In this document: positions 1 through 64,000 of the stretch, piece after piece
Position numbering within the stretch: position 1 is the stretch's first letter
How the letters are laid out: the number at the start of each line of letters is the position of its first letter
Origin: Nitrospirota bacterium
GTDB taxonomy: Bacteria > Nitrospinota_A > UBA7883 > JACRGQ01
Direction: 5' to 3'
Assembly (NCBI GenBank): GCA_024275955.1
Contig: JAJRYD010000044.1
Location: 62,001 to 126,000, forward strand
DNA: 64,000 bases
The notes under the pieces: model-generated
What the model saw: the letters and a program-made list of their open reading frames with translations, nothing else
Database searches by the model: none
Told to the model about the DNA's origin: nothing
Made by a program: the position numbers and the translations under genes

Positions 1-3
1 ATA

Positions 4-40
4 AGGCAGACAGGTTTTTGTAATCTGTCTGCCTTTTTTT
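4..40 (+). terminator. Rho-independent terminator of an off-window gene
   Basis: A perfect 10-bp stem (AGGCAGACAG at 4-13 and its complement at 25-34) with an 11-nt loop is followed by a run of seven T (34-40). The T tail on the right means it ends plus-strand transcription coming from before the window. Confidence 0.9.
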
Positions 41-411
41 ATTTCCCCCACACAAAACATGGAGACCGTAGCACGGCGGGCAGTTGCCGTGCGTGATAGA
101 TTTCGTAATCAATAGGCTGGCGGTTAATTCCGTTTAGCGGCTCCATATTTTCAATAGGTTGAAGTCTTTAGCATATCAAGAACTTCCAGCAGCAGGCGTA
201 TTGTAGGCGAAAAATTATTATCATTTTATGCTTTTATTGGAATCCCAGATAAAAAAACCATTTTGAACTTTATTGTCAATCTGCGAAGCCTTGAATCTAG
301 TGACAAATGATTGTAAGTTAATTGAACTAACCTTGATAGGCTGGTGGGGTGGGCATTAGTGCGAAAGGATAGCCTTGAGGTTGGTAGCGGAAATGTGGGG
401 GGGAGTAAGGA
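41..411. other. Gap before the SpoIIE-type gene, no gene seen
   Basis: No open frame with coding character and no repeat shared with the rest of the window was found here. The last bases carry a purine-rich ribosome binding site (GGAG at 402-405, six bases before the ATG at 412). A weak sigma-70-like pair, TTGTCA (273-278) and TCTAGT (296-301) with 17-bp spacing, is the best promoter candidate, but the -10 is poor. Confidence 0.5.
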
Positions 412-2730
412 ATGAGAGACGTTTTTACAACTAGATTTAAGCTATATTCGATTGTTATAGTCCCCCTGTTAGCATTGTCTTTTTATTCATTCAACATTTT
501 TATCGAAAAAAGGGCTGTGTTGGATGAAATGAATAATCTCAAAAACCTTTCTTACTTAGCGCTGGAAATCAGCGACCTTGTGCATGAGTTACAAAAAGAG
601 CGTGGAATCAGCTCACTTTTTCTAGCTTCTAAAGAAAAAGATTTTTCTAAAAAGCTTTCCAAGCAGAGATTGTTAACGGATAAAAGCTTTTCAGATTTGA
701 CCATACTTCTTGACAGTTTTGTAAATGTGAAATATGGGAAAGATTTTCAGGAAAGACTAAAGGCTTCTATCACCAAGTTCGGAGCTTTGGGTGCCAAAAG
801 AAATGCCATAGACTCTTACACACTTTCACTTGAAGATTCCATAAATTACTTCACAACTGTTAATCATGGTTTCTTGGAAACGGTAGGATTAATACCTAGC
901 TTTACCACCATACATGAAATGGGCAACATGTTTCTGGCATTCCATTTTCTGCAGGACATGAAGGAACACTCTGGAATAGTAAGAGCCATCTTAAGCGCGG
1001 TATTTCATATGGACACTTTCGAGCGGGGTCTGTATGTGAAATATATAGAATCCGTACATGAAGAAGAGTACTCAAAAAAGTATTTTCTAAATTTAGGTTC
1101 GTTAAAATCCAGGGCTATCTTTTTTCAAGAATCAAGTAAGGAAGTTACAAGAGAAGTGCGCAGGATGCAGAATATTGCCGTTGAAAAAGGGACTGAGGGT
1201 GGTTTTGGCATTGACCCCGAACACTGGTTCGATATGAAGACTAAAGAGATAGACAACTTGGGGAGGGTTGTGTTTTTATTCTCTAGAGAAATTCTTGAAG
1301 TAGCAAACGCCGAGCAGAAAGAGGCTAGATATGCTTTGGTAATTAGCATTTCCTTGAGTCTCGCTGCTATATTGTTTGCAATAATAATTATGAGAAACTT
1401 ATTGCACAGCAATAAAAAAATTAACCAATACACTGCAAAGATGGAAATGGCGCTACGTATGGCCGAAGATGCATTAACTTTCCTGTTAAAACCTCCCGGC
1501 CTAACACCCTTCTTTATTACTTCTCCAATGTATCACACAGCCAGAACCGTTGGCGGCGGTGATGCGTTACGATGGATAAGGTTCAGGTCAAGATATGCTG
1601 GTGTTTATCTGCATGACGTATCCGGCCATGATATAGAGGAGACTTTGCTGAACATATTAGCTACAGCATTAGCAGACGACTGTAAAACTAACCCCCAAAA
1701 GAAATCCGTAAGCCTTCCATCCGTCTTTTTAACTGATATGAACAAAGGGTTAACAAAGTTCTGTGAAAAGACAGGTCATTTTATAACCGCAGTTTATGCT
1801 CTTATGGAATTTGATTCACGAGAGATTAAGCTTTCTCTTGCAGGCCACCCAGCCCCGTGGCTGATAAATCCAGATGGCAGTATGGAGATGGTTGGAAAAC
1901 AAGGCTTCATGCTGGGGCAATTTGATATAAATCTGGAGGACAGTAACAGATATAGTGATGTTTCTCTGATGCTAAAAACAGGTCAACTATTACTCATATA
2001 CAGTGACGGCCTTATGGAAGAAAAAGATGAGAATGGGGTTGAATTTGAAACCAAGCTTAAGGGCAAGATTCTTCCCCGTCTAAAAGGCATGGAACCGAAT
2101 GACGCATACAATCTTGTCAAATCTGAGTTTGAATTGCATCTAAACGGAGGAAGACCGGAGGATGACGTTTCGTTTGTCTTCATTGGTTCAAGACCTGCAG
2201 AAAAGTATGAAACACTGGAGTTCAGACCTGGGCCACCACTCTTAACATTTATCATGGAGCATAAGCAGTATGTTTGCCCGATAAAAAACCATGAGCCTGC
2301 ACCGCTCCCTAACTCCAAAAACATTGATAGTGAGTCCACTTTCCGAGAGATTCACCATCTGGAAGATACCTATAAACCAATTATCGAGAAACTCTCTCAA
2401 GACGGCTGGTCTGCCCAGAAAATGAACGAAATAGAGGTTTCACTGGGCGAACTTGTGATAAACGCAATTATGCACGGGAACCTTGCGTCTGATATCCACA
2501 ATGTGCAAATAAGCCATATTCTTCATAACGGCATTCTAGAGGTAAGCGTATTTGATGAAGGAAAAGGTTTTGACGGTGCTAAGCTTTCGCAGGTTATTGA
2601 AGAAGATGATTTGCTAAAGGAGAGCGGTCGTGGTCTTTCCATGATCAGCATGTATGCCGACACCATATGTTTCAACGATGCCGGTAACAAGTGCTGGACA
2701 ATCTTCACAAAAGAAGAGGCTTTAGATTAG
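412..2730 (+). CDS. NIT-sensor SpoIIE-type phosphatase with C-terminal anti-sigma-like HATPase
   Basis: This is a 772-residue membrane sensor. A first membrane segment (about 11-31) precedes a periplasmic region whose opening, ELQKERGISSLFL, is the signature of the nitrate/nitrite-sensing NIT domain. A second membrane segment lies at about 308-328. A PP2C/SpoIIE phosphatase domain follows, with metal-ligand motifs GGGDAL (381-386), DVSGHD (402-407), YSDG (530-533) and PEDD (582-585). The C-terminus is a HATPase_c_2 serine-kinase-like domain with E680/N684 of the N box, DEGKGFD (715-721) and SGRGL (738-742). From family knowledge, such fusions dephosphorylate and rephosphorylate STAS-type anti-sigma antagonists in partner-switching pathways. 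No STAS gene is adjacent; the nearest in this window is at 48901. That the ligand is nitrate or nitrite is inferred from the NIT resemblance only. The start is set by GGAG six bases upstream. Confidence 0.85.
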   Translation: MRDVFTTRFKLYSIVIVPLLALSFYSFNIFIEKRAVLDEMNNLKNLSYLALEISDLVHELQKERGISSLFLASKEKDFSKKLSKQRLLTDKSFSDLTILLDSFVNVKYGKDFQERLKASITKFGALGAKRNAIDSYTLSLEDSINYFTTVNHGFLETVGLIPSFTTIHEMGNMFLAFHFLQDMKEHSGIVRAILSAVFHMDTFERGLYVKYIESVHEEEYSKKYFLNLGSLKSRAIFFQESSKEVTREVRRMQNIAVEKGTEGGFGIDPEHWFDMKTKEIDNLGRVVFLFSREILEVANAEQKEARYALVISISLSLAAILFAIIIMRNLLHSNKKINQYTAKMEMALRMAEDALTFLLKPPGLTPFFITSPMYHTARTVGGGDALRWIRFRSRYAGVYLHDVSGHDIEETLLNILATALADDCKTNPQKKSVSLPSVFLTDMNKGLTKFCEKTGHFITAVYALMEFDSREIKLSLAGHPAPWLINPDGSMEMVGKQGFMLGQFDINLEDSNRYSDVSLMLKTGQLLLIYSDGLMEEKDENGVEFETKLKGKILPRLKGMEPNDAYNLVKSEFELHLNGGRPEDDVSFVFIGSRPAEKYETLEFRPGPPLLTFIMEHKQYVCPIKNHEPAPLPNSKNIDSESTFREIHHLEDTYKPIIEKLSQDGWSAQKMNEIEVSLGELVINAIMHGNLASDIHNVQISHILHNGILEVSVFDEGKGFDGAKLSQVIEEDDLLKESGRGLSMISMYADTICFNDAGNKCWTIFTKEEALD

Positions 2731-2978
2731 TAGCTACGATAGTCGCTATTAGCATTTACAATCAGCCTCGATGATAATCGGCTCCGCGCCCTGCGTGGTG
2801 CGATGCCTATCGAAAGCAAGCGCCTTGCGAAGAGAAGCGAGTTAGGCAAGGAGCCTAAAGTTTTTTTGAGTGGGCGCACTGACAAGTGCGTAAGTGGTAA
2901 AAAAATTGAAGGCAATGACACTATCAGCCCTCACACCGTTGCATGGCGCGTGCGGCTGCTGCGGGTCGTGCAACGACA
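2731..2978. other. Convergent gap, nothing recognised
   Basis: This gap between the SpoIIE-type gene and rplQ has open frames on both strands (2803-3180 plus, 2727-2921 minus), but neither resembles a protein I know. I see no repeat shared with the other gaps. Confidence 0.4.
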
Positions 2979-3008
2979 AAAGGCTGGATGTTTGACCATC
3001 CAGCCTTT
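2978..3008 (-). terminator. Terminator of the ribosomal protein operon
   Basis: A perfect inverted repeat (AAAGGCTGGATG at 2979-2990, complement at 2997-3008) with a 6-nt loop lies 24 bp behind the rplQ stop. Read on the minus strand it is followed by TTTT. The A/T flanks on both sides mean it may also stop transcripts arriving from the SpoIIE-type gene. Confidence 0.8.
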
Positions 3009-3032
3009 AAAGAATCTTTGGTTTGAAAAAAG

Positions 3033-3458
3033 CTATTTGACGGCTGGTGCCCCTTCTTCCTCTTTCGCTCTTTTTACTCTTCTTTTCGGCAACGCTTCTG
3101 GGTCTCTATCTACCAGTTCGATAATAGCCATCGGGGCGGCATCGCCTACTCTTGTTCCGGCATGGAAGATGCGGGTGTAGCCGCCGTTCCTTCCTTGGTA
3201 TCTTTCGGAAAGAATGGAGAACAGTTTTTGCACCACGTCCTTACTGTTAATGTAGGCCAGCGCTCTTCGCCTTGAAGCAAGGTCTCCCTTTTTGCCGATG
3301 GTAATCATTCTATCGGTGAACCGCCTAAGCTCTTTAGCCTTGGCAAGGGTGGTATTTATCTTTTCGTACTGAAGAAGCGAGGTAACCATATTGCGGAACA
3401 TCGCTTTGCGGTGAGCCGCTTTCCGGTTAAACTTTCTCCCGTCCTTTAAATGACGCAT
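3033..3458 (-). CDS. rplQ: Ribosomal protein bL17
   Basis: Protein of 141 residues opening MRHLKDGRKFNRKAAHRKAM, the bL17 N-terminus that contacts 23S rRNA near the exit tunnel. It is the last gene of the operon, 14 bp behind rpoA and just before the terminator hairpin. Length is slightly above the usual 115-130 because of a charged C-terminal tail (KRRVKRAKEEE). Confidence 0.97.
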   Translation of the reverse strand: MRHLKDGRKFNRKAAHRKAMFRNMVTSLLQYEKINTTLAKAKELRRFTDRMITIGKKGDLASRRRALAYINSKDVVQKLFSILSERYQGRNGGYTRIFHAGTRVGDAAPMAIIELVDRDPEALPKRRVKRAKEEEGAPAVK

Positions 3459-3472
3459 CGTCTATACTCTCC

Positions 3473-4453
3473 CTAATCCTGGGTCTGCTGTGCTATTTCT
3501 TCTTTGCTCATGCCTAGCGAAAGTCCCATCTCTACGAGAATAGCTTTTATTTCGTTGAGTGATTTTCTGCCGAAATTACGAGTCTTAAGCATTTCGCCGT
3601 CTGTCTTTTCGACCAGTTCCGCTATTGTCTTAATCTCCGCCTTTTGCAGACAGTTGTAAGAGCGGACGGAAAGCTCAAGCTCTTCGACGCTTCTGTTCAG
3701 GTTTATCGACGATCTTTTTGGCTCCTGCTTCTCTTCGGGTACCGGGGTGACTATGTCATCGTCGATATTCATAAAGACCAGCATATGATCTCTTTGAAGT
3801 TTGGCCGCGTTCGAGACCGCGTCCTCGGGGTCTATCGTTCCGTTTGTCCAGACCTCTAGGATAAGCTTATCGTAATCGGCAGAATGGCCGACACGGGTCT
3901 TTTCAATTTTGTAGTTCACCTTTTTTATTGGAGAAAAGTTAGCGTCAATCGGAATGACCGAGATATCGCCGCCGGCAGTATCGTATTCTTCCGATGGGAC
4001 ATATCCGTAGCCTTTTTGCGTGTAAAGCTCCACTTTAAAAACGGAGCTTTTATCCATAAGGCTTGCAATATGCAAATCGGTGTTGACTACTTTTACTCCG
4101 GGGGGACACTTGATATCAGCCGCTGTTACTTCTTTCTTTCCATTCGCGTCGATAACGAGAGTAAGAGTTTCGCCGGCCCCTTGTTCGATAACAAGCTCCT
4201 TGAAATTTAGAATAATATCGGAAACATCTTCATAGATGTTAGAGAGGGTTGAAAACTCGTGATGAATTCCTTCGAACTTGACCGCGACTACAGCCGCGCC
4301 CGGAATTGATGAAAGAAGGTACCTGCGAAGAGAGTTTCCTACAGTAGTTCCAAAGCCCCTTTCAAGAGGCTCTGCCATAAACTTCGCATAAAAGTTTCCT
4401 TCATCGGATTCAACTCTGTCAAGCTTCCTTGGTCTTACTGGATCCTTTAACAT
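3473..4453 (-). CDS. rpoA: RNA polymerase subunit alpha
   Basis: Alpha subunit that nucleates core polymerase assembly. The N-terminal dimerisation domain shows the [13 protein letters not shown] block, and the C-terminal DNA- and activator-binding domain shows [11 protein letters not shown]...[12 protein letters not shown]. The frame is open to 4486, but that start would run 23 bp into rpsD. The ATG at 4453 has an AAGGTGGG ribosome binding site five bases upstream and gives 326 residues, the normal length, so it is preferred. Confidence 0.96.
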
Positions 4454-4463
4454 ATTACCCACC

Positions 4464-5093
4464 TTATTTAGAGTAAAACTCAACAATTAAATGTTCTTCA
4501 ACAGGTATCTTTTTCTCCTGCACCATCGGGTCGTCGATAACTTCGCCTTTTAGCTCGCCTTCAGACCATGAGAGCCATGACGCAAGCTCAAGGCTCGCCC
4601 GCCTGTCTAAAGTGCCGGCAAAAACTTTTTTCTCTTTGCTCTTTTTGTTTACTTCTATAACGTCACCTTTCTTCACCTGATATGAAGGAAGGTTTACCAC
4701 TTTACCGTTTATAAGAAAATGTTTGTGGCTTACAAGCTGTCTCGCAAAATTTCGGCTAGGAGCAAACCCGAGCCTATGAACAACATTATCGAGGCGCTTT
4801 TCCAGCATCTGAAGAAACACTTCGCCGGTGATGCCTGTTTTCCTTGCCGCCTTATCGTAAGTGTTGCGGAACTGTTTTTCCATAAGGCCATAAATTCTGC
4901 GGACTTTTTGCTTTTCACGCAACTGTATTCCGTACTCGCTTTCCTTTCTGCGCCTATTAAGGCCGTGCATCCCCGGAGGGTATGCCTTTCTGTCCAAAGC
5001 ACATTTAGCAGAAAGGCAACGCTCGCCCTTCAAAAAGAGCTTAATACCTTCTCTCCTGCAAAGCCGGCAAGCGGCGCCTCTATATCTCGCCAA
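4464..5093 (-). CDS. rpsD: Ribosomal protein uS4, zinc-binding form
   Basis: Protein of 209 residues that initiates 30S assembly by binding 16S rRNA. The N-terminus carries the four-cysteine zinc motif of the C+ paralogue (CRLC at 9-12 and CLSAKC from about 26). An S4 RNA-binding domain follows (MLEKRLDNVVHRLGFAPSR, RQLVSHKHFLINGKVV). In many bacteria S4 also represses the alpha operon, but I saw no leader structure to support that here. Confidence 0.97.
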   Translation of the reverse strand: MARYRGAACRLCRREGIKLFLKGERCLSAKCALDRKAYPPGMHGLNRRRKESEYGIQLREKQKVRRIYGLMEKQFRNTYDKAARKTGITGEVFLQMLEKRLDNVVHRLGFAPSRNFARQLVSHKHFLINGKVVNLPSYQVKKGDVIEVNKKSKEKKVFAGTLDRRASLELASWLSWSEGELKGEVIDDPMVQEKKIPVEEHLIVEFYSK

Positions 5094-5103
5094 AATTTCC
5101 TCC

Positions 5104-5502
5104 TTAAACCCTTCTTCGCTTTGGGGGTCGACACCCGTTATGCGGAACAGGGGTTACGTCCCTAATCATATCTATATTAAGCCCTGCCGCTCTCAAAGAG
5201 CGTATCGCCGCTTCGCGGCCGGCACCAGGCCCTTTTACTCTTACTTCCACCTGCCTCATTCCAGCATCTAAAGCCTTTTTAGCGGCACGCTCGGCTGTTG
5301 ACTGGGCCGCAAACGGCGTACCTTTTCTTGACCCCTTAAAGCCGGCGGCACCGGCAGTGGCCCACGAAATAACGTTGCCAGCCGTATCGCTAATAGTAAC
5401 GATAGTGTTGTTGAATGAAGCGTTTATATGGGCTATCCCATTTGCGGGAGCTTTTATCCCTTTTTTCTTTGAAACCTTGCTCTCTTTTTTCTTATCTGCC
5501 AT
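5104..5502 (-). CDS. rpsK: Ribosomal protein uS11
   Basis: Protein of 132 residues of the 30S platform. It has a lysine-rich N-terminus, then the family blocks [15 protein letters not shown] and [13 protein letters not shown], and ends [18 protein letters not shown]. It lies between rpsM and rpsD in the standard alpha-operon order. Confidence 0.97.
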
Positions 5503-5513
5503 TACTTCTCCGA

Positions 5514-5894
5514 TTACTTGTTAGCAACTTTTTTGGATCTTGCTACTGTACGTTTAGGGCCTTTTCTGGTTCTCGAGTTCGTTCTTGTGCGTTGACCGCG
5601 GCATGGAAGACCTCTTTTGTGCCTCATTCCCCTATAACATCCGATTTCCATCATTCTCTTGATATCCATCTGGACATTGCGCCGCAGGTCGCCTTCGACT
5701 GTATACTGCTTTTCTATAATGTTTCTGAGCTTGTTTATGTCTCTATCAGAGAGATCCTTTACCCGTTTGCTTTCATCAAGGCCGGCTTCCTTGAGAATCC
5801 TCTTGCTAGTGGTAGGACCAATCCCATAAATATATGTAAGGGATATCACTACTCTTTTGTTTCTTGGAATATCTACACCAGCAATTCTTGCCAC
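5514..5894 (-). CDS. rpsM: Ribosomal protein uS13
   Basis: Protein of 126 residues opening [21 protein letters not shown] with the helix-two-turn-helix [12 protein letters not shown]. The tail [20 protein letters not shown] reaches the decoding region. It contacts uL5 and P-site tRNA in the 30S head. It is spaced 11 bp behind rpmJ. Confidence 0.97.
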
Positions 5895-5905
5895 TACTAC
5901 CCCCG

Positions 5906-6019
5906 TTATCCTTGACGCTGTTTATGTTTCGGATTTTCGCAAACTACCCGCAACACGCCTTTGCGTCTTACGACTTTACATTTCTCGCAAATCTGTTTTA
6001 CAGATGCTCTTACTTTCAT
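5906..6019 (-). CDS. rpmJ: Ribosomal protein bL36
   Basis: A 37-codon gene between map and rpsM. Translating the minus strand from the ATG at 6019 gives [14 protein letters not shown] followed by [20 protein letters not shown] and ending RQG. The C-X2-C, C and H ligands of the zinc ribbon (C11, C14, C27, H32) are all present, so this is the zinc-dependent form. It starts three bases after the map stop. No infA lies between map and rpmJ. Confidence 0.96.
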
Positions 6020-6022
6020 TTT

Positions 6023-6784
6023 CTAATTCCTTAATTCACTCAAAATTTCCGGTCCGTTTTCCGTTATCGCGATACTGTGTTCAAAGTGAGCCGAAAGCTT
6101 CCCGTCTTTCGTAACGACAGTCCACTCATCATCCAGCACCTCAACCTGCCATCCGCCGACGTTTACCATCGGCTCAAGAGCCAGCACCATGCCAGCCTTC
6201 AAAACCGGACCGTTACCGGCCTCTCCAAAGTTAGGAACCTGCGGATCCTCATGCGGAGATCTGCCTATTCCATGTCCCACAAAGTCCCTCACAACCGAAA
6301 AGCCACTGCCTTCGACATGCGACTGAATCGCGTAGGAAATATCGGAAAGCCTGTTGCCGGGCTTTGCCTTTTCAATTCCCTTATAAAGAGCTTTGCTCGT
6401 AACTTCTATCAATCTTTTCGTTTCACCGCTCACTTTGCCGACCGGCACCGTTATCGCCGCGTCGCCACAGTAACCTTCGTACTCTGTTCCGAGATCCAGC
6501 TTTACCAAATCCCCATTTTTCAGCTTTCTGTCGTTTGGTATCCCATGCACCACTTCCTTATTAACGGAAGCACAAAGCGCGTTAGGGAACCCCCTATAAC
6601 CTTTAAACGACGGCTTTGCCCCTTCGGAGCGAACCATCTTCTCCGCTATGCTATCAAGCTCCAGCGTCGTAACGCCTTCTTCTACCAAGCCTTTAAGCTT
6701 TGCCAGAGATTCAGCAACAATCTGGTTTGCTACTCCCAGTTTCTTAATCTCTTCCGCTGTTTTTAAGATAATCATAAAAACCAT
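6023..6784 (-). CDS. map: Methionine aminopeptidase, type I
   Basis: Removes the initiator methionine from nascent proteins. The pita-bread fold is recognisable by VHGIPNDRKL (first His), the metal ligands in KLDLGTEYEGYCGDAA, VGHGIGRSPHEDP, ALEPMV and FEHSIAIT. The ATG at 6784 directly follows the adk stop. An ATG three codons later (6775) gives the more typical opening MIILKTAEEI and is an equally good start. It lacks the N-terminal zinc extension of longer forms. Confidence 0.95.
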   Translation of the reverse strand: MVFMIILKTAEEIKKLGVANQIVAESLAKLKGLVEEGVTTLELDSIAEKMVRSEGAKPSFKGYRGFPNALCASVNKEVVHGIPNDRKLKNGDLVKLDLGTEYEGYCGDAAITVPVGKVSGETKRLIEVTSKALYKGIEKAKPGNRLSDISYAIQSHVEGSGFSVVRDFVGHGIGRSPHEDPQVPNFGEAGNGPVLKAGMVLALEPMVNVGGWQVEVLDDEWTVVTKDGKLSAHFEHSIAITENGPEILSELRN

Positions 6785-7429
6785 CTAACCGTCTATAACC
6801 GCGCTTACCGCCTTAAAAACAGATTCAGGATCAGTGGTACCGTCTATCAGCTGATACTTGCCCAAACCGCTGTAGAACGATTTAAGTTCGTCAGACTGAT
6901 CTTTGTAAACCTCAAATCTATTCTTTACAGTCTCTTCATTGTCGTCGTCGCGCTGAAACAGCCCGCCGCCACACTTATCGCACACACCATCCGTAGATGA
7001 GGGTGAAAACCGTATATGATACCCGAATCCACAATTTTTGCAAGTCCTTCTTCCGGTAAGTCTTTCCACGAGGAAACTCTCATCTACAGAAATGTCGAGT
7101 ACATGCCCAAGCTCCATTCCGTTCTCCTTGAGCATATCCCCAAGAGAAGAGGCCTGAGCCATCGTACGCGGAAAGCCATCTAGGATAAACCCGTTGGAGC
7201 AATCATCCTCTTTTATGCGGTCTTTTATTATTTCTATTACCACTTCGTCGGTCACAAGCTTGCCGGCATCCATGTACCCTTTCGCTTTTAGCCCCATCTC
7301 GGTGCCTTCCTTGACAGCCGCGCGTAGTATATCTCCCGTAGAAATCTGGGGAAACTTGTATTTTTCAGTTATTTTCTTAGCTTGCGTACCTTTGCCTGCT
7401 CCCGGGGGGCCGAGTAGAATCAGGATCAT
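6785..7429 (-). CDS. adk: Adenylate kinase with zinc-type lid
   Basis: Interconverts AMP + ATP and 2 ADP. The P-loop is GPPGAGKGT, the AMP-binding motif DGFPRT is present, and the long lid holds two CxxC pairs (CKNC and CDKC) that would bind structural zinc. Length 214 is normal for the long form. Its ATG overlaps the secY stop as ATGA, so the two are translationally coupled. Confidence 0.96.
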   Translation of the reverse strand: MILILLGPPGAGKGTQAKKITEKYKFPQISTGDILRAAVKEGTEMGLKAKGYMDAGKLVTDEVVIEIIKDRIKEDDCSNGFILDGFPRTMAQASSLGDMLKENGMELGHVLDISVDESFLVERLTGRRTCKNCGFGYHIRFSPSSTDGVCDKCGGGLFQRDDDNEETVKNRFEVYKDQSDELKSFYSGLGKYQLIDGTTDPESVFKAVSAVIDG

Positions 7430-8745
7430 CTTCTGCCTCTCATTTTTCCAGACTTAAGGAAACCGGAGTAGTTTCTCATTACCATGTGAGATTCAAGCTG
7501 AGACATAAAGTCCATCGAAACGCCGACTATGATAAGCAATCCTGTCCCACCGAAATAAAATGGAACGGAAAAAGCCTGAATCATAAAGTCCGGCAAAATG
7601 CATACCAGCGAAAGATAGATAGCCCCTCCAAGCGTTATTTTGGAAAGGGTGGAATCTATATATTCTGCCGTCGGCTTTCCTGGCCTTATGCCGGGAACAT
7701 AACCACCATGTTTTTTCATATTATCTGCCACATCAGCAGGGTTGAACACAATCGCCGTGTAAAAAAAGCAGAAAAAGAGAATCATGCTTACATAAATAAC
7801 GGTGTAAAGCATAGAGCCAGGTGTAAGCTGGTCTGCTATTGATGTCATCGTCGGGTGCTGCATGAACCCGGCTATAGTGGCTGGAAACATTATCACCGAC
7901 GACGCGAATATCGGCGGGATGACACCGGAGGTATTAACCTTCAACGGAAGATGGCTCGACTGCCCCGCATACATCTTGCGTCCGACCATTCTTCTGGCAT
8001 ATTGGATAGGGATTCTTCTCTGCCCTGTTTCGACAAACACTATTATGCCGACAACGATAACCATAAGCATAACGACGATAATAGCCTGTATTATTCCAAG
8101 CTCGCCTGTTTGTATAAGCTGTATGCTGTTTACGATGCCAGCAGGCATAACAGCGACTATGCCGGCAAAAATAACCAGCGATATGCCGTTGCCTATACCG
8201 CGCTCGGTTATCTGCTCTCCCAGCCACATAATAAACGCCGTCCCTGCTGTGAGGGTAAGCACTGTAAGAAGCCTAAACGGCCAGCCGGGAGTGGTGACGA
8301 TGGCGGCGCCTGTGGGAGATGTCATAGCTTCAAGCCCAAAACTCATGCCAAGCCCCTGCACGGAAGCAAGGACTATAGTTCCGTAACGGGTATATTGCGT
8401 AATTTTCCTTTGCCCTGCCTCACCCTCTTTTTTAAGTTTTTCGAGGTGTGGTACGGCGACTGTCATCAGCTGAAGAATGATGGAGGAACTTATGTACGGC
8501 ATAATGCCAAGCGCGAAAATAGTCAACCGAGAGAGAGCGCCGCCGGAAAACATATCGAAGAAAGCGAGCATCGTTCCCCGTTTTTGGGCATCAAAAAATT
8601 CGGCAAGCGCCGCCGACTCGATACCCGGCACGGGGATATGCGCTCCTACGCGGTAAACCGCGAGCATCGCTATAGTAAATAGAAGCCGATTCCTTACTTC
8701 AGGAATCCTAAAGATATTACCAATGCCGTCCGCGGTGCTGGCCAA
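7426..8745 (-). CDS. secY: Protein translocase channel SecY
   Basis: The ten-helix pore of the Sec translocon. The 439-residue product opens with the conserved NIFRIPEVRNRLLFT and has the plug-region motif GAHIPVPGI and the cytoplasmic signature GQRRIPIQYARRMVGRK. The start is a TTG at 8745 directly behind the rplO stop, with GGAG seven bases upstream inside rplO. There is no alternative ATG that keeps the conserved N-terminus. Confidence 0.96.
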   Translation of the reverse strand: MASTADGIGNIFRIPEVRNRLLFTIAMLAVYRVGAHIPVPGIESAALAEFFDAQKRGTMLAFFDMFSGGALSRLTIFALGIMPYISSSIILQLMTVAVPHLEKLKKEGEAGQRKITQYTRYGTIVLASVQGLGMSFGLEAMTSPTGAAIVTTPGWPFRLLTVLTLTAGTAFIMWLGEQITERGIGNGISLVIFAGIVAVMPAGIVNSIQLIQTGELGIIQAIIVVMLMVIVVGIIVFVETGQRRIPIQYARRMVGRKMYAGQSSHLPLKVNTSGVIPPIFASSVIMFPATIAGFMQHPTMTSIADQLTPGSMLYTVIYVSMILFFCFFYTAIVFNPADVADNMKKHGGYVPGIRPGKPTAEYIDSTLSKITLGGAIYLSLVCILPDFMIQAFSVPFYFGGTGLLIIVGVSMDFMSQLESHMVMRNYSGFLKSGKMRGRR

Positions 8746-9189
8746 TTATATCTCCAGGGCTTTGCCGCCAGCTTTTTCGATTTTCTCTTTTGCGGTTTTG
8801 CTGAATTGGTCGGCAGAAATGGTGACTGCTTTTGTAATTTCGCCGGTACCTAGTATTTTAATTTTGTCTCTCTTGCCTACGATACCTAGCTTAGATAAAA
8901 CTTCCCTGTTGAACTCGGTTACACCTTCTACCTTGTCGAGGCGGTCTAAATTAACAGGTTTATATTCTACTCTGAAAATATTAGTGAAGCCTCTTTTAGG
9001 CAGGCGCATATGGATAGGGTTCTGTCCGCCCTCGAAGCCCGGCACAAGCGAGCTTTTACCGCCAGACCTTGATCTTTGCCCTTTATGCCCCCTAGTGGAA
9101 GTTTTGCCGCGACCAGAGCCGGTTCCTCTGCCTACAACTTTTCTCCCTTTTTTAGAACCTGACGCAGGCTTAAGAGTATGCAATCTCAT
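8746..9189 (-). CDS. rplO: Ribosomal protein uL15
   Basis: Protein of 147 residues opening MRLHTLKPASGSKKGRKVVG, with the glycine/arginine-rich N-terminal arm that threads into 23S rRNA and the FEGGQNPIHMRLPKRGF signature. It starts only 8 bp after the rpsE stop, so the rpmD (uL30) gene that usually sits here is absent. Confidence 0.96.
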   Translation of the reverse strand: MRLHTLKPASGSKKGRKVVGRGTGSGRGKTSTRGHKGQRSRSGGKSSLVPGFEGGQNPIHMRLPKRGFTNIFRVEYKPVNLDRLDKVEGVTEFNREVLSKLGIVGKRDKIKILGTGEITKAVTISADQFSKTAKEKIEKAGGKALEI

Positions 9190-9197
9190 TTTTCTAA

Positions 9198-9734
9198 TTA
9201 TTCCTCTACTATTTCCGATACGGTCTCGCGCATCTTCATTATCTCTTCACGGCTCCTGAGGCTTTCAAGCCCCTGAATCGTCGCGTTAACCACATTAAAA
9301 GGATTATTGGTACCAAGCGACTTGGTAAGTATATCCTTAACACCAAGAACATCGAGTATGGCGCGCACAGGCCCGCCAGCGATAACGCCGGTACCTTTCG
9401 ACGCAGGTTTCATCATTACATGCCCGGCACCAAACCTTCCATTCACTTCGTGCGGGATGGTGCCTTCCTGTAGGGAAACGGTAATCAAACGCTTTTTGGC
9501 CGCGGCGATAGCTTTTCTTATCGCCTCCGGCACCTCTCGTGCCTTTCCGTAGCCGGTTCCCACCTTGCCGGACCTATCGCCGACAACAACAAGGGCGCTA
9601 AAGCTAAACCTGCGGCCGCCTTTTACAACCTTGGCGACGCGGTTGATGAAAATAACTTTTTCGGCAAGCTCCACTTCGCCCGGAGCAAGCGGCTCGCGCC
9701 TTCCGCCATGCTGTCCCTTAAATTGTGATGCCAT
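9198..9734 (-). CDS. rpsE: Ribosomal protein uS5
   Basis: Protein of 178 residues. A double-stranded RNA-binding domain ([20 protein letters not shown]) is followed by the [17 protein letters not shown] and [17 protein letters not shown] blocks, important for translational fidelity. The ATG lies 17 bp inside the end of rplR, with GAGGG about four bases upstream, so the two genes overlap. Confidence 0.96.
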
Positions 9735-10077
9735 TTTCCCTCAAACTTTCCGCAACCTTTTTTACATTGCCGTGATACGCGTAGCCGTTTCTGTCGAACA
9801 CCATTTTTGAAATCCCTTTGTCTTTTGCCCTTTCGGCAAGTACAGACGCTAGACCTGAAGCGGTTTCCTGATTGTTCTTTGAAAACTTAACTTTAAGGTC
9901 TTTTTCAATCGTTTGGGCGGAAACAATAGTTTTCCCCGCCACGTCGTCAATAACCTGTAGTGATAGATTTTTGTTACTGCGAAAAACAGACAGCCTCGGC
10001 CTTTCGGCTGTGCCGCTAAGATCTTTGCGGATTCTGATTTTTCTTCTTTTCCTCGGTGAAAACGCTTTGCTTCTCAT
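9718..10077 (-). CDS. rplR: Ribosomal protein uL18
   Basis: Protein of 119 residues that carries 5S rRNA onto the large subunit. The basic N-terminus ([14 protein letters not shown]) and the core [16 protein letters not shown] are typical, and the C-terminus ends [20 protein letters not shown]. It is 3 bp behind rplF and overlaps rpsE by 17 bp. Confidence 0.96.
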
Positions 10078-10080
10078 ACT

Positions 10081-10629
10081 TTATTTTCCTCCCGCAACCG
10101 ACTTGCCAGCCTTGCGGATTACATGTTCGCCTTTATAGCGGATTCCCTTACCCTTGTACGGCTCCACTTTTCTGAACTGTCTTATATCCGCGGCAACCTG
10201 ACCAACAAGCTGTTTATCCATCCCTTTTATAACAATTTCTGTCTGCTTTTTGCTCACCTCAAACGAAATGCCGGCGGGAGCGTCGAAAGTAATCGGGTGC
10301 GAATAGCCAAGCGCGAGGCTCAACCCCTTGCCTTTAAGCGAAGCACGATAACCGACTCCCTGAAGCTCCAGCTCTTTTTCAAACCCTTTGGAAACACCTA
10401 AAACCATGTTTGCCAGAAGCGACCTAAAAAGACCATGAAGCGCTTTTACCGATTTCGCGTCGCTTGGCCTTTCAACCGTCAGGGTAGTTCCATTAAGTTT
10501 TGGAATTATAGGATCTTTAACTTCACACTTGAGAGTTCCAAGAGACCCTTTCATTTCGACATTACTGCCATTCACCTGAACGGTAACCCCAGAAGGTATC
10601 TCAATCGGCTTAATTCCTATTCTGGACAT
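10081..10629 (-). CDS. rplF: Ribosomal protein uL6
   Basis: Protein of 182 residues opening MSRIGIKPIEIPSGVTV, with the two-fold repeated fold and the C-terminal signature EPYKGKGIRYKGEHVIRKAG. It lies near the factor-binding site of the 50S subunit. One base separates it from rpsH. Confidence 0.97.
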   Translation of the reverse strand: MSRIGIKPIEIPSGVTVQVNGSNVEMKGSLGTLKCEVKDPIIPKLNGTTLTVERPSDAKSVKALHGLFRSLLANMVLGVSKGFEKELELQGVGYRASLKGKGLSLALGYSHPITFDAPAGISFEVSKKQTEIVIKGMDKQLVGQVAADIRQFRKVEPYKGKGIRYKGEHVIRKAGKSVAGGK

Positions 10630-10630
10630 A

Positions 10631-11026
10631 TCACCATATGTAGCAAAGAACTTCGCCGCCGGTTTTTTCTTTCCGGGCGACTGCGTCCGTTACTATTCCT
10701 TTGCTTGACGAAATTATCGCTATTCCAAGACCGCGAAGCACCCTTGGAAGGTCGGCGGCGGAAGAGTATACCCTTCTGCCGGGCTTGCTCATTCTCTTTA
10801 GCCCTGTAATCGCAGGCTTTTTTGAAGAGTCCCATTTAAGGTAGACTCTGATAACGCCCTGCTTATGGTCTTTAATAAGCTTGAACCCGCCTATGTAGCC
10901 CTCTTCCTTCATTATTTCCGCAAGGCGGATCTTAACGCGTGAAGACGGTATCTCCAGTTTGTCGTGCTTAGCCATAATGCTGTTTCTTATCCTTGTGAGC
11001 ATATCTGCTATCGGATCTGTTACCAT
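10631..11026 (-). CDS. rpsH: Ribosomal protein uS8
   Basis: Protein of 131 residues opening [15 protein letters not shown] and ending in the classic block [20 protein letters not shown]. It binds the central domain of 16S rRNA early in 30S assembly, and in some bacteria it also represses the spc operon. It lies 11 bp behind rpsZ. Confidence 0.97.
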
Positions 11027-11037
11027 TCTATATACCC

Positions 11038-11223
11038 CTACCAGCTCGATTTTGTTACGCCGGGAAGCATTCCCTCTAGCGCCAATTTTCTAAAACATAT
11101 TCTGCACATATTAAACTTTCTTAAGTAAGCACGGGGCCTTCCGCAAATCGGACACCTATTGTACGCCCGTGTAGAAAACTTTGCTTCCTTCAAAGCTTTG
11201 GCTATCATAGATTTTTTTGCCAC
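11038..11223 (-). CDS. rpsZ: Ribosomal protein uS14, zinc-binding (type Z)
   Basis: Starts at a GTG (11223) with a perfect AGGAGGA ribosome binding site six bases upstream, giving the usual 61 residues opening (M)[16 protein letters not shown] longer frame to 11256 would run further into rplE and is rejected. Two CxxC pairs, CPIC and CRIC, bind zinc, so this is the short type Z rather than the zinc-free long form. It ends PGVTKSSW as expected. Confidence 0.96.
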
Positions 11224-11233
11224 TCTTTTCCTC

Positions 11234-11776
11234 CTAATTCCTAAAAGGCATTCCAAGAGCCTTTAGGAGTGCTTTACCTTCGATATCGTTTTTTGCCGAA
11301 GTTACGACAGTCACATTCATACCTTTAACTTTATGGATTTTGTCGTATTCGAGTTCAGGGAATATAAGCTGGTCTACTATGCCGAGCGTAAAGTTCCCTT
11401 TTCCATCGAAACCTTTGCCGGGTAGCCCCCTAAAATCGCGTACGCGCGGAAGAGCGGCAGAGACAAGTCTTTCAAGAAACTCGTACATACGATCTTTTCT
11501 GAGAGTCACCTTTACGCCTATGGAAGAACCTTCTTTAAGCTTGAAGTTTGAGACAGACTTCTTCGCCTTTGTAACAATAGGCTTTTGCCCCGTTATGCTT
11601 GTAAGGGTATAAATACCGCCTTCGATAAACTTGCCGTCGGTAACAGCCTCTCCAAGCCCCATGTTAAGCACTATCTTTTGAAGCTTTGGTACCTGAAAGA
11701 TATTCTTAAGCCCAAGCTCTTCCTTAAGCGCTAATACCATCTCTTTTTTGTATCTACTTTTTAATTGTGATGCCAT
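11234..11776 (-). CDS. rplE: Ribosomal protein uL5
   Basis: Protein of 180 residues that binds 5S rRNA and bridges to uS13. Landmarks are [12 protein letters not shown]-like [16 protein letters not shown], the [14 protein letters not shown] block and [20 protein letters not shown]. It is 17 bp behind rplX. Confidence 0.97.
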
Positions 11777-11793
11777 TTTTACTACTTCCTAAA

Positions 11794-12120
11794 TCATGAC
11801 GCGTCGAGCACTTCGCCGCACGCTTTGCATGTTCTTACCTTTTTTCCATCTTCAAGCAGTTTTTTGCCTATCCTTACAGCCTTATCGCATTTGGAGCAGA
11901 CAACTTTTACGTTGTCCAGCCGTATGCCGTTTTCAATCTCGATAATTCCGCCTTGGCTAGACTTTTGCGTAGGCTTTTGGTGCTTCTTTACTATGTTGAG
12001 ATTTTCCACTTTAACTCTGCTTTTTGCCGGCTGTACGGAAAGCACCTTGCCTCTTCGCCCTTTTTCCTTGCCAGCTATAACTTCCACTATGTCGTCTTTT
12101 TTTACATGAAAGGAACTCAT
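11794..12120 (-). CDS. rplX: Ribosomal protein uL24 with zinc ribbon
   Basis: Protein of 108 residues that helps initiate 50S assembly. A KOW motif ([20 protein letters not shown]) is followed by a zinc-ribbon tail with CSKC and CKAC. Its start overlaps the rplN stop as ATGA, with GGAGG four bases upstream inside rplN. Confidence 0.97.
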
Positions 12121-12485
12121 AGAACCTCCGGAGCGAGGGAAACTATTTTCATAAACTTCTTCTCTCTAAGCTCGCGGCCTACAGGCCCAAAAATACGGGT
12201 GCCGACCGGCTCGTTTGAATCGTTGATAAGCACTGCCGCGTTGCTGTCGAACTTGATATAGCTTCCGTTAGGACGGCCACACTCTTTTTTGGTTCTGACA
12301 ATCACCGCTTTTTTAACTTCGCCTTTTTTGATAGCAGAGTTCGGAGCGGCCTGCTTGATGGCGACCTTTATAACATCACCCACGCGGGCATAACGGCGGG
12401 TGGAGCCGCCAAGCACTTTAATGCACTGAACTATCTTAGCGCCGGAGTTATCGGCTACTTCCATTACAGTTCTTAATTGAATCAT
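12117..12485 (-). CDS. rplN: Ribosomal protein uL14
   Basis: Protein of 122 residues opening [20 protein letters not shown], the canonical uL14 start, and containing [20 protein letters not shown]. It lies at the subunit interface beside bL19. It is 3 bp behind rpsQ and overlaps rplX by 4 bp. Confidence 0.98.
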
Positions 12486-12488
12486 CTC

Positions 12489-12749
12489 TTACCTGTTGCT
12501 TTCAAGGATGGAAACAACTTTCCATCTTTTAGATTTGCTCAGCGGGCGGGTCTCTACAACCTGCACGGTATCGCCTACCTTACAGCTGTTGTCGCCATCG
12601 TGAGCATAAAGTTTTTTTGTTTTCTTTATAATTTTCCTGAAAACAGGATGGAGAATCTTTCTTTCGATTTTCACTACAACGGTTTTATCCATTTTGCTGC
12701 TTACAACTTCGCCTGTGCGGACTTTTCTATTAGGAGGAAGGTTGGACAT
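12489..12749 (-). CDS. rpsQ: Ribosomal protein uS17
   Basis: Protein of 86 residues with the OB-fold signature [19 protein letters not shown] and the [20 protein letters not shown] block. It binds helix 11 of 16S rRNA. Its start lies 20 bp inside the end of rpmC. Confidence 0.96.
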
Positions 12750-12942
12750 CTTTTGCGTTCTTCCTTTCGCTTACTATCGTGTTTAATCTCGCTATATTGC
12801 GCCTTATTTTCCTCAACTCATGGGGCTTTTCCAACTGCTGTGTAGTCTGCGCAAAACGAAAATTCAGGAAATCCCGCTTCATATCTTCCAGCTTTACTGC
12901 CAGTTCTTCGTCCGTCAGTTCTCTTAATTCCAAAGCCTTCAT
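12730..12942 (-). CDS. rpmC: Ribosomal protein uL29
   Basis: Two-helix protein of 70 residues: [18 protein letters not shown] and [20 protein letters not shown] match the family. A TTG three codons upstream is possible, but the ATG at 12942 overlaps the rplP stop as ATGA and carries a GAGG site nine bases upstream, so it is preferred. The protein sits at the exit tunnel, where trigger factor and SRP dock. Confidence 0.94.
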
Positions 12943-13364
12943 GAAAGACAACCTCTTTCTGCTTTTACCAGTATTCTTGTTCTAAGCGGAAGCTTCATGG
13001 CACCAAGACGCAAAGCCTCTTTTGCTACTTCTACCGTCACTCCGCCCATTTCGAAAATAACTCTTCCCTGCTTAACCCTCGCGACCCACTGCTCAGGAGA
13101 ACCTTTACCTTTACCCATTCTTACTTCGGCAGGCTTTTTTGTAATCGGCTTATCTGGAAACAGCCTTATCCAAACCATTCCACCACGCTTAGCATGCCTA
13201 GTAATGGCAACACGCGCCGCCTCTATCTGCCTGTCGGTAATCATGCCGGGGTCTAAGATCTGAAGCCCGAACTCGCCAAAGCTTATTTTGGAGCCTCGAT
13301 AAGCGATACCCCTGTTTTTCCCTTTTTGGCGTTTTCTGTGTTTGACTTTTTTAGGACTAAGCAT
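12939..13364 (-). CDS. rplP: Ribosomal protein uL16
   Basis: Protein of 141 residues opening [20 protein letters not shown], with the [18 protein letters not shown] and [20 protein letters not shown] blocks. It lies at the A-site/5S rRNA contact of the 50S. It overlaps the end of rpsC by 8 bp. Confidence 0.98.
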
Positions 13365-14076
13365 CTTTTGCCTGTTTCTTCGCTTTACGTTTTACAGGTT
13401 TCTTTGCTTTGGACGCTTCATTTTCCTGAACATTTTCCTGACGGTGCTTTATGATTTCGCCATGAAATATCCATACTTTTATCCCTATAATTCCAAAAGT
13501 AGTCGCCGCTTCCGCTACACCGTAATCAATATCGGCGCGCAATGTATGAAGCGGTACTCTGCCCTCTCTGTACCATTCTGTCCTAGCTATTTCGGCGCCG
13601 CCAAGTCTTCCAGCGCAATTTACCCGAATGCCTTTGGCTCCAAACCTCATAGTCGTGCCGACAGACTTTTTCATAGCCCTTCTAAACGCAACACGCCTCT
13701 CAAGCTGTAACGCTATATTTTCGGCTACAAGCTGAGCGTCAATCTCTGGACGACGAACCTCTTTGATGTTTATAGAAACTTCCTGAGTAGAGCCGAGAAG
13801 AACCTGAAGCTGTCTTTTAAGGCTGTCTACTTCAGAGCCTTTCTTTCCTATGATTATGCCGGGCCTTGAAGTAAATATATTTATTTTTATCTGCTTGGCT
13901 CGTCTTTCAATAACAACTTTAGAAACTCCCGCATGCCCAACACGCTTTTTAAGAAACTTCCTTACTTTCAAGTCTTCGTGAAGCTGACTCGCGTAATTCG
14001 CTTCAGAAAACCAGCTGGAAAACCATGGTTTAACTATTCCAAGTCTGAACCCTATAGGATTTGTTTTCTGCCCCAA
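13357..14076 (-). CDS. rpsC: Ribosomal protein uS3
   Basis: Protein of 239 residues opening [14 protein letters not shown]. It carries a KH domain with the [11 protein letters not shown]-type loop ([14 protein letters not shown]) and the C-terminal GVKGIRV-like [20 protein letters not shown]. It lies at the mRNA entrance, where it contributes helicase activity. The last 25 residues form a lysine/alanine-rich tail related in style to the much longer tail on rplV. Confidence 0.97.
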
Positions 14077-14090
14077 ACCTGTTCCTTCCC

Positions 14091-14681
14091 TTACTTCTTT
14101 TTAGGCGAAGACTTTTTGACCGTCTTCTTGGTTGTAGATTTCGTAGCCGCCTTCTTCTCTGTTTTCTTGGCCGCAGGCTTGACCGTCTTTTTTGCCGTCT
14201 TCTTGGCTGTAGATTTCGTAGCTACCTTCTTTGTTGTTTTCTTGGCCAGAGATTTTGCCGCCTTCTTTGCAGTTTTCTTGATAGCAGGCTTAGTAGCCTT
14301 GACCGGCACCTTTTTCGCACTTTTGTTCACCGGCTCTTCTTCGACACTGTTTCCATCGGAGAGAACAACTGTGATATGACTTAAGTTCTTATGCAAAACA
14401 TCTGCCCTGCCTCTGGCTCTTGGGAACATCCTCTTGATTATAGGACCTTTGTCTACGAAGATTCTCTCTATCGTCATCTCATCCGGGTCTGGAACGTTTC
14501 TGTCCTCCGCGTTCGCACGGGCGCTTTTAATAACCTTTTCTATTAACCGCGCAGGCTTTTTGGGAGTGAACTGAAGAATACTAAGCGCGTCGGTCACTTT
14601 TTTTCCACGCACGAGGTCGGCCACAAGGCGGGCTTTTTGCGCCGACATCCTTATATGCTTTGCTTTAGCTATCGTTTCCAT
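14091..14681 (-). CDS. rplV: Ribosomal protein uL22 with long histone-H1-like tail
   Basis: First gene of the operon. The first 110 or so residues are normal uL22 ([40 protein letters not shown]), which lines the exit tunnel and contacts all 23S domains. The remaining 80 or so residues are a low-complexity lysine/alanine/threonine tail built of KKTAKK, KSTAKK and KPAAKKT units, giving 196 residues against the usual 110. The DNA of the tail is internally repetitive. The ribosome binding site is AGGA five bases before the ATG, and a strong promoter lies 60 bp upstream. Confidence 0.95.
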
Positions 14682-14741
14682 CTAATTCCTATAAAACCAA
14701 TCAATTCAGTACCCGATTCCCCCAGAAGGTGGAAGCCGACA

Positions 14742-14770
14742 AGTCTATTAACGTCAGAGTAAAATGTCAA
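14742..14770 (-). promoter_or_regulatory. Sigma-70 promoter of the ribosomal operon
   Basis: On the minus strand, a perfect -35 TTGACA (14770-14765), a 17-bp spacer and -10 TAGACT (14747-14742) lie about 60 bp in front of the rplV ATG. Spacing and -35 are ideal and the location explains transcription of the 22 genes that follow. Confidence 0.85.
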
Positions 14771-14912
14771 GATTTTTTCTGCACCCAATCTTGTCTCACA
14801 CGAAGAAAAACTGCTTTTTGTAAGTTAGTAAGAACCTACCAGAGAAAAGCTGTTGCCTCCATGCGAATCGGGAGAGGATACTACATCGGAATCTGTTTTC
14901 AAAGGGTTATTT

Positions 14913-16340
14913 TTATTTTTTCCCAAACCAGAACTTAGTGAACGTAGCGATAGCCCCGCTAAAGAGCTTTTCCCTGTAATACTGGTCTGCCCCCCTTTTG
15001 ACGATTTGGCCCATAGTTGGATATACATGGATGGTGCCGGATATCTTTTGCACAGGTATTCTGTTTGCCATTGCCAGTGCGTATTCGTGTATAAGATCCC
15101 CTGCGTTAGCGCCAAGTATATGCGCCCCAAGTATCTGTCCTTTTTTGTCGCAAACCAGCTTGACCAGCCCTTCGGTGGCATCCTCTATCACCGCTCTGTC
15201 ATGGTCTTTATAGTTATAGCGGTAAATTTTTATTTTATCGCCGTAAAGCTCTCTCGCCTCGGATTCCAGCATACCGACTCTTGCCAGTTCCGGGTCGGTA
15301 AAAGTGCACCACGGCACGACCCTCGTATCAACCTTCCGCCTAACAAGAGGAAAAAGGGCATTGGATATAACTATTCCAGCCGTATACTCGGCCATATGTG
15401 TAAACGGAAGCTTTCCGGTTACATCTCCGCAGGCGTAGATATGAGGCACTGTGGTTCTAAGGGTATCGTCAACCGTAACACCGGAACGGCTTGTTTCCAC
15501 TCCAATCCCTTCGAGGTTTAGCCCCTCTATATTTGGGCTTCGCCCCACCGCGACAAAAAGGCTCTCCGCGCTAAACTTTCTCGCTATTTTTTCCTGCCCA
15601 CAATAGGCACTCAGCGCTATTTTTCCATCTTCGATTCTAATGTTTTCTATTTCGGAACAGACCTTCACCAAAAGCCCTTCCCTCACTGTTGTTTCATGCA
15701 AAATCTTGGTCAGTTCGATATCCTCTCTTGGGAGGATTCCAGTCGCCTTATCGAATACCGTAACTCTGCAACCAAAGCGGGTGAACATCTGGGAGTATTC
15801 AAGCCCTATCGGGCCTGCGCCAAGAGTCAGCATAGACTCGGGCAAAGTTTTGAGTTCGAGCATCGACTCGTTATTTAGATACGGCACATTCTCAAGCCCC
15901 GGTATCGGAAGCTTGGCAGGCCTCGACCCTGTAGAAACAAGAAACTTTCTCGCCCGCAATTCCTTACCTTCCACGATAAAGGTATTTGAATCTTTAAACC
16001 TTCCGGAACCGAAAAAAACATCAATTCCCATCTTCCTGAAACGCTCAGGGTCGTCGTGGACAGATATAGCCGCGCGGACATCACGCATCCGCGCCATTAC
16101 GCGCGAAAAATCGAGCTCGGCATTCTCTACGTTGATACCGAATTTTCTAGCGTTTTTAATGTTGTGGTAAAGCCTTGAAGAGTGGATTAGCGTCTTGGTA
16201 GGAACGCAACCGTAGTTAAGGCAGTCGCCGCCCAGCATTCTTTTTTTCTCAACAAGCGCGACCTTCGCTCCAAACTGCGCCGAACCGCTGGCAGTAACAA
16301 GACCGCCGACTCCGCCGCCGATTATTACAATGTCATACAT
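14913..16340 (-). CDS. MerA/dihydrolipoamide-dehydrogenase-like flavoprotein disulfide reductase
   Basis: A 475-residue class I pyridine-nucleotide disulfide oxidoreductase. The FAD-binding GGGVGG (8-13), the redox-active pair C40/C45 in GGDCLNYGCVPTK, the NAD(P)H-binding GAGPIGLEYSQ and the second FAD motif YACGDVTG are all present, followed by the dimerisation domain. The catalytic HPTxxE of true lipoamide dehydrogenases is replaced by Y440-P-T-M-G-Q445, so the acid/base dyad is missing. From family knowledge MerA also has Tyr there, but this protein has neither the N-terminal metal-binding domain nor the C-terminal vicinal cysteines of MerA. No 2-oxoacid dehydrogenase genes are nearby. The substrate is unknown. 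Confidence 0.85.
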   Translation of the reverse strand: MYDIVIIGGGVGGLVTASGSAQFGAKVALVEKKRMLGGDCLNYGCVPTKTLIHSSRLYHNIKNARKFGINVENAELDFSRVMARMRDVRAAISVHDDPERFRKMGIDVFFGSGRFKDSNTFIVEGKELRARKFLVSTGSRPAKLPIPGLENVPYLNNESMLELKTLPESMLTLGAGPIGLEYSQMFTRFGCRVTVFDKATGILPREDIELTKILHETTVREGLLVKVCSEIENIRIEDGKIALSAYCGQEKIARKFSAESLFVAVGRSPNIEGLNLEGIGVETSRSGVTVDDTLRTTVPHIYACGDVTGKLPFTHMAEYTAGIVISNALFPLVRRKVDTRVVPWCTFTDPELARVGMLESEARELYGDKIKIYRYNYKDHDRAVIEDATEGLVKLVCDKKGQILGAHILGANAGDLIHEYALAMANRIPVQKISGTIHVYPTMGQIVKRGADQYYREKLFSGAIATFTKFWFGKK

Positions 16341-17009
16341 GCTAGAACCCCACTTTAGCTTTTTAAGAAACCACGCGAGAGGCAGAACTGGTTTAGAAAC
16401 AGAAACAGTTCCTAATAGGCTCCACTATAGCAGAAGAAACCTGCTTTCATCCGCTTTAAATAGCCGTCCATGAAAAAGCTGTTTACTGTTTAAACGATTA
16501 TAAAAACCTTTCCCTTTTTAAGAAGGGAAGGCGGCGTGAGCCTGTCAAACTCCGGAAGGATTACCAATAAGAACCACCCCCGCCCTTCGGGCGACCCCTT
16601 CCTTCCGCTTCGCTAAGGAGGAGGTTTTTGTAAATAACCTTGAGTTTAATAACTATATTTTTGATTGCTTCTTCATTTTTCTTGCGATTTCCAAAGAGTT
16701 AAAAACTGCTATTAACCTTTACTCACAGTATGAAGCAACTTTTTCGGGGACGGCTAAATAGCTTTAAATAAGAAAAACTGGTTCCATTCTTAAGTTTTTA
16801 CATTCACTCAAAACATCGGCAACAACGCCATAGAGCTAAACCAAACGTAGACGGCACATACACGCCTCTTAAATATACCCAACAACAACGCCGAAAGCTA
16901 TAAAGAGTACTTCTGCTGGCAGAGATGCTTAAAATAGAAGGCACGGTCTTTCGAGCCGATTAATTGAAAGCTCTGTTTTTACCAAGCCCCGCCCCAACAG
17001 GCTGATGCA
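16341..17009. other. Long gap with decayed sequence, no intact gene
   Basis: An unusually long non-coding stretch for this window. It includes a palindromic repeat (16507-16640, listed separately). The part between 16740 and 16940 reads as short broken frames in several phases, including NNAIELNQT and PNNNAESYKEYFCWQRCLK between stops. I take this as a possible gene remnant but cannot name it. The sequence TTTAAATAAGAAAA near 16762 recurs in the gap at 22003. Confidence 0.5.
16507..16640. repeat. Palindromic intergenic repeat
   Basis: A set of adjacent hairpins: CCTTTCCCTT (16507-16516) against AAGGGAAGG (16523-16531), CGCCC/GGGCG around a TTC loop (16581-16593), and a CCTTCC/GGAGG arm. The outer ends AAAACC and GGTTTTTG are complementary. 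It resembles in style the CCTCC...GGAGG cores of the repeats at 23470 and 53193 but is not a clean copy of either. Confidence 0.5.
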
Positions 17010-17137
17010 GGGGCTGTTTCCAAAAGAGTTTTTAAGCGTTTTAAAGGAAAGTTCATTTTCTAACTTCGTAAAAACAGAGGCTTTAGAGCTTGGCGATTTA
17101 CAGCGAAATTCAATTTATGCCATTCGGCAATAGCCCC
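17010..17137 (+). mobile_element. MITE-like element, family A, copy 1
   Basis: A 128-bp element starting GGGGCTGTTTCC and ending GGCAATAGCCCC (imperfect terminal inverted repeats), flanked by 5-bp direct repeats ATGCA (17005-17009 and 17138-17142). It shares its whole length with copies at 24708, 40287 and 53277. It encodes nothing. Confidence 0.85.
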
Positions 17138-17222
17138 ATGCAGATTCATGCTCTGCCGGCTTGAGGTTGCCAAGAGAAAAAATGGCCATAAGAAGATGCT
17201 TATAGGCTTTAGCTGACAGCGG

Positions 17223-18062
17223 CTAGATGCCTGCGGGAATTTCCCAGCCAAGCTGTCTTAGTATCGCAGGAAGCGGTTGCCCTGTCTGCACGCGAAGAGC
17301 CTTTGCTATATGGAACTCTGAACGGGCTATAAAACCTCTCTTAACAAGCTTGCCGACTCTGCGGCTCTCAAAAAACCGTACAACAACGTGCTTTAAGGCT
17401 CGGCCCTCCTTCTCTATTTTTTTAAGAATATTTTTTGCGTTGCGCCTGTTTATGTTTTGTAGTGCGTTCACGGCGGCACATGCTATTTTTATATCTTCAT
17501 TGCGTAGATACGTTTCAAGTATCTTCACCGAGCCTTTATGATCTACAAGACCTAGACAAAAAATTATCTCCGCCACAAGATACGGCTCGGCAACTTTTAA
17601 CTCACTTTCAAAAATAGCCAGCGCTTCAAAACCATGACAGATAGCCAAAGCCCTCGCCGCCTGCTTTTTGACAAACCCGTTGCTGGACTCGAAAAACCGC
17701 AAACGCAATTCCTCAAACGACAACGAAGATACCCGCGCGTCTACATACCCGCCGCGATAAACCTTTCGCTTGCGCGACCGCTCTCTGGCAGATGCTCTTT
17801 TGGGCAACTTTTGGAAAAATGTAACCTTTGCCACGAAAGCGGCAAAAGCAGTTTGCCACCTCTTTGGTTTTTTAAGGCCAAGGCTCTTATAATGTTTTTG
17901 TATCTCGTGATATGCCTTTACCGTATCTTTGAATTTATCGGTATCGCCAATGCCGTCATTAGAATCGGGGTGATAACGCAGAACAGCCTTTCGATACGCA
18001 TTTTTTATTTCTGCCATATCGGCTCCGGGCTTTACCCTAAGAATAGAAAAATAATGGTTCAT
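17223..18062 (-). CDS. J-domain protein with HEAT-like repeats and MshEN-like tail
   Basis: A 279-residue cytoplasmic protein. Residues 1-65 are a J domain (YFSILRVKPGADMAEIKNAY, HPD motif in YHPDSN), which would stimulate a DnaK-type ATPase. A basic linker follows, then HEAT-like helical pairs (KKQAARALAICHGFEALAIF; LVAEIIFCLGLVDHKGSVKI; IACAAVNALQNI). The last 40 residues (KRGFIARSEFHIAKALRVQT, then PAILRQLGW) resemble the N-terminal helical module of GspE/PilB-type ATPases that can bind c-di-GMP. There is no G/F or zinc region, so it is not DnaJ itself. Its role is unknown. Its promoter shares the -35 with the divergent ABC operon. Confidence 0.75.
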   Translation of the reverse strand: MNHYFSILRVKPGADMAEIKNAYRKAVLRYHPDSNDGIGDTDKFKDTVKAYHEIQKHYKSLGLKKPKRWQTAFAAFVAKVTFFQKLPKRASARERSRKRKVYRGGYVDARVSSLSFEELRLRFFESSNGFVKKQAARALAICHGFEALAIFESELKVAEPYLVAEIIFCLGLVDHKGSVKILETYLRNEDIKIACAAVNALQNINRRNAKNILKKIEKEGRALKHVVVRFFESRRVGKLVKRGFIARSEFHIAKALRVQTGQPLPAILRQLGWEIPAGI

Positions 18063-18092
18063 TTACCCTTGCTTACCCCAAAAATTGGTAGT

Positions 18093-18121
18093 AATTTAAT
18101 ATAATTATAGGGGCTTGTCAA
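18093..18121 (-). promoter_or_regulatory. Promoter of the J-domain gene
   Basis: Minus-strand TTGACA (18121-18116), 17-bp spacer and TAAATT (18098-18093), about 30 bp before the ATG at 18062. Its -35 overlaps the -35 of the divergent promoter at 18115. Confidence 0.6.
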
Positions 18122-18143
18122 CATATTTAACTTTCGGTACATT
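18115..18143 (+). promoter_or_regulatory. Promoter of the FetAB-like operon
   Basis: Plus-strand TTGTCA (18115-18120), 17-bp spacer and TACATT (18138-18143), 26 bp before the ATG at 18170. The two divergent -35 boxes overlap over six bases, so only one polymerase could bind at a time. Confidence 0.55.
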
Positions 18144-18169
18144 AAAACAATTACTTAAGATAATTTTAT

Positions 18170-18790
18170 ATGATAGAAATAAAAAACGCATTTTTCAGCC
18201 ACCCAAGCCAAGAATATCTAATCTCCGGCCTCCATTTTACACTAAACAAAGGGGAATTAATATTCATAACTGGCGAGTCTGGTTGCGGTAAAAGCACCTT
18301 TTTAAAGCTTTTAAACAGGCTGTTAGAGCCAACCAGCGGAAGTTTTGAACTTCACGGCCAGCGATACAGCTCTTTCGATACGCTGAAATTAAGACGAAAA
18401 ATACAGCTTGTACCGCAAACCCCGTTCCTCACGCAAGCTTTAGTGATAGACAACCTTACCCTAGCCTCAAAGCCGGAAGAAGACAGAATTGAGATGCTTA
18501 TGGACGGTTTTAATCTAAGCTTGGATATTTTGCATAAGAGCGGGAACGAATTATCTGTGGGACAGGCTCAGAGACTCTGCGTTATAAGGGCATTGCTCCT
18601 AAAACCAGAGGTGATACTGCTTGACGAGCCGACAGCGGCGCTTGACCCGAAAAACCGAAGCGACTTTAGAAGCTCATTTGAAAAAATAAGGAAAGATGAA
18701 GGCATAGCTACAGTTTGGGTAACGCATGACGACCCGGAAGGGATGGAGGGAAAAATCCTCCATATGGAAAATGGAAAACTTGGTAATTAA
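18170..18790 (+). CDS. fetA: ABC transporter ATPase, FetA/YbbL type
   Basis: A 206-residue nucleotide-binding subunit. Walker A GESGCGKS, the Q loop LVPQTP, a modified signature (LSVGQAQR in place of LSGGQ), Walker B VILLDEPTAALD and the switch His in VTHDD are present. Size and partner match the YbbL/FetA family, which with YbbM/FetB forms an exporter linked to iron and oxidative-stress resistance in E. coli. The coding region overlaps the permease gene. Confidence 0.85.
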   Translation: MIEIKNAFFSHPSQEYLISGLHFTLNKGELIFITGESGCGKSTFLKLLNRLLEPTSGSFELHGQRYSSFDTLKLRRKIQLVPQTPFLTQALVIDNLTLASKPEEDRIEMLMDGFNLSLDILHKSGNELSVGQAQRLCVIRALLLKPEVILLDEPTAALDPKNRSDFRSSFEKIRKDEGIATVWVTHDDPEGMEGKILHMENGKLGN

Positions 18791-19559
18791 TCCATCGCTG
18801 GCAGACCTCGGCTTAACCGCCATTCTTTTCGGCATAGTTATTCTGCTCTCCGTGCGGGAACAGCTAAGCCTTGAGCGGACATTCACATACGCGGCATTCA
18901 GAGCTGTGGTACAGCTTCTCCTTGTAGGATATTTAATAGAGCAGGTTTTCCACCTCGATAGATGGTACTGGGTAGTTATTCTCCTAATTACGATGAGCAT
19001 CATAGCGGCAAAGGCAGGCGCGGATAGAATTAAATCCAAACTGCCAGGCCTGTCACTTCTTGTCTGGGTAGCGATTTTCGCAGGCACAATTATCGACACA
19101 TTCATCGTTACCGAAGTGATCTTAAAAATAGACCCGTGGTGGGACCCCAGATACCTGCTACCGCTCGCAGGGATGATAATGGGCAACGCCCTCAACAGCG
19201 GGTCTCTGGCGGGTGAAAGATTCATCTCCGAGATGAGAAACAGAAAAGCGGAGATAGAGACGATGCTGATACTCGGCTTTTCATCCGCAAGAGCGTGTGA
19301 AGATATGAAACGGGTAGCTGTAAGAAATTCCCTTATACCTACTCTCAATGCCATGTTCACAGTCGGGCTTGTTCATCTTCCGGGGATGATGACAGGCCAG
19401 ATACTCGGCGGTGTCGACCCTATCATCGCGTCGAAGTACCAGATAATCGTTATGTTCATGGTCGCGTCTACCGTAATTATCACCGCGCTCATATTGATAA
19501 AGCTTCTTCAAAGAAAATATTTCACTGCCGCCCATCAGTTAAGATATAACCTGCTTTAA
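18771..19559 (+). CDS. fetB: ABC transporter permease, FetB/YbbM type
   Basis: A hydrophobic protein of about 262 residues with six or seven predicted membrane helices and the family blocks FTYAAFRAVVQLLLVGYLI, PLAGMIMGNALNSGSLAGER and HLPGMMTGQILGG. The frame is open to 18726, but the ATG at 18771 gives the usual N-terminus (MENLVINPSLADLGL) and overlaps the ATPase gene by 20 bp. The exported substrate is not known with certainty even for the E. coli homologue. Confidence 0.85.
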   Translation: MENLVINPSLADLGLTAILFGIVILLSVREQLSLERTFTYAAFRAVVQLLLVGYLIEQVFHLDRWYWVVILLITMSIIAAKAGADRIKSKLPGLSLLVWVAIFAGTIIDTFIVTEVILKIDPWWDPRYLLPLAGMIMGNALNSGSLAGERFISEMRNRKAEIETMLILGFSSARACEDMKRVAVRNSLIPTLNAMFTVGLVHLPGMMTGQILGGVDPIIASKYQIIVMFMVASTVIITALILIKLLQRKYFTAAHQLRYNLL

Positions 19560-19578
19560 GTAGAGAGAGGATTCAAAG

Positions 19579-20511
19579 TTGAAATATAGAAAACTTGGAA
19601 AAACCGGAATAGAAGTTTCGGTAATAGCTTTCGGTGCGTGGCAGGCGGGCGGCCCTCCGTTTTGGGAAAACACCGACGAAAAGGTATCTATAAAGGCGGT
19701 GAAAACCGCGCTTGAACACGGCATAAATCTTTTCGATACAGCTCCTATTTACGGTTTTGGAAGGTCGGAGAGGATAATCGGCAAAGCTTTAAAACCATGT
19801 CGCAAAAATATAAGAATCGCCACGAAGTGCGGGCTTGTATGGGAAGCGGAAGATATGAAATCTGTTAATAACAATTTAAAACCTAAATCAATCCGTGAAG
19901 AGGTAGAGGAAAGCCTTAGAAGGCTCGATACCGACTACATAGATATATACCAGATTCATTGGCCATCGCAGGGCGACCCTATAGAGGCAACAATGGAGGA
20001 ACTTTTAAAACTTAAACGAGAAGGTAAAATTCTGGCGATTGGCGTTAGCAACTTTAGCGTAGAGCTTCTCTCAAAGGCGATGGAGACGGCGACTGTTGAC
20101 TCGGTACAGCCGAAATACAATATGCTGGAAAGAGAAGCCGAAGATACGCTTCTTCCGTTTTGCAATGAACACGATATCGGAGTTTTGGCCTACTCTCCCC
20201 TTGCTTCCGGGCTTTTAACCGGAAAATATTCAAGCTCATCATCATTTGACGACTGGCGCGGAAAAGGAAACTTCGGCATCTTCCGTGAAGATACGATAGG
20301 AGAAGCGTACAAAAAAGTTGAAAAACTCGGAAAAACAGCAGAGAATATAGGCGTATCGTTGAAGCATATGTCTCTTAACTGGGTTTTGGCAAACAGTGCC
20401 GTTACATCTGTCCTTGTCGGAATTAAAGAACCGGTCCATATAAGTGACAATGTTGCTTGCCTAGAAAGACCGCTTTCAATAAAGGAAATAACCGATGCCC
20501 AAAAAATTTAA
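19579..20511 (+). CDS. Aldo/keto reductase
   Basis: A 310-residue NADPH-dependent TIM-barrel oxidoreductase. Catalytic tetrad residues are visible in FDTAPIYGFGRSE (Asp, Tyr), ATKCG (Lys) and IYQIHWP (His). The start is TTG at 19579, with GAGAGG eight bases upstream giving MKYRKLGKTG, the standard opening. It lies 19 bp behind the permease gene, so it is probably part of the same operon. The carbonyl substrate cannot be told. Confidence 0.88.
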   Translation: MKYRKLGKTGIEVSVIAFGAWQAGGPPFWENTDEKVSIKAVKTALEHGINLFDTAPIYGFGRSERIIGKALKPCRKNIRIATKCGLVWEAEDMKSVNNNLKPKSIREEVEESLRRLDTDYIDIYQIHWPSQGDPIEATMEELLKLKREGKILAIGVSNFSVELLSKAMETATVDSVQPKYNMLEREAEDTLLPFCNEHDIGVLAYSPLASGLLTGKYSSSSSFDDWRGKGNFGIFREDTIGEAYKKVEKLGKTAENIGVSLKHMSLNWVLANSAVTSVLVGIKEPVHISDNVACLERPLSIKEITDAQKI

Positions 20512-20986
20512 CGAGTTAAGCAAAGACCAGATTATCGACGGACTTCTTAACGCGAAATCGCTAACCAACGATTTTTCCGATAGCGAGATAGAACTGCTGT
20601 CGGAAATCGTACAACCGGAAAAGTACGATAAAAACAGCCTTATAGTGGAGGAAGACTCCTCTTCACGCGATATTATGATAATTAATCAGGGGCAGGCGAG
20701 TGTCGAGGTAAAACTACGGCCCGATAGCCCCGAGCGGGGCAGAATAGGTAAAATAAGGGCCAACTCCGTAATCGGCGAATTTTCCTTTATAGACGGCTCA
20801 AGACGGTCCGCAGATGTAAGGGCGGTTGTCGACACAATAGTTTTTAGGATACCGCACGAACAGCTGAATATGATTTGCGGGACCAACAACAGAGTCGGCT
20901 ACAAGGTGATGAGAAACCTAGCCGTCCTTATGAGTGAACGGCTCAGAGACACGAACTTCGAATTAAGAGAATACCTCTACATCTAA
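20495..20986 (+). CDS. Stand-alone cyclic-nucleotide-binding domain protein
   Basis: A 163-residue protein that is essentially one Crp-type cNMP-binding beta-roll. The phosphate-binding cassette is GEFSFIDGSRRSADVRA, with the Glu and Arg that contact the cyclic nucleotide in family members. There is no helix-turn-helix DNA-binding domain and no catalytic domain. The gene starts 17 bp inside the end of the aldo/keto reductase gene, so the two are translationally coupled, and it converges with the next gene with a 4-bp overlap. Confidence 0.8.
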   Translation: MPKKFNELSKDQIIDGLLNAKSLTNDFSDSEIELLSEIVQPEKYDKNSLIVEEDSSSRDIMIINQGQASVEVKLRPDSPERGRIGKIRANSVIGEFSFIDGSRRSADVRAVVDTIVFRIPHEQLNMICGTNNRVGYKVMRNLAVLMSERLRDTNFELREYLYI

Positions 20987-21960
20987 CGCTGGGTCTTTGC
21001 CATTGAACGCTGATGTTCCATCCACTCGTCGTACATATCTTCAATCGCCTCTTTGTTCCTTTTTCTGTCAACATCAAGGGCGCAACCGCCGTAGGTGGTA
21101 ATAACTATTTTGCCTCTCGCGTCAAGAAGCTTACCTACCACACGCTCCCCCCTTTCAATGGGAACAAACGCTCTTACAATATCCGACAAGCGGTCAAGGC
21201 CTACTCTCCTTAAATTCATTGCCAACAGCATTTCAAACCAACCAAGCAAACCGTCTAGATCGAGTCCTCTCTTTAGCAGGCCAAACCCGCTTTTAATGAC
21301 ATTTGAAAACCGCTTTAGGTACCGGACCTCATAAAAGTTATGAAACTCATCCCTTCTGCCTACTCTAAAAGGTGTTATGAGATGCAGGTTGTTTACCCGT
21401 AAAAGGTTCTCCGCAAAATGTGAATAGACAAACGTTATCCCACCACTCCCTTTTCGAGGCTCGTAATAGCCCAAAGTCGATTTGGCAGTCATCCCCATAA
21501 ACCAGTCATAGCTGTCGATATCCCAGCATCCATCAAGAAACTGGTTCACCTCGACACTAGTCATCAACGGACAGTCGCCAGCGGTAACAAAAATGGGCCG
21601 GTTCCTCACCTCTTTTTTGATCAACTCGTCGCCATCGCAATAACCGTTTAGCGACTGCAAAAAAGGATGCCAGACATTTTGCACAATATTCGATAGAGAC
21701 TGGTAGACGATTACCTTTCCATCTGGAAAAGCTAGGCCGCAATCTTTAATCTCCTGCTCCAGTTCATCTTTGGGACCAACGACGAATATCGTACCAAGAC
21801 GTTCAACATCGAGTAGTGCCGATAAAACATGGATAAAAAGAGCCCTCCCCTTCAGCTTCATAAAAGTCTTGTTGGGAAGCGGAGAGGTACCAGACAATTC
21901 CGGGCCGCCCGCGAGAACAACAGCATCGCACCAGACCAAAGATGTCACTTTATTCTTCAT
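20983..21960 (-). CDS. MobA-like nucleotidyltransferase family protein
   Basis: A 325-residue protein whose N-terminal half is an NTP_transf_3 fold: AVVLAGG near residue 13, the lysine in PNKTFMKLKGR and the metal-binding acidic motif FVTAGDCPLM. The C-terminal half is less familiar but ends GGCALDVDRKRN, found in related enzymes. These enzymes attach a nucleotide to a phospho-sugar or cofactor. There is no molybdopterin or sugar pathway gene beside it to define the substrate. Confidence 0.7.
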   Translation of the reverse strand: MKNKVTSLVWCDAVVLAGGPELSGTSPLPNKTFMKLKGRALFIHVLSALLDVERLGTIFVVGPKDELEQEIKDCGLAFPDGKVIVYQSLSNIVQNVWHPFLQSLNGYCDGDELIKKEVRNRPIFVTAGDCPLMTSVEVNQFLDGCWDIDSYDWFMGMTAKSTLGYYEPRKGSGGITFVYSHFAENLLRVNNLHLITPFRVGRRDEFHNFYEVRYLKRFSNVIKSGFGLLKRGLDLDGLLGWFEMLLAMNLRRVGLDRLSDIVRAFVPIERGERVVGKLLDARGKIVITTYGGCALDVDRKRNKEAIEDMYDEWMEHQRSMAKTQR

Positions 21961-22428
21961 ATTTCACAATTATAGTTCAAGAGCCAAAACAGTTGCCGGT
22001 TTTAAATAAGAAAACTGGCCTCCCTGTGCAGAGTCTTAATATTTTTAGCAATACTTCATGGATGTGAAAATATTCATACATGATGTGAAAATTTCTACCC
22101 ATCACTAAGATGGAGACTTCAGCAACTTATAAACACTTTCTTAACACTTTTTCCACAATCACAGATTTAGATGCGAATATTTTTACACATATAAAGCTTC
22201 TGACATCGTCACAATATAACATAAACTGCTTAAAAAACATGCAAATACAAGATTGGCATGAAAAATGCTTATAAAAAGGTATAAGAACAGTGGAGTTTTT
22301 AAAAGTACTTTCGTCGAGTCTCTCCATTCCTTTTGACCGTCTGTCTGGCACTATTCTCCCCCCTAATCCCTATGCTAGACAGACGGTGATTAATTATCTC
22401 GATTTAAGGCAAGTAGACTAAGCTGATT
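21961..22428. other. Gap with hairpins and A/T-rich repeats, no gene accepted
   Basis: The frame 22127-22351 (minus) has no recognisable protein. The stretch holds GATGTGAAAAT twice (from 22057 and 22081), a near-inverted version around 22170-22190, a GCCGGTTTT/AAAACTGGC hairpin near 22000, and the long 11-bp inverted repeat at 22336-22387. Confidence 0.5.
22336..22387. repeat. 11-bp perfect inverted repeat with 30-nt loop
   Basis: ACCGTCTGTCT (22336-22346) is the exact complement of AGACAGACGGT (22377-22387). Neither side has a T run, so it does not look like an intrinsic terminator. It lies 41 bp beyond the YkgJ-type stop. Confidence 0.7.
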
Positions 22429-22764
22429 TCACTTTTCCATAAAGGAATAGCCACAGCTCTCTATATCATCCTCGAACCATGGGTATTTTTGGCATATAAG
22501 AGGCTTTGTAGAACCTTCTGTATGCAAAATACAGCTTTTCTCCTCGGTTAGCCGGTCGCACGGGATATCCAGCTCCAGCAGAACTCTGTCTCCCCTCTCA
22601 TCAATATCGGCAAACTTTATTCCCCTAAAAGAGTAGTAGGCTTTGGCATCTTCCAGAGTTCCATGTTGCCTCAAGATGTTGCTTAATATGGAAGTTATCC
22701 TCGTTTTCTTACAGCATTCCCCACATTGAACACAGGCACCTCTGCGCTCAAGCTGTCGGCTCAC
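22429..22764 (-). CDS. YkgJ-type cysteine cluster protein
   Basis: A 111-residue protein with CVQCGECC (C11, C14, C17, C18) and later Cys residues in IPCDRL, KSCILH, ICQKYPWF and ESCGYSF. This is the pattern of the zinc/iron-chelating YkgJ family, whose function is poorly defined. It overlaps the end of the phosphatase gene as ATGA and is therefore coupled to it. Confidence 0.75.
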   Translation of the reverse strand: MSRQLERRGACVQCGECCKKTRITSILSNILRQHGTLEDAKAYYSFRGIKFADIDERGDRVLLELDIPCDRLTEEKSCILHTEGSTKPLICQKYPWFEDDIESCGYSFMEK

Positions 22765-23432
22765 CGTATAATTTCTCTAAGCTCGGCAGGGCTTTGGGCC
22801 ACCGCATCAGGGTTACTGCCTATCACCTCTTCTCTTGGACGAAAACCGTAAGTAACCCCTACAGTTTTTAGAGATGAGTTCTTGCCTGCCTGAATATCAA
22901 CAGCACTGTCGCCCACAAAAACTGTTCTATTTCTATCGGCTCCTATATCGCTTATTATGGTGTCTAGCATCTCAGGCTCCGGCTTTTTGGTTTTGTAGGA
23001 GTCGCCCCCTTTTACCGAAAGGAAGTACCGCTCCATATTAAGGCCTTTCACTATATCGGCAACATAGCCATAAGGCTTGTTGGAAGCTATAGCCATTTTT
23101 TTACCATTGCCGATAAAATGTTCCAGTAGCTCTTCCACCTCATCAAACATCACCGTCGTTTCCAACAGCCTCCGGGGGTATATCCGGCGAAAATGCTCCA
23201 CAGCAACACCTATCTCATCCTTTCTACCGGCCTCTGCCATCGTTTTTTCCAGAAGCGGCCTTACGCCGTTACCAACATAGCTATAAACAAGCTCCAGCGC
23301 CAAAGGAGGAATAGAAACAGCCTCAAGCGTTTCATTCAGCGAAACAGCTATATCCCTTTGAGAGTCTATCAACGTCCCATCAAGGTCAAAAATTATCAGT
23401 TCCGAATCAAATTTTTCCATAGAACTTTTCAT
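22761..23432 (-). CDS. HAD hydrolase, phosphoglycolate-phosphatase-like
   Basis: A HAD-superfamily phosphatase with motif I DLDGTLIDS, motif II in IASNKP, motif III Lys in TKKPEPEM and motif IV FVGDSAVDIQAG. The cap is the small helical type of Gph. The frame extends to a TTG at 23459. ATGs at 23432 and 23420 give more normal lengths and none has a strong ribosome binding site, so the exact start is open. Phosphoglycolate is the likely substrate by resemblance, but relatives act on other phosphate esters. Confidence 0.75.
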   Translation of the reverse strand: MKSSMEKFDSELIIFDLDGTLIDSQRDIAVSLNETLEAVSIPPLALELVYSYVGNGVRPLLEKTMAEAGRKDEIGVAVEHFRRIYPRRLLETTVMFDEVEELLEHFIGNGKKMAIASNKPYGYVADIVKGLNMERYFLSVKGGDSYKTKKPEPEMLDTIISDIGADRNRTVFVGDSAVDIQAGKNSSLKTVGVTYGFRPREEVIGSNPDAVAQSPAELREIIR

Positions 23433-23469
23433 TCTGTCATAACAAAATTTACAATCCAACTATAATCCC

Positions 23470-23625
23470 GGTAATGTATCAGTTTGAAAATTGCAGTCAC
23501 CTCCCTCCTCCCCTTGCGAAGCTAAAGGGGAGCTGTCCCCAGCGAGTGCGGGACGGAGGGGCTACAGGGGGTTCTATCCTTTTAAAAAGAGGGGAAGCCA
23601 CCGGAATTCAAACTGACACACTGCC
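23470..23625. mobile_element. MITE-like element, family B, copy 1
   Basis: A 156-bp element with ends GGTAATGTATCAGTTTGAA and TTCAAACTGACACACTGCC (inverted), flanked by near-identical 8-bp direct repeats ATAATCCC (23462-23469) and ATAATTCC (23626-23633). The core holds a CTCCCCTT/AAGGGGAG hairpin. It occupies nearly the whole gap between the HAD gene and the amidohydrolase gene. Confidence 0.8.
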
Positions 23626-23692
23626 ATAATTCCCACAATTCGCCAAAACCGAACAACTGGTTTATGCAACCGCTATTGGTTATCATATAGGC

Positions 23693-24586
23693 ATGATTGA
23701 TTCGCATCTGCATCTTGTAACAGCCGAAATGATAGGCGATATATCGGCAAGGTGCGAAAAAAACCATCCGGGCTTCGGCAAATCGCTTGTAGAAAATGCC
23801 CACCACCTTATAAACGACAAATTTATCGAATATCTGTCGAGCATAAGCATCGAAGATTTTGCCAAAAGGTGGATTACCGAAATGGATGAAAACGGAATAG
23901 ATAAAGCGGTCTTCTTCCCTATATCCGAAAGGCCGGAACAGATGGCAAAGTTCGTAGCTTTCTCGCCGGAGCGGTTTATCGGCTACGCCTATCTGGGAGA
24001 CCCTCTTTTGCCCGATGCCGCTTCCAATCTTAAGCGTCAGGTAGAGGAGCTTGGCATGAAAGGCCTAAAACTCTACCCATGCCTACAGCTTTTCAACGCT
24101 TACGACGAAGCGGTCTTCCCTGTTTACGAAATGGCCCAAAGCTTGGGGATACCGATAACATTCCATATGGGAATAACGCACGCGCCGGTGTCGGACTACC
24201 GCTACACAAACCCTATAGACCTTCAGCTTCCTCTAAAGCTTTTCCCAAAGCTCAATTTTATAATCGCGCATTTCGGGGCCGGTTTCTTTCGCGAAGTTTG
24301 CCTGCTTGGCTTCCACTCGCACAACCTTTATGTAGACAGCTCCGGCACCAACAACTGGCGGGAGTACACGCCAGAGCAGATGGAGCTAAAAGATGTGTTT
24401 AAGAGAACTATCGAAATTTTCGGCGCTAGTAAGGTTCTATTCGGCACCGACACCGTTTTAAAAAACGATACCGGCTACAGAACGGCAATAATGAAAGAAC
24501 AAAAGGAGATAATACACTCCGTATGCAAAACCAAAGCGGAAGCCGAAATGATACTTACCCAAAATGCCTTAGAACTTTTTGAATAA
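23693..24586 (+). CDS. Amidohydrolase-2-family metal-dependent hydrolase
   Basis: A 297-residue TIM-barrel protein. The metal site is visible as DSHLHL at the very N-terminus, HMG and HFGAG in the barrel and the late Asp in FGTDT. This family includes decarboxylases (ACMSD type) and hydrolases, and the substrate here is unknown. No Shine-Dalgarno is evident. A -10-like TATCAT at 23681-23686 would place transcription start at or next to the ATG, so the mRNA could be leaderless. Confidence 0.8.
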   Translation: MIDSHLHLVTAEMIGDISARCEKNHPGFGKSLVENAHHLINDKFIEYLSSISIEDFAKRWITEMDENGIDKAVFFPISERPEQMAKFVAFSPERFIGYAYLGDPLLPDAASNLKRQVEELGMKGLKLYPCLQLFNAYDEAVFPVYEMAQSLGIPITFHMGITHAPVSDYRYTNPIDLQLPLKLFPKLNFIIAHFGAGFFREVCLLGFHSHNLYVDSSGTNNWREYTPEQMELKDVFKRTIEIFGASKVLFGTDTVLKNDTGYRTAIMKEQKEIIHSVCKTKAEAEMILTQNALELFE

Positions 24587-24682
24587 GTAGAAGTAGCGCA
24601 AGTTAGAGTTTCCAGAGTGGAAAGAATACCAAATCGAGCTGACAATCTGGCCAACGCTCAGGCAAAAGCTATCTGCTTTATA

Positions 24683-25046
24683 GGCAGTTTCTTAGTTTAA
24701 ACTACAAGGGGCTGTTGCCGAATGAGATAAGTTTAATTTTTCTACAAATTACCAATCCCTAAAGACTCCATTTTTAAGAAGTTAGAAAATTAACTTCTCC
24801 TTAAAATGCTCAAAAAACTCTTTTGGAAACAGTCCCTACAAGTCTGTTTAAATCTCATCACTAGGAGCCAATGTAGTTGGCGGCGTGGTTGTCTAGTAGA
24901 TTAGCTCCGTACGCCTACGGCGTGCTCGCTGAAACTTCAGATTGATTGGAATGGTTTTGAACTTAGTTTTGCCGGAAGATTCCGACACATTCTTCGCAAC
25001 GAGAATTCTGCGGGCAAAAACAGCTTTTTAAAACTGACACACTGCC
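24683..25046. mobile_element. MITE-like element, family C, copy 1 (interrupted)
   Basis: Starts GGCAGTTTCTTAG and ends AACTGACACACTGCC. Its sequence aligns, in reverse, with the copy at 30037 over almost the full length. A family A element is inserted at 24708-24836. The uninterrupted element would be about 230 bp. No convincing flanking direct repeat remains. Confidence 0.75.
24708..24836 (-). mobile_element. MITE-like element, family A, copy 2 (nested)
   Basis: A 129-bp element with ends GGGGCTGTTGCC and GGAAACAGTCCC, in the opposite orientation to the other copies. It is flanked by perfect 5-bp direct repeats TACAA (24703-24707, 24837-24841). Removing it plus one repeat restores a family C sequence collinear with the copy at 30037. 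Confidence 0.9.
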
Positions 25047-25054
25047 CACAGTAC

Positions 25055-25084
25055 AAAAAAAGCGGCAGGCCGATTACCTACCGC
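25055..25084 (-). terminator. Terminator of hflKC
   Basis: On the minus strand, GCGGTAGG and CCTGCCGC form an 8-bp stem (one G-T pair) with a 7-nt loop, followed by seven T. It lies 10 bp behind the hflC stop. Confidence 0.88.
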
Positions 25085-25094
25085 CTACGAACCG

Positions 25095-25973
25095 CTACCT
25101 ACCGCCTTTCGAGTCATTAAAGAACTTTAAGAACTCCGATTCATCGGTAAGCACAACGGTATTATTATATCTTAGAGAAGTTTTATACGCGTCTAGCGAA
25201 CGGGTAAACTCGAAAAACTCTTGGTCTTTCCCGTAAGCATCGGCATAAATCTTTATCGACCTAGAATCTCCCTCACCTCTTATCTCCTGCTCTTTTTTAT
25301 ACGCGTCGGCAAGCAGTATGGTGCGTTCTTTGTCGGCTCCCGCTCTTATTATGTTAGCCTCTTCTTCACCTTCAGAGCGGAACTGCGTCGCTATACGCTT
25401 TCTTTCTTCCATCATCCGGCGGAACACCGCATTTTTATTCTCTTCCGGCAAGTCGGCGCGTTTGACCCGCACATCGACTATTTCAATTCCCATGTCGAGC
25501 GATTGCGCTTTGACATTTGAGCGTTTAGTAACCTCTTCCATAAAAACACGGCGGTTAACGGAAACTATCTCCTCTAGGGTATGGCTACCAAACTCCTGCC
25601 AAAGCTCCGAAAAGATAATATCCTTAATTCTGCCTTTGGCCGCTACTTCGGTTTTTACACGCTTATAAAACAGTTCAGGGTCTACAATCCGCCACTTCGA
25701 AAAGCTATCGACAAGAAGTGTTCGCTTATCCATCGTAACTATTTCCGTCGGGGCGATATCGTAGCCCAAGAGCCTCTTTTCGTACTTTGTAACCTGCAGG
25801 ACGATAGGAAGCTTCATATGTAGGCCAGGGTCCGAAACAGTATTGACGAATTTACCAAAGCGAAGCACTACTGCCTGTTCGTTTTCCTTAACCGTAAAGA
25901 AAAAGTCGCTACCAAGAAAAATTACCACCAAGGCAACAACAGCCAGCACTATTTTTACTATCTGCGAGTTCAT
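25095..25973 (-). CDS. hflC: SPFH-domain membrane protease modulator HflC
   Basis: A 292-residue protein with one N-terminal membrane segment (about 7-27), then the SPFH domain (VLRFGKFVNTVSDPGLHMKL; DVRVKRADLPEENKNAVFRR) and a coiled coil. With HflK it forms the periplasm-facing cage around FtsH that modulates membrane-protein turnover. Its ATG overlaps the hflK stop. Confidence 0.93.
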   Translation of the reverse strand: MNSQIVKIVLAVVALVVIFLGSDFFFTVKENEQAVVLRFGKFVNTVSDPGLHMKLPIVLQVTKYEKRLLGYDIAPTEIVTMDKRTLLVDSFSKWRIVDPELFYKRVKTEVAAKGRIKDIIFSELWQEFGSHTLEEIVSVNRRVFMEEVTKRSNVKAQSLDMGIEIVDVRVKRADLPEENKNAVFRRMMEERKRIATQFRSEGEEEANIIRAGADKERTILLADAYKKEQEIRGEGDSRSIKIYADAYGKDQEFFEFTRSLDAYKTSLRYNNTVVLTDESEFLKFFNDSKGGR

Positions 25974-27049
25974 CGTCCGCCTCCTTCAGTTACTCCGCCG
26001 ACCATGCCGGCCGGCCCGCTCCCCATCTGTAAGATAGGCATCAGTTTGGAGGCTGTCTCTTTGTCTACCATAAATTTATTGGAAGTAGATAGAACCAATT
26101 CCATAGCCTCAAGATAAAGTCTTTTCCTTGTTATATCTTTGGCCTTGTTGTACTCATTTACCTGCTGGAGAAAGCGCGAGGCATCACCCTCTGCTCTTGC
26201 TATTTTCTCCGCTCTATAGCCTTCCGCTTCTTTTATAACCTGCTCTACCTTACCGCGCGTAACAGGGACTATCTGGTTTAAATAACCTTCGGCCTCTCTT
26301 ATCAAGCGGTTTTTATCCTCTTCCGCGTTATTTACATCTTTAAATGCCGCTTTTACCTCCTGCGGAGGATGAACATCCTGAAACTGTACAAGGCCGATTA
26401 TAATACCTGCGTCGTACCTATCTAGTATCTCCTGCATCAATACTCTTATCTCTTCTTGCACGCGGCTTTTCTCGGTGGTTAAAAGCTGGTCTATTTCGCT
26501 ACGCCCGACAACTTCTCTCAGCGCAGCTTCGCCGACATTTCGTACAGTTTCCTCAAGGCCACGGTCGAAAAGCGAACGGCGGGAATCTGCGATATTAAAG
26601 AGATATTTCACGGCATCGCCAACCTGATACTGAACAACCATATCAATATCTATTATGTTTACCGCCTTAGTGAGCATCAGCGATTCTTCGTGAAAAGCGT
26701 TCGGGTTTGGAGCCCTTCCCCTTCTACCTTCAGACCTAAAGCCTATCTCTACACGTTTTATCTCTTCGATTTTAACCTTTATTACATCTCCAATAGGGGT
26801 AGGAAAAAACCAGTTAAGGCCCGGCTCGGCCATTTTGGTGTACTTGCCAAAAAGAAGCACAACCCCTTTTTCGTTAAGCCCTACTTTATAAAACCCTGTC
26901 AAGGCCCAAACAAGAGCAAGCACAAGAAGACCGATAGCTATAGTGCTTGAATTAATCGGAGGCAAATTCGGTAGTTTTATTTCAGGTATTTCGATTGGGG
27001 GCCTCTGCCCGCCGCCGCCTTGTGGTCGCCATTTATCTTCCCAGCCCAT
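25970..27049 (-). CDS. hflK: SPFH-domain membrane protease modulator HflK
   Basis: A 359-residue partner of HflC. A glycine/proline-rich cytoplasmic N-terminus (KWRPQGGGGQRPP) precedes a membrane helix (about 36-55). The SPFH domain follows, with NEKGVVLLFGKYTKMAEPGL and the conserved LVQFQDVHPPQEVKAAFKDV. AAGGAG lies nine bases before the ATG. Confidence 0.94.
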   Translation of the reverse strand: MGWEDKWRPQGGGGQRPPIEIPEIKLPNLPPINSSTIAIGLLVLALVWALTGFYKVGLNEKGVVLLFGKYTKMAEPGLNWFFPTPIGDVIKVKIEEIKRVEIGFRSEGRRGRAPNPNAFHEESLMLTKAVNIIDIDMVVQYQVGDAVKYLFNIADSRRSLFDRGLEETVRNVGEAALREVVGRSEIDQLLTTEKSRVQEEIRVLMQEILDRYDAGIIIGLVQFQDVHPPQEVKAAFKDVNNAEEDKNRLIREAEGYLNQIVPVTRGKVEQVIKEAEGYRAEKIARAEGDASRFLQQVNEYNKAKDITRKRLYLEAMELVLSTSNKFMVDKETASKLMPILQMGSGPAGMVGGVTEGGGR

Positions 27050-27113
27050 ACAGTGATGCTCCTTTGAAAAATCTGTGAAACAAAGGTAATTATTTAATCT
27101 CTTGGAGGGAGTT

Positions 27114-27142
27114 ATTCTTACTCATTTGGGGGCGAAGTTCAA
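27114..27142 (-). promoter_or_regulatory. Candidate promoter of hflKC
   Basis: Minus-strand TTGAAC (27142-27137), 17-bp spacer and AAGAAT (27119-27114), 65 bp before the hflK ATG. Each box matches four of six consensus bases. Confidence 0.5.
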
Positions 27143-27162
27143 GCCTTTATGAAAAACAGCCA

Positions 27163-27191
27163 TTGACAACATCGCACTCTGTATATATTTT
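27163..27191 (+). promoter_or_regulatory. Promoter of tRNA-Ala
   Basis: A perfect -35 TTGACA (27163-27168) is followed after 17 bp by TATTTT (27186-27191), within the T/A run GTATATATTTTA. It ends 19 bp before the tRNA. Confidence 0.7.
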
Positions 27192-27210
27192 ACCCGTTCA
27201 GCGTAAATAT

Positions 27211-27286
27211 GGGGCCGTAGCTCAGTTGGGAGAGTGCTTGACTGGCAGTCAAGAGGTCGTCGGTTCGATCCCGACCGGCTCCACCA
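27211..27286 (+). tRNA. tRNA-Ala, anticodon GGC
   Basis: A 76-nt cloverleaf. The acceptor stem GGGGCCG pairs with CGGCTCC (one G-T), and the D arm is GCTCAGTTGGGAGAGT. The anticodon stem CTTGA/TCAAG encloses the loop CTGGCAG with anticodon GGC, which reads GCC and GCU. The T arm is TCGTCGGTTCGATCCCGACCG-like, and the 3' CCA is encoded. It stands alone, not in an rRNA operon. Confidence 0.97.
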
Positions 27287-27453
27287 TATTCCTGCTAAGC
27301 TTCTAATGCCTGTTTTTTCAGATGGTTTCACCAATAATTTCTCTGTCTCCCAACTCCTCTTTATTTATACAAGATGCCGTTCTCTTTTGTTTTACTTCTT
27401 GCGCAAGCCAAGATTTTAAAAATAGTTTCTACAACCTCCCCTCTCTATGGTGA

Positions 27454-27459
27454 TATAAT
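27454..27459 (+). promoter_or_regulatory. Extended -10 promoter of the TPR gene
   Basis: A perfect TATAAT preceded by TGA makes an extended -10 (TGNTATAAT, 27451-27459). No good -35 is present, as expected for this class. It lies 41 bp before the ATG at 27501. Confidence 0.6.
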
Positions 27460-27500
27460 TTCATCGGTGCGACAATCTTTTCGTTGGAGGAATATGTAAA

Positions 27501-27875
27501 ATGCGTTCTGTCGTTTTATCGCTTTTTGTTTTCGCCCTCGTGTTTTCGTCTACCGGCTTTGCCGCTCAAAAGGCTCTTAAATCGCCAAAGAAAATAGACA
27601 GCAAAGCGGCGCTGTACAATAACGAAGGTGTTGAGTCGTACCGAGGCGGAGCCTACAGAGGCGCGAAAGCGTCGTTTGAAGATGCGATAAAAGTAAAACC
27701 TGATTTCGCGGAAGCATATTACAACCTCGCTCTCTCATACCGTCAACTTGGCAATCATAGCAAAGCCGCCAGATTTTTTAAAAGAGCTATGAAGTACGGA
27801 AAGAATAACCCCAAGATAGCCAAATCTAAAGTTCTTAGAGCATACATAAATACAGGAACAAAACAGGTCTACTAG
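27501..27875 (+). CDS. Exported small TPR protein
   Basis: A 124-residue protein with a clear signal peptide (SVVLSLFVFALVFSSTGFAA, cleavage after about residue 22). Two or three tetratricopeptide helices follow (ALYNNEGVESYRGGAYRGAK; AEAYYNLALSYRQLGNHSKA), and the C-terminus is basic. It probably scaffolds a periplasmic or outer-membrane complex, with no partner evident beside it. GGAGG lies ten bases before the ATG. Confidence 0.8.
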   Translation: MRSVVLSLFVFALVFSSTGFAAQKALKSPKKIDSKAALYNNEGVESYRGGAYRGAKASFEDAIKVKPDFAEAYYNLALSYRQLGNHSKAARFFKRAMKYGKNNPKIAKSKVLRAYINTGTKQVY

Positions 27876-27890
27876 AAAATATGCGCCTGC

Positions 27891-28073
27891 GTGCTTTTCT
27901 GCCAAAGGCTGGAGGCTCAAGCCGAAAACTATCTGCGGTTGGAAAACTGCCGGTCAATACTGTTTCTATTTCCATCACCGGCTATTCCCTATGGCGGTCG
28001 GTTGGAACCCAACGGTAGCCACAACAATCGTAAAACCGGAACTTATCATTGTCATAGATGCCGATGCGGCTGA
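27891..28073 (+). pseudogene. Possible remnant of a YHYH-type secreted protein
   Basis: The last part of this frame reads YGGRLEPNGSHNNRKTGTYH then CHRC. This closely follows the GGLDxxGCHNNRKTGGYHCH block found in small exported YHYH/nuclease-tail proteins, with the usual Cys changed to Ser. The preceding residues are not a signal peptide and the frame starts at a GTG without a ribosome binding site. It is either a broken gene or a short unexplained one. Confidence 0.35.
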
Positions 28074-28150
28074 TAGGAACGAATCTGGCTCTTTAAATAT
28101 AAAAAAAGATTAAAAAGAAAAATGATTAACCATTATGCAACCAGCCTCCT

Positions 28151-29947
28151 TTAGCTGTTAGCTGGAACAAGGCTCGTGACGCTCCACCCATCGCCAGGCT
28201 CAAAAGTCTCTCCCAAAGTAAAGATTTTTAGGCTACCTTTAGGGCCGATAGCAAAAAGCGGTATCGCCTTTCCATCGTGTTCGTCCATATAAGCCTTAAA
28301 ATCGAAACTTTTCGTAATCAGCGTGCTTTTAGTCTCGGCATCGCCGTTTATCATATCTCTCAGGCTGGAATAAGTTACATCCTCACCAAACAATGTCGTC
28401 CCCCTAAACTCAAGAGCGGCTCTATGCTTTTCCGATGCCGACTTCTGCGACTCTGTCTGCAATGAAAAAATTCTGTTTCTGCCAAACTCCGCCCTGTAGC
28501 GTAGCGATGAAAGCATATTTATATCTTTTTGCGGAGAGAGAGCGAGAAGATTACCAACACCTACAAGATCAAGTTGCCTATCGGCATGTTCGGAAATAGG
28601 GTTCCCGTAGTAAGTCTGTAAACCGTCCATTCGGGCTTTACTTATGTTGTCCCAGTTGGTATCGGCAAGGATAGCCCTGTAGCCTTTGTCGGTTAGCACT
28701 TTGGCTATCGTTCTCGAGACAACTGTCGCTCCTATAACAAGAAAGCCTTTTGGTTCAGGCTCCGAAACACCCAGCAGATTTGCCAACGGCCTTGCGGTGA
28801 GGCTTTGCAATACTACGGTGCCGACTATAACCATAAATGTCAACGGCACAAGAAGATTCGCTTCTTCAAACCCAGCGTCATCCAGCCGTATGGCAAAAAG
28901 TGCCGATATAGCGGCCGCCACTATTCCGCGCGGGGCGATGAACCCAAGAAGCACTCTCTCTTGCCAGCTAAGAGAGGAACCGATGGTAGAAACGAAAACT
29001 TTCGCGGGGCGGGCAACGAACTGTATAACAAGAAAAACAATAACAGCCGGCCAGCCGAGACGCAATATTTCGCTAAATTCGATTCTCGCGGCGAGAACTA
29101 TGAAGAGAACAGAAATAAGAAGAACGCTAAGGCTTTCTTTAAAGTCGAGTATCTCCTCTACAGGAACATCTTCCATATTTGCCAGCCACATACCCATGAC
29201 GGTAACAGCCAGTAAGCCTGCTTCGTGGTGTACGGCGTTTGCCGCTACAAAAACGCCAAGAACTATCGCCAAAGTAGCTACGTTATGCAGATATTCCGGT
29301 AGCCAGTAACGCCTCAAAGCCTGTCCGAAAAAGTAGCCTGCCACGGCACCGAATAAAAGCCCTACAAAAACTATCAGGCCAAACGAGATAAAAGTCTGCC
29401 CAAAAGCGGAGCTATCTTTGCCGGAAATAATAAACCCAAATACAAGAACCGATAAGGTAGCTCCAACCGGGTCTATCACTATCCCTTCCCACCTGAGTAT
29501 ATTCGCAATGCTGGCATTCGGCCTTACGGTGCGTAGCATCGGCACGATTACGGTAGGGCCTGTGACCACGGCAATCGCGCCAAAAAGGAGCGAAAGCTCC
29601 CAAGAAAACTGTAGCACTAGGTAAGTTGCCAAGGCAGTTATCACCCATGTAACAAAAACACCGACAGAAACAAGATTACGGACAACCTGTCCTAACCCAC
29701 GAATTTCATCGAGCTTGAGGGAGAGCCCTCCCTCAAAGAGTATTACCGCGACAGCAAGGGAGACCATCGGGAAAAGCAAATCCCCAAAAATTGCTTCAGG
29801 GTCGAGCCATCCGGTAACAGGCCCCGCGATCATGCCGGCAAAAAGTAAAAACAGTATCCCAGGAAGTTTTGCCAGCCAGCCAAGCCATTGGCACGTTATG
29901 CCGATTAAGCCTATCCCTGCCAAAATAACAATCAGATGTTCTTCCAT
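28151..29947 (-). CDS. CPA-family cation/proton antiporter with RCK_N domain
   Basis: A 598-residue inner-membrane protein. Residues 1-400 or so form about 12 membrane helices of the Na+/H+ exchanger fold, with VVTGPTVIVPMLRTVRP and the ion-site region EGIVIDPVGATLSV. Residues 410-598 are a TrkA-N/RCK-like Rossmann domain (KGFLVIGATVVSRTIAKVL), likely ligand-gated. The frame is open to 30142, but the extra 65 residues lie partly inside the mobile element at 30037 and do not resemble the family. The ATG at 29947 opens MEEHLIVILAGIGLIGI. Whether it moves Na+ or K+ cannot be told. Confidence 0.85.
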   Translation of the reverse strand: MEEHLIVILAGIGLIGITCQWLGWLAKLPGILFLLFAGMIAGPVTGWLDPEAIFGDLLFPMVSLAVAVILFEGGLSLKLDEIRGLGQVVRNLVSVGVFVTWVITALATYLVLQFSWELSLLFGAIAVVTGPTVIVPMLRTVRPNASIANILRWEGIVIDPVGATLSVLVFGFIISGKDSSAFGQTFISFGLIVFVGLLFGAVAGYFFGQALRRYWLPEYLHNVATLAIVLGVFVAANAVHHEAGLLAVTVMGMWLANMEDVPVEEILDFKESLSVLLISVLFIVLAARIEFSEILRLGWPAVIVFLVIQFVARPAKVFVSTIGSSLSWQERVLLGFIAPRGIVAAAISALFAIRLDDAGFEEANLLVPLTFMVIVGTVVLQSLTARPLANLLGVSEPEPKGFLVIGATVVSRTIAKVLTDKGYRAILADTNWDNISKARMDGLQTYYGNPISEHADRQLDLVGVGNLLALSPQKDINMLSSLRYRAEFGRNRIFSLQTESQKSASEKHRAALEFRGTTLFGEDVTYSSLRDMINGDAETKSTLITKSFDFKAYMDEHDGKAIPLFAIGPKGSLKIFTLGETFEPGDGWSVTSLVPANS

Positions 29948-30036
29948 ATCAGGCTTACAGCTTCCTTCCAAAAATAAAATCTTTAAAGACCAATATATCA
30001 TCCCGCGCTGACCGTATGATACAAAAACAGAATTTA

Positions 30037-30279
30037 GGCAGTGTCTCAGCCTGAAAAATCTGCTTTTCCCAAGCAAAGCTCTCATTGCGAAGAATGTGCC
30101 GGAATCTTGCGGCAAAACTAAGTTCAAAACCACTTCAATCAATCTGAAGTTTCAGCGAGTACGCCGTAGGCGCACCGGAGCTAAATCCGGCAGATTGCCA
30201 CCACGCTACGCTGTCGCCAGCTGAGTTGCTCCTCGTGATGATATTAAAGCAGAGCTGTAATTCAAGCTAAGAGACTGCC
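30037..30279. mobile_element. MITE-like element, family C, copy 2 (intact)
   Basis: A 243-bp element with ends GGCAGTGTCTCAGCCTGAA and TTCAAGCTAAGAGACTGCC (15 of 19 bases complementary), flanked by perfect 8-bp direct repeats AGAATTTA (30029-30036, 30280-30287). It lies in the divergent gap between the antiporter and DUF1538 genes. It is the best-preserved copy of its family. Confidence 0.9.
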
Positions 30280-30381
30280 AGAATTTAAGCAACGCTTCGG
30301 CAACATGCACAACCTATAGCGAATATCCTTTGTATCCGATGAAGATAGGTTATTCTATGAAGAGTAGGAGGTTCTCTTTGT

Positions 30382-32157
30382 ATGGGTAGTGATATCAGTT
30401 ACGGTGATTTTGTAAGGGAAGCTACAATCCAGCAAAAGCAGATAAGCTACGACCTCGTTACCCCCAGACCTGAGTACGATGAAGAGGGGAAGGAGATTCC
30501 ACACAGTCCCCAAAAATTTCAGCTCCGAGGCATAGATATATACCGCCTTCTGTCGCCGTACATCTCAGTAAGGCTCAAAAGCCAGATAAAGGCTGTCGTG
30601 CCGCTTGCTCTTTACCTAATCTTTTTCCAGCTGGTAATTTTAAGACAATCGGTACTCGACCACTGGACGATTACGGCAGGCCTACTCGCCGTAATAATAG
30701 GCCTTATGATTTTTATGGAAGGGCTCAAGCTGGGCCTTATGCCGTTCGCGGAAATTATAGGGGACCACCTGCCGAAAAAATCATCGCTTAAACTTGTTCT
30801 TTTTATCGCGTTCCTGCTTGGGATAGGAGTAACTTTTGCCGAACCGGCAATAGGAGCGCTTCAAGCAGTCGGCTCAATTGTAGACATAGTCAAAGCTCCG
30901 TATCTCTACACTCTGCTAAACGACTGGACAGACCAGCTGATCCTAGTAGTCGGTATCGGTGTCGGGCTTGCGGCGATGCTAGGCACCATGCGGTTTCTGC
31001 ATGGATGGAGCCTAAAGCCGATGATATACCTGACGCTCATACCGGCGCTGGGGCTTACCACATACTGCATGACAGACGATGAACTTGCAAAAATTATCGG
31101 GCTTGCGTGGGATTGTGGCGCCGTAACGACAGGGCCGGTGACAGTTCCGCTGGTGCTGGCGCTTGGTATAGGCATAGCCTCGGCGGCAGGAAAAGGCTCT
31201 TCTTCGCTTTCAGGCTTTGGAATAGTAACATTGGCATCACTGTTCCCGATAATAGGCGTTATGATGCTCGCCATTTATATATCGTCGACTGTTTCTGTCG
31301 AAAGCATAATTCAGGCGGCCCAAGCTGTTTCCACAGTTTCCCAAACAGCAGTGCCGTGGTACGAGCAAACACCGATAGCGGAAATAATTCTCGGCACGCG
31401 GGCTATAGTGCCGCTCGTAATTTTTCTTTTCTTTGTTCTCAAGGTAATAATCCGCGAAGATCTTCACGACGCAGGTATAGTAACCTACGGCCTCACCCTC
31501 TCCGTCGTAGGGATGATACTATTCAGCATCGGGCTGAGCTACGGCCTTGCAAAGCTTGGAAGCCAGTCCGGCAGTTTTGTTCCTTCCGCTTTCGCGCAGA
31601 TTGAAAATGTACAAAACTCTCCGTTGTACAGCTACTCCATAGGCATTTCGGTAGCGTTGCTGTTTGCGTCGGTTCTAGGCTTTGGCGCCACCCTCGCCGA
31701 GCCTGCCCTTAACGCTCTGGGAGAGACCGTCGAAAGCCTTACAAACGGCGCTTTCAAGAAAAGCACCCTGATGTACGCCGTTTCGGTAGGAGTCGGAATT
31801 GGAATAACAATCGGGGTTGTCAAGATTATTTACAACATTCCACTCGCCTACATCCTCATCCCCGCGTACACGGTAGCTGTCATGCTTACCGCTATATCTT
31901 CGGAAGAGTTTGTAGACGTAGCGTGGGACAGCGCCGGCGTTACCACCGGCCCGATAACCGTTCCACTGGTACTTGCTATGGGGCTTGGGTTCGGAAACGC
32001 TATCGACACCATAGAAGGCTTTGGAATTCTTTCGATGGCATCTATCTGTCCCATACTGTCGGTGCTTATTACCGGCATAATCATAACCGCGAGAATAAAG
32101 CGCATTAAGCGCAATTCGGAAGAAAAAACAAAAATAGCCGGAGTAGTGGCGGCATGA
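30382..32157 (+). CDS. DUF1538 integral membrane protein, internally duplicated
   Basis: A 591-residue polytopic membrane protein made of two homologous halves about 280 residues apart. Each half has an AEPA motif (153-156 and 439-442) and a D-x-A-W-D...TTGPxTVPLVLA motif (TTGP at 249-252 and 521-524). Each also has an opening hydrophobic helix (VVPLALYLIFFQLVI; IVPLVIFLFFVLKVI). This inverted- or tandem-repeat architecture is typical of secondary transporters, with the repeated TTGP segments as candidate substrate loops. The family is known to me only as DUF1538, and its substrate is not established. A cytoplasmic N-terminus of 75 or so residues precedes the first helix. The gene is coupled by ATGA to a P-II-like gene. 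Confidence 0.85.
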   Translation: MGSDISYGDFVREATIQQKQISYDLVTPRPEYDEEGKEIPHSPQKFQLRGIDIYRLLSPYISVRLKSQIKAVVPLALYLIFFQLVILRQSVLDHWTITAGLLAVIIGLMIFMEGLKLGLMPFAEIIGDHLPKKSSLKLVLFIAFLLGIGVTFAEPAIGALQAVGSIVDIVKAPYLYTLLNDWTDQLILVVGIGVGLAAMLGTMRFLHGWSLKPMIYLTLIPALGLTTYCMTDDELAKIIGLAWDCGAVTTGPVTVPLVLALGIGIASAAGKGSSSLSGFGIVTLASLFPIIGVMMLAIYISSTVSVESIIQAAQAVSTVSQTAVPWYEQTPIAEIILGTRAIVPLVIFLFFVLKVIIREDLHDAGIVTYGLTLSVVGMILFSIGLSYGLAKLGSQSGSFVPSAFAQIENVQNSPLYSYSIGISVALLFASVLGFGATLAEPALNALGETVESLTNGAFKKSTLMYAVSVGVGIGITIGVVKIIYNIPLAYILIPAYTVAVMLTAISSEEFVDVAWDSAGVTTGPITVPLVLAMGLGFGNAIDTIEGFGILSMASICPILSVLITGIIITARIKRIKRNSEEKTKIAGVVAA

Positions 32158-32522
32158 GCAAAAGAAAAATTACAGTATTAAAAAACGTAGCGCTGATAAC
32201 ATGCATCGTACAGCGCGGGCTGGGAGATGAAATTTTTAAGGCGGCAAGAGAAGCTGGAGCGCAAGGAGCGACTATAAATTTTGCCAGAGGCACCGGCGTA
32301 AGAGAAAGGCTCGGCATTCTCGGCGTGGCGGTAGAGGTTGAAAAAGAGGTTATCAGCATCGTAGTCTCCACGGAGCAGGTAGAGCGGGTCTTTGAAAAAA
32401 TGTTTATCGCTGGAAACCTAGACACGCCCGGAATGGGCCTAATGTACATCACACCGCTCGAGAAAGCGGCTACCTATATACCGCCGGAAATTCTCGAAAA
32501 ACTGGAGGGTGCCGATGATTAA
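32154..32522 (+). CDS. P-II-like regulatory protein 1
   Basis: A 122-residue ferredoxin-like protein of the GlnB superfamily, trimeric in its relatives. The beta-alpha-beta pattern is clear (ALITCIVQRGLGDEIFKAAR; ATINFARGTG). The T loop ARGTGVRERLGILG is short and lacks the tyrosine modified by GlnD in classical P-II, and the ATP-binding B loop is replaced by LDTPGMGLMYI. Its start overlaps the DUF1538 stop, so it is probably a regulator of that membrane protein, as GlnK is of AmtB. This role is an inference. Confidence 0.8.
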   Translation: MSKRKITVLKNVALITCIVQRGLGDEIFKAAREAGAQGATINFARGTGVRERLGILGVAVEVEKEVISIVVSTEQVERVFEKMFIAGNLDTPGMGLMYITPLEKAATYIPPEILEKLEGADD

Positions 32523-32558
32523 GATATCTACGCGGTACAAGAAAGTAATCGGCAAGGG

Positions 32559-32894
32559 ATGAAAAAACTATCCAACACAAAACTGATCACCTGCCTCTTG
32601 CCGAAAGATAAAGCGATTAAAATAACAAGACGGCTAAAAGAAGAAAAGAATATTCTAACGGAAAACATAAGCCACGGAAGAGGTGTCGGAGTTTCTGATT
32701 CATCACTACTCGGCGCGTGGATAGAAGTTGACATCCTTACTGTCGTAATCGAAGAATCTATGGCAGATGAGATATTCGAATTTATATTCTTCGAGTCTGA
32801 AGCGAACCAATCGCATGGCGGCTTTATGTTCCAGTCGAACCTAAGCAGTTCTACGCGGTTCAGGTTGCCCGATATTCCTGTGGAAGGTGAATAG
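32559..32894 (+). CDS. P-II-like regulatory protein 2
   Basis: A second, diverged P-II-like protein of 111 residues (KLITCLLPKDKAIKITRRLK; ISHGRGVGVSDSSLLG; DILTVVIEESMADEIFEFIF). The HGRGVGVS loop is the counterpart of the T loop in protein 1, again without a tyrosine. It follows protein 1 by 36 bp. The pair could form mixed trimers or sense two different ligands. Confidence 0.65.
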   Translation: MKKLSNTKLITCLLPKDKAIKITRRLKEEKNILTENISHGRGVGVSDSSLLGAWIEVDILTVVIEESMADEIFEFIFFESEANQSHGGFMFQSNLSSSTRFRLPDIPVEGE

Positions 32895-32939
32895 GCTTTG
32901 CCATACAGTTAAGAAACTAGAAAAGTATGAGGTGATACC

Positions 32940-35411
32940 ATGCACCACTCTTCCGTAGTGCTGGAAACGGTTATAGGAGTTGTCACTCTGCTCCTTGTCG
33001 CAACCGGCATACGGGCATTTACCAAAGCGACAAAACTTCCTTTCAGCATAGTCCTCGTTTTAACCGGAATGGGGTTTTCATATATCGCCCAAAGCTACCC
33101 GGGAGCTTCAACGCTCCTTCCGAGTCTTGAAATCTCGCCGGATATAATTCTGTACATATTTCTTCCAACGCTTGTGTTCGAATCGGCCTTTTCCATGGAT
33201 ACGCAGATGCTTAGAGAAAACCTCCGGCAGGTTCTGGCGCTTGCGGTGCCGGGCCTGCTTTTATCGACAGGACTAACCGGCTATATAATCCATCTCGCTA
33301 CAGGCATTCCGCTTGCGGAATCATTTCTGCTTGGATCTATACTAAGCGCGACCGACCCTGTAGCGGTCATAGCTCTGTTCAAACAGCTTGGGACACCTTT
33401 AAGGCTGACCGTACTGGTGGAGGGAGAAAGCCTCTTCAACGATGCAACAGCGATAGTGGTTTCGCGAATACTGATTGCCGTAGTGGCGGCTGGCAACATC
33501 ACCTTTGGAACACTCCTGCATGGCACTGCCAGCTTTTTCGTCGTGTTCATCGGCGGGGTTGTCGTCGGCTGGCTGTTGGGGTTGCTTACAGGCTACATCC
33601 TCGGCATGGTTGAATCCGACCCGTTTATAGAAATCAGCCTTACGACAGTTCTGGCCTACCTCTCGTTCGTCATAGCGGAGGAGCTACTTCATGTAAGCGG
33701 AGTAATGGCAACCGTAGCCGCCGGCCTTACTATAGGCGGCTGGGGCAGAATGAAAATCTCTCACTCGGTTAGAAGCTATCTGGAACATTTCTGGGAATAT
33801 TTGGTTTTTGTAGCCAACGCGCTTATATTTCTGATGGTAGGTCTCCATGTAAAAATTTCTGCCATTACAGAGTCGTTTGGAATGATTTTATGGATTATTC
33901 TGGCGATGTCGATATCCCGCGCGGTAATCATTTTCGGCATTGTTCCGATGGTAGGAAAAAGAGAGAAATCCGAACCTGTAAACCTACGCTATCAAACAGT
34001 AATGTTCTGGGGCGGACTAAGAGGAGCGATAGCGCTGGCAATAGTATTAAGCCTGCCCGACTTTGAATATTACGAAATTTTCGTCACCCTTGTAACCGGA
34101 GCGGTACTCTTTACGCTAATCGCGCAAGGACTTACAATGAATATGCTTGTGCGGTTTTTGAAGCTTAACATAGCGCCGCTTTCAGACCGTTTCGCCTTTT
34201 TGGAGGGAAGCCTCGCGTCCAAGCTTACTGCCCAAGAAAAAATACCGGAACTTATGAAAGGCGGACAGTTTTCCGGCTCCATCGCCAACAGACTGCAAGA
34301 GGAAAACTCCAGAGAGATAGAGAAAATAAGAAAAAAAATAGACTCTCTCCAGCAGTCGGAACTGACCCCGGAACATGAGAAGCGATTGATTCTGCTTTTT
34401 GGTTTTGCCGAAGAAAAGTCTATGTTTATTGAGATGTTTAATAAGGGACATATATCCGAACGAGCATTCAGAGAGTTGGTACAAGTTTTGTCACTGCATA
34501 TGGATGCGCTACGCCACAGTAGGGAGGTGGAGCATGTAGAGGCATATAACCTTCCCCAACGGCGCTTGGAGCGTGCGGCAATCTATCTTGCCGAAAAAAC
34601 CCCCGGACTATCGACCGTTGCCGAAAGTATACGCAGATTAAGAATTGCGAAAGACTACGAAATGGCTTGGGGACGCTACAAGGGAAGCGGCTGGGTGCTA
34701 CAGCAGATGGGTAGCCTGACAAAGCTTAAATCGTTGTCCGAAGAGTCGATAAAAGATCTGTTCAGGCTATACAAACGGTGGCAGAGAATGTCGGGGGAGA
34801 TATTGGACCAAACTGCCGAGCAATTCCCCGAATTCGTAAACACCGTTCAGGAACGGATAGGAAAGCGGCTACTGCTCCAAGCCGAGTCCGAAGCGATTAA
34901 AAGAGAGGCCGAACATGGCTTCCTCACGCAAGGGGTAGCCGAGAAAATGCAGGAAGAGGTGACGGGAAAACTTCATGCCTTAAAGAAAATCGAAACCGGC
35001 AAACTAAAATTTAAGCCTTACGAACTTTTACGGGAGGTTCCATTTTTTAGTGAAATTCCAGAAAAAGAATACGAGCAGATTATCGAACATACCATCACAC
35101 GCTCCTTCTCTGGAAAGGATTATATAATAAGACAGGGCGAAGAAGGTAGCTCCCTTTTTCTTATAGCCCGCGGAGTGGTGAGAGTTTCACGGAGTGATGA
35201 AGGCAAAACCAGCGACCTTGCGACACTTATGGCAGGCGATTTTTTTGGCGAGATGGCGCTACTCCACTCCGAGCCGCGTAGTGCCACGGTAAGAGCCGCC
35301 ACCCCATGCCTGCTTTACGAGCTGAAACAAGAAGACCTTTTTACCGCGATGAAAACATCTCCATCCATTAGAAGCGCGCTGGAAAAAGCGGACAAAGAAC
35401 GAAAATCCTAA
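32940..35411 (+). CDS. CPA1 Na+/H+ antiporter with C-terminal cNMP-binding domain
   Basis: An 823-residue NhaP/SOS1-type antiporter. Residues 1-420 or so carry about 12 helices with the ion-binding motif SATDPVAVIALFKQLG and GESLFNDATAIVVSR. A long cytoplasmic helical region (420-690) follows. The C-terminus is a cyclic-nucleotide-binding beta-roll (YIIRQGEEGSSLFLIARGVV; GDFFGEMALLHSEPRSATVR). GAGGTGAT precedes the ATG. It is 45 bp behind P-II-like protein 2 in the same direction and likely co-transcribed with it. The architecture resembles plant SOS1 and predicts gating by a nucleotide. Confidence 0.88.
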   Translation: MHHSSVVLETVIGVVTLLLVATGIRAFTKATKLPFSIVLVLTGMGFSYIAQSYPGASTLLPSLEISPDIILYIFLPTLVFESAFSMDTQMLRENLRQVLALAVPGLLLSTGLTGYIIHLATGIPLAESFLLGSILSATDPVAVIALFKQLGTPLRLTVLVEGESLFNDATAIVVSRILIAVVAAGNITFGTLLHGTASFFVVFIGGVVVGWLLGLLTGYILGMVESDPFIEISLTTVLAYLSFVIAEELLHVSGVMATVAAGLTIGGWGRMKISHSVRSYLEHFWEYLVFVANALIFLMVGLHVKISAITESFGMILWIILAMSISRAVIIFGIVPMVGKREKSEPVNLRYQTVMFWGGLRGAIALAIVLSLPDFEYYEIFVTLVTGAVLFTLIAQGLTMNMLVRFLKLNIAPLSDRFAFLEGSLASKLTAQEKIPELMKGGQFSGSIANRLQEENSREIEKIRKKIDSLQQSELTPEHEKRLILLFGFAEEKSMFIEMFNKGHISERAFRELVQVLSLHMDALRHSREVEHVEAYNLPQRRLERAAIYLAEKTPGLSTVAESIRRLRIAKDYEMAWGRYKGSGWVLQQMGSLTKLKSLSEESIKDLFRLYKRWQRMSGEILDQTAEQFPEFVNTVQERIGKRLLLQAESEAIKREAEHGFLTQGVAEKMQEEVTGKLHALKKIETGKLKFKPYELLREVPFFSEIPEKEYEQIIEHTITRSFSGKDYIIRQGEEGSSLFLIARGVVRVSRSDEGKTSDLATLMAGDFFGEMALLHSEPRSATVRAATPCLLYELKQEDLFTAMKTSPSIRSALEKADKERKS

Positions 35412-35430
35412 ATGAAAAAGAGAAGTTTAC

Positions 35431-35856
35431 CTATTCGCCCTCGATAGACAAAAGCTCTACGTCGAATATAAGTTTCTCTCCAGCGAGCGGATGATTTCCA
35501 TCGACCACCGCGTGTTCATCGGTCAGCTCTATAACTGTCCATGTAACATGCTGGTTCTGTCCGTCGGAAAGACTGTCGCCCACCTTTATTTCCGGCGGAA
35601 TGCTGTCCCGCAAAACCTTAGCCATAAGGTCATCACGGCGCGGGCCGTAGGCATCTTCAGCCTCGATTTCCATAATTTTCGTTTCGCCAACCTTCATGCC
35701 TACTACTTCTCTGCTCATGCCGGGGATAACCTCCGTGCCACCGGCGGTAAAGCCGAACGGGGCAGAGCCTTTGTTGCTGTCAAAAACTTCGCCGTTTGAC
35801 AGCTTTCCTTCGTAGAGAACAGATACCTTGCTACCTCTCTTTACGACATCGCCCAT
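35431..35856 (-). CDS. FKBP-type peptidyl-prolyl isomerase, SlyD-like
   Basis: A 141-residue protein with the FKBP core (VSVLYEGKLSNGEVFDSNKG; IPGMSREVVGMKVGE; AEDAYGPR) interrupted by an insert-in-flap chaperone domain. The C-terminus NHPLAGEKLIFDVELLSI is typical of SlyD-like proteins. The histidine-rich metal-binding tail of E. coli SlyD is absent. It lies 6 bp behind secF, in line with help for secreted proteins. Confidence 0.9.
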   Translation of the reverse strand: MGDVVKRGSKVSVLYEGKLSNGEVFDSNKGSAPFGFTAGGTEVIPGMSREVVGMKVGETKIMEIEAEDAYGPRRDDLMAKVLRDSIPPEIKVGDSLSDGQNQHVTWTVIELTDEHAVVDGNHPLAGEKLIFDVELLSIEGE

Positions 35857-35862
35857 CTAGCC

Positions 35863-36780
35863 TTATCTCTTTACAGCTAGGCTAAGCGTTTGCGTGGTGG
35901 TGCCGGGCCACGCTACAAGTACCCGTGAGGCGACAAATATCGACGAATAAGTACCGACAATTATGCCTACAAGAAGGGCGTAGGAAAAATCGTGAATTAC
36001 CGAACCGCCGAAAATAAATATCGCCGCCACGACGAAGAATGTCGTACCCGAGGTAATCAGCGTGCGTCCAAGCGTCTGGTTGATGCTCACGTTGACTAGT
36101 TTGTTTATCTCAAGCGAGCGCTTAAGACGCAGGTTCTCGCGTATACGGTCGAACACGACAATAGTATCGTTAAGCGAATAGCCTATAACGGTAAGAAGCG
36201 CGGCAACTACCGGAAGAGTAAAGTCTTTATCGAGAATAGAGAACGCCCCGACAGTGATGATGATATCGTGCGCGAGAGCCACCACAGCCGCCACGGCAAA
36301 ACGAAATTCAAATCTGTATGAGACATAAATAAGTATCCCTATAAGCGCGTATATAAGCGAAAGCAGAGCTTTTGTCGAAAGGTCTTTACCCACTTTAGGG
36401 CCGACCATCTCTACCCTTTCTACCGTAAAGCTTCCATCGCCGAACTTTGCCTTAAGAGCCGCCTTAAGGTTTTTGATAGTTTCGTCATGTCCATCGTCTT
36501 CGGTCTGGATGTTTATGATTACATCTTCAGGTTCCCCGAACTCCTGTATATCCCCGCCGCCGCTTACAGCTTTTACCACATCTCTTATTTGGGCGATCGG
36601 AGCCGCCCCATGAAACTTTAGCTGAACCAGCGTACCGCCGGCAAAATCTATACCGTACTTCAAGCCGCCATGCATAAGTATGCTCAAAAATGTCAGCGCT
36701 ATAACTCCGCCCGATACGGCATAGCTGATTTTTTTGTACTTCGAGAATTCTATTTCAATTTCTTTTCCAAAAAGTTTCAT
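35863..36780 (-). CDS. secF: Protein translocase subunit SecF
   Basis: A 305-residue RND-fold protein with six membrane helices. It has GIDFAGGTLVQLKF near the N-terminus, the periplasmic P1-type domain and ALLTVIGYSLNDTIVVFDRI with the conserved Asp/Arg proton-relay residues. It forms SecDF with the gene just upstream (1-bp spacing) and uses the proton gradient to pull exported proteins. Confidence 0.95.
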   Translation of the reverse strand: MKLFGKEIEIEFSKYKKISYAVSGGVIALTFLSILMHGGLKYGIDFAGGTLVQLKFHGAAPIAQIRDVVKAVSGGGDIQEFGEPEDVIINIQTEDDGHDETIKNLKAALKAKFGDGSFTVERVEMVGPKVGKDLSTKALLSLIYALIGILIYVSYRFEFRFAVAAVVALAHDIIITVGAFSILDKDFTLPVVAALLTVIGYSLNDTIVVFDRIRENLRLKRSLEINKLVNVSINQTLGRTLITSGTTFFVVAAIFIFGGSVIHDFSYALLVGIIVGTYSSIFVASRVLVAWPGTTTQTLSLAVKR

Positions 36781-36781
36781 A

Positions 36782-38332
36782 TTAAATACTCACCTTTGTA
36801 ACTTTCCTGTTGGAAAGAATCATGTTGAAGATGGTTCGTGACACGAAGACCGCTGTAAACATCGACGCTAGAATACCTATGGTAAGAGTCACGGCAAACC
36901 CTTTTAACGGCCCTGTTCCAAACTGGAAAAGCACCACGGCCGCGATAAGAGTGGTGATATTCGCGTCAATAATAGTTAGAAACGCTTTTGAAAAACCAGA
37001 TTCAACAGCCGCCCTTACTGTCTTGCCGTTGGCCATTTCTTCCTTGATACGTTCAAAGACAAGCACGTTGGCATCAACCGCCATACCGACGGTAAGAATG
37101 ATTCCGGCGATACCGGGAAGCGTAAGTGTAGCCTCCAGATAACCCATAAGCCCTGCCATCACTACAAGGTTCATAAAAAGGGCAAAGTCGGCAATAAGGC
37201 CGCCTACCCTGTAATAAGCCATCATAAAGAGAACAACGCTAATAAAACCGAATATTATTGATTTAACACCCCGCGCCACCGAGTCTGCTCCCAATGACGG
37301 GCCGATAGTCCTCTCTTCAAGAAGCCTAAGAGGCGCCGGCAACGCACCGGCGCGGAGAACTATCGCAAGGTCGCGCGCTTCTTCCTGAGAAAAACTGCCG
37401 CTTATCTGCGCGCGCCCTCCGCCTATACGCTCCTGAATAGTAGGGGCGGAATGGATTTTGCCGTCAAGCACTATCGCCAGCCTGCGCTTTACGTTTTTTC
37501 CCGTAAGCTCCGCAAAGCGCGAAGCTCCTTCACCGTCAAAAGTAAGGCTTACATACGGCTGGTTGTATTCACTGTCTATCCTCACATCGGCGTCTTCTAT
37601 AAACTCTCCAGTAAGGCGTACCGCCTTTTCAAGCAGAAACGGGTCTTTTTTTACCGGAAGCCCTTCAAGGTTCGTCTCGTAGCTCCATACCAGTTCCAAG
37701 TCTGAAGGAATATTCCCTTCGATGGCACTGTCAATAGAGCCTGTTTCGCTGACCAGCTTGAACTCAAGCATCGCAGTGGTATTTATAAGCGCTTTGGCGC
37801 GCTCAGGATCCTGTACGCCTGGAAGCTGTATCAATATTCTGGTTTCACCCTGCCGCTGGATTGACGGTTCTGAAACGCCGAAAGCGTCTATACGGTTTCT
37901 CAAGGTCTCCAGCGCCTGATCTACGGAATGCTCTTTTAAGGTTTCTTCGCGTGCTTTGCTATAGGCGTAGAAAAGAACATTGCCGCCAGACATATCTGCA
38001 ACCTCGTTAAGGTCGATATGCTCGGATATTATCCGCTTTACTTCCATGATATCGCTTTCATTATCGAGTACTACTTTCAGCCGGTTTCTGTCGTCAAGAG
38101 TGATGTCTGAAACGGCTATCCCGTCATCTTCGATAGATGCAAGGAGGTCGTCGCCTGTTCTGTCCAGTTTGAGCTTGATAGCTTTGTCGGTTTCGACATC
38201 GTAGACAAGGTGCATACCGCCTTTCAGGTCTAGCCCGAGCTTTATCTTCTCATCAAGAGGCCAGCCGGAAAAAAAGGCAACTATAAGAACCGCGAAAGTA
38301 ACGGCGAAGCGAACAAAAATTGATTTATCCAT
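36782..38332 (-). CDS. secD: Protein translocase subunit SecD
   Basis: A 516-residue protein. It opens with one membrane helix and the GLDLKGGMHLVYDVETDKA motif, followed by the large P1 head region (DQALETLRNRIDAFGVSEPS), then five helices with AGIILTVGMAVDANVLVFER. It shares a stop/start overlap (TAATG) with yajC. Confidence 0.96.
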   Translation of the reverse strand: MDKSIFVRFAVTFAVLIVAFFSGWPLDEKIKLGLDLKGGMHLVYDVETDKAIKLKLDRTGDDLLASIEDDGIAVSDITLDDRNRLKVVLDNESDIMEVKRIISEHIDLNEVADMSGGNVLFYAYSKAREETLKEHSVDQALETLRNRIDAFGVSEPSIQRQGETRILIQLPGVQDPERAKALINTTAMLEFKLVSETGSIDSAIEGNIPSDLELVWSYETNLEGLPVKKDPFLLEKAVRLTGEFIEDADVRIDSEYNQPYVSLTFDGEGASRFAELTGKNVKRRLAIVLDGKIHSAPTIQERIGGGRAQISGSFSQEEARDLAIVLRAGALPAPLRLLEERTIGPSLGADSVARGVKSIIFGFISVVLFMMAYYRVGGLIADFALFMNLVVMAGLMGYLEATLTLPGIAGIILTVGMAVDANVLVFERIKEEMANGKTVRAAVESGFSKAFLTIIDANITTLIAAVVLFQFGTGPLKGFAVTLTIGILASMFTAVFVSRTIFNMILSNRKVTKVSI

Positions 38333-38652
38333 TAGTCTTTTGAAGCGAGAGAAGTAACGTAACTCCGGTTAATCTTAATTCTCACATCCTGAGCGATTTC
38401 TATCGTCAGCTCCTTTTCTTTAACTCTTGTAACCGTTCCTATAATGCCACCCTGCGTCAGAACCCTGTCACCTTCCTTTAGGTTGTCTATCAGCTCTTTT
38501 GTCTCCTGCTGTTTCTTTTGTTGCGGACGGATGATAAAAAAATAGAAGATTACCATCAACACCACCAAAGGCGCAAAGCTCATAATGGAATCAATAGGGG
38601 TCGTCTCGGCTCCCGGGGGAGGCGCCATAGCGTAAGCAGTGCTAACAAACAT
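38332..38652 (-). CDS. yajC: Preprotein translocase subunit YajC
   Basis: A 106-residue single-pass protein with PLVVLMVIFYFFIIRPQQKKQQ as its membrane anchor, then the cytoplasmic block GDRVLTQGGIIGTV. First gene of yajC-secD-secF-FKBP. GGAGAG precedes the ATG, and a good promoter lies upstream. Confidence 0.94.
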   Translation of the reverse strand: MFVSTAYAMAPPPGAETTPIDSIMSFAPLVVLMVIFYFFIIRPQQKKQQETKELIDNLKEGDRVLTQGGIIGTVTRVKEKELTIEIAQDVRIKINRSYVTSLASKD

Positions 38653-38688
38653 TCAATCTCTCCATAATCAAAAAAAACGCGAAAGCTA

Positions 38689-38717
38689 ATTAAAACTCAT
38701 GCGGGAAAAAAGTTCAA
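38689..38717 (-). promoter_or_regulatory. Promoter of yajC-secDF
   Basis: Minus-strand TTGAAC (38717-38712), 17-bp spacer and TTTAAT (38694-38689; five of six consensus), 37 bp before the yajC ATG. Confidence 0.65.
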
Positions 38718-38855
38718 GAAAAACCATAAAAAACCACCATTTTCCTTTATCCCAACAGTTTTATACAACATAATACCGTACCTTTGGTCGTAATTTGGGT
38801 TCTTGAAGGTTTTTATCACAAATTCGCCAAAATCTCTGCTAGCCTTCATTAAAAG

Positions 38856-40253
38856 ATGAATAAAAAGGGATTCTCCGGCTTTATAGTTCCAGCCTTATTA
38901 CTGCTCTTTTTCATACTGTCAATATCATTCGCGGCAGAACAAAACGGTACCGCTCACGAGGAGTTTTTCCGAACAAACATCGCTTTCGATTCCGCCCACT
39001 TCATCAAAGACGCAAAGGTGATAAAAGAAACGGGGCTTTTTTCAGCTCCAGAAAAGCTCGGCAAACCGCCTATCTACCCTATCCTCATAGCCGTTTTTGG
39101 CGACCACGGATACGGCATCCCTATCTTTCAGGCAGTTTTGGCCACAATATCGCTTGGCCTTCTTTACTGGGTGACGCTTAGCAGTTTCGGTAGGGCCGAG
39201 GCGGTAACGGCGCTTCTCATCGGTACGATGTATGCTCCCTTTACCTTTTACACCATAAAATATATAAGAACTTCGGTCGTTGTTTTTGAATTGATGGCAA
39301 CCTTTTCACTAGTGATGGCCGGAAAGAACAGACCGTGGGTAACAGGCTGTGCCGGGCTAATGACTGGGGTAATGAGCATGACAAGACCCTACTACAAAAT
39401 CTACTTCCCGCTTATACTTCTATTGCTTCTTTATGAGCTATGGAACAAAAGAGACAAAACAAGAGCTTTAAACATACTCTTTTTTACTGCCGCGTTCGCT
39501 CTTTCCACTCTTGCTCTGCCGTCGCCGCAAAAGCCAGGCGCAGTAACCGGCAAATATCCTGTAAGCGGAACATTAGAACACTTTGTGAGCGGCAATATTC
39601 TCGACTCGGCATTCGGGTACCTTTGGCAGGAAACACCGATGAAGAACAAAATAATGGCCGAATCTCACGGTTCCATAACCACCGCGATAACTCTCATTGC
39701 TGATGAGGTATCAAGCCGTCCGGCAGAGTATTCGTACTTTTATTTCAAAAAACTAAGAATGCTACTTGGAAGCTACGAGTTTCCGAGCAATTACAACATC
39801 GAACTTTACAGGGACGAACTTTCCACCGTCATAAACCTGCAGTTCATGCAGTTCGGGTGGATTGTTCCTTTTGCGCTTTTTGGAATCGCGCTAGCGTTAA
39901 GAGAGGCGAGGAAAAACATTTTTCTTCTTTCGTGGCTTGCGATAACATTTTTCCCTCTCCTCTTAACAATCCACAACTCCCGCTACCGTCTGCCGGCGGC
40001 ACCGTTTTTTATAATTTTTGCCGGAGCGGGAGCAGTATGGTTCTTTAAAAAAATCAAGCAAAGAGACTATCCAAAGCTGATTCCAGCTTCGATTGTTCTA
40101 GTTTTGGCATTGATATTCTGCCGGTACGACTACAGCCCGCTAAAAGCGCCGATTACCAGCGAAGACTACTACAACCTTGCATTGGCACACAAAGAGGCCG
40201 GAGAGATGGAAAAAGCCGATTTTTACCTTATCAAAGCGAATAAACTACGATAG
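38856..40253 (+). CDS. Polyprenyl-phosphate-sugar glycosyltransferase-like membrane protein
   Basis: A 465-residue polytopic protein with about ten helices. The first periplasmic loop holds an acidic pair followed by KPPIYPILIAVFG, the layout of GT39/GT83 (PMT/ArnT-type) enzymes that use lipid-linked sugars. The repeated short-loop motif MSMTRPYYK and the late LTIHNSRYRLPAAPFFIIF are also typical. The last 35 residues form one TPR helix pair (DYYNLALAHKEAGEMEKADF). The acceptor is unknown. It stands alone between yajC and a mobile element. Confidence 0.7.
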   Translation: MNKKGFSGFIVPALLLLFFILSISFAAEQNGTAHEEFFRTNIAFDSAHFIKDAKVIKETGLFSAPEKLGKPPIYPILIAVFGDHGYGIPIFQAVLATISLGLLYWVTLSSFGRAEAVTALLIGTMYAPFTFYTIKYIRTSVVVFELMATFSLVMAGKNRPWVTGCAGLMTGVMSMTRPYYKIYFPLILLLLLYELWNKRDKTRALNILFFTAAFALSTLALPSPQKPGAVTGKYPVSGTLEHFVSGNILDSAFGYLWQETPMKNKIMAESHGSITTAITLIADEVSSRPAEYSYFYFKKLRMLLGSYEFPSNYNIELYRDELSTVINLQFMQFGWIVPFALFGIALALREARKNIFLLSWLAITFFPLLLTIHNSRYRLPAAPFFIIFAGAGAVWFFKKIKQRDYPKLIPASIVLVLALIFCRYDYSPLKAPITSEDYYNLALAHKEAGEMEKADFYLIKANKLR

Positions 40254-40286
40254 ACACGAAAATTATCTCTTTTCGTCTTACAAAAA

Positions 40287-40414
40287 GAGACTGTTTCCAA
40301 AAGAGTTTTTTGGGTATTTTAAGAGGAAGTTCATTTTCTAACTTCTTTAAAATAGAGCCTTTAGGGATTGGTAATTTGTAGAAGATCTAATTTATCTCAT
40401 TCGGCAATAGCCCC
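40287..40414 (+). mobile_element. MITE-like element, family A, copy 3
   Basis: A 128-bp element starting GAGACTGTTTCC and ending GGCAATAGCCCC, flanked by AAAAA on both sides (40282-40286, 40415-40419). It is highly similar to copy 2 when that is reversed. It lies in the gap (40254-40607) before the CheX-like gene. Confidence 0.85.
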
Positions 40415-40555
40415 AAAAAACAGAGCAAGCTATTGAAAAATATTCGATATTTGAGCCAATTCCTGTCTAAATGCCCGTTATAGCTTAAGAAAAGCTAAAT
40501 TGTTCCGATAAGCAACAAGATACTTTCTTTAGAGAAAGAATGAGACGATAGATAT

Positions 40556-40561
40556 TATAAT
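40556..40561 (+). promoter_or_regulatory. Candidate -10 of the CheX-like gene
   Basis: A perfect TATAAT 46 bp before the ATG at 40608. No acceptable -35 lies 16-18 bp upstream, so the call is tentative. Confidence 0.4.
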
Positions 40562-40607
40562 GAATGAATTGTTAGATAGTTTATTCGCACAGTAAAGGAG
40601 ACCGCCG

Positions 40608-41186
40608 ATGGAACAGGGAGAAAATAAAAACCGCTCAACTTCGTCGGGGGCCGCTACCGCTATCAAGATGACCAAGCTTTTTGCCGAGAGCTATATAGAG
40701 GCGTTCAATAAAATCAGCAACGGCGGAAAGAAATTTACCCTTTCCCCTTCGTATTATGTGATAAACGCCGCCCAAACACGCCACAGGGTAGCCTCTCTTC
40801 TGGATTTTACCGGAGGCATAAACGGCTTTGCCATTATCAACTACCCAAAAGAGTCGGCCCTAAACGTAATAGAGGCGTTCCTTACCGGAATGGGTATGGG
40901 CGTGGAAGACTGCCCCAAAGCTATATCCGAAGAAGCGATAAACACGCTAGGTGAAGTGTGCAATCAGGTACTTGGAGGCTTTAGAAGAAACGTAGAAGAA
41001 AAATACGGCTTCCACGCGACATCCGGCACGCCGATTACCATGCTTGTAAATACTCAACTAAGCCTCACGCCTGTAGAAGCAGACCAAAACTACCATTTTG
41101 TAAGAGCGCAGATAACAACGCCGAACATGCACCCGTTCTTTATAGAATTCTGCCTTGAGGAAGGCACTTTCGTAAAACTTAAATAA
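40608..41186 (+). CDS. CheX-like / DUF3334-type protein
   Basis: A 192-residue protein. The E-x2-N...GxxxNxxxG helix of CheX-type CheY-P phosphatases is visible as EEAINTLGEVCNQVLGGFRR, with flanking beta strands (GINGFAIINYP; HPFFIEFCLEEGTFVKLK). Overall layout and C-terminus agree with what I recall of DUF3334. It may dephosphorylate a response regulator. There are no che genes beside it. AAGGAG is eight bases before the ATG. Confidence 0.6.
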   Translation: MEQGENKNRSTSSGAATAIKMTKLFAESYIEAFNKISNGGKKFTLSPSYYVINAAQTRHRVASLLDFTGGINGFAIINYPKESALNVIEAFLTGMGMGVEDCPKAISEEAINTLGEVCNQVLGGFRRNVEEKYGFHATSGTPITMLVNTQLSLTPVEADQNYHFVRAQITTPNMHPFFIEFCLEEGTFVKLK

Positions 41187-41201
41187 CCGCCGACCCGTAC
41201 C

Positions 41202-41708
41202 CTACCAAAAAAGTTTTTTAAACTTCCACGGCGCAAGCGGGTTCGTCTGTTTCCAAAGGCCGGCTTTTGCTCTTTTCGCTTTCTCTTCTGCCGAGATATA
41301 AAGCTTTCTTACCTTGCCTCTAAGGTGCTTTTTGTACGCCCACGCAAAGCCAGACTCCAGCATCTCAAGATTTACATCAACGCCTTCTTGGCTTACAAAG
41401 CATACATCTCTCTTATGGCTCATAGCACCGGTAAGACGCACCTCGACATTCTTTTTGTCTACAAGCTCCACCATCTTTTCTGTTGCCGGCTTGCCATACG
41501 GCTGTCCCGGCTTGCCGCCGATGTACGCCATCTCCGGCGCGTCAATACCGTAAAGCCTGCAGATAAACCGCCCATTTTTTACAGACTCCACGACAACGGT
41601 ATCGCCGTCTATCACTTTGGCTACATATCCCCTGCGCAGTTCCTGCTTTGCAAAGGCTAGCGAAGGTAAAACCAAAAGAATAGTTAAAAATAATCCTAGC
41701 CTAAACAT
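41202..41708 (-). CDS. Exported thermonuclease (SNase) family nuclease
   Basis: A 168-residue protein with a signal peptide (MFRLGLFLTILLVLPSLAFA). The OB-fold SNase core holds VIDGDTVVVE, CRLYGIDAPE with the catalytic Arg and Glu, and a second Arg in SHKRDVCFV. Ca2+-dependent cleavage of DNA/RNA outside the cytoplasm is expected. The frame reaches 41768, but the ATG at 41708, behind GGAGG, gives the intact signal peptide. It overlaps the end of mqnC by 8 bp. Confidence 0.85.
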   Translation of the reverse strand: MFRLGLFLTILLVLPSLAFAKQELRRGYVAKVIDGDTVVVESVKNGRFICRLYGIDAPEMAYIGGKPGQPYGKPATEKMVELVDKKNVEVRLTGAMSHKRDVCFVSQEGVDVNLEMLESGFAWAYKKHLRGKVRKLYISAEEKAKRAKAGLWKQTNPLAPWKFKKLFW

Positions 41709-42753
41709 CGGCAGGTTCCTCCAGTAATGAATAGTCCTGTTTTCTTCGGCGAGGCACAAAACCGGCATCGGTTATCAGCCTTCTTATCTCTTTTTCGTTA
41801 AGCCTAAACGATACGCCCGCAGACTTCACTACATTCTCTTCCAGCATCGTGCTACCCATGTCGTTAGCACCGAAGTAAAGCGACATCTGCGCCACCTTCG
41901 CCCCTTGCGTTACCCATGATGCCTGTATATTGGCGATATTGTCGAGCATAAGCCTGCTGAGGCTGAGAGTTTTAAGATAGTCTATAGAGCCTACCTTCTT
42001 CTTTACACCCTTTCCCCCAAGCTCGGTGTTGCCCGGCTGCAAAGGCCACGATATGAAAGCGGTAAAACCTCCTGTCTCGTCCTGTAAGTCTCTTATTTTC
42101 ACCATATGTTCAATTCTTTCGGCAACTGTTTCAAGATGACCAAACATCATCGTCGCCGTCGTTTTTAGACCGAGGCTGTGCGCCATCCTCATAACAGCTA
42201 GCCATTCACCTGCCGAGCATTTCCCCTTGCTAATTTGCCGTCTTACCCTATCGACAAGTATCTCCGCTCCGCCTCCCGGTATCGAGTCTAGCCCGGCATC
42301 TATAAGACGTTTGAGCGTATCTTCCACCGTAATACCGCTTAAGCTGGAAATATGGATTATCTCCGGCGGAGAAAAGGCGTGCAGATGTATCTTGAAGTTG
42401 CTTTTTACAGTTTTTAGAAGCGATTCATAATCCTCTATTTTCCATGTAGGATGAAGACCGCCCTGCATCAGTATCTGAACGCCTCCATGCTCTTTTACTT
42501 CTCTTATCTTTTCCGCTATTTTACCAGAAGATAAAAGGTAACCCTCCTCATCCCCCGGTTTTCTAAAGAAGGCGCAAAACTTACAGCCGGACACGCAGAT
42601 GTTTGTGTAATTTATATTTCTATCGACGATGTAGCTGACAACACCATCAGGGTGAAAGCTTTTTCTCGCGTCGTCGGCCATATGTCCAAGCTCTGTAAGC
42701 TCCAGTTCGTTAAAAAAAATTTCCGCTTCTTTAGGTGATAATCTATCACTCAC
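41701..42753 (-). CDS. mqnC: Cyclic dehypoxanthinyl futalosine synthase
   Basis: A radical SAM enzyme of the futalosine route to menaquinone. The [4Fe-4S] ligands are C53, C57 and C60 in CVSGCKFC, preceded by YIVDRNINYTNI. Later blocks are GLDSIPGGGAEIL and LYFGANDMGSTMLEENVV, which separate MqnC from its paralogue MqnE. A TTG at 42786 is possible, but the GTG at 42753 overlaps the upstream stop and gives the family's normal N-terminus (350 residues). No other mqn gene is in the window. Confidence 0.88.
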   Translation of the reverse strand: MSDRLSPKEAEIFFNELELTELGHMADDARKSFHPDGVVSYIVDRNINYTNICVSGCKFCAFFRKPGDEEGYLLSSGKIAEKIREVKEHGGVQILMQGGLHPTWKIEDYESLLKTVKSNFKIHLHAFSPPEIIHISSLSGITVEDTLKRLIDAGLDSIPGGGAEILVDRVRRQISKGKCSAGEWLAVMRMAHSLGLKTTATMMFGHLETVAERIEHMVKIRDLQDETGGFTAFISWPLQPGNTELGGKGVKKKVGSIDYLKTLSLSRLMLDNIANIQASWVTQGAKVAQMSLYFGANDMGSTMLEENVVKSAGVSFRLNEKEIRRLITDAGFVPRRRKQDYSLLEEPADV

Positions 42754-44002
42754 TGTTTTTCGATTCTCCGATTTTGAAGACTTCAATACTCTTTAAGCCC
42801 ATATCACTCGCCTCGAGAATTATAAAACCGAACTCTCCGATAAATATTTTCTCTCCCTTTACCGGAATCCTTTCAAGGTGCGTGAGCATATACCCTCCGA
42901 TGGTCTCATAGTCTCCCAACGGCAGGTTCCAGCCATAACTCTCGTTTAAAAAATCCATCTCCGCGGACGCATCCACTGCCCATCGGTTAGCCCCGCTTTC
43001 CTTTACCGGAGATTCCTCCTCGTCATACTCGTCCTCTATCTCGCCAAATATCTCTTCTATCAGGTCTTCTCTTGTAACTATGCCTATAGAGGCGGAATAT
43101 TCGTTTACCACCACCGCCAGCTGTATACCGGCCTGCTGCATTTCCGGCAGAAGATCCCCTATTTTCTTTTTCTTATAAACGTAATATGCCGGTTGGGCCA
43201 TATCTCTCGCTTTGGTGGCATCTTTTGAGAAACGCAACACACTAAAAGCACTCACAACGCCGGTAATATTGTAAATCCTATCTTCGTAAACCGGAAGCCT
43301 CGAGTGTTTTGTTTCTATCAGCTTGGCCTTTACGGAGTTTATCGGTTCGTTTATCCCCACTGCCGCCATATTTATAAGCGGAATCATGCACTGCTCGACG
43401 GTTGTCTTTCCGAAATCGAAAACCCTGTCGATCATCTTCACCTCATCAGGATGAAGATCGAAATCTTTTTTCCCCATAGAGAAGAGGCCTCTTATCTCTT
43501 CTTCGGAATAGCGGTGTATGCCGTGGGCATGCTCTTTCTCGCCGCGCCCAAGTATAAGCATTGCTATTGTGCTTAAAACCCAGAGGAACGGCGAAAAAAT
43601 CTTTTGCACCACCACAACGGGGTAAATAACAATATACGAAATAGTGTCGGTAAACCGTTGGAACAATGCTTTGGGAAATATCTCGCCGAACAAAAGCGTC
43701 ACGGGAGCCATTATCAACGTTGCCCATAAATCAGCTTTTTCAGGGTTAACCTGCACTAGGTAAGCGGTCATTACCGATGTGCCAAGAAAGACAAAGACAT
43801 TCGTTCCCATAGAGGTGGCGCCGTACAAGCGGGACGGGTTCTTAAACTGCGCTTCCAATAACAAAGCTCCGCGCTGTCCCTTCTCTACCAGATGAGAAAG
43901 CTTATGGCGGCTTATAGATACAATAGCTATTTCCGAACCAGAGAAAAAAGCCTCCAGCACCACGCATAAAGCGACTATCAAGATCGTTGTGGTAATATCC
44001 AT
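42746..44002 (-). CDS. CNNM/CorC-family membrane protein 2
   Basis: A 418-residue protein with an N-terminal DUF21/CNNM membrane domain of three or four helices ([20 protein letters not shown]). A pair of CBS domains follows ([34 protein letters not shown]), then a C-terminal CorC_HlyC domain. By family this is a Mg2+/Co2+ or Na+-coupled Mg2+ transporter. It is a tandem paralogue of the next gene upstream, 3 bp away. Confidence 0.88.
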
Positions 44003-44005
44003 CCC

Positions 44006-45280
44006 CTACCCTTCCCCTTTAGAGTCGCTATCTGGTTTCTCACTCGATGCGACCTTGATAGTGAGTTGCGATATCTTCGACTGTTGTATCTTCCTTACAT
44101 AAAAAGTAAAGCTGTCGCGGTCTATTGATTCACCGCTTTTAGGCATCCTGCCAAAAAGATGGAACACCATCCCCCCCACAGTATCTACATCCTCCACGGT
44201 ATACGCGGTGTTGAAATATTCATTAAAGTCGTGCAGAGGCAGTCTTCCCGGAAGGTTGTAAAAACCGGGCTTAATCTCTTCTATACTTTCCATTCCTTCG
44301 GGGTCGTCATCTTCGCCCAGCACCTCTTCAAGGATATCCTCAAGCGTTACAAGGCCGTCAAGCCCGCCATACTCATCTACAACTATCGCGATATGTATTT
44401 TCTTTTTTCTGAAATCTCTCAAAAGTTCATCAATCTTTTTTGTCGGAGGGATGATATACGGTTCCCGCAACAGCTTTTCCATATTACCGCCGCTATCGCT
44501 GGTTTCGGATAAAAGCAGGTTCCTTGTGTATAGAATCCCTACTAAGTTATCCGGCCTTTCCTTGTAGATAGGAATTCTGGAGTAGTTCGAAAGAATCGCT
44601 CTTCTAGCGATAACATCTGGGCCTTCCTCAAGAGGCAGGGAAAAAATTTCGGCGCGCGGTGTCATAACTTCCGCAACGGTGGTATCTCCAAGCTCGAAGA
44701 TGTTAAGTATCATCTCTTTTTCATCAGGCTCGATAACACCTTTATCCTCACCATGCTCAAGAACGGTTTTCATTTCATCTTCTGTTATCGAAGTTTTACT
44801 GGTAGACTCTCCGGTCATCGCGACAAGGCTATCGGTTACCGATGTGATGCCTGCCTGTAACGGATAGACAACTTTGGAAAACCACAAAAGCGGGCCGGCC
44901 GCGGCTAGAGAATAGCTTTGAGCATGCCTAAAGGCGAATGTTTTCGGCGTGACATCGCCGAATACTAACAGCATGAAAGTGCCAATACCAACAGCGGCGG
45001 CAATACCGTATTCTCCAAAAAAGTGGAGGGCAAGTATAGTGCTGACAGCCGCTATGGCGACATTTATAAGCTCGTTACCTATGTAAATAGTTACCAAAAG
45101 TTTTCGGGGCGATTCAAGAAGCTTCGCCACGGTTTCCCCTGCGGCTCCTTTTTTTTCCCGCATCATATCTACCTGAACAGGCGAGAGTGAAAAAAGCGCT
45201 ATCTCTGCCCCGGAAAAAAGAGCGGAAAGAAATAGAAGAACAAAAAATAGGATAAGTCTTAGAATTAGCCAGTCTTCCAT
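44006..45280 (-). CDS. CNNM/CorC-family membrane protein 1
   Basis: A 424-residue protein with the same order of domains: DUF21 helices (LLFLSALFSGAEIALFSLSP), two CBS domains (VAEVMTPRAEIFSL; IAIVVDEYGGLDGLVTLEDI) and CorC_HlyC. The two tandem paralogues may form a heterodimer. It starts 6 bp behind the DUF2062 gene. Confidence 0.88.
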   Translation of the reverse strand: MEDWLILRLILFFVLLFLSALFSGAEIALFSLSPVQVDMMREKKGAAGETVAKLLESPRKLLVTIYIGNELINVAIAAVSTILALHFFGEYGIAAAVGIGTFMLLVFGDVTPKTFAFRHAQSYSLAAAGPLLWFSKVVYPLQAGITSVTDSLVAMTGESTSKTSITEDEMKTVLEHGEDKGVIEPDEKEMILNIFELGDTTVAEVMTPRAEIFSLPLEEGPDVIARRAILSNYSRIPIYKERPDNLVGILYTRNLLLSETSDSGGNMEKLLREPYIIPPTKKIDELLRDFRKKKIHIAIVVDEYGGLDGLVTLEDILEEVLGEDDDPEGMESIEEIKPGFYNLPGRLPLHDFNEYFNTAYTVEDVDTVGGMVFHLFGRMPKSGESIDRDSFTFYVRKIQQSKISQLTIKVASSEKPDSDSKGEG

Positions 45281-45286
45281 AGTTAT

Positions 45287-45790
45287 CTAACCACCGAGTT
45301 CTCCTTCCCTTTTGGAATTGCCATCCGCCTCTACAGATCTTGCCGCCTTGTGGGTACGATAGCGCACGACAGCCCTCACAGCCAGAAAGTAGCCTATCAC
45401 ACCAGCTAGTATGCCAAGTACAATATTGCCTATGATAAACGGAATGATAAATACCTTGCCCAGCTCCATTAGCGTGTTGATATCAATCCCCCAGCTGAAT
45501 GACTCTGGAATCGCTGTTCCTGTTATCAAGAGGCCTACATAAAAACCGCTTAAAAAAATAGGTACTATGGTAAAAGGATTATTCACAAACGAACCTGCCA
45601 AAATAACCGCTGGGTTCAAACGACAGAGCCAGCCGATGCCGAAACATAAAGCGGTATGCGTGCCGAATATCGGAAAAAAAGCTACAAAAATCCCAAACCC
45701 AACAGCAGTGCCTATCTCCTCTGGCGTCCCTTCGGCATGGGTAACTTTTCTTATTAGTCTTTTAGCGGTATTTTTCGACCATTTAATCAT
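45287..45790 (-). CDS. DUF2062 membrane protein
   Basis: A 167-residue protein with the DUF2062 signature (GTPEEIGTAVGFGIFVAFFP, FGTHTALCFGIGWLCRLNPA, GSFVNNPFT). It has three or four membrane helices and a basic C-terminus. Its function is unknown. It overlaps the M16 gene upstream as ATGA. Confidence 0.85.
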   Translation of the reverse strand: MIKWSKNTAKRLIRKVTHAEGTPEEIGTAVGFGIFVAFFPIFGTHTALCFGIGWLCRLNPAVILAGSFVNNPFTIVPIFLSGFYVGLLITGTAIPESFSWGIDINTLMELGKVFIIPFIIGNIVLGILAGVIGYFLAVRAVVRYRTHKAARSVEADGNSKREGELGG

Positions 45791-47214
45791 TCGCTAAGTT
45801 TTATCTCTTTGGTCGTGCCGAATTCATCCATCTTTTCTCCCATTTTCTTGGCGTCTCCAACCGCTATGATAACCAGATTCTCAGGATGAAGATACTTGGC
45901 GGCAACCCGCTTTATATCACTTAAAGTTACGGCACCGATCCTTCCGCGAAAACTTTCCAGATAACCTTCCGGCATATCGAAATATTCCAGCCATGTATAT
46001 TGAGATACGATTTTGAAATCTTTTTCAAACGCATGGACAAACCTGTTCGCTATCGCCTCTTTTGCCTGAGCAAGCTCATCTTTCGTTACGCCGTTTTCAA
46101 TAATATCTTTCATTATCGTAATAGCCTCGCTGAGAAACTCGTGAGTACTCTCGGCCTTTGTCTCTCCACCCATAAGAAAAACGCCTCTACCTTCGTAGCC
46201 GCCCGAGTAATAAGACCAGACAGAATAGGCAAGCCCTTTGGTAGACCGAATCTGCTTCATAAGACGCGACGAAAAGCCGCCACCTCCGAGCATATAGTTC
46301 ATCACTCTTACCGCGTAGTAGTCGTTATTCCTTCTGCTTATACCAAAATGCCCCGCCCTTATAACCGTCTGCGGCCTATTTTTATTTACGATAAAAACTC
46401 CGCCTTCAATATCTGTAGGAGTTTTTGGGAAACCGGAAATCTTTTCCTTCGCCGGTTTGAAATCGGCAAAAAGAGTTTCGAACCTTGCGGTCATCTCGCT
46501 CGAATCAAAGTCGCCGCTAATGCCGACTATAAAACTTTCAGGGCCGACATGGTCGTAATAAAACTGCTTAACATCGGCCCGCGATAGAGCGTTCACGCTT
46601 TTTAGTGTTGGAGGACTCCCATACTTGTGGCGAGCAAACAAAACCTTATCAAGCTCCCGCGCGGCAATCTTCTGCGGATCGTCGTTTTCTCTTTTAATTC
46701 CTTCTATCATGCTTCTTTTAGCAACGGCAAACCGTTTTTTGTTAAAGGATGGGTTTTTAATCAAATCCGCAAAGAGCGACAGCCCTTCGTCCAAATCCTT
46801 TTTAAGAACCGACAGGCTTATGGTACCGCTCTTTTTATCGACATTAGTTTCGATGCCTGCTCCTATAAATTCGAGCCTCTCGTCAAACTTTTCCGGAGCG
46901 ATAGCTTTTGTACTCCCAGACCGCCAAACATTTCCCATAAGATTAGCAAGACCGCTTTTCCCTTCCGGCTCCCACGCGCTTCCTACGCGTACCATCGCCT
47001 CGATATCGACGATAGGCAGTTCATGGTTTTCATAAAAGTGAAGCACCATTCCGTTTTTCAAGACTACCCTCTCTGGTTTGGGCAGTGTGAACTTCAGTTC
47101 AGGATACTTGATAGATGAAAGATCCGTCACACGGCTCGATATCTTCGCGCCCTCTTTCTGACAAGCAGTAAGCGTCACTATAACGGCGATAAGAAGTACC
47201 AGATTACGAATCAT
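45787..47214 (-). CDS. M16-family protein lacking the zinc site, lipoprotein
   Basis: A 475-residue insulinase-like protein. The N-terminus is a lipoprotein signal with lipobox LTAC (Cys18). At the place of the HxxEH zinc motif it has NLMGN (91-95, in GLANLMGNVWRSGS), so the zinc ligands are gone. The C-terminal half keeps the inactive-partner landmarks (GLAYSVWSYYSGGYEGRGVF). It overlaps the active M16 gene by 4 bp, and the two likely form a heterodimer as in other bacterial M16B pairs. Confidence 0.88.
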   Translation of the reverse strand: MIRNLVLLIAVIVTLTACQKEGAKISSRVTDLSSIKYPELKFTLPKPERVVLKNGMVLHFYENHELPIVDIEAMVRVGSAWEPEGKSGLANLMGNVWRSGSTKAIAPEKFDERLEFIGAGIETNVDKKSGTISLSVLKKDLDEGLSLFADLIKNPSFNKKRFAVAKRSMIEGIKRENDDPQKIAARELDKVLFARHKYGSPPTLKSVNALSRADVKQFYYDHVGPESFIVGISGDFDSSEMTARFETLFADFKPAKEKISGFPKTPTDIEGGVFIVNKNRPQTVIRAGHFGISRRNNDYYAVRVMNYMLGGGGFSSRLMKQIRSTKGLAYSVWSYYSGGYEGRGVFLMGGETKAESTHEFLSEAITIMKDIIENGVTKDELAQAKEAIANRFVHAFEKDFKIVSQYTWLEYFDMPEGYLESFRGRIGAVTLSDIKRVAAKYLHPENLVIIAVGDAKKMGEKMDEFGTTKEIKLSE

Positions 47215-48731
47215 CTGCCTGCTTTCTTTAGAGCGACCAAAGTAGCTACTGTCCGGTTGCTCTTTTTTAAATATTTTACAGCCGCCGCTTTGACATCATC
47301 CGAAGTTAGCTTTTTTATCTCTTGCGGGTATCTCGACATATACTTCCAGTCGCCTGTCAGCACTTCGTAGTTGGAAAGGTAATAGGCAAGCCCAGAGTTG
47401 GATTTAAGGCCCCGTATGTAATCAGCTTCCACATTGTTCATTATCTTTTGCAACTCCCTTTGGGGGACAGCTTCCTTTGCAAGTTTTTTAAGCTCGGCGT
47501 AAATCGCCTTTTCGACATCTTTAGTGGTATGCGGCGCACGCGGAACGGCATGGATGGTAAACAGATTATCGTACCTGTCTCCGGGCCCTACCCACGCGCT
47601 TACGGAAACGGCGATTCCCTTTTCCAAAACGAGAGATTTATAGAGCCTTGATGTCCGTCCGTTTGTTAATATTCCGTTTATCAAATCGAAGACATAATCG
47701 TCCTTGTGCGGCATGGCAGGCTTATGAAACCCTATAAGAACTTCCGGCTTGGCATCATATTCCACTTCTATCCGCCTTTCACCTTTTTGCTCCGGTTCTC
47801 GCGTAACTATTCTTGGAGGTATCTTCTGCGATGGTATATCGCCAAAATATTTTTTCACTACCGCAAAAACCTCGTCAGGCTCTACATCACCGACGATTAC
47901 AGTGACCATATTGTTTGGTGAGTAGTAGGTCTTTAAAAACTTCTTTACTTTAGCTTTCGGCAGATAAGATATATCGCTGGCCCAGCCGATAACCGGAACA
48001 CCGTAAGGGTGCGCATAAAACGCCGTAGCTATATATTGTTCATACAAGGTTCCTGTCGGGGAGTTTTCTATGCTTCTGCGCCGTTCTTCCATTACCACAT
48101 CCCTCTCGGAGTAGTATTCCCGCAATACAGGAGACCTAAGCCTATCCGACTCCAGCCATGCCCATAACTCCAGCTTATTGGCAGGAAGCTTTATGATATA
48201 TGTGGTTGTATCTTTGCTTGTGAACGCGTTGAACGCCGCACCGCCGTTGCGCGAGTATATCGACGACATCTCATCCTTGACTATAAACTTACGTTGCTCG
48301 GCAAGAACATCTTTCATCTCTTTTTCAAGATTCTCGGTTTTCTCCATATCGGCGGCAGAGCCTTTTCTTCTTTCGGTATCAAGCTCGATGCCGAGCTTTT
48401 CCACCTTTTCCATCAAAACCTTTTCGCTATTAAAATCGGTACTGCCTATCTTTTGGCTACCTTTGAAAAGCATATGCTCGAGGATATGCGCTATTCCGGT
48501 TTCGCCGACGTTTTCGTCGACGGCACCTACCATAAGCCTCGAAAAAACAGAAAACGTAGGCGAACCGCCACGTTTGAGGACCAGCAGGCGCAGGCCGTTA
48601 TCAAGCTTGTATTCCTTGACTCTATCTTCTAGCGTCTCTCCATAGCTGGAAAGCGGTAGCCCAAGCGAAGAAAGAAAGACCAGAGCGGGTAAGAGCAATC
48701 TTCTAAACATTCGGTTTCTTTTGAGCTTCAA
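47211..48731 (-). CDS. M16-family zinc metallopeptidase, active subunit
   Basis: A 506-residue exported protease with a signal peptide (FRRLLLPALVFLSSLGLPLS). The zinc motif is H82-I-L-E85-H86 with the third ligand E215 in ERDVVMEERRRS. The spacing between H86 and E215 (129) is about 50 residues longer than usual because of a charged, probably coiled-coil insertion (about 105-155). It degrades peptides in the periplasm or at the outer membrane. Confidence 0.9.
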   Translation of the reverse strand: MKLKRNRMFRRLLLPALVFLSSLGLPLSSYGETLEDRVKEYKLDNGLRLLVLKRGGSPTFSVFSRLMVGAVDENVGETGIAHILEHMLFKGSQKIGSTDFNSEKVLMEKVEKLGIELDTERRKGSAADMEKTENLEKEMKDVLAEQRKFIVKDEMSSIYSRNGGAAFNAFTSKDTTTYIIKLPANKLELWAWLESDRLRSPVLREYYSERDVVMEERRRSIENSPTGTLYEQYIATAFYAHPYGVPVIGWASDISYLPKAKVKKFLKTYYSPNNMVTVIVGDVEPDEVFAVVKKYFGDIPSQKIPPRIVTREPEQKGERRIEVEYDAKPEVLIGFHKPAMPHKDDYVFDLINGILTNGRTSRLYKSLVLEKGIAVSVSAWVGPGDRYDNLFTIHAVPRAPHTTKDVEKAIYAELKKLAKEAVPQRELQKIMNNVEADYIRGLKSNSGLAYYLSNYEVLTGDWKYMSRYPQEIKKLTSDDVKAAAVKYLKKSNRTVATLVALKKAGR

Positions 48732-48767
48732 CTGCCGGTTTCAAAAACTATTGTTAACACTGTAAAA

Positions 48768-48796
48768 ATTCTAAATTCAATTATTTCCGCTGTCAA
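48768..48796 (-). promoter_or_regulatory. Promoter of the M16-CorC-mqnC operon
   Basis: Minus-strand TTGACA (48796-48791), exactly 17 bp, then TAGAAT (48773-48768). It lies 37 bp before the ATG at 48731 and can serve all seven genes down to the nuclease. Confidence 0.87.
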
Positions 48797-48874
48797 TCAA
48801 AAGTTTGAGAAGCCGGCAAAAAGCAGGAGCCGTTTCATCAGCCGCCAGACCGAACATCCGGCATAATATCGTGT

Positions 48875-48880
48875 TAGAAT
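48875..48880 (+). promoter_or_regulatory. Candidate extended -10 of the Hpt-STAS gene
   Basis: TAGAAT preceded by TGT (TGNTAGAAT, 48872-48880), 20 bp before the ATG at 48901, without a recognisable -35. Confidence 0.4.
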
Positions 48881-48900
48881 GCCCCTTTGCAGAGGGTTGA

Positions 48901-49695
48901 ATGGATCAGTTTTCAAAAGAGCTATTAGACGAATATCTTCTCGATTCCAACGAGCAGATAGAGATAATCGAAAACACCGTAGTCAACCTTGAAAAACAGC
49001 TCTCCAGTAGCGAGATAGACCTTCTTTTCCGCGCCTACCATACGCTAAAAGGCAATTCCGCTCTCGTAGGAGAGGTCAAAATTCGTGATTTAAGCCATGT
49101 AGCCGAAAATATGATAAGCGAAGTAAGGAACGGAAACGAGGTTGTATCAGAGACGATGGCTAGCCTTATCCTTTCTTCGACCGACCTTATTAGAACGATG
49201 CTAAAAGAGCTTGAGGGGCCAAACAGGACTATAAAGACAGACCCATCCATAATGGTTGAAGAGATAAAGAGCTTTATTACCAGCCAAAAAGAAAATAGGG
49301 AAAAACATCTGGCAAAGCAGGGCCAGACAGAAAACAGAACAAACAAAGAACCTAAGAGGATGAAGGTAAAGTGGCACCCCAAGCTGACTATTTTTGAATT
49401 GCCCGGTAGCCTTGACAAAAAGCATATAAACGATTTTTTAGCGGCTATCAGGCTTTTCCAGCAAAGGGGAACGGTAAACTATATTTTCAGGTTCGACAAA
49501 ACCGTTTCACTTGCCGATGGAGGGTTAGAGCTTATCTGGAGAGCGCTAAAAGAGGTAGAAACAGGAAACGGCAGACTTGTAAATTGCGGCATCTCCCCCG
49601 ACCTTATCGCTATTATTAAAAAAGAAAAACTGGATGAAATGATGGAGATAGAGCCGTCTATAAAAGATGCCGCCGCCGTTCTTAGTCTATTCTAG
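48901..49695 (+). CDS. Hpt-STAS two-domain signalling protein
   Basis: A 264-residue cytoplasmic protein. Residues 1-110 or so are a histidine phosphotransfer domain with phospho-acceptor H47 in RAYHTLKGNSALVG, as in the P1 domain of CheA. A charged linker (130-155) is followed by a STAS-like C-terminal domain (KLTIFELPGSLDKKHINDFL; GRLVNCGISPDLIAIIKKEK) resembling anti-sigma-factor antagonists. The usual phosphorylated Ser/Thr of SpoIIAA (DSSG) reads LADGG here, so it may not be phosphorylated. The role is to link a histidine kinase to another partner, by inference. Confidence 0.78.
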   Translation: MDQFSKELLDEYLLDSNEQIEIIENTVVNLEKQLSSSEIDLLFRAYHTLKGNSALVGEVKIRDLSHVAENMISEVRNGNEVVSETMASLILSSTDLIRTMLKELEGPNRTIKTDPSIMVEEIKSFITSQKENREKHLAKQGQTENRTNKEPKRMKVKWHPKLTIFELPGSLDKKHINDFLAAIRLFQQRGTVNYIFRFDKTVSLADGGLELIWRALKEVETGNGRLVNCGISPDLIAIIKKEKLDEMMEIEPSIKDAAAVLSLF

Positions 49696-50405
49696 CTTTC
49701 ACCCTTTTGGAGATTCGCAAAAAGCTCTATCGTGGAGCCGTTGACACCAGACGAACTATCACTCGCAAGATGCAGGATTGTTCCTGCCACCTGCTCTGGG
49801 GTAAGCCTTGGGTAAAGGCCGGGAGCCGCTTTTTGTAGCATCTGCGTATCAACAGCGCCGGGTGCTACGGCGTTAACCCTTATCCCATAATCTTTACACT
49901 CCGCGGCAAGAACTTCCGTCAAGCCTATAACTCCGAATTTGGAAACAACATAAGCTCCAAACCCCGGGAACTTTTCCACACTGCGGATCCCAGCGAGAGA
50001 TGAAATATTAATAATTGAACCGCCGTCGCCTTTCATCAGCTTTATAGCCTCGCGGCAGCAAAGAAACATCCCAACACAGTTGACATCGAACACTTTTCTA
50101 AAATCGTCGACGGAGATATCTTCAATTTTTCCAGCAGAAAAAATTGCGGCGGAGTTTACCAGAATATCGAGCCTTCCGTACTTATCTCCTATTTCGGAAA
50201 AAATTTTCGCAACTTCGTCTTCGTCGCTTACGTCACAGACAAAGCTTTCTATCCCGCCGTCGGCAAGCGACGCTGTCTTTGCCAGCTCTTTTTTAGAACG
50301 TGAACAGATAACAGTTTTGGCACCGTTTTCGGCAAAGAGGGCCGCGACTGCCCGTCCTATCCCCCGGCCTCCGCCTGTAATTAACGCCACTTTACCTTTT
50401 AACAC
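49692..50405 (-). CDS. Short-chain dehydrogenase/reductase
   Basis: A 237-residue Rossmann oxidoreductase. It has the cofactor motif TGGGRGIG near residue 10, the NSAA block, catalytic Ser in INISSLAGI and YVVSK as the YxxxK pair, then VNAVAPGAVDTQML. A 7-bp overlap joins it to the glycosyltransferase upstream. The substrate is unknown. It converges with the Hpt-STAS gene with a 4-bp overlap. Confidence 0.9.
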   Translation of the reverse strand: MLKGKVALITGGGRGIGRAVAALFAENGAKTVICSRSKKELAKTASLADGGIESFVCDVSDEDEVAKIFSEIGDKYGRLDILVNSAAIFSAGKIEDISVDDFRKVFDVNCVGMFLCCREAIKLMKGDGGSIINISSLAGIRSVEKFPGFGAYVVSKFGVIGLTEVLAAECKDYGIRVNAVAPGAVDTQMLQKAAPGLYPRLTPEQVAGTILHLASDSSSGVNGSTIELFANLQKGES

Positions 50406-51499
50406 TTTCCATCCCTCCCATATTTATCGAGCCATTCTACCAGAGGTTCTATCGTTTTCGGCCAATCAAAACATTTCCGCGCCTTCTCCATCCCTGCCTC
50501 CCCCATAGATTTTCTCAAAGATGCATCTCCCATCAATTTCAGAATCGCGTCGACAAGCGAGGCTCTATCTTCCGGCTCAACCAGTATCCCTTCCTTACCG
50601 TTCTCTATAACCTCTGGAACGGCACTGCTGTTTAAGGCGACAACAGGTTTGCCGGCGGCCATCGCTTCGAGATAAACCAGCCCAAAAGTTTCGTGCAGGC
50701 TAGGTAGGCAAAAGATGTCGCAACCAGCATAAAAAGCGGCCATTTTATTTAGAGACCTTACATCACCTTCAAAAAAGATGGAACCGCCCACACCCAGATT
50801 TTGAGCAAGGCTTTTAAGGCTATTCATTTCAAGACCGTCTCCCACAATACGAAGCGTAGCGCAAGGCTCTCTCTTTAAGATATCAGGCCATGCCTCTATA
50901 AGCCTATCCAGCCCTTTGCGCTTATACAGCCTAGCAACCGCAAGCAGAGCATAGCCGGAGCCTTCGCAAGCGTTCACGGCATCTACCTCGGCTCTCCATC
51001 GGTCGAAAAAAATGCCGTTAGGCATTACCGTTACCTTGCTTTTGGGCAGACCATAAATGGAACAAAGCCTGCCTTTGCAGTACTCGCTGGGAGTAAAAAC
51101 GATATCGGATTTATGGCAAGCTATCTTTTCAAGCCTTGCCAGCCACCGCAAAACGATACGCACCAGACCGCTTTCAAAACGTATAATATCACCCAGTATC
51201 CCGCCGTTCACCGAAGCGAACCTAACATCAGGCGGAAAGCAGAACCCATCAAAGTCGAAACATACCACAGGAGATTCGCGAAGGTCTTCGTTGCTCCTGA
51301 TGGAAAGATTAAAAAGGACACGGTTAAATGCCATTGTCAAATATCGGCTCTCTTGAGAATGTCTAGGGGAGATGAGCCGCGCCTCCAGCCCGTCTGCTAC
51401 AAGCGCCCGATGCAAACTTTTGGCAACCACCGCCACGCCACTGCCCGCGCCGGAATCCAAAGGCCACGAGGTAACAATATTAAAAACAGAACCGCTCAT
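50399..51499 (-). CDS. GT4-family glycosyltransferase
   Basis: A 366-residue GT-B enzyme. An N-terminal acceptor domain (LDSGAGSGVAVVAKSLHRAL) precedes the donor domain (LLAVARLYKRKGLDRLIEAW; GDGLEMNSLK; PSLHETFGLVYLEAMAAGKP with the E-x7-E motif). It probably adds a sugar from a nucleotide-sugar donor to a surface glycan. No other glycan gene is adjacent except the SDR. Confidence 0.88.
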   Translation of the reverse strand: MSGSVFNIVTSWPLDSGAGSGVAVVAKSLHRALVADGLEARLISPRHSQESRYLTMAFNRVLFNLSIRSNEDLRESPVVCFDFDGFCFPPDVRFASVNGGILGDIIRFESGLVRIVLRWLARLEKIACHKSDIVFTPSEYCKGRLCSIYGLPKSKVTVMPNGIFFDRWRAEVDAVNACEGSGYALLAVARLYKRKGLDRLIEAWPDILKREPCATLRIVGDGLEMNSLKSLAQNLGVGGSIFFEGDVRSLNKMAAFYAGCDIFCLPSLHETFGLVYLEAMAAGKPVVALNSSAVPEVIENGKEGILVEPEDRASLVDAILKLMGDASLRKSMGEAGMEKARKCFDWPKTIEPLVEWLDKYGRDGKC

Positions 51500-51540
51500 A
51501 CCAAAGGCTCATAGAAGCTACCACCTAAGCGGGCCGAAAT

Positions 51541-52089
51541 TTATTTTAGGTTCATAAGGTCTTTGAAATAATCGACGATAACCGGATCTTCCCAATCTCT
51601 TGGCCCAATAGCCTGCGCAACTACATCGCCCGTTGGATTTACCACAAAAGTGGCCGGAAGCGCGGAAACATTAAAAAGGCCGGACGAAATACTTTTGGGA
51701 TCGTGAAAAATCTCGAACGTAAGGCCAAGCCTTTTCACAAACTTTTCGACCTTCTCTTTCGACCCTCTATCAAGAGATATAGCCATAACGGTAAAGTTGT
51801 CGCCTTTATGATTGTTGTAGAAAGCCTCTAGGGAAGGCATCTCCTCGACGCATGGCCCGCACCATGTAGCCCAGAAATTTATCAGCACCCATTTTCCCCG
51901 GTAATCGCTTAAGGAAACTTTGCCGCCTTCCAGACGCTCAACCGAAAAGTTTGGCGCTGGAAAGTTCTGCCCAGCGAGAACCTCGTCGTGCCTCTCAAAA
52001 CTGCCAAGCACAAGCGAGTAGGCAAGAACAAAGATAACCGCAAAGACCGAAAGGCTCCGGCGGTTAAAAAGCAGTCCTTTTCTGCTCAA
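51541..52089 (-). CDS. Membrane-anchored TlpA-like thioredoxin
   Basis: A 182-residue protein. One N-terminal membrane anchor ([19 protein letters not shown]) precedes a periplasmic TlpA/ResA-type domain with WCGPC (C77, C80), in [20 protein letters not shown], and cis-Pro in [11 protein letters not shown]. The frame is open to 52188 but would overlap nifU by 100 bp. The TTG at 52089 overlaps the nifU-like stop (TTGA) and gives the proper anchor. It is a likely disulfide reductase, for example in cytochrome c maturation. Confidence 0.85.
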
Positions 52090-52307
52090 AATACCTGCTG
52101 TACTTCTTTGATTTCTGGAATTTCTTCTATAATAGCTCTCTCGATGCCCATCTTGAGCGTCATAGTGGAACTTGGGCAGGCACCGCACGCTCCGGTAAGC
52201 TTTACAGAAACAATACCATCTTTTATATCAACAAGCTCTACGTCTCCACCATCCGCCATAAGCATAGGTCTAATTTTATCAAGTACTTCTTCTACTTTTT
52301 CTTGCAT
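52086..52307 (-). CDS. NifU C-terminal-domain Fe-S scaffold
   Basis: A 73-residue protein consisting only of the Nfu domain, with CGACPSS (C41, C44) in [20 protein letters not shown]. Its homologues receive and hand on [4Fe-4S] clusters, useful here for radical SAM enzymes such as MqnC. AAGGAG precedes the ATG. Confidence 0.92.
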
Positions 52308-52347
52308 TTCAATCTATCTCCTTAAAATTTCGTTTGCCGTTGCCTAA

Positions 52348-52376
52348 ATTATCCCAGCCGGCCAAACAGTTGTCAA
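52348..52376 (-). promoter_or_regulatory. Promoter of nifU-like/tlpA
   Basis: Minus-strand TTGACA (52376-52371), 17-bp spacer and GATAAT (52353-52348), 41 bp before the ATG at 52307. Confidence 0.82.
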
Positions 52377-52410
52377 TGACACAAGTCATACGGAAGCGGT
52401 GAGGGAAATA

Positions 52411-53067
52411 TCAACCGCCCTCGGGCCGCCAGCCTATGGCGGCGGAGACCGATTTTCTCGGTATCATTATTTTTGAATCGGTCAGCGATACGCCTATCTT
52501 TACCGGCTCAAGAAGCCTAAAAATTTCTGGCTGGGCTGATAGCGTCCAGTCTCCATACCCCGGCGCGTACCTAAAGGTCGTCCCATAGCCGTTTTTGTTG
52601 CATTCAACCGTTATCTTCTCATCTACCTTCTCCGCCATATAGTCGGCCATCCAGCCGCCGACATACTCGAGGTAGAACGAATCGGTAGGTTCCTTTGTTT
52701 TGAGTTCATCTGTTCTATCAGGAATACCAGGCCCGATGGTTGTGCATAAAAGCGTCACATATTCGCACGGCTCGAACATCTCCGATATTTTTTTGCCAAA
52801 GAAAAGGCCGGGGCTTCCCTCTACGCCGGGAGGATGGTTATCTTCCTTTGTAAGTTTAAACGTCTGGTATATAGCCTTTGGTTCAATAAGCGTGTAGGCG
52901 GTATCTATCGCCTTTTTAATATACCCTGCAATATTTCTCTCCGGCATCTCATCGAGGGAGGAAAGCTTGGATATCTTCAGCTCTCTCATAACCCTCTCCT
53001 CCTCGATGACGAAAGGAAAGCTGTTAATCAATATAGGGTTTTTAAGGCTTTCAAATATCGCCGCCAT
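52411..53067 (-). CDS. Stand-alone methionine synthase reactivation-domain-like protein
   Basis: A 218-residue protein. The C-terminal half (RYAPGYGDWTLSAQPEIFRL, VGVSLTDSKIMIPRKSV-like, SAAIGW) matches the S-adenosylmethionine-binding activation domain of cobalamin-dependent methionine synthase, in which an RxxPGYG motif binds AdoMet. The cobalamin, folate and homocysteine modules are absent. It may serve in trans to reactivate a core methionine synthase or related corrinoid methyltransferase. AGAGGA precedes the ATG. Confidence 0.82.
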   Translation of the reverse strand: MAAIFESLKNPILINSFPFVIEEERVMRELKISKLSSLDEMPERNIAGYIKKAIDTAYTLIEPKAIYQTFKLTKEDNHPPGVEGSPGLFFGKKISEMFEPCEYVTLLCTTIGPGIPDRTDELKTKEPTDSFYLEYVGGWMADYMAEKVDEKITVECNKNGYGTTFRYAPGYGDWTLSAQPEIFRLLEPVKIGVSLTDSKIMIPRKSVSAAIGWRPEGG

Positions 53068-53192
53068 TATTTTTCCTCTTTTTTGCTAAAAACGGTTATC
53101 CATAAAACAAAGCATCGTTCCAAAATAACGAGCCGACGTTTAGCTATGAACCCAGTATAACCTGTTTTAGAAGAAGAGAGGATATAGTTAAG

Positions 53193-53475
53193 TAGTGGGC
53201 AGTGTATCAGCTTAAAAATTACAGCCATCTTTATCCTCCCCTTGTGAAGGAAGCTGTCCGACAGGTGCTGGACGGAGGGGCTGTTGCCGAAATAGTTTTT
53301 GGAGCATGAAGGAAAGGCTCATCGCCTAACTTTTTTTAAATAGATATTTTAGCGATCGGCAATTTTAAACAAAATCAAATTTATGTGATTTGGCAACAGT
53401 CCACTTAACTATCCATCAGCCCCCTCCTTTGAGAAAGGAGGGGAGCGACTGGAATTCAAACTGACAGGCTAGCGG
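53193..53475. mobile_element. MITE-like element, family B, copy 2 (interrupted)
   Basis: Left end GGCAGTGTATCAGCTTAAAA (from 53198), right end TTCAAACTGACAGGCTAGC. The region is flanked by 8-bp direct repeats TAGTTAAG (53185-53192, 53476-53483). It shares the GGACGGAGGGG core with the copy at 23470 and is interrupted by a family A element at 53277-53402. An inverted copy of TAGTTAAG lies at 53404-53411. It fills most of the gap 53068-53599, which has no gene. Confidence 0.7.
53277..53402 (+). mobile_element. MITE-like element, family A, copy 4 (nested)
   Basis: A 126-bp element with ends GGGGCTGTTGCC and GGCAACAGTCC, same orientation as copy 1 and the most diverged of the four. No flanking direct repeat is visible, perhaps because its left end merges with the GGAGGGG core of the host repeat. 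Confidence 0.75.
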
Positions 53476-53599
53476 TAGTTAAGCTGTCTTGTCGGCTGAC
53501 CGTTTGATATCATACCGCTTTGAGCAAAAAGGATAAAAAGTGAAAATATCGGCTATAGAAAGAACCAAAAAGTAAAGATGCCCGCCTAAAACAGTAGTT

Positions 53600-54400
53600 A
53601 TGGACAATACTGATTTCAAAAATGACGTTACGGTTGTAATCCCCACTTACAACGAGGGCCGGTCTATTGTGGAATTGATAAACCGTATAACCGAAAGCTT
53701 TAAAGAATCGAAAGTCAAACTGGAAATAATAGTAGTGGACGACAATTCCCCCGACGGCACAGCCGAAAAAGCAAGAAGCGTAGAGACAAACTGCGACCTG
53801 AAAGTGCTGGTAAGGGAAAAAGAGCGCGGCCTTGCCACAGCTGTGGCATACGGCTTTAGACACGCAAGCGGCAGGTACCTCTCTGTTATCGACGGAGACC
53901 TACAGCACCCGCCGGATATCATCTACAGACTGCTTAAATCTGCCCAAGAGCAAAGCGCGGAAATGGCGGTGGCAAGCAGAAAGGCGGCAGGCGGCGGAAC
54001 AGCAAACTGGGAACCGCACAGAGTACTTATTTCCGAAACAGCAACATTCATAGCAAAGTTTCTCCTCCCGATTTCACTTTTCAAAATCGGCGACGCGACT
54101 ACAGGGTGCTTTCTTTTCAAAAACGGATGCGTGGAGCTTTCGCGTCTTTCGCCCATCGGGTTCAAGATTTTCCTTGAGGTACTGGTAAAGGGAAATTTTA
54201 GCAAAACTATAGAAGTAGCATACACGTTCAATCAGCGCTCTCTTGGTGAAAGCAAAATGACCTTTCGGGAAAATCTTCTTTTTATCGTCCATATATTAAA
54301 ACTTGGAGTACCAACGGGCGAATCAATAATACCTATAGCTGTAGCGTTGCTGGTGCTTTATGGAGCTTCTCTACTGCTTTTGGGAACAGTTTTTACCTAA
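53600..54400 (+). CDS. GT2-family, dolichol-phosphate-mannose-synthase-like
   Basis: A 266-residue GT-A enzyme with VTVVIPTYNEGRSIVELINR, VVDDNSPDGTAEKA and the metal-binding DGDLQHPPD, then one C-terminal membrane segment (PIAVALLVLYGASLLLLGTV). Such enzymes make polyprenyl-phosphate-mannose or -glucose, the donor needed by GT39/83 proteins such as the one at 38856. It leads an operon that runs to DUF115. Confidence 0.85.
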   Translation: MDNTDFKNDVTVVIPTYNEGRSIVELINRITESFKESKVKLEIIVVDDNSPDGTAEKARSVETNCDLKVLVREKERGLATAVAYGFRHASGRYLSVIDGDLQHPPDIIYRLLKSAQEQSAEMAVASRKAAGGGTANWEPHRVLISETATFIAKFLLPISLFKIGDATTGCFLFKNGCVELSRLSPIGFKIFLEVLVKGNFSKTIEVAYTFNQRSLGESKMTFRENLLFIVHILKLGVPTGESIIPIAVALLVLYGASLLLLGTVFT

Positions 54401-54430
54401 TGCCTAGCCTCCGGCCGCCAAGATAAGCTT

Positions 54431-55141
54431 TTGGAAAAGGAAGAAGTTTTTTTAATCTCCCAGCCTGACAAAGGCTACCGCTTTTCTCAAGACCCGTTTT
54501 TACTGGCCAGCTTCGTGGGCCAGGGCAATCCGGCCCGGATAGCCGACATCGGCACGGGAAACGGTATCCTACCGCTACTGCTTAGAAAATTTTTCCCAAA
54601 CGCCGTTTTTATCGGAATAGATATACAGTACCAGCCTCTCCTTGACGCAAAAGAAAACTTCCCAAAATGCTCTCTCGTCAACGGCGATATCCGTACCGCG
54701 AAAAAGATGTTTAGAAAAGGAGCATTCGATATGATAGTGAGTAACCCGCCGTACAGGAAAGCAGGTTCCGGCCGAATAAGCCGAATGCCGGAGAAGGCGG
54801 TTTCAAAACACGAAATCAGCCTCACCATCGAAGAGCTTATCGCCTCGGCAGGCTATATGCTAGCTGAGGAAGGAGTTTTCTATCTTTGCCATATAGCCAA
54901 GAGGAGCGAAGAAGTAATCGACAAGCTAAGGCAGAACGGTTTTGCCGATATAACATCCAAACTTGTAAAAACAGAAAAAGGTAGCGAGCCTTACCTCATC
55001 CTTTTATCGGCAAAAAAAAGCGGTAAAAAGAGGTTTTTAGAAATCCGACCGCTTATAATCTACGACAAGGGCAAACATTACAGTAAAGCGATGATAAACA
55101 TATATAAAAAACTGGAAATAAAAGGCTTGGGGAAACGATGA
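54431..55141 (+). CDS. TrmN6-like tRNA(Val)/N6-adenine methyltransferase
   Basis: A 236-residue Rossmann methyltransferase. It has the family opening (LISQPDKGYRFSQDPFLLAS), the AdoMet motif DIGTGNGILPLLL, and the adenine-N6 signature NPPYRK. Its start is TTG at 54431, without a strong ribosome binding site. By resemblance it modifies A37 of tRNA1(Val). Its stop overlaps miaA (also an A37-modifying enzyme) as ATGA. Confidence 0.85.
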   Translation: MEKEEVFLISQPDKGYRFSQDPFLLASFVGQGNPARIADIGTGNGILPLLLRKFFPNAVFIGIDIQYQPLLDAKENFPKCSLVNGDIRTAKKMFRKGAFDMIVSNPPYRKAGSGRISRMPEKAVSKHEISLTIEELIASAGYMLAEEGVFYLCHIAKRSEEVIDKLRQNGFADITSKLVKTEKGSEPYLILLSAKKSGKKRFLEIRPLIIYDKGKHYSKAMINIYKKLEIKGLGKR

Positions 55142-56067
55142 GCGGACGGACAAAGGTAATCGTAATCAGCGGTCCTACAGGTTCTGGAAAAAGTGAAGTG
55201 GCGGTAAAGGTTGCGAAATCTTTATCGGGTGAAATAGTATGCACCGATTCGGTGCAGATTTTCCGTCACTTCGATATCGGCACTGGAAAGCCGTCCAAGG
55301 AACTAAGAAGCCAAGTACCGCATCATCTTGTCGACTGCATAGAACCTGATAAGCATTTCACGCTGTGGGACTTTAAAAAAATGGCGCGAAAAACGATAAG
55401 CGAAATAGTCTCTCGTGGGAATGTTCCTATATTGGCAGGCGGTACAGGCCTTTACATAAAGGCTACGCTCGAAAATCTGGATGGCGGGGTTTCCGCGGAG
55501 CCTCAGCTTAGAAAATCATTGATGGAAAGTATAAAGTCCGAAGGGACGCAAGCTCTTTATGAATGGCTGATACGGATAGACCCAAGCGCTTCCGCCAGAA
55601 TCCACCCCAACGACACTCACCGGATAATAAGAGGGATAGAAAACTCCCTTTTGCAGGCAGACAGTCCGGCTGCCAGCCTCCCTCCCGCTAGCGTGTACGA
55701 TCCGTCATACTTCATTCTTTCCGGCCCTCGAAAGGATGTCTACAAACGTATAGACAGTAGAGTGGCGAGGATGTTCGGTGGAGGCTGGATAAAGGAAGCC
55801 GATAGTATCCTCCAAAAGGGTTATAATGCGGACTGCAAGCCGTTTCAGAGTGTGGGATACAAACAGATTATGCAATACCTTAAAGAAGCGGTTCCGATAG
55901 AAACCCTGATTGAGGATGTCAAGATGCAGACCCGCCGCTACGCTAAACGCCAGATAACATGGCTCAATTCTGTAAAAGAGGCTATAATTATAAATTCGGT
56001 CTCACCCGATGTCGATTACGACGAACTCGCCGATTTTATTGAAAACTGTTTTAAGCAAAAAGTATGA
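55138..56067 (+). CDS. miaA: tRNA dimethylallyltransferase
   Basis: A 309-residue enzyme that prenylates A37 of tRNAs reading UNN codons. P-loop SGPTGSGKS, the DSVQIFRHFDIGTGKPS block, the Asp-containing VDCIEP and AGGTGLYIKATLENL are all typical, as is the C-terminal TRRYAKRQITWL. It is coupled to both neighbours by ATGA overlaps. Confidence 0.95.
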   Translation: MSGRTKVIVISGPTGSGKSEVAVKVAKSLSGEIVCTDSVQIFRHFDIGTGKPSKELRSQVPHHLVDCIEPDKHFTLWDFKKMARKTISEIVSRGNVPILAGGTGLYIKATLENLDGGVSAEPQLRKSLMESIKSEGTQALYEWLIRIDPSASARIHPNDTHRIIRGIENSLLQADSPAASLPPASVYDPSYFILSGPRKDVYKRIDSRVARMFGGGWIKEADSILQKGYNADCKPFQSVGYKQIMQYLKEAVPIETLIEDVKMQTRRYAKRQITWLNSVKEAIIINSVSPDVDYDELADFIENCFKQKV

Positions 56068-58292
56068 AGGTAAAAGCTTTTCTTGCCGCTTTTCTTATAA
56101 CTTTTTATCTGCTTCCTGCCCCTCACGACGCCTATGCAAAAATGGCATACCCAAAAAACTTTCGTCATGCCGTTGAGAAAATAAAAGAAAAAAAATGGGA
56201 AGAAGCATACAAATCGCTCTGGCTTATTGACGCGGGAGACAATGATTACGTTAAAGCTAACACATCTTACCTTATGGGATACACACAGCTAAAGCTGGGA
56301 AAAGCAAAAGGAGCCAAGACCAGCTTCCTTAAAGCATCTAGAGGAAAACTTATAGGAGACTGGGCTCTTCTCCACTTAGCCGAGATAGAGGCACAAAGCG
56401 GAAGTTTTGAGCGTCTGCTTGAAATTTCCGAAAGATTTATAACCGAATTCCCTTTCTCGCCGCTTTACGACACTATCGCCGGCTACAAAGCAAAAGGGCT
56501 AAAAGGAACCGGAAACACCAGAGGCGCTATCGCGTTTCTGGAGAACCACATTGAAAAACACAAAAAGAAAAAAGGCGAATATCTTCTGGAAATTGCCGAC
56601 AGCCTGCTGGAAACGGGACAGACCAAAAAGGCGTACGGCAGATATCAAGAGATATTCTATCAACAGCCCCATCTACCGGAAGCAGATAAAGCTGAAACGG
56701 AAATATTAAAGCTTCGAAAGAAATTCCCCGAAAGCTACAAACCGGCCAACTTCGGCAGACAGCTAAAGCGCATAGAAAAGCTGATGAAGGAGAGGCAATA
56801 TCCAAAAGCTATCGGCTACATCAACTCTATCAACACCAAAAACCTCTTACCTGCGGAGCGTTCCAAGCTTTGGCTTAAAAAAGGAATTTCTCTAAAAAGA
56901 TCGCAAAAGACAAAAGAGGCTATCAAGGTTTATAAAAAGATAATAGAGATGAAGTCAAAGGTAAGGGAGAGACCTACCGCGCTATACCTTCTTGCAAAAA
57001 TCGAATGGAACCTCGGCAACGACTCGAAAACTCTAAAGCTCCTTTCTAAGCTTATAAAGGAATATCCCCATCACAAGATGGCCGCGTCAGCCTACTATGT
57101 GACGGCAAAGATAATGCAAAACAAAGAACGCTACTCAGACGCTCTTAAAAACTATCGGCTGGCCGTAAGAAAGTTTCCAAAAACCGACACGGCCGCATCA
57201 TCCCTTTGGAACATCGGCTGGCTACAATACCAAAGAGGCGAATACGGCAAGGCCGAAAAAACATTCAGGCAATTTGAAAAAAAGTACCCGTTTTCCGCCC
57301 ATCTGCCGAAAGTTATTTACTGGCACGCAAAAAGCCTCGATATGCAAAAGAAGAACAGCGGCTACATTTACGATAAACTAAAAAAGAACTTCCGATACTC
57401 CTACTACACGCTTTTAGCCGATAAAAAGATGGAAGGCGGCCTGTACAAAAACGTGAGCAAGCCGATAAAAGTTAAAAAAAGTTTTGGCATAATAAACAAA
57501 TACAAGATTGAAAAACAGATCATACCGTATAAGAAGGAACCACCCCTCAACGCCAAACAGAAGTGGATGCTAAACAGCGCGCGAAACTGGATAGAGATTG
57601 GATTTATGGAACGCTCTACCGACCTTATTAAAATAGTAGATAAGAAGCTTCCCAACACCACAAAGAACCTGCTATTCCTGAGTTACTTCAACTACAAAGG
57701 CAATAACTTTGAGCAGACTTTAAAAAAATTCTGGCGGGTAACCGGCAAAAAAACCAACGACGAGCAGGCGAACCAGCTGATAACCCTCCTGATGTTCCCT
57801 GTACCGTATTGGAACGCCATAGCCAGAGAATCCGAAAAGTACGGTATAGATCCGCTACTGGTGCTTTCGATAATGAGGCAGGAATCGCTCTTTAACAGCG
57901 ATGTAGTATCGAGAGCCGACGCGCACGGACTAATGCAAATAATCCCGCCTACCGGAAAAAGAATTTTTGAAAAAATATATCTGGAGGAGTTCAAGCTGGA
58001 AAAACTGCACGAGCCGGAAATTGCCATAAAAATGGGCGCGTTCCATCTTGCCGACCTGTTAAAAAGCTCCAAAAACGATCTGGTGCTTGCTATAGCCTCA
58101 TACAATGCCGGCAGACGCGCGGTAAAAAAATGGACAAAAAGATTTCCACTTAACGACATGGAAAAGTTCATAGAAAAAATCCCCTACCCGGAAACAAGGG
58201 GGTACGTTAAGAAAGTTCTTCGTAATTATGGTATATATAAAAAAATGTATAAAGAGATGGTTGGCGTCGAAATAGCTATGTCGAAAGAGTAA
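56064..58292 (+). CDS. slt: Soluble lytic transglycosylase with TPR superhelix
   Basis: A 742-residue exported enzyme. A signal peptide (to about residue 25) is followed by many TPR-like helical pairs (GYTQLKLGKAKGAKTSFLKA; WNIGWLQYQRGEYGKAEKTF). The C-terminal SLT domain has catalytic E607 in IMRQES, and GLMQIIPPTG and ASYNAGRRAVKKW. It cleaves peptidoglycan to 1,6-anhydro products. The doughnut-like helical part is longer than in E. coli Slt70. Confidence 0.92.
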   Translation: MKVKAFLAAFLITFYLLPAPHDAYAKMAYPKNFRHAVEKIKEKKWEEAYKSLWLIDAGDNDYVKANTSYLMGYTQLKLGKAKGAKTSFLKASRGKLIGDWALLHLAEIEAQSGSFERLLEISERFITEFPFSPLYDTIAGYKAKGLKGTGNTRGAIAFLENHIEKHKKKKGEYLLEIADSLLETGQTKKAYGRYQEIFYQQPHLPEADKAETEILKLRKKFPESYKPANFGRQLKRIEKLMKERQYPKAIGYINSINTKNLLPAERSKLWLKKGISLKRSQKTKEAIKVYKKIIEMKSKVRERPTALYLLAKIEWNLGNDSKTLKLLSKLIKEYPHHKMAASAYYVTAKIMQNKERYSDALKNYRLAVRKFPKTDTAASSLWNIGWLQYQRGEYGKAEKTFRQFEKKYPFSAHLPKVIYWHAKSLDMQKKNSGYIYDKLKKNFRYSYYTLLADKKMEGGLYKNVSKPIKVKKSFGIINKYKIEKQIIPYKKEPPLNAKQKWMLNSARNWIEIGFMERSTDLIKIVDKKLPNTTKNLLFLSYFNYKGNNFEQTLKKFWRVTGKKTNDEQANQLITLLMFPVPYWNAIARESEKYGIDPLLVLSIMRQESLFNSDVVSRADAHGLMQIIPPTGKRIFEKIYLEEFKLEKLHEPEIAIKMGAFHLADLLKSSKNDLVLAIASYNAGRRAVKKWTKRFPLNDMEKFIEKIPYPETRGYVKKVLRNYGIYKKMYKEMVGVEIAMSKE

Positions 58293-58299
58293 ATTTTTT

Positions 58300-59883
58300 A
58301 TGTTTGACACTGTTATTAGAAACTCCACCTTGTACGGCCTTGAGTGCCGGAAGTCGGCCAAAACAGACATCGGCATAAAAGACGGCCTGATAGCCAAAAT
58401 CGGCGACATAAAGGAAGACGAATCGAACAATGTCATCGACGGAGAGGGGCTTTACACCCTGCCCGGATTCGTTGATGTCCACTCCCACTCCGACTACTAC
58501 CTGCCGATAGACCCTGCCGCACAAGGAAAAGTACGGCAGGGAGTTACAACCGACATCGGCGGCAACTGTGGCTATTCCTCCGCCCCTATAGCCGGAAATA
58601 TATTCAAGATACGAAAGGAGCAGTACCAAGAGCAGTTTGGCCTTAAACTCGACTGGAAAGATTTCGCCGGCTACTGGGAAAGGCTAAAAAGAAAAGGACA
58701 TTCTATAAACTACGCTGGCCTCATAGGCTACAACACGCTACGCGCATCAATAGTCGGCATGGAAGATACAAAGATTACAGATTTCCACAAATCGGCGATG
58801 CGGGAAGCTATTCGTGAAAACCTCGCTCAAGGCGCTGCCGGCATGAGCATAGGCCTTGTCTACCCTCCCGCATGTTTCGCCGACCGCCACGAAGTAGCGG
58901 AGATGGTAGCCGAAGTAGCCAAAGCTGGAAAGGTTTTCACTGCCCATATACGCTCCGAAGGGAAAACGCTTATAGAATCTATCGAAGAGGTTATTGATAT
59001 AGCCCGCAGGTCTGGTGTCAAGCTCCATATATCGCATCTAAAAACTGCCGGCAAAGATAATTGGCACAAGCTCGATAGAGTGTTTGAATTAATCGAAACG
59101 GCACAGGCCGAAGGGATTGATATAGAGTGCGACAGGTACCCATACATAGCGTCAAACACCGGCCTTCAGGTGCTTTTGCCTGACTACGCTTTTGACGGCG
59201 GGCGCGACAAAATTATAGAGCGTCTAAGCAACCCTGCAGAGAGGAAAAAGTTTACAAAAGAGATACTAAAAAACCACCCGGAGCCGGAATACTGGGAGAG
59301 TGTGATGGTATCGCAAGTGGTGACGGAAAATAATTTCGACCTGCAAGGCCTTACCGTAGCCGAAGGTTCCGCAAAAAGAGGTAAAGATGTTTTTAACTTT
59401 ATTTACGACCTGCTTTTGGAAGAGAAAACAGAAGTCGAGGCGATATACTTCTGCATGAACGAGTCGAACATGGATAGGGTTATTCTTAAAAGTTATGTTA
59501 TGGTCGGTTCCGATTCCGGTTCCCGCACCATTGACGGCCCATTAGGGATAGGTAGGCCGCACCCTAGAACCTTTGGGACATTTCCCAAGTTTTTCCACGA
59601 TTATGTCTTTGGCAAAAAACTTATCTCTATGGAAGAGGCGGTCAGAAAAACATCGACGGCGGCATGCGAAAGGTTTGGAATAGAAAAGCGCGGAAAGCTT
59701 GTCGAACAGTTTTTCGCTGACATAGTGATGATAGACCCCAAAGGCATCAAAGACTCTGCCACATATAAAAACCCGCTTGCTTACCCAAAGGGAATCGTAA
59801 ATCTGTTTGTAAACGGAAAAGCGTCTATAAAAAATGGTGGCTATACCAGAGAGCTTTCTGGAAGAGGGCTAGCCGTAAGATGA
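58300..59883 (+). CDS. N-acyl-D-amino-acid deacylase family amidohydrolase
   Basis: A 527-residue metal hydrolase. It has PGFVDVHSHSD (His pair), GNCGYS with the Cys ligand, HIRSEG, ISHLK and the late Asp in VGSDSGSRT, the D-aminoacylase set. It begins 8 bp behind slt, so a role in handling D-amino-acid products of peptidoglycan turnover is plausible but inferred. There is no ribosome binding site, so it probably depends on coupling. Confidence 0.85.
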   Translation: MFDTVIRNSTLYGLECRKSAKTDIGIKDGLIAKIGDIKEDESNNVIDGEGLYTLPGFVDVHSHSDYYLPIDPAAQGKVRQGVTTDIGGNCGYSSAPIAGNIFKIRKEQYQEQFGLKLDWKDFAGYWERLKRKGHSINYAGLIGYNTLRASIVGMEDTKITDFHKSAMREAIRENLAQGAAGMSIGLVYPPACFADRHEVAEMVAEVAKAGKVFTAHIRSEGKTLIESIEEVIDIARRSGVKLHISHLKTAGKDNWHKLDRVFELIETAQAEGIDIECDRYPYIASNTGLQVLLPDYAFDGGRDKIIERLSNPAERKKFTKEILKNHPEPEYWESVMVSQVVTENNFDLQGLTVAEGSAKRGKDVFNFIYDLLLEEKTEVEAIYFCMNESNMDRVILKSYVMVGSDSGSRTIDGPLGIGRPHPRTFGTFPKFFHDYVFGKKLISMEEAVRKTSTAACERFGIEKRGKLVEQFFADIVMIDPKGIKDSATYKNPLAYPKGIVNLFVNGKASIKNGGYTRELSGRGLAVR

Positions 59884-60785
59884 CCGGCGGCCAAAACCTT
59901 TACGAAGTTAAAAGCGCTACCATATCGCTTCTCGGCAGATTGTGGGAAGATAATTACGCCAAAAACCGCGAGTACCTGCAAAGAACACCGCCTGTCGTAA
60001 AGCTGTTCGAAAAATTCAAAGATATTCCGGTAATCGCGGTAGGGGCTGGCCCGTCTCTAGACCGCAACCTAAAGTACCTTGAGGTTGCCAAAGGTAAAGC
60101 ATTGATAATAGCCTGCGATACCGCGGTACAAATTCTGGCCGGTAGTTCCATTGCTCCAGACATCGTGGTGAACCTTGACCCTCAGCCGTCGGTAATGAAT
60201 TTCTTTGACGGGATAAACACAAAAAACATGACGCTAGTAGCGCCTACAATAGCGTACCCATCTCTAAGAAAAACATGGCAAGGCAACTTCTTTTTCTACA
60301 ATAAAAACGCGCCGGATATACCTCTGCTCGCAAAAATAGCTGTCGAAAACGAGAGAATAGGAAAGCTTACTCCAGGCGGGTCAGTGCTTTCTGTAGCTTT
60401 CGATCTAGCCTTTAGAACAGGGGGGAACCCTATAGCATTTATAGGACAGGACTTGAGCTACCCCGATGAAAAGGCATACGCTTCCGGCGGGCATTACGGC
60501 AATTACCGCTCGGAGGAGATTTACGATATCGGCCAAAGTAATATCGTGGAGGAAAATGATATTTTTGGAAGAAAACTCAAAACGCAAAAATCAATGGCGG
60601 TTACCAACCAATGGTTCAACTGGGCCTTTAGAACATGGAACAAAGACGGCAAAAGAAAAATCTTCAACTGTTCGGAATCCGGCATTCTAGCAGGATGCGA
60701 AATCTCTACTTTCTTAGAGTTTGTCAGCAGATACTGCGTAAAAGATATCAACATCCCTTGGGCGATAAAAAAATCGGCTCGCTAG
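59880..60785 (+). CDS. DUF115 / MAF_flag10-type protein
   Basis: A 301-residue protein with AVGAGPSLDRNLKYLE, NLDPQP and FIGQDLSYPDEKAYASGGHY, the signature of the DUF115 family. This family covers the archaeal pterin kinase MptE and motility accessory factors implicated in flagellin glycosylation. The second role is more likely in a bacterium, but flagellin genes are not here. It overlaps the deacylase stop as ATGA. Confidence 0.78.
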   Translation: MTGGQNLYEVKSATISLLGRLWEDNYAKNREYLQRTPPVVKLFEKFKDIPVIAVGAGPSLDRNLKYLEVAKGKALIIACDTAVQILAGSSIAPDIVVNLDPQPSVMNFFDGINTKNMTLVAPTIAYPSLRKTWQGNFFFYNKNAPDIPLLAKIAVENERIGKLTPGGSVLSVAFDLAFRTGGNPIAFIGQDLSYPDEKAYASGGHYGNYRSEEIYDIGQSNIVEENDIFGRKLKTQKSMAVTNQWFNWAFRTWNKDGKRKIFNCSESGILAGCEISTFLEFVSRYCVKDINIPWAIKKSAR

Positions 60786-60928
60786 CTGTACAGCAGTTCA
60801 CCTCCTCATGCCTGAGATAAGTACCGCTGTACATTTAACAGTTTAAAAAAACAAAAGCTTTACCATTTTACTCTTTCGCCTTCATGCTAGAATACAGGTG
60901 GTAGCTAAGCAGAAAGGCGGTGATAGAA

Positions 60929-61162
60929 ATGGACAGACCTATCGTGCATCACGAGATAGACCCTGAAACAGGAATGATGGTTGAGGCAGGCAAAGAAAAG
61001 CATACACCTAATGACGGCCTGTTCCGAAGAGTTGCTCTGCTTCTGGTGCTGGCATCGGCACCTGTTATAGGGCTGGCGTATGTGCTAATTCTGCCTATAG
61101 CGGTTCTTGCGGTAATCGTAACGCTAGATATAACCAGACTACTTTACAAACGATTTGCCTGA
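60929..61162 (+). CDS. Small membrane protein of unknown function
   Basis: A 77-residue protein (ATG at 60929 with GGTGAT four bases upstream; a GTG at 60920 is possible). The first 33 residues are hydrophilic with HHEIDPETG. They are followed by two adjacent hydrophobic helices (VALLLVLASAPVIGLAYVLI and PIAVLAVIVTLDI) and a short basic end. I do not recognise it. Confidence 0.55.
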   Translation: MDRPIVHHEIDPETGMMVEAGKEKHTPNDGLFRRVALLLVLASAPVIGLAYVLILPIAVLAVIVTLDITRLLYKRFA

Positions 61163-61218
61163 CTGCTCTGCGCCGGCAGTTTTGCCGTATGGGGGTTATA
61201 GTCTCTTTTTGCGCCAAT

Positions 61219-61247
61219 AAACCGGTTTTGCCACAATAAACCGGTTT
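61219..61247. promoter_or_regulatory. Tandem palindromic boxes upstream of purH
   Basis: Two copies of the 10-bp palindrome AAACCGGTTT (61219-61228 and 61238-61247), each inside a longer direct repeat CAATAAACCGGTTTTG with a 19-bp period. They sit 17 bp upstream of the -35 and look like an operator pair on one face of the helix. Confidence 0.55.
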
Positions 61248-61263
61248 TGGCCCCCGTTTTATC

Positions 61264-61292
61264 TTGACCTCTCGAGTTCTACTCTTTAGACT
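61264..61292 (+). promoter_or_regulatory. Promoter of purH
   Basis: TTGACC (61264-61269), 17-bp spacer and TAGACT (61287-61292), the same -10 as the rplV promoter. Transcription would begin near 61299, about five bases before the ATG at 61304. Confidence 0.75.
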
Positions 61293-61303
61293 ACTTGCCC
61301 ATT

Positions 61304-62842
61304 ATGGCGATAAAAAATATAGCACGCGCAATCGTTTCGGTTTCAGATAAATCCGGCATAACAGAGTTGGCAAAAGCTCTTGAAAATGCCGGCGCGGAGA
61401 TTCTCTCGACAGGAGGCACCGCGAAGCTTCTTTTGGATAACGGCATAAAGGTAACAAAAGTATCCGACTTTACAGGCTTCCCGGAAATACTAGACGGACG
61501 AGTTAAAACTCTTAACCCAAAAATATATGGCGGCATACTTGCCAGACGCTCCGACAAAAAACATCTACAAGAGATGAAGAATAACGGCATAAAGCCTATC
61601 GACATGGTTGTGGTAAACCTCTACCCGTTTGAAGCTACTGTTGCCCAAAAGGGCGTTACCGATGAAGAGGCTATAGAGAATATTGATATCGGAGGCCCAT
61701 GCATGATAAGAGCTTCGGCAAAAAACCATGCCGACGTAGCTGTCGTAACAGACCCTGCCGACTACCCGGCGATTATAAAAGCTGTCAGTGAAAATGGCGG
61801 CCTTGCCGATGATGAGAGAAGAAATCTCGCTACAAAAGCGTTTGCAAAAACATCTGCCTACGATGCCGCCATAAACAGCTATCTCACGAACGGCAACGAC
61901 GAAGGGATAACCGACTCGCTGTCAATAAAAATGCGAAAGGTTTCAGATATGCGCTACGGGGAAAACCCGCATCAGTCTGCCGCTTTTTATGTAGAGAAGA
62001 CGGACGAGCTGTATACCGGCGAGAACCAGCTCCACGGCAAAGAGCTTTCTTACAATAATATAGTAGACCTCGATGCGGCACTACAGCATGTGCGCGAGTA
62101 CAGCATACCGGCATGCGTAATTATAAAGCATACAAACCCATGCGGAACTGCGATAGATAACGACCAGACCAAAGCATATATAAAAGCGAGAGAGTGCGAC
62201 CCTGTATCTGCTTTCGGCTCTGTCATCGGTTTTAACAGGCCTGTCTCAGAAGCAACCGCCAAAGAATTAAAACCTCTTTTCGTGGAAGCGGTAATAGCTC
62301 CAGACTTTGAGCCAGGCGCGCTTGCCATTCTCCAAAAGAAAAAGAATATACGCCTCATAAAACCTAAAAATTTCAACCTGCCTAATTCCAACGTCATAAA
62401 GCATGTCGCCGGCGGATTACTGGTGCAAGGCCCGGATAACATTACTTTTGACCAAAACAGCCTCAAGGTTGTATCAAAACGGCAACCGACAGATACGGAG
62501 ATGGACGCGATGAAGTTTGCGTGGACTGTCGCTAAGCATGTAAAGTCAAACGCCATTATTTATGCCCGTGACGGCAGAACCATCGGTGTCGGCGCCGGTC
62601 AGATGTCGCGTGTCGATTCATCTAAAATAGCCGTAAGCAAAGCGCAAAACCCTATAGAGGGGTGCGTAATGGCATCCGACGCTTTTTTCCCTTTCCGCGA
62701 CGGCATAGATGCCGCGGGTAAAGTCGGCATAACAGCCGTAATACAGCCGGGCGGGTCGGTGCGTGATGAAGAGATAATAGCCGCCGCCGACGAATACGGC
62801 ATGGCGATGGTCTTTACCGGCATACGCCACTTCCGCCATTAA
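61304..62842 (+). CDS. purH: Bifunctional AICAR transformylase/IMP cyclohydrolase
   Basis: A 512-residue enzyme catalysing the last two steps of IMP synthesis. The N-terminal cyclohydrolase domain has the MGS fold (ARAIVSVSDKSGITELAKAL; DGRVKTLNPKIYGGIL). The C-terminal transformylase has the catalytic KHTNPCGTA block and AFGSVIGFNR. A TTG at 61295 is in frame, but the ATG at 61304 gives the usual N-terminus. No Shine-Dalgarno is visible, and the promoter position suggests a nearly leaderless mRNA. Confidence 0.96.
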   Translation: MAIKNIARAIVSVSDKSGITELAKALENAGAEILSTGGTAKLLLDNGIKVTKVSDFTGFPEILDGRVKTLNPKIYGGILARRSDKKHLQEMKNNGIKPIDMVVVNLYPFEATVAQKGVTDEEAIENIDIGGPCMIRASAKNHADVAVVTDPADYPAIIKAVSENGGLADDERRNLATKAFAKTSAYDAAINSYLTNGNDEGITDSLSIKMRKVSDMRYGENPHQSAAFYVEKTDELYTGENQLHGKELSYNNIVDLDAALQHVREYSIPACVIIKHTNPCGTAIDNDQTKAYIKARECDPVSAFGSVIGFNRPVSEATAKELKPLFVEAVIAPDFEPGALAILQKKKNIRLIKPKNFNLPNSNVIKHVAGGLLVQGPDNITFDQNSLKVVSKRQPTDTEMDAMKFAWTVAKHVKSNAIIYARDGRTIGVGAGQMSRVDSSKIAVSKAQNPIEGCVMASDAFFPFRDGIDAAGKVGITAVIQPGGSVRDEEIIAAADEYGMAMVFTGIRHFRH

Positions 62843-62867
62843 GCGGTTGAAGAGCTGGCTGTACGCA

Positions 62868-63031
62868 GGTAGTGCCTCAGCTTAAATTGTAAGTCTGTTT
62901 TAGTCTCATCATGGGGAGCCAACGCATTCGGCCGACGCTGTGTCTCTGCTAGATTGCCACAAAATACCGGCACATTTTTCGCAACGATAACTTTGCAGAT
63001 AAAAGCGACTTTCTCAAACTAACATGCTGTC
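62868..63031. mobile_element. MITE-like element, family C, copy 3 (shortened)
   Basis: Starts GGTAGTGCCTCAGCTTAAAT and ends AACTAACATGCTGTC. It aligns with the left and right parts of the copy at 24683, in the same orientation, but lacks the middle 60-70 bp. Degenerate 8-bp flanks TGTACGCA and AGCCCGCA agree at five of eight positions. It lies in the 62843-63075 gap behind purH. Confidence 0.65.
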
Positions 63032-63075
63032 AGCCCGCACAGGCTCTTCTTATGTAGTCCCACATAGAGGTATAG

Positions 63076-64000
63076 ATGATCCGCAAAAAGTTAAGGCCGG
63101 CCATCATGGCGATTTCTGTTATTATTATCTTCGCCCCTGCTCTTAACCACGATTTCGTACAGCCATGGGACGACAACACCCATATTACAGAAAACCGACA
63201 ACTGAACCGGCCGTCGGTATCCAAAAGAGATATTAGCGGAATGCTAAGCCCAAAACTTTTCCACGCGGTAAATATCGCCCTGCATATGATAAACAGTCTC
63301 ATCCTAATTTGGCATATTAAAACTTCTCTTGAGTAGAGGGTTTGGAAATAAACAGGTGGATAGAAAAATAAAACCGAACTCTCAGCCTTTGCAGGCGCGC
63401 TTATCTTCGCTCTCCATCCGGTGCAGGTTTCCCCCGTCGCGTGGGCTACCGGCATGAAAGGCCTGCTGTCGGGAATGTTCTTCCTTCTTGCGGTAAAAGA
63501 GTACCTTGTTTTCGCCATCGCCTCAAAAACGCAGTCAGGCGGAGGAAACCGAAAGTCGTTTGCCGAGGAGGAAGATGAGTTTTCCCTACAACCAAAATCA
63601 AGACACTATATCTTCGCGTCATTTTTTTACTCTCTCCATTCTCGCAAAGCCGGTAGCCATAGTAGCACCTTTAATAATGCTTACGCTAGACAGATTGGCA
63701 ATCAGCCGAAAGCTTACAGAAAGCATCGCTTCACTTTCGGGAATGTTTTTCCTCTCACTTATTTTTGCCTTCATCTCCAAATCTACACAGCATGAAAATG
63801 TTTTGGGAGCTGTAGCCCCGCTTTTGACAAGGCCGGTTATCGCCGGAGACGCGGTATCGTTCTATCTTCATAAACTTTTTTTGCCGTTAAACCTCGGCAT
63901 AGATTACGGACGAACACCGCAAACGGTTCTCCTCGGCTTCATTTCGTATCTTTTGTGCCTTGTACCTGTTGCTATAATGGCGGCAATATCGCTTTTGAAA
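63076..64000 (+). pseudogene. Decayed TMTC-like mannosyltransferase/TPR membrane protein
   Basis: Three stretches of one protein are visible in changing frames: FVQPWDDNTHITENRQLNRP with FHAVNIALHMINSL; then LSAFAGALIFALHPVQVSPV and GMKGLLSGMFFLLAVKEYL; then LSILAKPVAIVAPLIMLTLD to the window edge. These are the successive N-terminal blocks of large polytopic glycosyltransferase-TPR proteins. The ORF is broken by a stop at 63334, and frame returns in A-rich runs near 63317 and 63364-63372. A one-base T insertion lies in the run at 63622-63628. About 40-45 residues also seem to be missing after RPSVS. It continues past the right end. Confidence 0.75.

Follow-up and report, generated by a model that had tools for sequence, protein, structure and literature searches.

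Origin and possible role of a lysine-rich C-terminal tail on ribosomal protein uL22 in a class of Nitrospinota_A

Introduction

What is a long, lysine-rich tail doing at the end of a core ribosomal protein, and how did it come to be there? This question is raised by the rplV gene in a 64,000-nucleotide stretch of a Nitrospirota bacterium (GTDB lineage Nitrospinota_A; UBA7883; JACRGQ01), taken from contig JAJRYD010000044.1 of assembly GCA_024275955.1 and henceforth referred to as the window. According to passages of a paper on Mycoplasma pneumoniae (PMC9534751), extensions of ribosomal proteins are common throughout bacteria and their functions are largely elusive. Here we describe the uL22 tail encoded in the window, compare it with uL22 ends within and outside the class to which the genome belongs, and weigh several explanations of its presence.

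Results

An ordinary uL22 core with a polycationic extension

The rplV open reading frame lies on the minus strand at 14091..14681 and encodes, from an ATG start, a uL22 protein of 196 residues. Residues 5-108 align with the whole of Pfam Ribosomal_L22 (PF00237, positions 1-104 of 104) at 130.8 bits (cut-off 28), and the NCBIfam model rplV_bact (TIGR01044) is matched at 131.9 bits (cut-off 73.65); with these matches we delimited the core as residues 1-108 (14358..14681, minus strand). The protein is an ordinary bacterial uL22, its membership resting on the L22 domain. We also considered a known fusion of L22 with an unknown domain (NF008917 / PRK12279) and rejected it, the score of 88.5 bits being below the cut-off of 526. 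The gene heads a run of ribosomal genes (L22, S3, L16, L29, S17, L14, L24, L5, S14, S8, L6, L18, S5, L15), with its customary downstream neighbours, such as rpsC, rplP and rpmC, in place. Its stop codon (14091..14093, minus strand) is separated by 14 bases from the start at 14076 of the next gene, rpsC (uS3; 13357..14076, minus strand, TTG start), the product of which matches NCBIfam rpsC_bact at 312.5 bits over residues 1-210 of 239 (model positions 1-210 of 212, i.e., matched from residue 1).

Beyond the L22 domain, the protein continues for 88 residues (109-196; 14094..14357, minus strand), a segment set apart by its composition and by its predicted structure. It has a net charge of +27 and is 36% lysine: there are 32 Lys, 14 Ala, 13 Thr, 7 Ser, 7 Val, 5 Pro, 4 Glu and 2 Asn residues and one each of Asp, Gly, Ile and Leu, hence five acidic residues and no arginine. 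The segment opens with a short acidic stretch (DGNSVEEEP), which is followed by a Lys/Ala/Thr-rich polycation. The Lys/Ala/Thr-rich tail described in the original prediction (made from the sequence and its reading frames) therefore exists; the interval given for it there, 14091-14340, does correspond to residues 115-196 plus the stop codon, but the domain boundary places the beginning of the tail at 14357. When uL22 was modelled with AlphaFold from a shallow alignment of four sequences (the window protein and three relatives), pLDDT values by block were 88-95 in the core and 35-50 in the tail, with a single tail helix of 4 residues. The tail is thus predicted to be disordered.

Part of the tail arose by duplication of DNA

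Tandem Repeats Finder reported a repeat at 14115-14280 (minus-strand gene) with a period of 75 nt, 2.2 copies and 81% matches, which in the reading frame amounts to a 25-codon unit present twice in full and once more in part. Compared with itself at a shift of 25 codons, the tail showed 19 identical codons out of 37, against a mean of 9.7 in synonymous shuffles, and none of 10,000 shuffles reached 19. As identity at the level of synonymous codons exceeds that in the shuffles, the repeat is an in-frame duplication of DNA rather than merely the product of a biased protein sequence, meaning that part of the tail grew through the copying of a DNA segment.

We then applied a codon-run test over all offsets to 29 tails (23 from the class and 6 from outside), with 400 shuffles each. 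A signal of duplication at codon level was found in two of them, namely the tail from the window's own genome (G000; 25 codons) and that of G022 (14 codons), in both cases with 0/400 shuffles. Among the other 27 tails, none gave a duplication signal of that strength; G016 came closest (35/400 shuffles). Growth by duplication is therefore clear in the own-genome tail and not visible in most of the other tails tested. An expansion by slippage, as had been proposed originally, stands as regards tandem duplication in the DNA but not as regards the mechanism: given a unit of 75 nt and a signal in 2/29 tails, the process resembles the duplication of a segment, or unequal recombination, rather than slippage on a short motif.

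Tails are found throughout the class but vary in length

To place the tail in context, we examined uL22 ends in 23 genomes of the class. An extension was present in all 23, with a length of 27-101 residues and a lysine content of 21-36%, so the original prediction's reliance on relatives sharing the tail was well placed; for two genomes (G003 and G017), in which rplV is interrupted by contig ends, the second fragment supplied the whole tail. Net charge was positive in 22 of the 23 tails, the exception being G012 (net -1, Lys fraction 0.21), and a strong positive charge is thus not universal in the class. The shortest tail, of 27 residues, was found in the best-matching relative by uL22 (G006, 64% identity). 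Such almost fourfold variation in length is unexpected under a specific structural role. Most class tails start acidic and then turn basic, and comparison by eye revealed no motif conserved across them. In G003, two contigs (C317 and C271; loci L010 and L042) carry overlapping 3' parts of rplV at their ends that differ in a few tail residues, perhaps reflecting strain variation.

Outside the class, nine loci among the 30 best uL22 matches had ends of 1-7 residues, and the sole same-phylum genome outside the class that was searched (G023) had no L22 match. A further survey took in 37 outside-class loci, selected because the frame (140 or more, among the matches listed) or the match was long; among such frames, G286 was left out and G042 was already represented by L028. 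Ends of at least 20 residues occurred at 13 of the 37 loci, with at least 20% lysine at 7 of these (7/37 is, given how the loci were picked, no measure of prevalence), and some ends were acidic. Long ends with a net negative charge included those of L085 (98 residues, net -12) and L089 (69 residues, net -4).

As controls, we considered the ends of two other ribosomal proteins in 22 of the 23 class genomes (G013 was left out). The uL16 protein had a 13-residue end that was constant in length in the 21 sequences running to a stop. The ends of uS3 measured 22-57 residues, and lysine made up at least 20% in just 1 of 22, that of the window's own genome, whose uS3 has a 31-residue end with 29% lysine.

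Could the tail nevertheless be created by a frameshift or misassembly within the repetitive DNA, a caveat attached to the original prediction? The splitting of rplV across contig ends in 2/23 class genomes is the kind of break that repeats may cause; in G017, however, it falls in the core and not in the tail. We reject an artefact, to which we assign a negligible likelihood, because the frame is continuous (with the 75-nt unit in frame and uS3 intact from its first residue), third-position G+C is similar in core (0.52) and tail (0.56), the stop codon lies close before rpsC, and all 23 class genomes examined have a uL22 tail.

In a sister genus the tail is less constrained than the core

We estimated dN/dS in a sister genus of the same family (g6; 4 genomes, 6 pairs). 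In the core, dN was 0.020-0.028 and dS 0.23-0.60, giving dN/dS of 0.04-0.09 (the core slices include a few codons ahead of the start). In the tail, where each pair was aligned over 57-58 codons of biased composition, dN was 0.08-0.39, dS 0.49-1.44 and dN/dS 0.12-0.39, i.e., below 1 in all 6 pairs. The last 14 tail residues were invariant in all four genomes. Judging from these substitution patterns, the g6 tail is less constrained than the core, yet does not look free.

The S10 cluster appears broken upstream of rplV

No match to S19, whose gene usually (though not by definition) precedes rplV, was found in any of the 23 class genomes in the 1.2-1.5 kb of sequence examined ahead of rplV. By contrast, S19 lay just upstream of rplV at all 21 outside-class loci examined (two of which are near-alike Desulfovibrio MAGs), and in the class the S10 cluster thus appears to be broken between rpsS and rplV. 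Elsewhere in the assemblies S19 was found in 20 of the 23 class genomes (in the window's own genome at G000:C2:22147-22389), always on a contig other than that of rplV, including in G011 with its 4 contigs; the remaining 3 genomes lacked an S19 match. From this distribution, the break seems to date to the ancestor of the class. What now precedes rplV differs: the gene upstream in the window, at the place taken by rpsS in the outside-class loci examined, encodes a FAD/pyridine-nucleotide-disulphide oxidoreductase by Pfam match (14913..16340, minus strand) and has a match upstream of rplV in G006 and at no other class locus, and the remaining upstream ORFs differ between families by eye. A DnaJ-domain protein with a HEAT match is encoded further upstream in the window (17223-18062, minus strand); G002 has a homologue of it with 50% identity directly upstream of rplV (L003 54-878), and the gene is thus close to rplV in both genomes.

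Given that tail and break coincide in the class, we asked whether a tail goes with a missing S19 neighbour as a general rule. This was ruled out: S19 was located just upstream in 10/10 examined outside-class loci with uL22 extensions. These comprise loci from 8 genomes, one Planctomycetota MAG and one Campylobacteraceae MAG; of the 13 outside-class loci with ends of at least 20 residues, 8 were in this test and L064, L079, L082, L085 and L092 were left out. As S19 is kept beside rplV at extended loci outside the class, the tail does not need the split. We consider it very improbable that the tail serves as an RNA-binding element with which uL22 represses or times the expression of its own operon, in place of regulation that disappeared with the splitting of the S10 cluster. 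A search of the whole window with Rfam at gathering thresholds detected no RNA leader before rplV, its single match being a tRNA at 27211-27283.

Discussion

The explanation that we favour, with a probability of about 0.5, is that the tail is a disordered polycation on the solvent face of the 50S subunit which makes loose electrostatic contacts with RNA and thereby helps assembly or stability. The uL22 core sits at the polypeptide exit tunnel, a location known for the family, and would position the protein there. The tail would then exit the core on the solvent face, sweep the nearby 50S surface and form loose, non-specific electrostatic contacts with rRNA, either that of the same ribosome or that of ribosomes nearby; from these contacts we infer a benefit, most likely to 50S assembly or stability. 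The tail is readily altered in length, as it was here when a stretch of coding sequence was duplicated in frame, but mostly stays basic in composition. The placement on the solvent face is drawn by analogy with a solved relative, the uL22 of Cutibacterium acnes, which passages of PMC10085706 describe as having a visible, solvent-exposed C-terminal extension of 43 residues; the solvent-facing C-terminus anticipated originally agrees with this. The same paper also counts the L22 C-terminus among the parts without density, and reports a similar extension in Mycobacterium smegmatis as disordered (passages of PMC10085706).

The main rival is that the tail is low-complexity baggage, i.e., that the solvent-exposed end of uL22 gathers duplicated Lys/Ala codons whose charge is harmless near rRNA, with nothing being selected. 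The large variation in length (27-101 residues) and the lack of any visible sequence conservation across the class fit this explanation, as do the clear duplication in the own-genome tail and the Lys-rich ends at 7/37 outside-class loci (picked, as noted, for long frames or matches). Against it, tail dN/dS was below 1 in 6/6 g6 pairs with the last 14 residues invariant, and a tail is present in 23/23 class genomes compared with ends of 1-7 residues at the nine outside-class loci among the best 30 matches. We consequently regard unselected growth as doubtful, if still the foremost of the alternatives.

Two further possibilities are less likely than baggage. Since uL22 lies by homology beside the tunnel exit, and since most class tails begin acidic and become basic, the tail could be a platform that recruits nascent-chain factors or membranes, or that is tuned by lysine acetylation; yet no class-wide motif was visible by eye and nothing points to a partner, which makes such docking improbable. 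Distinctly improbable, too, is a histone-H1-like role, in which the tail would bind DNA (or polyphosphate) and tether translating ribosomes to the nucleoid, much as the C-termini of AlgP and PhaF are thought to act for granules. HctB has a Lys/Ala-rich, disordered C-terminal region with a changing number of repeats, and is not a ribosomal protein. AlgP, not a ribosomal protein either, has a region of this kind with a variable number of KPAA repeats, and a fragment of its C-terminal domain binds DNA (passages of PMC9239181). The tail of uL22 resembles those of H1 and AlgP, but the kinship with histone H1, HctB or AlgP originally suggested comes down to a likeness of composition, there being no KPAA repeat in the tail. 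Moreover, RNA is far nearer and more plentiful than DNA around a ribosome, and no further tail-like protein was found in the genome: a search of it with the tail alone (E up to 1; a weak test with so low-complexity a query) returned rplV itself only. The same query, with the same weakness as a test, had no match among solved chains at 1e-5.

Lysine-rich uL22 tails are an already known and recurrent kind among bacteria, and the finding alone reveals no new kind of system. A search of solved structures returned uL22 proteins of 197 residues from M. tuberculosis, 153 residues each from M. smegmatis and C. acnes, and 159 residues from M. pneumoniae; we take PDB 5v7q chain S to be the first of these, and 5o60 and 7ood to represent M. 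smegmatis and M. pneumoniae, respectively; that 8crx is from C. acnes is confirmed by PMC10085706. The M. tuberculosis protein (5v7q chain S) shares the core family and has nearly the same total length as the window protein (197 vs. 196 residues), and phmmer aligned residues 3-184 of the latter with its residues 13-192, although the tail part of this alignment is of low complexity and need not be homologous. The extensions of C. acnes (8crx) and M. smegmatis (5o60) reach roughly half the length of the one described here. The uL22 of M. pneumoniae (7ood) is also extended, but its extension is structured, whereas the present tail is predicted to be disordered. According to passages of PMC9534751, extensions are carried by 11 of the 52 ribosomal proteins of M. 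pneumoniae, the one on L22 adopts secondary structure and was modelled in the in-cell map, and disrupting such extensions affects fitness or survival. Lysine-rich, low-complexity tails that evolved independently are also found in eukaryotes, on other ribosomal proteins (as cited in passages of PMC11764897).

A class in which uL22 bears a tail in 23/23 genomes, at lengths of 27-101 residues, offers a natural series with which to ask whether length or charge matters. Beyond the class, the uL22 proteins of the Planctomycetota MAG and the Campylobacteraceae MAG have Lys/Ala-rich stretches that follow the L22 core. In the Campylobacteraceae protein (L059 2992-3621), this stretch is itself followed by a helix-hairpin-helix match (PF14520, residues 146-181, 29.3 bits against a cut-off of 27).

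Follow-up and report, generated by a model that had tools for sequence, protein, structure and literature searches.

Linked DUF1538 and P-II-like genes in a Nitrospirota bacterium probably encode a P-II-regulated monovalent cation/proton antiporter

In a 64,000-nucleotide stretch of DNA from an uncultured Nitrospirota bacterium (GTDB lineage Nitrospinota_A; assembly GCA_024275955.1, contig JAJRYD010000044.1; hereafter the window), the gene for a DUF1538 membrane protein runs directly into genes for P-II-like proteins, which raises the question of what this membrane protein does and what P-II-type proteins do beside it. The forward strand carries, in order, the DUF1538 gene (30382-32157; 591 aa, a fused UmpA-UmpB-like protein), P2A (32154-32522), a second P-II-like gene, P2B (32559-32894), and a gene for a CPA1-type Na+/H+ antiporter with a C-terminal cNMP domain (CPA1-cNMP; 32940-35411). 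The four co-directional genes and their spacing, as described in a first-pass annotation of this DNA, proved exact on re-checking the sequence: the DUF1538 and P2A genes share a 4-bp ATGA start/stop overlap (32154-32157), and gaps of 36 bp and 45 bp follow P2A and P2B, respectively. Promoter- and terminator-like matches in the unit were not commoner than in shuffled sequence, which gave no backing to the independent promoters that the annotation had named as evidence against its model, and no terminator-like site was found in the gaps; the four genes thus look like one transcription unit. A riboswitch upstream of the unit was also considered and rejected, as Rfam returned only a tRNA at 27211 within the window.

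The DUF1538 protein contained two PF07556 stretches scoring 360 bits (Pfam; gathering score, 22.6 bits), preceded by an N-terminal extension of ~60 aa in a 25-sequence alignment. Its two homologous membrane halves, UmpA-like first and UmpB-like second, were each matched by one of the NCBIfam UmpA/UmpB models (NF041627/NF041628). For UmpAB from Halomonas zhaodongensis, Na+(Li+,K+)/H+ antiport has been demonstrated, so that the DUF1538 family, although little studied, already has an assigned function (PMC5484666). However, UmpAB is encoded by two genes and its paper names no P-II partner, whereas the window protein is fused and extended, and scored 234 and 161 bits against equivalog cut-offs of 490 and 500 bits. 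Judged from these matches, it is a UmpAB homologue and not a certified equivalog, and since both scores lie under the cut-offs, its transport specificity may differ from that of UmpAB. The internal duplication recognized in the first pass was borne out by AEPA and TTGPxTVP motifs in both halves. Among 135 aligned DUF1538 domains, the position of E154 (codon 30841-30843; AEPA motif, repeat 1) and of its repeat 2 equivalent E440 (31699-31701) was Glu in all 134 domains having a residue there, and that of D244 (31111-31113; WDxGxVTTGPxTVP motif, repeat 1) and its equivalent D516 (31927-31929) was Asp in 133 of 133. These two acidic residues per repeat, E154/D244 and E440/D516, are candidate ion sites. 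An AlphaFold2 model of the protein was of moderate quality (pLDDT 73, pTM 0.73) and matched no PDB structure at E ≤ 0.001, SbtA and AmtB included, without this marking the fold as new.

P2A reached 36 bits with PF00543 (gathering score, 25 bits), placing it in the P-II family, and its AlphaFold2 model (pLDDT 80) has the PII fold, with 345 PDB matches at E ≤ 0.001 (best E, 2.7e-8). The top-ranking matches were canonical GlnK/PII chains, and no SbtB was among the best 50 of the 345. Alignment revealed a conserved GxGxRERLGxLG and a short T-loop in P2A; in the 75 P-II-like proteins compared, the T-loop was ~5 residues shorter and the Y51 column was a gap in every one, in agreement with the earlier remark that the T-loop tyrosine had been lost. 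P2A retains the equivalents of T29, G37, G87 and G89, and has V, L, T and I in place of the ATP residues R38, K90, R101 and R103, so that it is not a canonical GlnB/GlnK protein. P2B gave no Pfam match, staying below the PF00543 gathering score, and its sequence had no match in the PDB; it was nonetheless identified as a P2A homologue by profile comparison (hhalign probability 99.4, E 2.3e-21), and its relatives were 21-50% identical to the window copy in the alignment, indicating fast divergence. The P-II fold formerly assigned to both proteins was therefore upheld structurally for P2A, whereas P2B is tied to P2A by profile homology.

The pairing of the two families is widespread. We compared 65 DUF1538 loci whose downstream DNA was readable. 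In 63 of them, a P-II gene in the same direction began no more than 93 nt after the DUF1538 stop codon; these comprise 39 of the 41 loci made up of the window and those found in genomes by the Pfam model, and all 24 recovered through their similarity to the protein of the window. The two loci without such a gene were L044 and L045, the latter having a convergent P-II gene. The pairing was also present in 5/5 annotated plasmid records (Alphaproteobacteria and Clostridia; no Halomonas record turned up among the plasmids) and covered the deep branches of the DUF1538 tree, the P-II part varying from one gene or two genes to tandem double or triple forms. This arrangement is far above chance, and strongly supports that P-II and DUF1538 belong together; the conserved neighbourhood, on which the first-pass annotation had staked its proposal, was found.

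The exchanger downstream is a different matter. CPA1-cNMP scored 221 bits with PF00999 and 82 bits with PF00027, confirming the nucleotide-binding C-terminal domain noted before, and just passed the NCBIfam TIGR00831 (a_cpa1) cut-off (280.3 against 279.6 bits). Only 8 loci had a cNMP-tailed exchanger next to the DUF1538 unit, arranged in three different ways, with the gene order of the window repeated in L061; we therefore rejected this exchanger as a core member. Of the four-gene unit originally proposed, the DUF1538/P-II part thus stands, but the cNMP-tailed antiporter recurs in a subset only and is an optional partner. The second CPA antiporter, lying divergently upstream on the reverse strand (28151-30142), was likewise present with its TrkA_N (RCK-type) domain (PF00999, 137 bits; PF02254, 26.5 bits); its exchanger domain begins at residue 82, and translation probably starts about 60 codons into the ORF. 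Elsewhere, TrkA/TrkH, Ion_trans, ClC and CitMHS-type transporters recur in Burkholderiales-type DUF1538 loci, RCK channels neighbour DUF1538 in L090/L092, and a separate recurrent operon reads PtsN - P-II - CPA2 - CPA2. In the window's genome, P-II-like genes lie next to every PF00999 exchanger and next to each of the two DUF1538 loci.

Taken as a whole, the unit is best explained, with a probability of about two in three, as a P-II-regulated monovalent cation/proton antiporter, whose core (30382-32894) would comprise the antiporter and its own dedicated P-II-type regulators. We infer that the DUF1538 protein, in which the two partners of the UmpA/UmpB heterodimer are fused, would swap Na+/K+(Li+) for H+, and that in both halves the AEPA glutamate and the WDxGxVTTGPxTVP aspartate, which are invariant, probably mediate this exchange. 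Together with P2B, P2A may build P-II trimers or mixed trimers at the cytoplasmic face. The cleft between subunits would accommodate a small ligand, for which an adenine nucleotide or a nucleotide second messenger is the likeliest candidate, in a mode other than the classical one of ATP plus 2-oxoglutarate. The short conserved GxGxRERLG T-loop would then dock on the antiporter, leading to inhibition or release, and the adjacent cNMP and TrkA_N exchangers could be separately ligand-regulated members of a K+/Na+/pH homeostasis island. UmpAB is active in Escherichia coli from a fragment without a reported P-II ORF (PMC5484666), which fits a regulator and not an obligate subunit. Counting against a P-II-regulated antiporter, UmpAB was reported as a heterodimer, whereas the known P-II-controlled transporters work as trimers (PMC10710835).

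The apparently obligate linkage could instead mean that the P-II-like proteins are structural accessory subunits, a cytoplasmic cap for folding or stability with no response to a ligand, and the loss of the classical ATP residues and T-loop tyrosine and the fast divergence of P2B would suit such a role. We consider this unlikely, given the activity of UmpAB from a fragment with no reported P-II ORF, the invariant glycines and R-E-R loop of P2A, which resemble a ligand or docking site over a scaffold, and a P-II count ranging from one to three domains per locus. That they act elsewhere, on transcription or nitrogen enzymes, and are merely co-expressed with the antiporter would accord with the many soluble targets for which P-II proteins are known, but is highly improbable in view of the direct adjacency, the start/stop overlap, the conservation in very distant bacteria, and the separate canonical GlnB/GlnK genes in the window's genome.

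The model of the first-pass annotation takes DUF1538 for a gated channel for cations or another solute, or for an uptake system, with bicarbonate as a possible substrate; P-II would plug it in the manner of AmtB/GlnK or SbtA/SbtB, and CPA1 would recycle Na+. This model draws on the P-II-controlled transporters of a 2023 review, all importers or channels (AmtB, NrtABCD, UrtABCDE, SbtA; PMC10710835), and on the eight loci with an adjoining cNMP-tailed antiporter. It appears rather improbable, because the only characterised DUF1538 proteins found, UmpAB, are themselves cation/H+ antiporters (PMC5484666), and the DUF1538 model, itself of moderate quality, showed no significant SbtA or AmtB fold match. 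Bicarbonate uptake in particular was not supported and was set aside as the main reading, since the recurrent neighbours are K+/Na+/Cl- transporters, and no carbon-fixation or bicarbonate-transport genes were among the recurrent annotated ones.

For the P-II-regulated antiporter, known systems offer partial parallels. GlnK-AmtB likewise combines in one operon a P-II-fold protein and the membrane transporter thought to be under its control; its target, however, is an ammonium channel, and GlnK has the Y51 and ATP residues that P2A lacks. In SbtB-SbtA, a non-canonical PII-like protein acts on a membrane transporter, and its docking, which depends on adenine nucleotides, provides the best mechanistic analogue for P2A/P2B, but SbtA transports bicarbonate, whereas the partner of P2A is DUF1538 and the top structural matches of P2A are canonical GlnK/PII chains, with no SbtB among the best 50 of 345. 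PII-NG, linked to the proton-driven CusA/CzcA exporters, is a P-II paralogue with one copy of its type in the window's genome (contig C45, L121), beside an RND metal-efflux gene; unlike P2A, this copy keeps R38, K90 and R101.

Because the DUF1538/P-II pairing recurs across very different bacteria, our results suggest that the switching role of P-II sensors extends beyond nutrient importers to ion exchangers. The literature searched, which covered few subscription journals, yielded no description of a P-II-controlled antiporter and none naming both PII-like and DUF1538. More tentatively, at somewhat under even odds, a branch of the P-II superfamily may be a general, overlooked switch of monovalent cation/proton antiporters throughout bacteria, tying K+/Na+/pH homeostasis to a nucleotide signal; such a reading covers DUF1538/UmpAB with one to three P-II domains, including the triple P-II as a single-chain pseudo-trimer breaking P-II symmetry, and the separate PtsN - P-II - CPA2 operons. 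Few signalling proteins are as widespread as P-II proteins. Were an antiporter family to have a near-universal P-II partner, the functions of P-II would extend to ion and pH homeostasis, and this would explain why "nitrogen regulator" genes lie next to UmpAB homologues where no link to nitrogen is evident. DUF1538 was also among the predictors of bacterial growth pH in a 2026 machine-learning study (PMC13255231).

The long DUF1538 gene of the window (30382-32157, forward strand) is followed in the same direction by genes for two small P-II-type proteins, P2A (32154-32522) and P2B (32559-32894), and for a CPA1-cNMP exchanger (32940-35411), and their spacing (a 4-bp overlap, then gaps of 36 and 45 bp) is exactly that given in the first-pass annotation. 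Pfam assigned two DUF1538 domains to the long membrane protein, P-II to P2A, and Na_H_Exchanger plus cNMP_binding to the long fourth protein. While P2B was without a Pfam match, its family profile aligned to that of P2A over 110 columns with a probability of 99.4 in a profile-profile comparison. Shuffled sequence contained promoter-like and terminator-like sites at least as often, and the gaps between the genes had none of the terminator-like kind; these counts are consistent with a single transcription unit, short of proof. The segment separating the DUF1538 gene from the divergent antiporter gene (30143-30381, about 240 bp, or more should the upstream gene have a more internal start) gave no Rfam match.

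The DUF1538 family already has a characterized function and is no orphan. A 2017 study of umpA and umpB, a pair of DUF1538 genes from Halomonas zhaodongensis, showed that their joint expression rescues antiporter-deficient E. coli and confers Na+(Li+,K+)/H+ antiport; the two proteins form a heterodimer (PMC5484666). The NCBIfam UmpA and UmpB models matched the first and second halves of the window protein, respectively, both with scores far under the equivalog cut-offs, and thus this protein is a fused, diverged UmpAB homologue. Its nearest relatives were Nitrospinota entries (70-73% identity), and the same kind of gene was present in other genomes of its family and class. Among 135 aligned DUF1538 domains, the AEPA glutamate was identical in all 134 having a residue at that column, as was the WDxGxVTTGPxTVP aspartate in 133 of 133; the window equivalents are E154/D244 and E440/D516.

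Loci were collected by a Pfam-model search of 385 related and domain-wide sampled genomes (matches in 37) and, as a second set, from named genome contigs similar to the window DUF1538 protein; many come from metagenome assemblies. A co-directional P-II gene started within 93 nt after DUF1538 in 63 of the 65 loci with readable downstream DNA (39/41 for the Pfam-model set with the window included, 24/24 for the similarity set). As for the exceptions, no P-II gene was found after DUF1538 in L044, and that near L045 lies in opposite orientation. Since the 2.45-Mb draft genome containing the window holds six PF00543 matches plus P2B, we estimate the probability of such adjacency by chance at far less than 1% for each locus. 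Loci of one clade are not independent; the linkage nonetheless spans the deep branches of the DUF1538 tree. Plasmid records showed umpA-umpB-P-II (Chelativorans, Methylocystis) or a fused DUF1538 with a P-II protein of about 225 aa (Vescimonas, Paraclostridium, Peptoclostridium), the P-II gene being annotated in all five as 'P-II family nitrogen regulator'.

Neither P2A nor P2B is a classical P-II protein. The predicted P2A structure (AlphaFold2) matched GlnK/PII structures. In an alignment against the GlnB/GlnK of the same genome and E. coli GlnB, the Y51 column was a gap in 75 of 75 DUF1538-linked P-II proteins, and their T-loop was about 5 residues shorter than in these references. P2A retains the equivalents of T29, G37, G87 and G89, has lost R38, K90, R101 and R103, and carries at the T-loop position an invariant G-x-G-x-R-E-R-x-G-x-x-G segment. 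These sequences suggest an altered nucleotide site and a novel docking loop.

The P-II copy number varied with the DUF1538 form: one gene accompanied the short two-gene UmpAB forms, two (P2A and P2B) the clade holding the window protein, and two again in three loci of another fused clade, and L089 and L091 carried a tandem double P-II. In a sister clade with DUF1538 proteins of 640-730 aa, a tandem P-II protein of 365-395 aa follows directly (L087 4726-5823; also L088, L090, L092, L096, L098, L101 and L103). Profiles scored three P-II units in five of these eight proteins and two in the rest, and by eye their sequences suggest three throughout. Because P-II proteins are trimers, the triple-P-II protein looks like a possible single-chain P-II trimer, a resemblance that we infer from the computed domain counts.

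In the best-supported reading, the window unit would encode a monovalent cation/proton antiporter that P-II-type proteins control directly, by acting on the DUF1538 protein itself, within an ion/pH homeostasis island. The central guess of the first-pass annotation, that P-II controls DUF1538, fits this reading, and its bicarbonate-uptake part was not borne out. The published UmpAB fragment was active without any reported P-II gene (PMC5484666), which argues that P-II would modulate rather than enable transport. The P-II targets listed in a review of transporter regulation are AmtB, Amt1, NrtABCD, UrtABCDE and SbtA, no antiporter among them, and the targets so far are described there as trimers (PMC10710835). 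This trimeric nature is an objection to control of DUF1538, one that the tandem P-II forms make testable.

A second P-II/antiporter association is a compact operon on another contig of the same genome (L120 5906-9258, contig C29), encoding a PtsN-like EIIA, a P-II-like protein and two CPA2 antiporters in the order PtsN - P-II - CPA2 - CPA2. It was kept in 13/13 close matches (L124-L136) and recurs across Nitrospinota; several genomes at greater distance carry part of it or a rearranged version. The PF00999 exchangers of this genome comprised the two flanking the window unit and one on C29, which belongs to this operon. Besides the window, CPA1-cNMP exchangers adjoin the long DUF1538 unit in six loci from Nitrospinota, where they lie upstream in one or the other orientation, and in a single gammaproteobacterial locus that shares the gene order of the window. 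Since the window exchanger was 43% identical to the gammaproteobacterial one versus 31% to a Nitrospinota upstream one, this association appears to have arisen more than once or to have been transferred.

In Burkholderiales-type loci, TrkA and TrkH are divergent from the DUF1538/P-II unit, and Ion_trans channels, ClC, a CitMHS-type transporter and a conserved 243-aa protein lie downstream. The latter, without any Pfam match, directly follows the P-II pair (L069 10605-11336 and eight other such loci) and is likely a further component of these units. An RCK-type potassium channel lies near the unit in L090 and L092. A CBS-pair protein is encoded in some of the short umpAB-P-II units, among them the second DUF1538 locus of the window's genome (L043 6514-8704, contig C18), with split umpA-umpB and one P-II-like gene; its CBS partner recurs in L045, L049, L052, L099 and L104. 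On contig C45 of the same genome (L121 482-4007), a PII-NG-type protein adjoins a CusA/CzcA-like RND exporter, in agreement with the known PII-NG context.
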